NCBI GenBank assembly: GCA_016926595.1
Contig: JAFGOG010000382.1
Coordinates: 1 to 17,994, forward strand
Source: Anaerolineae bacterium
GTDB taxonomy: Bacteria; Chloroflexota; Anaerolineae; JAAYZQ01
Direction of reading: 5' to 3'
Length of the DNA: 17,994 bases
The notes beneath the pieces were generated by a model, which was not told the DNA's origin, made no database searches, and saw only the letters and a program-made list of their open reading frames with translations. The translations under genes and the position numbers were made by a program. Of this stretch, positions 1 to 17,994 are shown one piece after another; the first letter of the stretch is position 1, and every line of letters begins with the position of its first letter.

Positions 1-585
1 CTGCTGGTTCAGGTCCTGCATCACGCGCAGCACCTTCTGGCCCATGCGGAAGTCGAGATTGCCCGTCGGCTCGTCGGCCAGGAGGATAAGTGGATCCTTG
101 GCCAGGGCGCGGGCGATAGCCACTCGCTGCTGCTCGCCGCCCGACAACTGGCTGGGAAAGTGGTCGGCCCGCTCGCCCAGCCCCACCTTTTCCAGCAGGG
201 CGAGTGCCCGCTGGTGGATCTTGCGCCCGTTCCTCTCCACCAACTCCAGGGCGAACTCGACGTTTTCGCTGGCCGTCAGGGTGGGTAGCAGGTTGAAGAA
301 TTGGAAGATAAAACCGATCTGGTCACGGCGATAGGCAGTCAGCGCCTTTTCGTTATAGCGGCCAACGTCGGTCCCGGCTACGATCAGTTCCCCACTGGTA
401 GGCGAGTCCAGGCCGCCGATCAAGTTCAGCGTCGTTGTCTTGCCCGACCCTGAAGGGCCGACGATGACCACGAACTCGCCCTTTTGCACCGCCAGGTCCA
501 GGCCGCACAGGGCATGGACTTGTACCTCGCCCATCTGGTAGGTTTTGGCCACGTTCTGCATTCGAACCTGGGCTTCTGCTGCCAT
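1..585 (-). CDS. ABC transporter ATP-binding protein, LolD/MacB type (3' end outside window)
   Basis: ATPase subunit of an ABC transporter that works at the inner face of the membrane. The first 195 residues are present; the family is usually about 230-240 long, so the C-terminus lies beyond position 1. Visible motifs are Walker A GPSGSGKT (residues 43-50), the Q-loop glutamine at 95 in [14 protein letters not shown], the signature LSGGEQQR (147-154) and Walker B LILLADEP followed by TGNLD (166-178). [10 protein letters not shown] and the FQFFNLLP Q-loop are typical of the LolD/MacB/FtsE family, which pairs with FtsX-like permeases; such a permease would be expected just outside the window. 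The ATG at 585 is chosen because GAGGAGG (complement of 593-599) lies 7 bases upstream. It is on the same strand as tetR and no convincing promoter of its own was seen, so co-transcription with tetR is possible. Confidence 0.93.
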
Positions 586-881
586 TACAACGCCTCCTCA
601 CTATTGGTTAGTCTCTACCGACCTGCGAAAACTCTCAGCAGTTTGCCCTGTAGTTGACGATACAGTGCAGGGAGTGGCTCTTCTCGGCATAGTAGGGACA
701 GTGGCTACACAGGATCCGAATCTCCCAAAACTCAAAGAAAACAAGGCAAAAAGCAACCCAGCCCAACAGCAACGCCCATCTGGAGCTCGATACCGCCGAA
801 AGATAGGCTGGTTCCGGGAGTCGATCTTCATCAGATCCTCTATTCACAAGCGGTTGGTAAAGAGATGATCGTCTTCATGCC
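586..881. other. Intergenic stretch between tetR and the ABC ATPase gene
   Basis: This 296-base stretch contains the ribosome-binding site of the ATPase gene at its low-coordinate end and a degraded reading frame described separately. No convincing promoter or terminator was recognised. Other short frames on both strands have no recognisable protein character. Confidence 0.6.
635..847 (-). pseudogene. Truncated remnant of a small cysteine-motif membrane protein
   Basis: A GTG-started frame of 70 residues looks like part of a real protein. It has one hydrophobic helix (WALLLGWVAFCLVFFEFWEI) followed by a cysteine-rich motif ILCSHCPYYAEKSHSLHCIV. From memory, small proteins of archaea and anaerobic bacteria carry a similar hydrophobic helix, then a CSHCPYYAEEG-like motif, LHCIANYG and a further basic tail; this was not checked. 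Here the frame stops directly after HCIVNYRANC, so the expected tail is missing. Start and ribosome-binding site are both poor. A neighbouring frame starts ATG near 876 and stops after a dozen codons, as expected for a decaying gene. It lies between tetR and the ATPase gene in the same direction. It could instead be a short functional protein; the cysteine motif is what argues against chance. Confidence 0.45.
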
Positions 882-1505
882 CTAACTGGAAGTATCGCTC
901 CTCACTTGCAAGCCTTTGAGCAGCGTTTCTACGAAGGCCTGGCTGATCCGGGCTAGGTCCAGGTCTGGCATGAACATGACGTAGGCCGCCAGGCCGTCGT
1001 AGGCGGCCATCATCGCCCATACCAGCGAGTCGGCGTCCACCGGCTTGAACTCGCCACTTGCGACTCCCTGTTCAACGATCCCGACCACCAGGTCTTTGTA
1101 TTCGACCAGCACACCGGTCCAAAGCCGGCCGGCCTCTGCACGGCGGGGGCTTGACGCCCAATACTCAAGAAAGAGGGTGAATAGTCCTTCGGCCTCTTCC
1201 GCGAAATCGACCATGGCCCGGCCCAGTGCGCGCAGCTTGTCGGTAGCCGTTGGGCATTGCGCCAGAGCGCTAGTAGTTCCCTGTCCGAAATCATCGAAAA
1301 ACGTTCGAAGCGCCTGGGTGAGCAGATCTTCCTTGCTCTCGAAATACCAATAGATGGTTCCCTGGCTGACCCCAGCCCGGGCGGCCACATCCGAGACGTT
1401 GGCAGCGTTGAACCCTTTTTCGGCAAAGACAGCCAAGGCTGCTTTGACAATCTGCCGGCGACGCTCGGTGCGCAACTGCTCGCGTTTGCTCACGGCTTCG
1501 GCCAT
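882..1505 (-). CDS. TetR/AcrR family transcriptional regulator
   Basis: One-component repressor that binds DNA as a dimer and releases it on binding a small ligand. The 207-residue length is normal for the family. The N-terminal domain shows the TetR pattern: RRRQIVKAALAVFAEKGFNAANVSDVAARAGVS, with the helix-turn-helix at about residues 37-56 ending in GTIYWYFESKEDLL. Residues from about 70 onward form the variable helical ligand and dimer domain, so the ligand cannot be named. The ATG at 1505 follows AGGAGG with a 4-base gap. A 9-bp inverted repeat at 1529-1550 lies over its predicted transcription start, so autorepression is likely. It is divergent from the ABC exporter operon at 1765 and upstream of another ABC ATPase gene on its own strand; either or both could be its targets. 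Confidence 0.93.
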   Translation of the reverse strand: MAEAVSKREQLRTERRRQIVKAALAVFAEKGFNAANVSDVAARAGVSQGTIYWYFESKEDLLTQALRTFFDDFGQGTTSALAQCPTATDKLRALGRAMVDFAEEAEGLFTLFLEYWASSPRRAEAGRLWTGVLVEYKDLVVGIVEQGVASGEFKPVDADSLVWAMMAAYDGLAAYVMFMPDLDLARISQAFVETLLKGLQVRSDTSS

Positions 1506-1528
1506 ACTTCCTCCTGCTGGCCTGGATC

Positions 1529-1550
1529 ACTGACTGACTAATCAGTCAGT
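1529..1550. promoter_or_regulatory. Probable TetR operator palindrome
   Basis: Perfect 9-bp arms ACTGACTGA (1529-1537) and TCAGTCAGT (1542-1550) are separated by CTAA. The core TGACTGA and TCAGTCA layout is typical of TetR/AcrR-family operators. It sits 24 bases upstream of the tetR start codon and covers the transcription start predicted from the minus-strand promoter at 1557-1585. A bound dimer would therefore block tetR transcription. No second copy was seen near the divergent ABC operon. Confidence 0.75.
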
Positions 1551-1556
1551 CTCTGA

Positions 1557-1585
1557 ATCGTAGCACTACCTGCCCTAATTGTCAA
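1557..1585 (-). promoter_or_regulatory. Predicted tetR promoter
   Basis: Read on the minus strand, TTGACA (1585-1580) is followed after 17 bases by TACGAT (1562-1557). The -35 is perfect and the -10 matches four of six consensus positions. The implied start point falls inside the palindrome at 1529-1550. Confidence 0.5.
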
Positions 1586-1641
1586 ACCGGCCCAGCCATG
1601 ATGCAAGACAAGATAGCACTTTACCGTAGACAAGACACAAC

Positions 1642-1670
1642 TTGACAAGCTTCCTATTAAGATGCAAAAT
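1642..1670 (+). promoter_or_regulatory. Possible promoter of the ABC exporter operon
   Basis: TTGACA (1642-1647), a 17-base spacer and CAAAAT (1665-1670) form a plausible housekeeping promoter with a good -35 and a moderate -10. It would leave a leader of roughly 90 bases before the ATG at 1765. A short direct repeat, AGACAAGA at 1606-1613 and 1628-1635, lies just upstream and could be a regulator site. A TATACT at 1729-1734 has no matching -35. Confidence 0.35.
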
Positions 1671-1764
1671 GTGACCCATTGGTCATGCGACTGCCAGGCC
1701 ATTCTCGCAGGCGCTCGTCGTGCCAATGTATACTTTTCCGACTTGTCGTATAAGGAGTGTCGCC

Positions 1765-2637
1765 ATGAGTGTCATCCAAGTCAGCCACTTGACCAAGTAC
1801 TATGGCAAGGCCCGGGGCATTATCGATCTGTCATTTCGCGTGGATGAGGGAGAGATCTTTGGGTTCATCGGGCCCAACGGCGCAGGTAAATCGACCACGA
1901 TCCGGCTGCTCTTGTCGCTGATCCATCCTACCAGCGGCAGCGCCGCCATCTTTGGCAAGGACTGCATGCAGTATGGGCCAGAGCTCAGACGGGACATCGG
2001 CTATTTGCCTTCCGAGGTTTTCTACTATGACCGGATGAAGGTCATTGACCTGCTCAAGTACTCGGCCAGTTTTTACCCTCAAGACAGCACGCAGCGGATG
2101 CACGAATTGGCCGAGCTGATGGAGCTTGAGATGAACCGGCGCATCGAAGACCTGTCCTATGGCAACAGAAAAAAGGTGGGAATTGTGCAGGGGCTGTTGC
2201 ACCGGCCCAAGCTGCTTTTCCTGGACGAACCCACTGCCGGCCTCGACCCGCTCATGCAGCGAAAATCGTTCGAGCTCATTCGAGAGGAGAATCAACGCGG
2301 GGTGACGGTCTTTTTCTCGTCGCACATCCTGAGCGAAGTGCAGCGCATGTGCAACCGCGTGGCCATCATCAGGGAGGGGCGGATCGTCGAGATTGCCGAC
2401 ATCCGCACTCTGCAGCAGAACAACTATAAAAAGGTCCGGGTGGTGGCCGGCGATGTCGATGCTGCCTATTTTGATATGCCTGGGGTAACCAATCTGGAGC
2501 ACGACAACAGCACCGTTCGCTTTTTCTACAAGGGCGACGTCAATGCGGTCATGCACAAGATCGGTGAGATAAGGGTCTCGGACGTGACGATCGAGGAGCC
2601 AACGCTGGAAGAGATCTTTATGCACTATTACGAGTAG
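1765..2637 (+). CDS. ABC transporter ATP-binding protein, CcmA/BcrA type
   Basis: ATPase that powers the two ABC-2 permeases encoded directly downstream. The 290-residue protein has Walker A GPNGAGKST (36-44), a YLPSE segment at the Q-loop position (glutamate or serine where many families have glutamine), the signature LSYGN (130-134), Walker B LLFLDEP with TAGLD (150-161) and the H-loop histidine at 187 in SSHILSE. The C-terminal 80 residues, ending in EPTLEEIFMHYYE, are the usual accessory tail of drug, bacitracin and sodium exporter ATPases. The ATG at 1765 is preferred over an in-frame upstream ATG at 1720 because AAGGAG (1752-1757) precedes it by 7 bases and homology starts at residue 2. 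The substrate cannot be told from sequence; antibiotic or lipid export is common for this subfamily. Confidence 0.93.
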   Translation: MSVIQVSHLTKYYGKARGIIDLSFRVDEGEIFGFIGPNGAGKSTTIRLLLSLIHPTSGSAAIFGKDCMQYGPELRRDIGYLPSEVFYYDRMKVIDLLKYSASFYPQDSTQRMHELAELMELEMNRRIEDLSYGNRKKVGIVQGLLHRPKLLFLDEPTAGLDPLMQRKSFELIREENQRGVTVFFSSHILSEVQRMCNRVAIIREGRIVEIADIRTLQQNNYKKVRVVAGDVDAAYFDMPGVTNLEHDNSTVRFFYKGDVNAVMHKIGEIRVSDVTIEEPTLEEIFMHYYE

Positions 2638-2646
2638 GTGACGACC

Positions 2647-3456
2647 ATGGCTACGAATATTCTCCGCCAAGAGTTTAACATGCGCTTGAGATCAGTGATC
2701 GCCTGGTCGGTGGCGGTCGCGGTGCTGATATTGATCTATGTTTCGCTGTTCTCCTCTTTCGCCGATCAGGCCGAGCTGATGAATGAGATGATGGCCAATT
2801 TCCCGGAAGAGCTGCTCACCGCCTTTGGCATCAAGGGCGTCAACCTGGCAACGATCCTCGGCTATTTCGGCTTTCTCTTCCTCTTTGTGCAGATATGTCT
2901 GGCCATCCAGGCTGCGAACTATGGGTTTTCGTTGGTGTCTGTCGAAGAGAGGGAATGGACGGCTGATTTTCTGTTGACCAAGCCGGTGAAGCGTACCCAG
3001 ATTCTGACCAGCAAGCTGCTCGCCGCGCTGGGTGGTTTGGCCATCACCGACATTGTCGTCTGGATCGTCAGTCTCATCACTACCACCCTGTTCAAAGGGG
3101 ATAGGACCTATGAAATGATGCCCTTGCTGCTGTTGCTGCTGAGTATCGTGCCATTCCAACTGTTCTTCCTGAGCGTAGGTCTGGTGATTTCGCTGTTGGT
3201 GAAAAGGGTCAGGAGCGTGACGCCCTATGCCATGGCGCTTGGATTTGGCATGTACGTGCTGAGCGTTTTTGGCGACCTGCTCGGCGAGAGCGCACTGGAA
3301 AAGATCACCCCCTTCAAGCACTTTGAGCCGAATCATATCCTCCAGAACGGGGCCTGGGACGCACCGCTGGTGCTGATCAGTGTGGCGGTGATCGTGATTG
3401 CGGTAGTTGGCAGTTATCTGCTCTATACCAGGCGGGATATCCCCGCTGTGGTGTGA
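2647..3456 (+). CDS. ABC-2 type permease, first of a pair
   Basis: Integral membrane subunit of the exporter, 269 residues with about six hydrophobic helices. The first is near the N-terminus (VIAWSVAVAVLILIYVSLFSS) and the last ends in a YLLYTRRD motif. The loop containing EEREWTADFLLTKPVKRTQIL is the cytoplasmic coupling region typical of ABC-2 permeases. It starts 9 bases after the ATPase stop. ATG at 2647 is chosen; a GTG at 2638 in the same frame lacks a ribosome-binding site. It is clearly paralogous to the next gene: both share the EER-x-(3-5)-FxLTxPVxRxxxL loop, a PFKxF segment near the C-terminus, and a Y(L/T)-Y-x-RRD ending. The two probably form a heterodimer served by a single ATPase type. 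Confidence 0.88.
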   Translation: MATNILRQEFNMRLRSVIAWSVAVAVLILIYVSLFSSFADQAELMNEMMANFPEELLTAFGIKGVNLATILGYFGFLFLFVQICLAIQAANYGFSLVSVEEREWTADFLLTKPVKRTQILTSKLLAALGGLAITDIVVWIVSLITTTLFKGDRTYEMMPLLLLLLSIVPFQLFFLSVGLVISLLVKRVRSVTPYAMALGFGMYVLSVFGDLLGESALEKITPFKHFEPNHILQNGAWDAPLVLISVAVIVIAVVGSYLLYTRRDIPAVV

Positions 3457-3468
3457 GGAGGCCAAGAG

Positions 3469-4263
3469 ATGAATATCTTTGTGAGAGAGCTAAAGGCGAA
3501 CCTGAGATCGCTGTTCATCTGGGGCGTCATTGTCATCCTGTTCGTCTGGGTAGGGATAAGCAAGTTCTCTGCGTACTATAACAACCCGGAGATGCTGGCC
3601 ATATTGGACAGCATGCCCCCGGCCCTGGTGACCGCATTCAATTTCCAGGCCTTTAACCTGACCACAGTCAGCGGCTTTTTCGGGGTGATGTTCACCTATT
3701 ATGCGCTTATGCTGTCGATTGCAGCCGCCATGTGGGGCAGCGACATCATCTCAAAAGAGGAGCGCGACAAAACCGTCGAGTTTTCGCTGACCCTGCCGGT
3801 GGCCCGCAGCCGCGTAGTGACGGCCAAGGCCCTGGCGGCGCTTGTCAATTGCATCGGTTTGTTGCTGATCACGTTGGGCGCCTCTCTCGTCAGCACGCAG
3901 CGCTATCAACCTGACGGCGAGTTCTATGGCTTTCTGGCTTTGTGCATGCTGGCGTTGTTCATCATGCAGTTGATCTTTCTGGCCGTCGGCATTTTCCTCG
4001 GCTGCGCTATGAAACGGTACAAACGGGCCGGCGCTGTGGCGGTATCGCTGCTGCTGGGAACCTATTTCTTGTCGGTCATTTCCGGTTTGAACAAGAACCT
4101 GGACTTTCTCAAGTACTTTTCTCCCTTCAAGTACTTTGATGCAGGCATGCTGTTGCGCGAATCAAGGCTTGATCTGACCTTTGTAGGGCTATCGATTGCG
4201 ATCGTTGTGGTGAGCATGGTGGGCGCATATCTGACGTATGCCAGGAGGGACCTGTACATCTAG
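3469..4263 (+). CDS. ABC-2 type permease, second of a pair
   Basis: Second membrane subunit of the exporter, 264 residues with about six hydrophobic helices. The coupling loop reads KEERDKTVEFSLTLPVARSRVVTAKAL, matching the paralogous loop in the preceding protein, and it ends YLTYARRDLYI. Start ATG at 3469 has GAGGAGG (3455-3461) 7 bases upstream, overlapping the stop codon of the previous gene, which indicates one transcript and equal expression of both permeases. The gene closes the operon; a strongly folded 132-base gap separates it from a convergent gene. Confidence 0.88.
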   Translation: MNIFVRELKANLRSLFIWGVIVILFVWVGISKFSAYYNNPEMLAILDSMPPALVTAFNFQAFNLTTVSGFFGVMFTYYALMLSIAAAMWGSDIISKEERDKTVEFSLTLPVARSRVVTAKALAALVNCIGLLLITLGASLVSTQRYQPDGEFYGFLALCMLALFIMQLIFLAVGIFLGCAMKRYKRAGAVAVSLLLGTYFLSVISGLNKNLDFLKYFSPFKYFDAGMLLRESRLDLTFVGLSIAIVVVSMVGAYLTYARRDLYI

Positions 4264-4273
4264 GCGCCTGACA

Positions 4274-4388
4274 GAGAGGCCAGGCAACCAGGTGAAAACC
4301 GGAGGTGTAACGCCGGAAGCGGCAGCCCGATTTTCACCCCTCCAGGAGGAGACGTACGTGCTATCTCCTGAGTTGGACCTGGCCTCTC
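4274..4388. repeat. Nested inverted repeats filling a convergent intergenic gap
   Basis: Outer arms are perfect 11-bp complements: GAGAGGCCAGG (4274-4284) and CCTGGCCTCTC (4378-4388). Inside are two separate hairpins: GGTGAAAA (4291-4298) with TTTTCACC (4331-4338), continuing after one mismatch with CGG/CCG (4300-4302 and 4327-4329), and AGGAGA (4347-4352) with TCTCCT (4364-4369). Together they could form a three-way junction in RNA from either strand. The element fits almost exactly between the stop codons at 4263 and 4396. No T-run follows the stems, so a classical intrinsic terminator is not shown; bidirectional 3'-end structure or a small mobile palindromic element are both possible. Confidence 0.5.
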
Positions 4389-4395
4389 GGGTCTC

Positions 4396-5172
4396 TCAGC
4401 CCTTGACCGTGATGCCGATGTAGTGGATCTCGACCGAGTCGTCGGCCTTGACAACCCGCAGGCAGTAGGTGGTCGTCTGCGAGGGACAGACCTGCTGCTC
4501 GCCTTCGCCCGCCACGCCATGATCCTGCCAGTTTGCACTCTCGGGGTAAAAGTAGACCGCCTTGACACCCTCGACGTGCCAGCGAAAATTCACACATTCG
4601 CCGGGCCGGACGGCAGCTCTGTCAGCCGAGAAGGCCGGCAGCCCTGCCTCAACCTGGACCTGAATCGGGATCTTGTGCACATCCACCGAGTCGTCGCGAT
4701 TCACGATCCGCAGGCAGTAGGTAGTGGTCTGCGAGGGGCAGACTTGCTGCTCGCCTTCGCCCACCACACCATGCTCCTCCCAGCGCTCGCCCTCGGCGAA
4801 AAAGTAGATAGCCTTGATCCCATCCACGCGCCAGCGGAAGGTGACGCATTCGCCGGGCCGGATCTCGGCCCTGTCCACAGAGAACATCCGGCTGGCCGTA
4901 GCCGCCGCCAGAGCCTGAGGCTGGACCTGGATCGTCCTCTTGCGCACCTCAACCGAGTCATCGACCTTGATCACCCGCAGGCAGTAGGTGGTGGTCTGTG
5001 AAGGGCTGACCTGCTGCTCTCCATCGCCCACTACACCATGCTCTCGCCACCGCTCTCCTTCGGTGAAAAAGTAGACTTCCCTGACGTTTTCCACGTGCCA
5101 GCGCAAAGTCGCGCTCTCGCCCGGTTGGATCACTTCTCGATCTGCCCGGAAGCGGATAATGGGTTCGCCCAT
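4396..5172 (-). CDS. Protein of three tandem Ig-like repeats with conserved GEC / VCPSQTTTY motifs
   Basis: A 258-residue protein built from three repeats of about 80 residues (roughly 5-83, 94-173 and 178-256) joined by short linkers. Each repeat reads: F-x-(A/V)-DR-x-x-(I/V)-x-PGE, then a short RW strand, (A/V)-YF(F/Y), HGV(V/A)G, GEQQV, PSQTTTYCLR, DDSVE/D. The alternating beta pattern and TTTYCLRV end resemble Ig-like modules seen in Chloroflexota proteins; this is recognition from memory. There is no signal peptide or membrane helix, so it may be cytoplasmic. Cysteines at the GEC and VCPS positions occur in repeats 2 and 3 (C109/C145, C193/C229) and both are serine in repeat 1 (S20/S56). 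The DNA is also repetitive: GGCAGTAGGT begins at 4461, 4713 and 4980. The ATG at 5172 follows a GAGGAGGAG site. The molecular function is unknown; a binding or scaffold role is inferred. Confidence 0.85.
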   Translation of the reverse strand: MGEPIIRFRADREVIQPGESATLRWHVENVREVYFFTEGERWREHGVVGDGEQQVSPSQTTTYCLRVIKVDDSVEVRKRTIQVQPQALAAATASRMFSVDRAEIRPGECVTFRWRVDGIKAIYFFAEGERWEEHGVVGEGEQQVCPSQTTTYCLRIVNRDDSVDVHKIPIQVQVEAGLPAFSADRAAVRPGECVNFRWHVEGVKAVYFYPESANWQDHGVAGEGEQQVCPSQTTTYCLRVVKADDSVEIHYIGITVKG

Positions 5173-5249
5173 AGCATCTCCTCCTCAAGTTGGTATGGCT
5201 GCTGTCGCAGCGGTTCTAGGAAGCATCGCTGCCACCGGTAGCGGTTTTT

Positions 5250-5278
5250 ATCTTACCACAGATCGTGACCAGCGGCAA
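5250..5278 (-). promoter_or_regulatory. Possible promoter of the Ig-like repeat gene
   Basis: On the minus strand TTGCCG (5278-5273) and TAAGAT (5255-5250) are separated by 17 bases, each matching four of six consensus positions. It is divergent from the stronger plus-strand promoter at 5322. A short imperfect hairpin, CGCTGCC with GGTAGCG around 5227-5243, lies downstream of it in the leader. Confidence 0.3.
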
Positions 5279-5321
5279 CTCATCATGACGCGAAAAAGTG
5301 ATGCCCATCTCTGCCTCAACT

Positions 5322-5350
5322 TTGACAAATTTCCCAGGGTATTATATAAC
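5322..5350 (+). promoter_or_regulatory. Promoter of the DUF1638-methyltransferase operon
   Basis: TTGACA (5322-5327), a 17-base spacer and TATAAC (5345-5350) match eleven of twelve consensus positions for a housekeeping promoter. The implied start point is near 5357, leaving a leader of about 40 bases before the ATG at 5398. Confidence 0.7.
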
Positions 5351-5397
5351 CGAGACCTGAGAGACTATAGGATCACGACGCATCGGAGGATATGTTG

Positions 5398-6102
5398 ATG
5401 CCCGCTTCTCGTCACATTCTGGCCTGCGCCACCGTCATGGAGGAGATGCTGCCCCTCCTCCCGGCCGATGTGTCGTACCAGGTCCTCGATTTTGGCCTCC
5501 ACATCAACCCCACCAGCCTGAAACGCGCGCTCCAGGACGCGATCGACACGGCCGCGGGCGCCGTCGATACTGTTATCCTGGGCTATGGTCTGTGCAACAT
5601 GGCCGTCATCGGCTTGTGGGCCAACGGCTGCAAATTGGTTGTCCCGCGAGTGGACGACTGCATCGCCATCTTTTTGGGCTCTGGCCGCGCCTACAAACAG
5701 CAATCGCGCGCCGAGCCCGGCACCTACTACCTCACCAAGGGATGGATTGAAGTCGGCGACACGCCTTTCAAAGACTATGACCGGCTGGCAGACAAGTACG
5801 GACCCCAAAAGGCCGAGTGGGTCATCCGCGAGATGATCAAGCACTACACCCGCCTGGCTCTGATCGACACCGGACGGGATGGCATTGAGCGTTACCAGGA
5901 ATATGCCCGCAGCCTGGCCGAGCGCTGGAGCCTGCGGTTCGAGGAAATACCCGGCTCTAACGCCTTGGTGCGCAAGATGCTTTTTGGCCCCTGGGACGAC
6001 GACTTTGTGGTCGTCCCGCCCGGCGAGTCGATCCGCTATGAGGACTTTTCCCCGGTGGGCCCGCCACCCCCGTCAGGGCAAATTAAGGAGATGACAGAAT
6101 GA
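5398..6102 (+). CDS. DUF1638 family protein
   Basis: A 234-residue protein of the DUF1638 family. Recognisable family landmarks are ILACATVMEEM near the N-terminus, LGYGLCN (61-67), PRVDDCIAIFLGS (83-95) and GTYYLTKGW (108-116). No enzyme activity is established for the family as far as I know; its genes are often found beside corrinoid methyltransferases in methylotrophic and acetogenic metabolism, and that holds here. Cysteines C10, C66 and C88 fall in the conserved blocks and could bind metal or contact a corrinoid, which is inference. The start at 5398 is preferred to an ATG at 5392 because GGAGG (5385-5389) is 8 bases before 5398 but only 2 bases before 5392. Its stop overlaps the next start by 4 bases (ATGA), so the two proteins are probably made in step. 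Confidence 0.85.
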   Translation: MPASRHILACATVMEEMLPLLPADVSYQVLDFGLHINPTSLKRALQDAIDTAAGAVDTVILGYGLCNMAVIGLWANGCKLVVPRVDDCIAIFLGSGRAYKQQSRAEPGTYYLTKGWIEVGDTPFKDYDRLADKYGPQKAEWVIREMIKHYTRLALIDTGRDGIERYQEYARSLAERWSLRFEEIPGSNALVRKMLFGPWDDDFVVVPPGESIRYEDFSPVGPPPPSGQIKEMTE

Positions 6103-6893
6103 AGATCATCGGCGAAAAAATTAACGGTACCCGCAAACAGGTAAAAGAGGCAGTGTTGAACCGCGACGCGGCGTTCATCCAAAAGCTGGCCAGCGACCAG
6201 GCGCAAGCAGGCGCAGCCTGGATCGACGTCAACGCCGGTACGCCCGTGGAGCGCGAGCCGGAAGACCTGATCTGGCTGGTGCAGACGGTGCAGTCGGCGG
6301 TCGACAAGCCGCTGTGCCTGGACAGCGCCAACCCATCTGCGTTGGCGGCCGCCCTGCTTAAGGCGGCCAAGGCCCCCCTTATCAACTCGATCAGCGGCGA
6401 GCAGGAACGGCTGGCGGGGGTGCTCCCCCTCGCTGCCCAAGCGCAGGGCGGCGTGATCGCCCTGGCCATGGACGACAAGGGCATCCCGGCGACGACCGAG
6501 GGCCGGTTGGAGATCGTGCAGCGTCTCATCGGCCTGACGCGCGAGGCAGGCATTCCCGACGAGCAGGTATACGTGGACCCGCTAGTCATGACCATCGGCG
6601 CGAGCGGCGACGCCGGCCGCATTGCGCTGGCCACGGTGCGCGCGGTCAAGGCCAAGTTCCCGAAGGTCCATTTCACCTCAGGCCTCAGCAACGTGTCGTT
6701 TGGTCTGCCCTCCCGCTCGCTCATCAACCGGGCCTTCCTGACGCTGATGCTCGAGGCCGGGCTGGACAGCGCCATCCTCGATCCGCTCGACCGCGAGCTG
6801 CGTAAGGCAATTCTAGCGGTCGAGGCAGTGCTGGGCATTGATCGCTACTGCTTGAACTACACCCGGGCATTCCGCGCCGGGCTGTTGGAATAA
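6099..6893 (+). CDS. Methyltetrahydrofolate:corrinoid protein methyltransferase (AcsE/MtgA-like)
   Basis: Pterin-binding TIM barrel that moves a methyl group between methyltetrahydrofolate and the cobalt of a corrinoid protein. At 264 residues it matches AcsE (about 262) rather than the longer folP-type dihydropteroate synthases. Pterin-site motifs are all present: DVNAGT (43-48), CLDSANP (73-79, Asp75), INSISGE (95-101, Asn96), YVDPLV (158-163, Asp160) and GLSNVSFGLPSR (195-206, Asn198). These correspond to the folate-binding Asp and Asn residues known in AcsE and MetH. It is coupled to the DUF1638 gene by a 4-base overlap. No corrinoid protein, corrinoid-activating ATPase or carbonyl branch gene lies in the window, so the direction of transfer (Wood-Ljungdahl or a methylamine/glycine-betaine type demethylation) cannot be decided. 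Confidence 0.9.
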   Translation: MKIIGEKINGTRKQVKEAVLNRDAAFIQKLASDQAQAGAAWIDVNAGTPVEREPEDLIWLVQTVQSAVDKPLCLDSANPSALAAALLKAAKAPLINSISGEQERLAGVLPLAAQAQGGVIALAMDDKGIPATTEGRLEIVQRLIGLTREAGIPDEQVYVDPLVMTIGASGDAGRIALATVRAVKAKFPKVHFTSGLSNVSFGLPSRSLINRAFLTLMLEAGLDSAILDPLDRELRKAILAVEAVLGIDRYCLNYTRAFRAGLLE

Positions 6894-6921
6894 TCAAAAA
6901 ATCTCAAACGAGGAGGAAAAG

Positions 6922-7200
6922 ATGTGCTGTCTGATCACAATCGCGTCCATGCTGGGCCCGCGCCTCGGGATCCTGGTCTGGTACCTGGTCAATCCACTGC
7001 GCTGGCGGATGACCTTTGACACCTGGGTCTGGCCGCTGCTCGGCAGCCTCTTCCTGCCGTGGACAACGCTGGCCTACGTTCTGGTCGCGCCGCACGGCAT
7101 CAAGGGCCTCGAAATCGTCCTGCTCATCATCGCCGTCCTGGTCGACCTGGGCGCATACGGCGGTGGACGCCAGAGCCAAAAAAGCCGCAAAAAGGACTAA
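6922..7200 (+). CDS. Small uncharacterised membrane protein
   Basis: A 92-residue protein with two or three hydrophobic segments: LITIASMLGPRLGILVWYLV near the N-terminus, a middle stretch WPLLGSLFLPWTTLAYVLV, and GLEIVLLIIAVLVDLGAYG, followed by a very basic, lysine-rich tail (RQSQKSRKKD) that is probably cytoplasmic. AGGAGG (6911-6916) sits 5 bases before the ATG, so translation is well supported. It begins 28 bases after the methyltransferase and is likely the last gene of that operon, but there is no evident link to one-carbon chemistry. Function unknown. Confidence 0.75.
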   Translation: MCCLITIASMLGPRLGILVWYLVNPLRWRMTFDTWVWPLLGSLFLPWTTLAYVLVAPHGIKGLEIVLLIIAVLVDLGAYGGGRQSQKSRKKD

Positions 7201-7248
7201 TCGCCCAAATCGCGTCTGAGGATTACCTCTCCCTCACCCAGGCAGAAA

Positions 7249-7284
7249 CGGCAGGCGTTGCCCGCGAATGGGTAGCGCCTGCCG
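7249..7284. terminator. Possible bidirectional hairpin between convergent genes
   Basis: CGGCAGGCG (7249-7257) pairs perfectly with CGCCTGCCG (7276-7284) across an 18-base loop that contains a further CCC/GGG pairing. It lies in the 103-base gap between two convergent genes, where a shared terminator is expected. There is no T-run on either strand, so an intrinsic terminator is not proven. Confidence 0.4.
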
Positions 7285-7303
7285 AGCCCGGAAAACCCAG
7301 AGT

Positions 7304-7738
7304 TCACTTTGGGCGGAAAATGCCGGCCAGCAGGATGATCACGCCGATGCCGATCAGGATGATCGCCCCAACCGCAACCCCGGGCATCAGTTGTGTCAGC
7401 CCGATGCCGAACAAGATGGCGCCAAAGATCAGGCTGCCGATTATCGGCCGCCGGTAGGCCGGCACGACCAAGCGCAGGACCACCCCCAACAGGACGATCG
7501 CCCCGGCGCCAAGAAAGCCGATGGCCCACGCTTTCTCAGGCTCTTCCACAATCTTCTCGATCCAACCGGCGTTGTGGGCCAGCCACACCACCCCAACCCA
7601 GATGAGAATAAGAGCCCAGACCGCGGCGTCGACCGGATCGCGGCGCCACTTTTCCTCCCAACTCTCGTTCCGGTTCTTTTCCTCCTTTTCGTCCTTTTCG
7701 TCCTTCTCGTCCCTGTACTTGCGTGGTTCCTCGGACAT
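7304..7738 (-). CDS. Four-helix membrane protein with charged N-terminus, LiaF/DUF5668-like
   Basis: A 144-residue protein. The first 35 residues are almost entirely charged (repeats of DEK/EEK, then WEEKWRRDP) and soluble. Four hydrophobic helices follow at about 38-56, 71-92, 99-117 and 119-140, ending in FRPK. A helical pair, a basic turn (PAYRRP) and a second helical pair resemble the membrane part of LiaF and DUF5668 proteins that act in cell-envelope stress circuits; the similarity is of layout rather than of a diagnostic motif. AGGAGG lies 5 bases before the ATG. It has its own strong promoter (7788-7816) and no operon partner, and it is convergent with the methyltransferase operon. 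Confidence 0.8.
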   Translation of the reverse strand: MSEEPRKYRDEKDEKDEKEEKNRNESWEEKWRRDPVDAAVWALILIWVGVVWLAHNAGWIEKIVEEPEKAWAIGFLGAGAIVLLGVVLRLVVPAYRRPIIGSLIFGAILFGIGLTQLMPGVAVGAIILIGIGVIILLAGIFRPK

Positions 7739-7787
7739 CTACCCCTCCTACTCTTTGTGAGTGCCAGAACCCTCCAGCCTGGTATGC

Positions 7788-7816
7788 ATTTTAGCACATT
7801 TCGATCTTGTAGTCAA
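7788..7816 (-). promoter_or_regulatory. Promoter of the four-helix membrane protein gene
   Basis: On the minus strand TTGACT (7816-7811), a 17-base spacer and TAAAAT (7793-7788) each match five of six consensus positions. The implied start point is about 40 bases upstream of the ATG at 7738. Confidence 0.65.
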
Positions 7817-7885
7817 TACTCACAATTGTCTCCTGGATGACCGCCCACTGCTCTGGCGCCAGCATTTGGTCTCGCACCGAGGGCT

Positions 7886-7914
7886 TTGACCAAACCCCCT
7901 TTCTGTGCTACAAT
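7886..7914 (+). promoter_or_regulatory. Promoter of the TPR-HEPN/NACHT operon
   Basis: TTGACC (7886-7891), a 17-base spacer and TACAAT (7909-7914) each match five of six consensus positions. The -10 overlaps a potential upstream start at 7905, which supports the downstream ATG at 7968 as the real start. The leader would be about 47 bases. Confidence 0.7.
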
Positions 7915-7967
7915 TTGCCGTGGCGCACATCTATCGATTTCGCATCGCCGGCAGGGAGGCCGTTACA

Positions 7968-10301
7968 ATGAGTCACTGGCAGCTCAGAATAGGAAAGATA
8001 GCCTGGTTTCTACTGATTCTCAGCCTGGCTTTCCCAACCTTCGCCCTCGCTCAGCAGACTCCCCCGCCTTCACCCGACGACAGTCAGGCATTGGAGCTCA
8101 AGCTGGGCCGGTTCTATGAAGATCTAGGCGAATTCGAAGAGGCCTGTCAGCACTTCAGGGCCGCAGCCGGCGGCGCAGACCAGGCGCTGGCAGAAGAGGC
8201 ATGGCAGGCTCTTACCGACTGCGAAAACAAGCGCAGGGATCAGCCACGCGCCCTCGCCAGCAGGACACTCGAGTGGCTGGCGGATGTGGGCACCCGCCTT
8301 GTCCTCATTGCCCTGGGGGCGCTCCTGTTGTTCCTAGTGCTGCGAGCGATCCACCGCCGGCAGCGCTCGGGCTACTTGCTCCTGCCATTCGACGACCTGA
8401 CCGGCGAGAACCTCGGCCCGTCGATCGCCGGCGCTTTTGCCGCCATGCTGCGCGAGATCGCCTTTGTCCATCGAACCCAGGCCGAGGAGATCTTGACCCT
8501 ATCGGAAGAGTTGGACCTTCCCAGCTTTGGCACGCCGGATGAGGGTGGGACACTGACTGCTTCCCTTCTTCGATTCGTAGATGCGGTAACCATCGGCATG
8601 GTTCAGGTCCCCATGCAGGGACTCCTGAGGCTATTCGGCACCCTCCTTCGCCCCGTGCGTTATCACATCTCAGGGCTGGTCTCATCCTCCGGCGACGACC
8701 TGCATATCACCATCTACCTGAGCGACAGCAGGAGCGGGGCAGTAGAGTGCGTATGGCGGGAGGTGGCGCCCAAGGGCCAGAGGTCCGGCTGGGCCCCTCT
8801 GCTGCAGCGATCGGCCTATCGCGTCGTGTACCACGCCGGCCAGGGAGACCTGCAAGCCGGTTCGCCGGAGAGCTTTGAGCTCTTTTCCGAAGGGCTGCAG
8901 CTTCAGCGCGCCTATGCCGGCTCGCCCCAAAACGCGGCCTTCCTACAGGAGGCAAAGCTCAAGCTGGAGGCAGCCCTGAGCCTCGATCCAGACTATGTGC
9001 TGGCCCAGTACGCTTTGGGCAGCGTGTACATGAATTTGGGCCAATACACCGAGGCAAAGGAGATCTTTCGTATCCTGCGCGACGGAACCGATAGGTACCG
9101 CGCCGCCGTGTGCTATCATCTGGGCCAGGCCTATCACCACATCCGGCAGGACTGGACAGCCAAACTGGCCATCGAGGCTTTTGACCAGGCAGTTCAGGCA
9201 GCCGGCGACCCGCCCTGCGACGATGCCCGGCGGCGCCTGCTGGCGCTGTCGCACATCGGCCTGGCGCTGGCCCATGCTCAGATCGGCGAGCGCAAGCTGC
9301 AGCTGGACGGTGCGACGGATCCGTGGCACGAAGCGCAGGCCCATCTGCGGCGAGCCCAAGAGCTGGCATATCCCCTCCCACCGTCAGCCCAAGGTGCCTG
9401 GCAGCGCCTACGGTCTGTCGTTGCCAAGCCCACACCGTGCCAGCCAGAACCGGACATCGAGGCCTTTGCTTCCACTGCCGAGGGGGTGATCGCCCTGGGC
9501 CGCGCCGATCTAAAAGTCGCCCAGGCGGCATTCGCCCGATCCGCCCGCCTCAAGCCCGATTATCCTGCCAACTACCTCTACTGGGCCGAGGCGTGTCTCA
9601 AAGCAGGCGAGCAGGACGAACCACTGCGCGAGCAAAAGCAGGATGAAGCCGTGCAGCATCTGCGCCGGGCGATCCGCATCCGCCCACACCACGAATATGC
9701 GCACTACCGGCTGGGGTTGCTGCTGGAAAAACAGGGCAGGCATGATGAGGCCATAACAGCCTTGGAGCGCGCGCCCGGCATTGCCCGGGCCCACAACGCT
9801 CGTGGTCAGATTCTGGCCGAGCAGTACGAGCGGCTTTCCGAAGCCCTTGTCGCGTTCCGGCAAGCTGTCCACTCTAACAAGCACCTGTCTCAGGCGTGGA
9901 TCAACCTCGCCTGGTGGTTGCTTGAAGCTCACCCCAACGAGCCACAGGCGGCGAAAGAAGCCGAGGAGTGCGCCCGCCGGGCGCTGCACATTGACCTTGA
10001 TACCGACCAGGAGTGGCACCGCCGCACAGTCCTTGGCCGGGCGCTGCTGGAGCAGGGGGAGATCGAGCGCGCTCGGCAGGAGCTAGAGCAAGCAATCGCC
10101 GCCGAGCGAGAGCCCCACCGCCAGAGCCGTTACACCCTGGCTCAGGCCCACTATCACGCTGGCGATCTAAACAGCGCCCAACAGACCCTGAAGCAGATGT
10201 TCAAGCAGTTCGAGGGCCAGCCCAAAGACCTGTGGCACGACCGTTCCGTCGAGCTGATCCGACAGATCCAAAAGGAGCTGCCCAATGAGCCCGGCCGATG
10301 A
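7968..10301 (+). CDS. Membrane-anchored TPR protein with uncharacterised central domain
   Basis: A 777-residue protein. Residues 1-28 form a signal peptide ending ALA before Q29. About 80 extracytoplasmic residues include one TPR-like helical pair (LGRFYEDLGEFEEACQHF). A membrane helix at about 110-127 is followed by the basic AIHRRQRSG, so the rest should be cytoplasmic. Residues 134-290 form a compact alpha/beta domain beginning YLLLPFDDLTGENLGPSIA; its opening loosely resembles TolB N-terminal-like domains, but I cannot name it. From about 300 to the end lie many TPRs, for example 330-375, 545-580 and 660-775, as expected for a protein-protein interaction platform. Start 7968 is chosen for AGGGAGG (7953-7959) 8 bases upstream, the signal peptide and the promoter position. 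The last 17 bases overlap the next gene, implying coupled translation with the HEPN-NACHT protein and probably a physical partnership. Confidence 0.87.
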   Translation: MSHWQLRIGKIAWFLLILSLAFPTFALAQQTPPPSPDDSQALELKLGRFYEDLGEFEEACQHFRAAAGGADQALAEEAWQALTDCENKRRDQPRALASRTLEWLADVGTRLVLIALGALLLFLVLRAIHRRQRSGYLLLPFDDLTGENLGPSIAGAFAAMLREIAFVHRTQAEEILTLSEELDLPSFGTPDEGGTLTASLLRFVDAVTIGMVQVPMQGLLRLFGTLLRPVRYHISGLVSSSGDDLHITIYLSDSRSGAVECVWREVAPKGQRSGWAPLLQRSAYRVVYHAGQGDLQAGSPESFELFSEGLQLQRAYAGSPQNAAFLQEAKLKLEAALSLDPDYVLAQYALGSVYMNLGQYTEAKEIFRILRDGTDRYRAAVCYHLGQAYHHIRQDWTAKLAIEAFDQAVQAAGDPPCDDARRRLLALSHIGLALAHAQIGERKLQLDGATDPWHEAQAHLRRAQELAYPLPPSAQGAWQRLRSVVAKPTPCQPEPDIEAFASTAEGVIALGRADLKVAQAAFARSARLKPDYPANYLYWAEACLKAGEQDEPLREQKQDEAVQHLRRAIRIRPHHEYAHYRLGLLLEKQGRHDEAITALERAPGIARAHNARGQILAEQYERLSEALVAFRQAVHSNKHLSQAWINLAWWLLEAHPNEPQAAKEAEECARRALHIDLDTDQEWHRRTVLGRALLEQGEIERARQELEQAIAAEREPHRQSRYTLAQAHYHAGDLNSAQQTLKQMFKQFEGQPKDLWHDRSVELIRQIQKELPNEPGR

Positions 10302-13300
10302 GCTGGATCAATTGATCCTGACCCACTTCCCCTATCCCCTAGCCGTCAACTACAAGCGGCTGCTGGGCGAGCCCGACCTCGAGCGCAAGACGCGCACCGC
10401 ACTCCAGGTGTTTGAGTTCGGGCTGCGGGCCGTGGCCCTCCAGGTCATCAGCCAGTACATGCAGAACGACATCAAAGAGATACCCGACCCAACCGTGAAC
10501 CAACTGCTGTCCAGAAAGATCGACAAGGCCACGTTGGGGGTGTGGAGAGAGCTCCTGTTCACGACCTTGGACGCCTATGCCGGGTACCGCGATCGCCTCG
10601 CCTGTCCAGAGCTGGCCGATCTCCGCTGGGAACCTGGTACAGACAGGGAGCGCAAGGGCATACAGGGCCACTTTGTCCGCCTGATCGAAATCCGCAATCG
10701 GCTCGCTCATAGGTTGCCTCCTCAGACAGAGGAGGCATGGCGCGATTTGTACCAGAAGGTGGCAGTAGACCTGCGTGCAGTGCTCGAGCTCTTTTCGTTC
10801 CTTCAGAACTATGATCTCATGCTGTGCAGGCAAGGCGAAGGAGGGCGAGAATGTGTCTTTTTCACCGGCCTTGAGCCCCAGATTGTCCGCGGTGACCTGC
10901 CGGCCGAAATGCCAAGCGCAGATCACGAATTCTACCTGCGACGCAAGGATGGTCAGCGTCTCGTGCCGCTGCACCCCTTGATCATCCACTGGCAGAAGGC
11001 CGCCAGCGATGCGCATGCGATAGCCTCAAGCCTCAGCCTCAGCGACGCCGCCCTTTACGACTCGTTCACCAGCTCGGTCATCCATTACCTAGCTACCGTC
11101 GTGTGGGAAAACGTCGAAATCGGGGGTCAAGCAGAAACGTTCCAGGAGTTCTTTACCCGGATCGGGACCGTGCTGGACCAGATCGGCAAGGTTCGCCGCC
11201 GGGAACCCCGGCTGACCTGGAAGGTGCTCGAAGATGTGGCCGGCTTTGTCGTCGAAGACCGATTGGGCACAGCGGAGGACAGATACGATCCGGCCCTGTA
11301 CCTGCCGCGCGAGGCAGTTCACCGGGCATTCAAGGAGTTTCTGTCTTCCGACAAACCGGCCTTTGTCCTCCTGGGCAGCTCAGGTGTCGGCAAGAGCTGC
11401 TTTGTCCTGTCGCTTGTGGAGGAGTACAGAGATGTAGACGAGTGCTGCATCCTGATGTATGATAGCGCGCACTTTGACGTGAGCGTGCCCATCCGCCAGA
11501 TTCTGAGCCAGCACTTTAGCGACTATCTCGAAATCTCCACCGCAGAAGGCGTCCGCAGAATCGACGACATCTTGACCGAGATCAACCAGATCGACGGCAT
11601 CGCCCACCGCCGTGTGGTCCTCATATTCGACGCCATCAACGAGCACGAGGCGCCCGACAAGTTGTTGCGGCAGATCTGCGCCCTGGTCCAAGGCCCCCCC
11701 TTCACCTGGCTCAAGGTTGTTCTCACCTGCCGGCCCGAAGCGTGGCGCAGGTTGAGGGCTAGAAAGGACCTGATACTGACCCCCAGCAAATACTACCGCA
11801 TTTCAGACGCAGCCCAGTGCGGAATCCAGTTCGCCGGCAGCGGCCAGCAGCCGCCCAGAGGTGAAGACTGGATCCAACTCCGGCCCTTTAGCCTTGAGGA
11901 ATTGCCGGCCGTGTATGCCAGATACCAGGGTGTATTTCAGTTGCAGGATGGGTACGGGGATCTGCCGGTCAACGTTCGGGAGATCATCCGCGATCCACTC
12001 GCCCTCAAGTTGGTTGCCGAGACATGGGCTGGTAAAAGCATCCCTGGGCAACTCCGCGCCGCAGAACTCCGCAGACTTTACATCAAACACTTGCTCGATA
12101 CCAAGCGCCTGGACCCAATGGACTTGGATTTGCTGGTCACAGATCTTGTTCCGCTCATGATCAGTCCAGGCAACTATACCAACCAGATCACAGCCGACCA
12201 AATCCGGAAGGAGCAGTTGAATGGAGTACGGCTTCTCGAGGTGGTCTATAGCCAAGAGCTGCTGGGCGGCGAGCCGATCAACCAACGTTTCATGGACCTA
12301 GTGAACGCCGACATCCTGACATTGCGGGGCTCCGACCCCGACCGTGAGATCGGGTTCGAGTACGAGCGCTTTTACGAGTATTTCGCCGGCCAACGCCTGT
12401 ACGACTTGGTGAACACACCCGCCACCCGCCCGGTTACAGACAAGGTGGCGGCCTATGCCGACCTAGGCGTCCAGGCCCAGGAAAAATCCTTCCTCTGGGG
12501 TGCGCTGAAAGATGCCCTCTTTGTCGAGCTGGAAAAACGCGCGGCCGATCAGGGCTGGGAGCTATTCCTTGCCCTGGCTGGCCAACAGACGAGCAGCCTG
12601 CGCAGCGCTCTCCAGGCCGCCCTGGTCGAGTTTGCCCAGGCAGCGCCTGGACCGGTACAGGATCTGGTTTCAGACATACTGACCCAGGCCGGCCAGAAGC
12701 AGGGCGAGGTGGATCCGCAGACGCGGGGAAGCGGCACGCTGGCCGTGGAGCTCGCCGCCCGGCTCGGCAGTTGGGAGGCGCTGGAAAAGGCAGCGCTAAT
12801 GCCGTCGGAGGTCATGCGCTCTCTGGGCGTCACCTATCTCTACTACCTGTGGCCGACGGACCCCAGGCGCGGTGAGCAGGCCATGCAAGCCATCGCTGAC
12901 CGGGTCACCGCCCCGCGTTTGGGCTTTGACCGGGACGCGCTCGAAGCGTTTATCGGCTATTCGCTGCCGGTCCTCTTTGCCCACCGCACCGAGCCTGACA
13001 CGGTCAAGGCCGTGCAAAGGGTGTGGCAGGGCGTTCTGGCTCAGTTCCCCTTCAGCCTGCTGCTCCGGGGCGGCGGAGTGCTGGGTGGGATCTCGCGAGC
13101 TGTCATGCCGGGCGTCATCTTTGTGGTCACGCGCATCGCCGGCATCCTACGCGCGGTGGCGCCCGAAGGCGAGAGCGTCAACGCCCTGGCCGAGATGGAC
13201 GCTTTTTTCCACAAGAACGACCACACCCGCAGGCAGATCGAGCGGCTAATCCCCTACATCGACCCGGCCCGCGGGGATATCACGGCCGAGGAAGAAACGA

Positions 13301-14154
13301 TCCTGGAGCTCGCCGCCGGGCGCGACGGCATCGCCCAGCTCCTCACCTGGGCCATCCTTTTGTCCCATGGCGTGCGACAGCCCGAGCAGATGCTGCCGCT
13401 CCTCCAGAAAGCGTTCCACGCAGCCGTCGGCCAGTCTCCTCCGACGCCTTATACCCATTCGCTCATCGCTATCGTGCAGAACATCCTGTACGAGCAGGAC
13501 CCGGTTGGCTCAGAGTGGCTGGCATTGGCGGAGAGATGGATGCGCCGGGTTATGGAAAAGTCGCGCTTTAAAATGCAGACCAAGACGGGCGCCTTTCGCA
13601 AGTCGTACCTGGACTGGTACCTGCACAACTATTACCGTCTTTACCACCATACGAACTCAGAGCTGGCGCGAGATTATATGAGGGGATACAAAGACGGCAG
13701 CGATCCCAAAGTCATGGAGGATTTTGTGGCCTGTATGGGGACGCTGGGCATGGAGCTGCGCAATCCCCCGGCTGTGACCGACGCCATCGAGACCTTTTGC
13801 GATCTGCACAACGCCGACGTCCGGAAGCAACTCCTTCCTCTGCTGGCTACGCTCCGGTTCCACGATCTGGAGACCGTAGAGCAGTTCCTGGAGCGGTCCG
13901 ACGCGCCGTCCAGCTTTAAGGACCAGGTGCGCTGCTATCCCCCAAAAGAGACGGTCGGCCTGCTGCTTGTGCGCCTGGGCGCATGGACTATACGCGACAC
14001 GATCCTCATCCGGCCTAATCCGTGGTTGATGCGGCACTTCCAGGCCATGTTGTTCGGGATCGTCCGTTCGTCGAATACGAATCAGGCGCTGCGAACGGCG
14101 CTGGCTACGCTGACCAGCATCGTTTACGGCGAAGATCCTCCGCCGCTTCACTGA
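10285..14154 (+). CDS. HEPN-like / NACHT-type STAND NTPase with helical C-terminus
   Basis: A 1289-residue signalling NTPase. Residues 1-175 are helical and carry RNRLAH (137-142), the RNxxxH signature of HEPN RNases and toxins. A linker region follows to about 345. The P-loop NTPase has Walker A GSSGVGKS (364-371), Walker B VVLIFDAINEH (444-454) and a sensor-like LTCRPEAWR (480-488). The winged-helix region ends with FEYERFYEYFAGQRL (691-705), typical of NACHT/STAND proteins. The remaining roughly 580 residues are helical, probably HEAT- or TPR-like and ligand sensing, with a hydrophobic patch near 921-958. There is no signal peptide, so the protein is cytoplasmic. AAGGAG lies 7 bases before the ATG, and the start overlaps the TPR gene by 17 bases. 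STAND proteins usually oligomerise on a trigger and switch on an N-terminal effector; by analogy this could be an RNase-based defence or stress switch. A non-defence regulatory role is equally possible. Confidence 0.88.
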   Translation: MSPADELDQLILTHFPYPLAVNYKRLLGEPDLERKTRTALQVFEFGLRAVALQVISQYMQNDIKEIPDPTVNQLLSRKIDKATLGVWRELLFTTLDAYAGYRDRLACPELADLRWEPGTDRERKGIQGHFVRLIEIRNRLAHRLPPQTEEAWRDLYQKVAVDLRAVLELFSFLQNYDLMLCRQGEGGRECVFFTGLEPQIVRGDLPAEMPSADHEFYLRRKDGQRLVPLHPLIIHWQKAASDAHAIASSLSLSDAALYDSFTSSVIHYLATVVWENVEIGGQAETFQEFFTRIGTVLDQIGKVRRREPRLTWKVLEDVAGFVVEDRLGTAEDRYDPALYLPREAVHRAFKEFLSSDKPAFVLLGSSGVGKSCFVLSLVEEYRDVDECCILMYDSAHFDVSVPIRQILSQHFSDYLEISTAEGVRRIDDILTEINQIDGIAHRRVVLIFDAINEHEAPDKLLRQICALVQGPPFTWLKVVLTCRPEAWRRLRARKDLILTPSKYYRISDAAQCGIQFAGSGQQPPRGEDWIQLRPFSLEELPAVYARYQGVFQLQDGYGDLPVNVREIIRDPLALKLVAETWAGKSIPGQLRAAELRRLYIKHLLDTKRLDPMDLDLLVTDLVPLMISPGNYTNQITADQIRKEQLNGVRLLEVVYSQELLGGEPINQRFMDLVNADILTLRGSDPDREIGFEYERFYEYFAGQRLYDLVNTPATRPVTDKVAAYADLGVQAQEKSFLWGALKDALFVELEKRAADQGWELFLALAGQQTSSLRSALQAALVEFAQAAPGPVQDLVSDILTQAGQKQGEVDPQTRGSGTLAVELAARLGSWEALEKAALMPSEVMRSLGVTYLYYLWPTDPRRGEQAMQAIADRVTAPRLGFDRDALEAFIGYSLPVLFAHRTEPDTVKAVQRVWQGVLAQFPFSLLLRGGGVLGGISRAVMPGVIFVVTRIAGILRAVAPEGESVNALAEMDAFFHKNDHTRRQIERLIPYIDPARGDITAEEETILELAAGRDGIAQLLTWAILLSHGVRQPEQMLPLLQKAFHAAVGQSPPTPYTHSLIAIVQNILYEQDPVGSEWLALAERWMRRVMEKSRFKMQTKTGAFRKSYLDWYLHNYYRLYHHTNSELARDYMRGYKDGSDPKVMEDFVACMGTLGMELRNPPAVTDAIETFCDLHNADVRKQLLPLLATLRFHDLETVEQFLERSDAPSSFKDQVRCYPPKETVGLLLVRLGAWTIRDTILIRPNPWLMRHFQAMLFGIVRSSNTNQALRTALATLTSIVYGEDPPPLH

Positions 14155-15182
14155 CCAAGCTGCCGGTCTAGCCAGTCACGCAGCCGAAAGCGGAATTCGT
14201 CGCCGAACTGCAGGCCCAGGTCCGAGATCGAGTGACCGCCGCCTTCATAGATCCATAGCTCCTTCGGCTCACGCGCCGCCTCGTACAGCCGCCGGGCATC
14301 CGACACGTCCACGAGTGGATCCTCCGTCCCATGGATAACCAGGTATGGAATTGGCGACAGGTCGTCGGCAGACAGGAACGGCTCAATCGGCACAAAGCCG
14401 GCCGCCACCCGCACCTGAGAGCCCATCTCGTACAGCGCCCGTCCAAGCCAGTAGTCGACCGCCCACCGCCCCAGAGACGCCCGCATGCCGGTCACGAGCT
14501 TAAAACTCGCTGGCGAGCCGGCCGTCACCACCGCCTGGGCATTGCGATAGGTCGCCACCTCCATCACCGACACCATCCCCCCCATCGAATTGCCGACCAC
14601 CCCCACCTTCCGATACCCCCGGCTGTTCACCAGATCCAGCACCGCCTTTAGGTCCAGTACCTCGCGAGCGCCAAAGGTCGAGCCCCCTCCGCTCTCGCCA
14701 AATCCGCGATAGTCGAACAGATAAACGTCGAAATCTTCTGCCAGCACTTTGGCCATGGCGACGAGCTGGTGTCCGTCCTTGCTGTCGGCCACGCCATGGC
14801 TAAGCACCACAGCCCTGGGAAATCCGTCTCGGCTGGCGACTCCGGCGATCTCCACCCCATCCTCAGTCGTGACCCGGAAGGGCTGAAACAAGTTCGAATC
14901 GAAATGACCATGGCGGCGGTAGAGGCGGACATTGTAAAAGGACGTAACCGAAAAGAGCGCGACCAGCAAGACTAGGCCGAGACCGCCGCCGAGACGCGCG
15001 GCCGGGTGAGCGTGTGATCGCAGGAGAAAGGCAAAGCAGCATAGCGACCACACGATCAGGCTCCCTTGGAACGCAATAGCCAGCAGCGGCAGCCTGGCTA
15101 AGAGCCGGGTGCCGAACTGCAGCACCAGGTAAACAGACAGCAGGCCGACCAAAGCGACAAAGCTCCACTTCATGAGCTGCAT
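14148..15182 (-). CDS. Membrane-anchored alpha/beta hydrolase
   Basis: A 344-residue protein. Residues 1-85 hold three hydrophobic helices (about 6-24, 31-53 and 64-82), placing the enzyme at the membrane. From about 100 onward it is an alpha/beta hydrolase fold: strand and oxyanion region VVLSHGVAD (125-133), DYRGFGES (157-164), the nucleophile elbow GNSMGG (197-202, Ser199), the acid in HGTEDPLVD (Asp288) and the catalytic histidine in EGGGHS (His317). All three triad residues are present, so it should be an active serine hydrolase, esterase-, lipase- or peptidase-like; the substrate is unknown. An upstream in-frame start at 15458 would run through the end of the channel gene and is rejected; the ATG at 15182 has GAGAGG 7 bases before it. 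Its 3' end overlaps the HEPN-NACHT gene by 7 bases tail to tail. Confidence 0.9.
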   Translation of the reverse strand: MQLMKWSFVALVGLLSVYLVLQFGTRLLARLPLLAIAFQGSLIVWSLCCFAFLLRSHAHPAARLGGGLGLVLLVALFSVTSFYNVRLYRRHGHFDSNLFQPFRVTTEDGVEIAGVASRDGFPRAVVLSHGVADSKDGHQLVAMAKVLAEDFDVYLFDYRGFGESGGGSTFGAREVLDLKAVLDLVNSRGYRKVGVVGNSMGGMVSVMEVATYRNAQAVVTAGSPASFKLVTGMRASLGRWAVDYWLGRALYEMGSQVRVAAGFVPIEPFLSADDLSPIPYLVIHGTEDPLVDVSDARRLYEAAREPKELWIYEGGGHSISDLGLQFGDEFRFRLRDWLDRQLGQ

Positions 15183-15274
15183 AGAAGTACCTCTCGGCAA
15201 CCGGTTTGTAACTGCTCTTCGCTGATCTGTTCCGAGCCCAGCAGCGGCGCCAACACCCAGGTCCCCGCCCTCGC

Positions 15275-16120
15275 CTATCTCTGTTCCTGGCCTGGCCGGC
15301 TTTCCTGCCAGTCCCGCACCCACACCTCCTGTCGTGGGTAGGGTAAGGTGATGCCCTCTCGCCCGCACGTGATCAGAACCCGCTTCCGCAGCTCGCGGGC
15401 GACCTCCAATTGCTGGCCCGGCCTGGTCTTGACCATCACCCGCACGCCGACGGCCCAATCGCCCAGGGAGATGGGGCCGAGAACCTGTGGAGCTTCTAAC
15501 AAGTGCAGCTCCCAGGCTGGATCCCGGGCAAATGCTTCAGCCGCCTCCTCCAGCACTCCAAACACGCGGTCCAGGTCCTCCTCGTAGGCCACGCCCACTT
15601 CCACGACCGCCCGCGACCACGCCTTGGTCATATTGGAGACAATGCGCGCCTCGCCGTTGGGGATGATATGCAGGTAGCCGTCGATATCGCGTAGGCTGGT
15701 GGCGCGTAGTGTCAGCCGCTCCACCTGGCCCGACAGAGCGCCGACCTTGATCGTGTCTCCCACGGCGTACTGGTTTTCCACCAGAATGAAAAAGCCGCCG
15801 AGCAGGTCCTTGATCAAGCTCTGTGCACCCAGACCTACCGCTAATCCGACCACGCCGGCGCTGGCAAGCATCGGGACGATGTCGATGTCAAACCTGCTGA
15901 GCAGCATCAGCACGGCCACGCTGACAATCACCACCGTGACACCCCACACGGCAATCTCGATCATGGTGATCACCTGCTGCTGCCGTTCCTGCTCCAGGCC
16001 GTCCTGTGACCGGACGGCGCGCAGAATTCGGCGGCGCAAGATCTGCGCCGCAACCAATCCTGCGATCGCCACGGCGACGATTACCACCCCGGCCAGCAAG
16101 TTACTTTCCAGTGAATCCAC
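15275..16120 (-). CDS. MscS-family small-conductance mechanosensitive channel
   Basis: Channel that opens on membrane tension to release solutes during osmotic downshock. The 281-residue length equals the small MscS class. Hydrophobic helices lie at about 8-28, 50-73 and 83-113. The third has the MscS pore-helix pattern of packed Gly/Ala (ASAGVVGLAVGLGAQSLIKDLLGGFFI). The beta domain starts ENQYAVGDTIKVG, with the conserved GQVE, LRATSLRDIDG and IPNGE segments. The start codon is GTG at 16120; AGGAGG lies 5 bases upstream and no better ATG exists. The gap to the hydrolase gene is 92 bases on the same strand, and a hairpin repeat separates it from the gene upstream, so operon membership is uncertain. 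Confidence 0.93.
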   Translation of the reverse strand: MDSLESNLLAGVVIVAVAIAGLVAAQILRRRILRAVRSQDGLEQERQQQVITMIEIAVWGVTVVIVSVAVLMLLSRFDIDIVPMLASAGVVGLAVGLGAQSLIKDLLGGFFILVENQYAVGDTIKVGALSGQVERLTLRATSLRDIDGYLHIIPNGEARIVSNMTKAWSRAVVEVGVAYEEDLDRVFGVLEEAAEAFARDPAWELHLLEAPQVLGPISLGDWAVGVRVMVKTRPGQQLEVARELRKRVLITCGREGITLPYPRQEVWVRDWQESRPGQEQR

Positions 16121-16147
16121 CTTTTCCTCCTACCTGCCCGGGGTTGC

Positions 16148-16170
16148 CACCCTGAGCGCAACGAAGGGTG
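16148..16170. repeat. Short hairpin resembling a dispersed CACCCTGAGCG / CGAAGGGTG repeat
   Basis: CACCCT (16148-16153) pairs with AGGGTG (16165-16170) around an 11-base GAGCGCAACGA loop. This reads like a short palindromic repeat that I recall being scattered between genes in many bacterial genomes, including Chloroflexota. Only one copy was seen in this window. It lies between the four-helix protein and channel genes and may simply form an RNA hairpin. Confidence 0.4.
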
Positions 16171-16245
16171 TCGCTATCGGGGCCGAAAGCGCAAAAAGCT
16201 GAGTGACAGGCTCTCCAACCCGGCCTTTAGCCTAGGTCGTATCGC

Positions 16246-16632
16246 TCAGCGCTCTCGCGTCCTGACCACCTCCGACAGCGCTGCCACCCACGCTGCTGCA
16301 AAGGCGGCGAACACGCCAAACAGCAGCCAGACGTACCAGGGCCAGCTCGCGCCCAGCAGTTGGCGCAGCAGGCCGGCGCAGGTGAGTGTAGTAAAGATAG
16401 CCTCGACCTCGATCAGAAGCGCAGCCTGCGCTTGGGTGGCGCCGCGCCAGCCGCGCCACGAGCTCCACGCCAGCGCCAGCAGGGCAGCGCCCAAGATGCG
16501 GCTGAGCAGCGGGTCAATGGGCGCCCAGCCAAATAGGTCCAATGTGCGGCCGGGGGCGAGAAGCAACGGGAGACCGCCGATCACGGCGACTACAGCATGG
16601 ACCAAGAACAGGATCCTGAGCCATTTGGACAT
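16246..16632 (-). CDS. Uncharacterised four-helix membrane protein
   Basis: A 128-residue hydrophobic protein with four predicted helices: about 5-26 (RILFLVHAVVAVIGGLPLLL), 42-59, 67-92 and 96-118, ending in a short charged tail VVRTRER. The segment LAPGRTLDLFGWAPIDPLLSRILGAALLALA, with a conserved-looking APG and GA pair, resembles small membrane proteins annotated only as hypothetical in many bacteria. AAGGAG sits 8 bases before the ATG at 16632. It is upstream of the channel gene by 125 bases and divergent from the FecR gene. Function unknown. Confidence 0.78.
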   Translation of the reverse strand: MSKWLRILFLVHAVVAVIGGLPLLLAPGRTLDLFGWAPIDPLLSRILGAALLALAWSSWRGWRGATQAQAALLIEVEAIFTTLTCAGLLRQLLGASWPWYVWLLFGVFAAFAAAWVAALSEVVRTRER

Positions 16633-16668
16633 CGGGAGAACTCCTTTCTCTTCCAGCGTCTTTCCCCT

Positions 16669-16697
16669 ATTCTACCATCATCCGCGCTCGAGTGCAA
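16669..16697 (-). promoter_or_regulatory. Possible promoter of the four-helix protein gene
   Basis: On the minus strand TTGCAC (16697-16692) and TAGAAT (16674-16669) are 17 bases apart. The -10 is good and the -35 weak. The implied start point is about 30 bases before the ATG at 16632. Confidence 0.35.
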
Positions 16698-16728
16698 GGA
16701 AAACCCCGATTCCCGATTTCCAGGGTTC

Positions 16729-16757
16729 TTTACAATACGGCAGTTCCGTGGTATAAT
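16729..16757 (+). promoter_or_regulatory. Promoter of the FecR-domain gene
   Basis: TTTACA (16729-16734), a 17-base spacer and TATAAT (16752-16757) match eleven of twelve consensus positions. The leader to the ATG at 16874 is about 110 bases and contains a small GC hairpin near 16795-16817. Confidence 0.7.
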
Positions 16758-16873
16758 AGTGCCAGGTACAAGGAAGTTGGCAGAAGGGGCTGTTAGCCGG
16801 GGTGCATCCACCGGCCTGTTGTGCTTTTTATGGTTTATATCGGCATCATCCACCCGATAGAAGAAGTTGAGAG

Positions 16874-17994
16874 ATGAAGCGTGACCCGGCTCACGTGATA
16901 GGTGAATACCTAGCTCTTGTCGAAAAAGGAGACCAGGCGGCTCTGATCGACCTGATGGCCCGCCACCCCGAGGAGCTGGGCTCGCTGAGCCTTCACACAG
17001 ACAGACCCACCCGGCAGGAACCCGCAACAGGCAAGCACGCGGCCACCCTGCAAGCGGCTGGCTTGTTTGTAATGGTGCTTGTCGCCCTGGTTTTCATCGC
17101 CGCCGACCTTTTGCCATTCCATCTCGAGCCGGGTGCATCCCCCACCGCCACACTGACCCAGGCAGACGGGGAGGTGTATATTCTCGCCGCCGGCGCGACT
17201 TGGCAGCCAGCCAGGATCGGGACGTCGATTCAAGCAGGAGATTCTGTCCGCACCGGACCCCACTCCGCCGCTCAACTGACCTTCTCCGATGGGAGCATGA
17301 CCAGCCTAGATGCTGAGGCAGAGATTGCCGTCGCCAGGCTGGATCCCCGGCAAGATAGCGATGTCAACACCGTCGTCCTTCAACAGCGATTAGGCCGAAC
17401 CTACAATCGCATCCGGCCATCGCCCGACCTGGCCTATCACTTTGAGATTGAGACTCCAACGGCAGTCACCGCGGTGCGCGGCACCGAGTTCGTCGTAGAT
17501 GTAGAATTCAGCGGCGCCACCCACGTCGTCGTGATCGAGGGGGTGGTGGATGTAACGGCTCAAGAGGTCACGGTAGAGGTGCAGGCCAGGCACGAAACCA
17601 CCGTCGAACCGGCGCAAACACCCTCGGCCGTGCGGCCCGCCTCAATGCCGCTTTTGTATTCCAGGTCCACACCTGAATCGTCCGCCGAGATTCAGACGCC
17701 ACAAACGCCCGGCCAACCCGAAGCGCCGCAACCATCATGCACGCCGCAACCCACCGAAATGCAGCCGACCAAGATGTCATATCCGACCCGCGCGCCCGCA
17801 CCGGCGGACACGTTCACGCCAACAGACACACCCGAGCCAACACCCACGCCGCAGCCAACTAATATGCCGCAGCCGACCGACACGCCCACGCCAACACCCA
17901 CGCCGCAGCCGACCGACACGCCCACGCCAACAGCAACCAACACGCTCGAGCCGACCAAAGAACCTGAACCCACCAAGACGCCCAAGCCTACCAA
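16874..17994 (+). CDS. FecR-domain membrane protein with Pro/Thr-rich tail (3' end outside window)
   Basis: The frame is open from the ATG at 16874 to the window edge: 373 complete codons without a stop. Residues 1-58 are a short cytoplasmic region, 59-79 a membrane helix (TLQAAGLFVMVLVALVFIAAD), and about 93-225 a FecR domain: GEVYILAAGATWQPARIG, a SVRTGPHSAAQLTFSDGSMTSL-type core with the SxAxLxFxDGS pattern, and VTAVRGTEFVVDV. From about 245 the protein becomes a Pro/Thr spacer full of TPTPxPT units, as in surface proteins of Chloroflexota. The FecR domain and tail should be outside the cell. An in-frame TGA lies two codons before the ATG, so it cannot start further upstream; the ribosome-binding site is weak. 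FecR classically relays signals to an ECF sigma factor, but isolated FecR domains with surface tails are probably structural or ligand-binding; which applies here cannot be decided. Confidence 0.88.
   Translation, partial: MKRDPAHVIGEYLALVEKGDQAALIDLMARHPEELGSLSLHTDRPTRQEPATGKHAATLQAAGLFVMVLVALVFIAADLLPFHLEPGASPTATLTQADGEVYILAAGATWQPARIGTSIQAGDSVRTGPHSAAQLTFSDGSMTSLDAEAEIAVARLDPRQDSDVNTVVLQQRLGRTYNRIRPSPDLAYHFEIETPTAVTAVRGTEFVVDVEFSGATHVVVIEGVVDVTAQEVTVEVQARHETTVEPAQTPSAVRPASMPLLYSRSTPESSAEIQTPQTPGQPEAPQPSCTPQPTEMQPTKMSYPTRAPAPADTFTPTDTPEPTPTPQPTNMPQPTDTPTPTPTPQPTDTPTPTATNTLEPTKEPEPTKTPKPT
17867..17938 (+). repeat. Tandem 36-bp repeat in the Pro/Thr tail
   Basis: Two adjacent 36-base units (17867-17902 and 17903-17938) are identical over the first 30 bases and match at 33 of 36 positions. 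They encode PQPTDTPTPTPT-like units. The degenerate surroundings (17821-17994) follow the same CCNACN codon pattern, so this tract can expand or contract by slippage or recombination. Confidence 0.75.

Follow-up and report, generated by a model that had tools for sequence, protein, structure and literature searches.

A HEPN-like STAND NTPase and an adjoining membrane-associated TolB-N-like/TPR protein as a probable two-gene unit in Anaerolineae

In the window analysed here, a stretch of 17,994 nucleotides from an Anaerolineae bacterium, two overlapping genes encode a membrane-associated protein with a TolB-N-like domain and TPRs (gene 1) and a STAND NTPase with a HEPN-like N-terminus (gene 2) (Table 1). 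Because the two are also found together in a distant relative, we consider from their sequences that they probably form a working unit. We propose that this unit is a HEPN-NACHT switch with a dedicated membrane partner, and that its likeliest use would be an inducible halt of growth in response to phage or a comparable attack, a reading that we favor tentatively and at somewhat less than even confidence.

Table 1. Features of the gene pair and its flanks (positions in the window).
Feature	Position	Strand	Details
Promoter-like TTGACC-17-TACAAT, upstream of gene 1	7886..7914	+	10/12 consensus positions, extended -10
Gene 1	7968..10301	+	777 aa, ATG 7968 to TGA 10301; membrane-associated TolB-N-like/TPR protein
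Signal-peptide-like N-terminus of gene 1, residues 1-28	7968..8051	+	hydrophobic segment 8-29
Predicted membrane helix of gene 1, about residues 109-128	8292..8351	+	hydrophobic segment 103-131
TolB-N/PelC/FlgT/CsgG-like domain of gene 1, about residues 131-300	8358..8867	+	
TPR array of gene 1, about residues 320-770	8925..10277	+	Pfam TPR_19 E=1.6e-21 and others
AAAGGAG, Shine-Dalgarno-like site of gene 2, within gene 1 end	10271..10277	+	7 nt before gene 2 ATG
Gene 2	10285..14154	+	1289 aa, ATG 10285 to TGA 14154; HEPN-like / beta domain / STAND (NACHT) / C-terminal region
HEPN-like helical bundle of gene 2, residues 1-176	10285..10812	+	structural model
RNRLAH, RNxxxH motif (fits Rx4-6H), residues 137-142 of gene 2	10693..10710	+	
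Beta-rich domain between HEPN and STAND, about residues 177-285 of gene 2	10813..11139	+	
NACHT/NPHP3_N NTPase core, residues about 341-500 of gene 2	11305..11784	+	Pfam and motifs
Walker A GSSGVGKS, residues 364-371 of gene 2	11374..11397	+	
Walker B DAINE, residues 449-453 of gene 2	11629..11643	+	
YERFYEYFAG, conserved block ending STAND module of gene 2	12361..12390	+	E694-Y697 and G702 invariant in 20 rows of alignment A1
C-terminal region of gene 2, residues 716-1289	12430..14151	+	kin to kinase-STAND C-terminus; presumed sensor

Both genes are real, since close relatives span their entire length: gene 2 has full-length relatives at 81, 79 and 69% identity, and gene 1 has one at 75% (P0025). 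Their third-position GC is 0.74 and 0.76, and seven other genes of the window span 0.70-0.84. The initial annotation had placed two overlapping reading frames here, and both the coordinates and the overlap of exactly 17 nt on the forward strand match; the frame of gene 1 is already open from GTG 7905. That annotation had further described a strong promoter ahead of gene 1. The consensus match is present, but its strength is doubtful, as the region holds 4 such sites, compared with 1.6 +/- 1.3 in shuffled sequence. Likewise, the proposal that the 17-base overlap fixes the stoichiometry is weaker than claimed: gene 2 has its own Shine-Dalgarno-like site, and therefore the overlap alone leaves the stoichiometry unfixed.

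The assignment of gene 2 as a STAND NTPase with a HEPN-like, RNxxxH-bearing N-terminus is supported by Pfam, the Walker motifs, the modeled bundle and the RNRLAH motif. In Pfam, the core matches NPHP3_N at 26.2 bits (cut-off 24.8) and NACHT at 22.1 bits, below the cut-off of 26.7; residues G364, G367, G369, K370, D449 and E453 are invariant across the 20 rows of the gene-2 alignment (A1). The N-terminus is modeled as a HEPN-like bundle, with HEPN toxins first and second among the chains re-aligned. No Pfam HEPN family matched gene 2 at E up to 1, nor its relatives in a Ktedonobacter (L001) and in Anaerolineales UBA6092 (L002) at E up to 0.01; according to the part of the survey by Anantharaman et al. 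2013 (PMC3710099) that we draw on, HEPN families frequently diverge too far for such matching. Shuffling the first 250 residues yields an RNxxxH motif in 1.3% of cases. The motif is kept in 12 of 22 alignment rows, among them the whole clade of the window (four rows, the window itself and P0002-P0004) and the distant L002, and it is absent from the other 10, which include a 7-row group at 100/100 support. This absence calls for caution on the RNase reading. The earlier idea of a membrane-tethered sensor controlling an RNase effector is supported in part, by the membrane-type segments of the partner and the HEPN-like N-terminus.

The C-terminal region of gene 2 is presumed to be the sensor, and Pfam found no repeat families in it. 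Residues 320-1224 align at 24% identity (E=5e-39) with a Ser/Thr kinase-STAND protein (L005), one of several such Chloroflexota proteins, L007 among them, that are about 1230 aa long and in which the STAND and C-terminal region are related to those of gene 2 and a kinase replaces the HEPN and beta module. The N-terminus of gene 2 therefore appears exchangeable. The nearest solved STAND by sequence is Avs2 (9o4e, E=2e-4), and Avs2 (AVAST type 2) is also the closest PADLOC and NCBIfam match. We rejected gene 2 as a full Avs2, as the NCBIfam score reaches 21.4 bits where the cut-off is 1000 and only residues about 354-484 match; in the L002 relative, one Avs2 profile covers residues 340-721.

Gene 1 was initially annotated as having a signal peptide, one membrane helix and cytoplasmic TPRs. 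The TPRs and the membrane-type segments hold: the hydrophobic segments at window residues 8-29 and 103-131 both occur in all four gene-1 family members, the window included. The relatives are P0025 and P0026 (43%) and a gene at 7690-9864 of L002 (29% over 760 aligned columns, E=1e-51). The cytoplasmic topology is less secure than stated. The TPRs and TolB-N-like domain are predicted to lie on the cytoplasmic side from the count of two hydrophobic segments, the K/R counts are undecisive, and the L002 relative has an additional, weaker segment at 195-216. The membrane helix is separated from the TPR array by a domain with a TolB-N-like fold, as in CadC, TolB, PelC and FlgT; Pfam gave no family for residues 103-331 at E up to 1. 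This domain is absent from the initial annotation. In CadC, too, a domain of this type is linked to a membrane helix, and the solved TolB-N-like relatives are periplasmic or outer-membrane. The domain of gene 1 differs from those of CadC, TolB, PelC and FlgT in that it is predicted to be cytoplasmic, is followed by TPRs and is without a Pfam match.

A gene-1 partner adjoins gene 2 in three of the four contexts judged (the window, the P0003/P0025 contig, L002 and L001), in two orientations, and one of these three is inferred rather than read; this supports the two-gene unit of the initial annotation. In the inferred case, P0003 (gene 2) and P0025 (gene 1) share the same longest-contig figure, 11646, and their ends are compatible with a window-type 17-nt overlap, although a trivial 4-nt overlap would fit too; as a control, an overlap of at least 14 nt could be written for 2 of 272 other tail/head pairs. 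In L002, the gene-1 relative is divergent to gene 2 and lies 97 nt away, is the single gene-1 match in a genome of 4.1 Mb, and forms with its neighbor a pair at 25-29% identity to that of the window. Both relatives judged to have the partner (P0003 and L002) keep RNxxxH. No gene 1 was seen with the gene-2 homologue of L001, where RNxxxH is lost and a TIR gene (PADLOC ThsB1 profile, E=6.5e-39) lies 73 nt upstream. TIR genes are common in the class of L001.

Full gene 2 was found in 2/400, 1/400, 1/47 and 1/38 genomes across four draws, always G001 or G002; it is thus rare and patchy, even inside one family (the draw of 38). The gene-1 middle domain occurred in 1 of 400 Chloroflexota genomes, namely G002, the one that carries the pair and whose own sequence is among the four profile rows. 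PADLOC saw no known defense genes among the seven other window genes to which it was applied, with only generic ATPase and TetR-type matches, and a defense-island setting is unsupported so far. The system had no match in phages, plasmids or viral contigs. An antiphage role is nevertheless plausible.

Parts of this arrangement are known already. Bacterial proteins with an N-terminal HEPN followed by STAND have been described (PMC3710099), and, like gene 2, these fusions carry Rx4-6H and both modules in one protein; in one row of a table there, STAND-ATPase, TPR and S1 appear alongside HEPN. Gene 2 and its relatives differ from them in the beta domain and in the loss of RNxxxH from 10 of 22 rows, and the available part of that survey does not mention a membrane TolB-N/TPR partner gene. 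It does provide a precedent for a TPR partner in the LA2681 family, where HEPN is fused to TPR and lies in an operon with TPR genes; the LA2681 row states neither STAND nor a membrane partner, and our comparison with gene 2, a Pfam scan, gave no HEPN match. bNACHT25, for which defense has been shown, likewise has an N-terminal effector, a central NACHT and a C-terminal sensor; its effector is a PD-(D/E)XK DNase, and the portion of the report used here mentions no membrane partner (PMC12169576). The HEPN antiphage system Tha also has a HEPN protein activated during phage infection, with neither NACHT nor a membrane partner mentioned in the excerpted account (PMC11087260). The initial annotation knew of no described system with this arrangement. 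This claim has to be narrowed by the HEPN/TPR operon family LA2681 (PMC3710099, as excerpted), and it stands for the membrane TolB-TPR partner of a HEPN-STAND protein, of which we found no description in the partly viewed open-access literature (bioRxiv's own collection and most subscription journals lie outside this scope).

Based on these findings, we suggest a plausible mechanism. Gene 2 would be a bacterial STAND (NLR-like) switch whose C-terminal region detects a trigger; the NACHT ATPase would then oligomerize and bring the HEPN domains together, and the assembled HEPN domains would cut RNA and stop growth. Gene 1, with its signal/anchor segment, one membrane helix, TolB-N-like domain and presumably cytoplasmic-side TPRs, would be the dedicated membrane partner. 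By binding the gene 2 product, it may retain that protein at the membrane, where gene 1 would either hold it inactive pending an envelope-level event or pass the trigger on. A bolder version, possible but rather unlikely, is a membrane-tethered bacterial NLR: the TolB-N/TPR protein would be a receptor that detects a cell-surface event (phage attachment or DNA entry) and triggers the HEPN-NACHT RNase, and related lineages would retain the STAND and C-terminus but exchange the output, for a kinase within the same chain or for a TIR protein encoded next door. Most characterized bacterial NLR-like proteins are cytoplasmic and recognize phage proteins inside the cell. If true, a NACHT with a conserved membrane partner would offer a testable path from an envelope event to RNA cleavage. 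The exchange of effectors (HEPN with or without the motif, kinase) around one STAND and C-terminal module is also a natural experiment in switch evolution.

The pair could instead serve envelope-stress signaling, sensing membrane or wall damage and trimming RNA in an Ire1-like manner as a regulator and not an immune system. A membrane-associated HEPN with stimulus-dependent RNA decay has been proposed before (PMC3710099, in the part used here). The membrane-type segments of gene 1, its TolB-N-like domain with a fold shared by CadC and TolB, and the lack of defense genes among the seven window genes run through PADLOC all accord with this idea. The great rarity and patchiness of the pair argue against it, as does the STAND architecture, which is known mostly from immunity and cell death, and we regard such a role as doubtful, roughly on a par with the receptor version above.

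Slightly less likely again is that the HEPN-like domain is no enzyme and serves as an adaptor recruiting other effectors, such as a TIR protein, with the RNxxxH of the window as a remnant. The 10 motif-less rows, the TIR gene beside the motif-less L001 homologue and the lack of a Pfam HEPN match for gene 2 would agree with this; the retention of the motif throughout the window's clade, in 12 of 22 rows overall and in both relatives judged to have the partner speaks against it. Comparably improbable is that gene 1 is a neutralizer in the style of toxin-antitoxin systems, holding a toxic gene 2 product off until loss of gene 1 frees it. HEPN toxins are known to share operons with their neutralizers, and gene 1 comes first in an overlapping order; toxin-antitoxin proteins are, however, normally far smaller than these two products, and L001 has gene 2 with no gene 1 seen, although its HEPN motif is lost. 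That the genes are chance neighbors with separate roles is very unlikely: compact genomes often contain short overlaps, gene 2 carries a ribosome site of its own and L001 lacks a visible gene 1, but the compatible ends of P0003 and P0025, and the adjacency in L002 at such low identity, in a different orientation and with the only gene-1 match of that genome, speak against it.

Based on the domains, motifs and adjacency that we observe for the gene pair, we infer how its products could bind each other, their topology, an RNase activity, a trigger and a purpose. The trigger would be sensed by the C-terminus of gene 2 or via gene 1; the NACHT cores would then assemble, driven by ATP, and bring the HEPN domains together, and these would cut RNA and stop growth, with gene 1 tethering the gene 2 machine at the membrane. 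We hold this whole reading as tentative, slightly short of an even chance; our confidence was lowered because no Pfam HEPN family matches gene 2 and RnlA ties with unrelated bundles in the comparison of its HEPN-like domain. PMC3710099 already describes bacterial HEPN-STAND proteins, membrane-linked HEPN proteins (section 15) and the LA2681 HEPN family, which is fused to TPR and lies in operons with TPR genes. What appears new against the known HEPN-STAND proteins is the dedicated membrane TolB-TPR partner gene, since searches of one open-access library turned up no such partner of a STAND protein.

Both ORFs lie where the initial annotation had placed them, and their 17-nt overlap is borne out by the sequence. 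The "strong promoter" it had claimed corresponds to a promoter-like site, but with four such sites in 7.9 kb versus 1.6 ± 1.3 in shuffles, it is a plausible promoter at most.

Coordinates of features in the window and in the Ktedonobacter locus (L001)
Feature	Sequence	Position	Strand	Remark
258-aa protein	window	4396-5172	-	
DUF1638 gene	window	5392-6102	+	
Pterin-binding methyltransferase-like gene	window	6099-6893	+	
Promoter-like site	window	7886-7914		upstream of gene 1
AGGGAGG	window		+	upstream of gene 1 ATG; sequence
Gene 1	window	7968-10301	+	
AAAGGAG	window		+	7 nt before gene 2 ATG, within gene 1 end; sequence
Gene 2	window	10285-14154	+	
FecR-domain protein	window	16874-17994	+	
Transposase-like ORF and IscB-like HNH ORF	L001	2406-3836 and 7600-8889		by eye
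TIR gene	L001	9118-9912	+	264 aa

The proposal that the two genes form a module is supported: the partner lies beside gene 2, in two orientations, in three of the four contexts judged (the window, P0003/P0025, L002 and L001), and was not seen in L001. The gene-2 relative P0003 and the gene-1 relative P0025 have the same longest listed contig (11646 bases), and we infer that they share it. A single DNA sequence can encode both the tail of P0025 and the head of P0003 with an overlap of 17 nt, identical in length to that of the window, and a trivial overlap of 4 nt is equally compatible; overlaps of at least 14 nt were allowed in 2 of 272 control pairs. In L002 (Anaerolineales UBA6092), a gene-2 relative on the + strand (motif RNEIHH) lies 97 nt from a gene-1 relative on the - strand (29% identity, E = 1e-51). 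The gene-1 middle domain matched 1 of 400 Chloroflexota genomes, that of L002, with a four-row profile that includes L002's own sequence; the L001 genome, included in the gene-2 search of the same draw, gave no match, and no gene-1-like ORF was seen by eye across 23.7 kb of L001 (Ktedonobacter sp. SOSP1-85). A role of gene 1 as a neutraliser is a serious rival to our main reading.

RNxxxH is present in 12 of 22 aligned rows (window, P0002-P0009, P0012, P0018 and L002) and absent from ten (P0010, P0011, P0013-P0017, P0019, P0020 and L001). On the 21-row tree (partial P0019 excluded), this distribution needs three changes, at least two forced by well-supported branches, and a seven-row group at 100/100 lacks the motif throughout. 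The losses cluster on the tree, and the HEPN-like domain is probably inactive in some lineages and may have turned adaptor; a HEPN domain serving as an adaptor only is likewise a serious rival. The losses caution against a simple RNase story and are equally an interesting pattern.

In the 15 other genomes matched in the phylum draw (L005-L019), the STAND region, and partly the C-terminus, is common with gene 2; the large ORF (~1230 aa) opens with the same kinase-like sequence in 11, confirmed by Pfam as a Ser/Thr kinase (Pkinase) in both tested (L005 and L007); residues 320-1224 align between L005 and gene 2 (24%, E = 5e-39). The N-terminal module thus looks exchangeable and the remainder conserved, the pattern expected of an effector/switch/sensor protein.

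A GTDB genome-contig scan reduced 54 pattern matches to two loci. In searches that score few candidates per genome, full gene 2 occurred in 2/400 genomes of the phylum, 1/400 of the order and 1/38 of the family of G002 (the L002 genome), and 1/47 of the class of G001 (the L001 genome), always in these same two; both had been included in the draws on account of their previously known matches. All named genomes with relatives are Chloroflexota. Given this rarity and the lack of matches in plasmids, phages and viral contigs, the pair is, by sequence searches, accessory-like. The defence-island setting raised initially is not visible, PADLOC returning only generic ATPase and TetR-type matches for seven other window genes; envelope-stress signalling is a serious rival purpose, and like the other two it overlaps our main reading in part. 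In L001, the gene-2 relative, which lacks the motif, is preceded at a distance of 73 nt by a TIR gene matching the PADLOC ThsB1 profile (E = 6.5e-39); this is weak evidence for defence because 26 of the 47 genomes searched in the Ktedonobacter class carry TIRs of this kind (five matches in G001 itself). The transposase-like and IscB-like ORFs, a few kb before that relative, suggest a mobile neighbourhood.

The window's neighbouring genes include, by Pfam, DUF1638, pterin-binding, MscS, alpha/beta hydrolase and FecR-domain genes, with ABC-transporter-like and TetR-like genes recognised from translations; no tRNA or Rfam element was found in the window. The DUF1638 and pterin-binding genes overlap by 4 nt and may be a corrinoid methyl-transfer pair. 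By eye, the 258-aa protein, with marginal Pfam matches only, apparently consists of three ~80-residue repeats around an SQTTTYCLR motif. The long proline/threonine-rich repeat tail of the FecR-domain protein runs beyond the window end.
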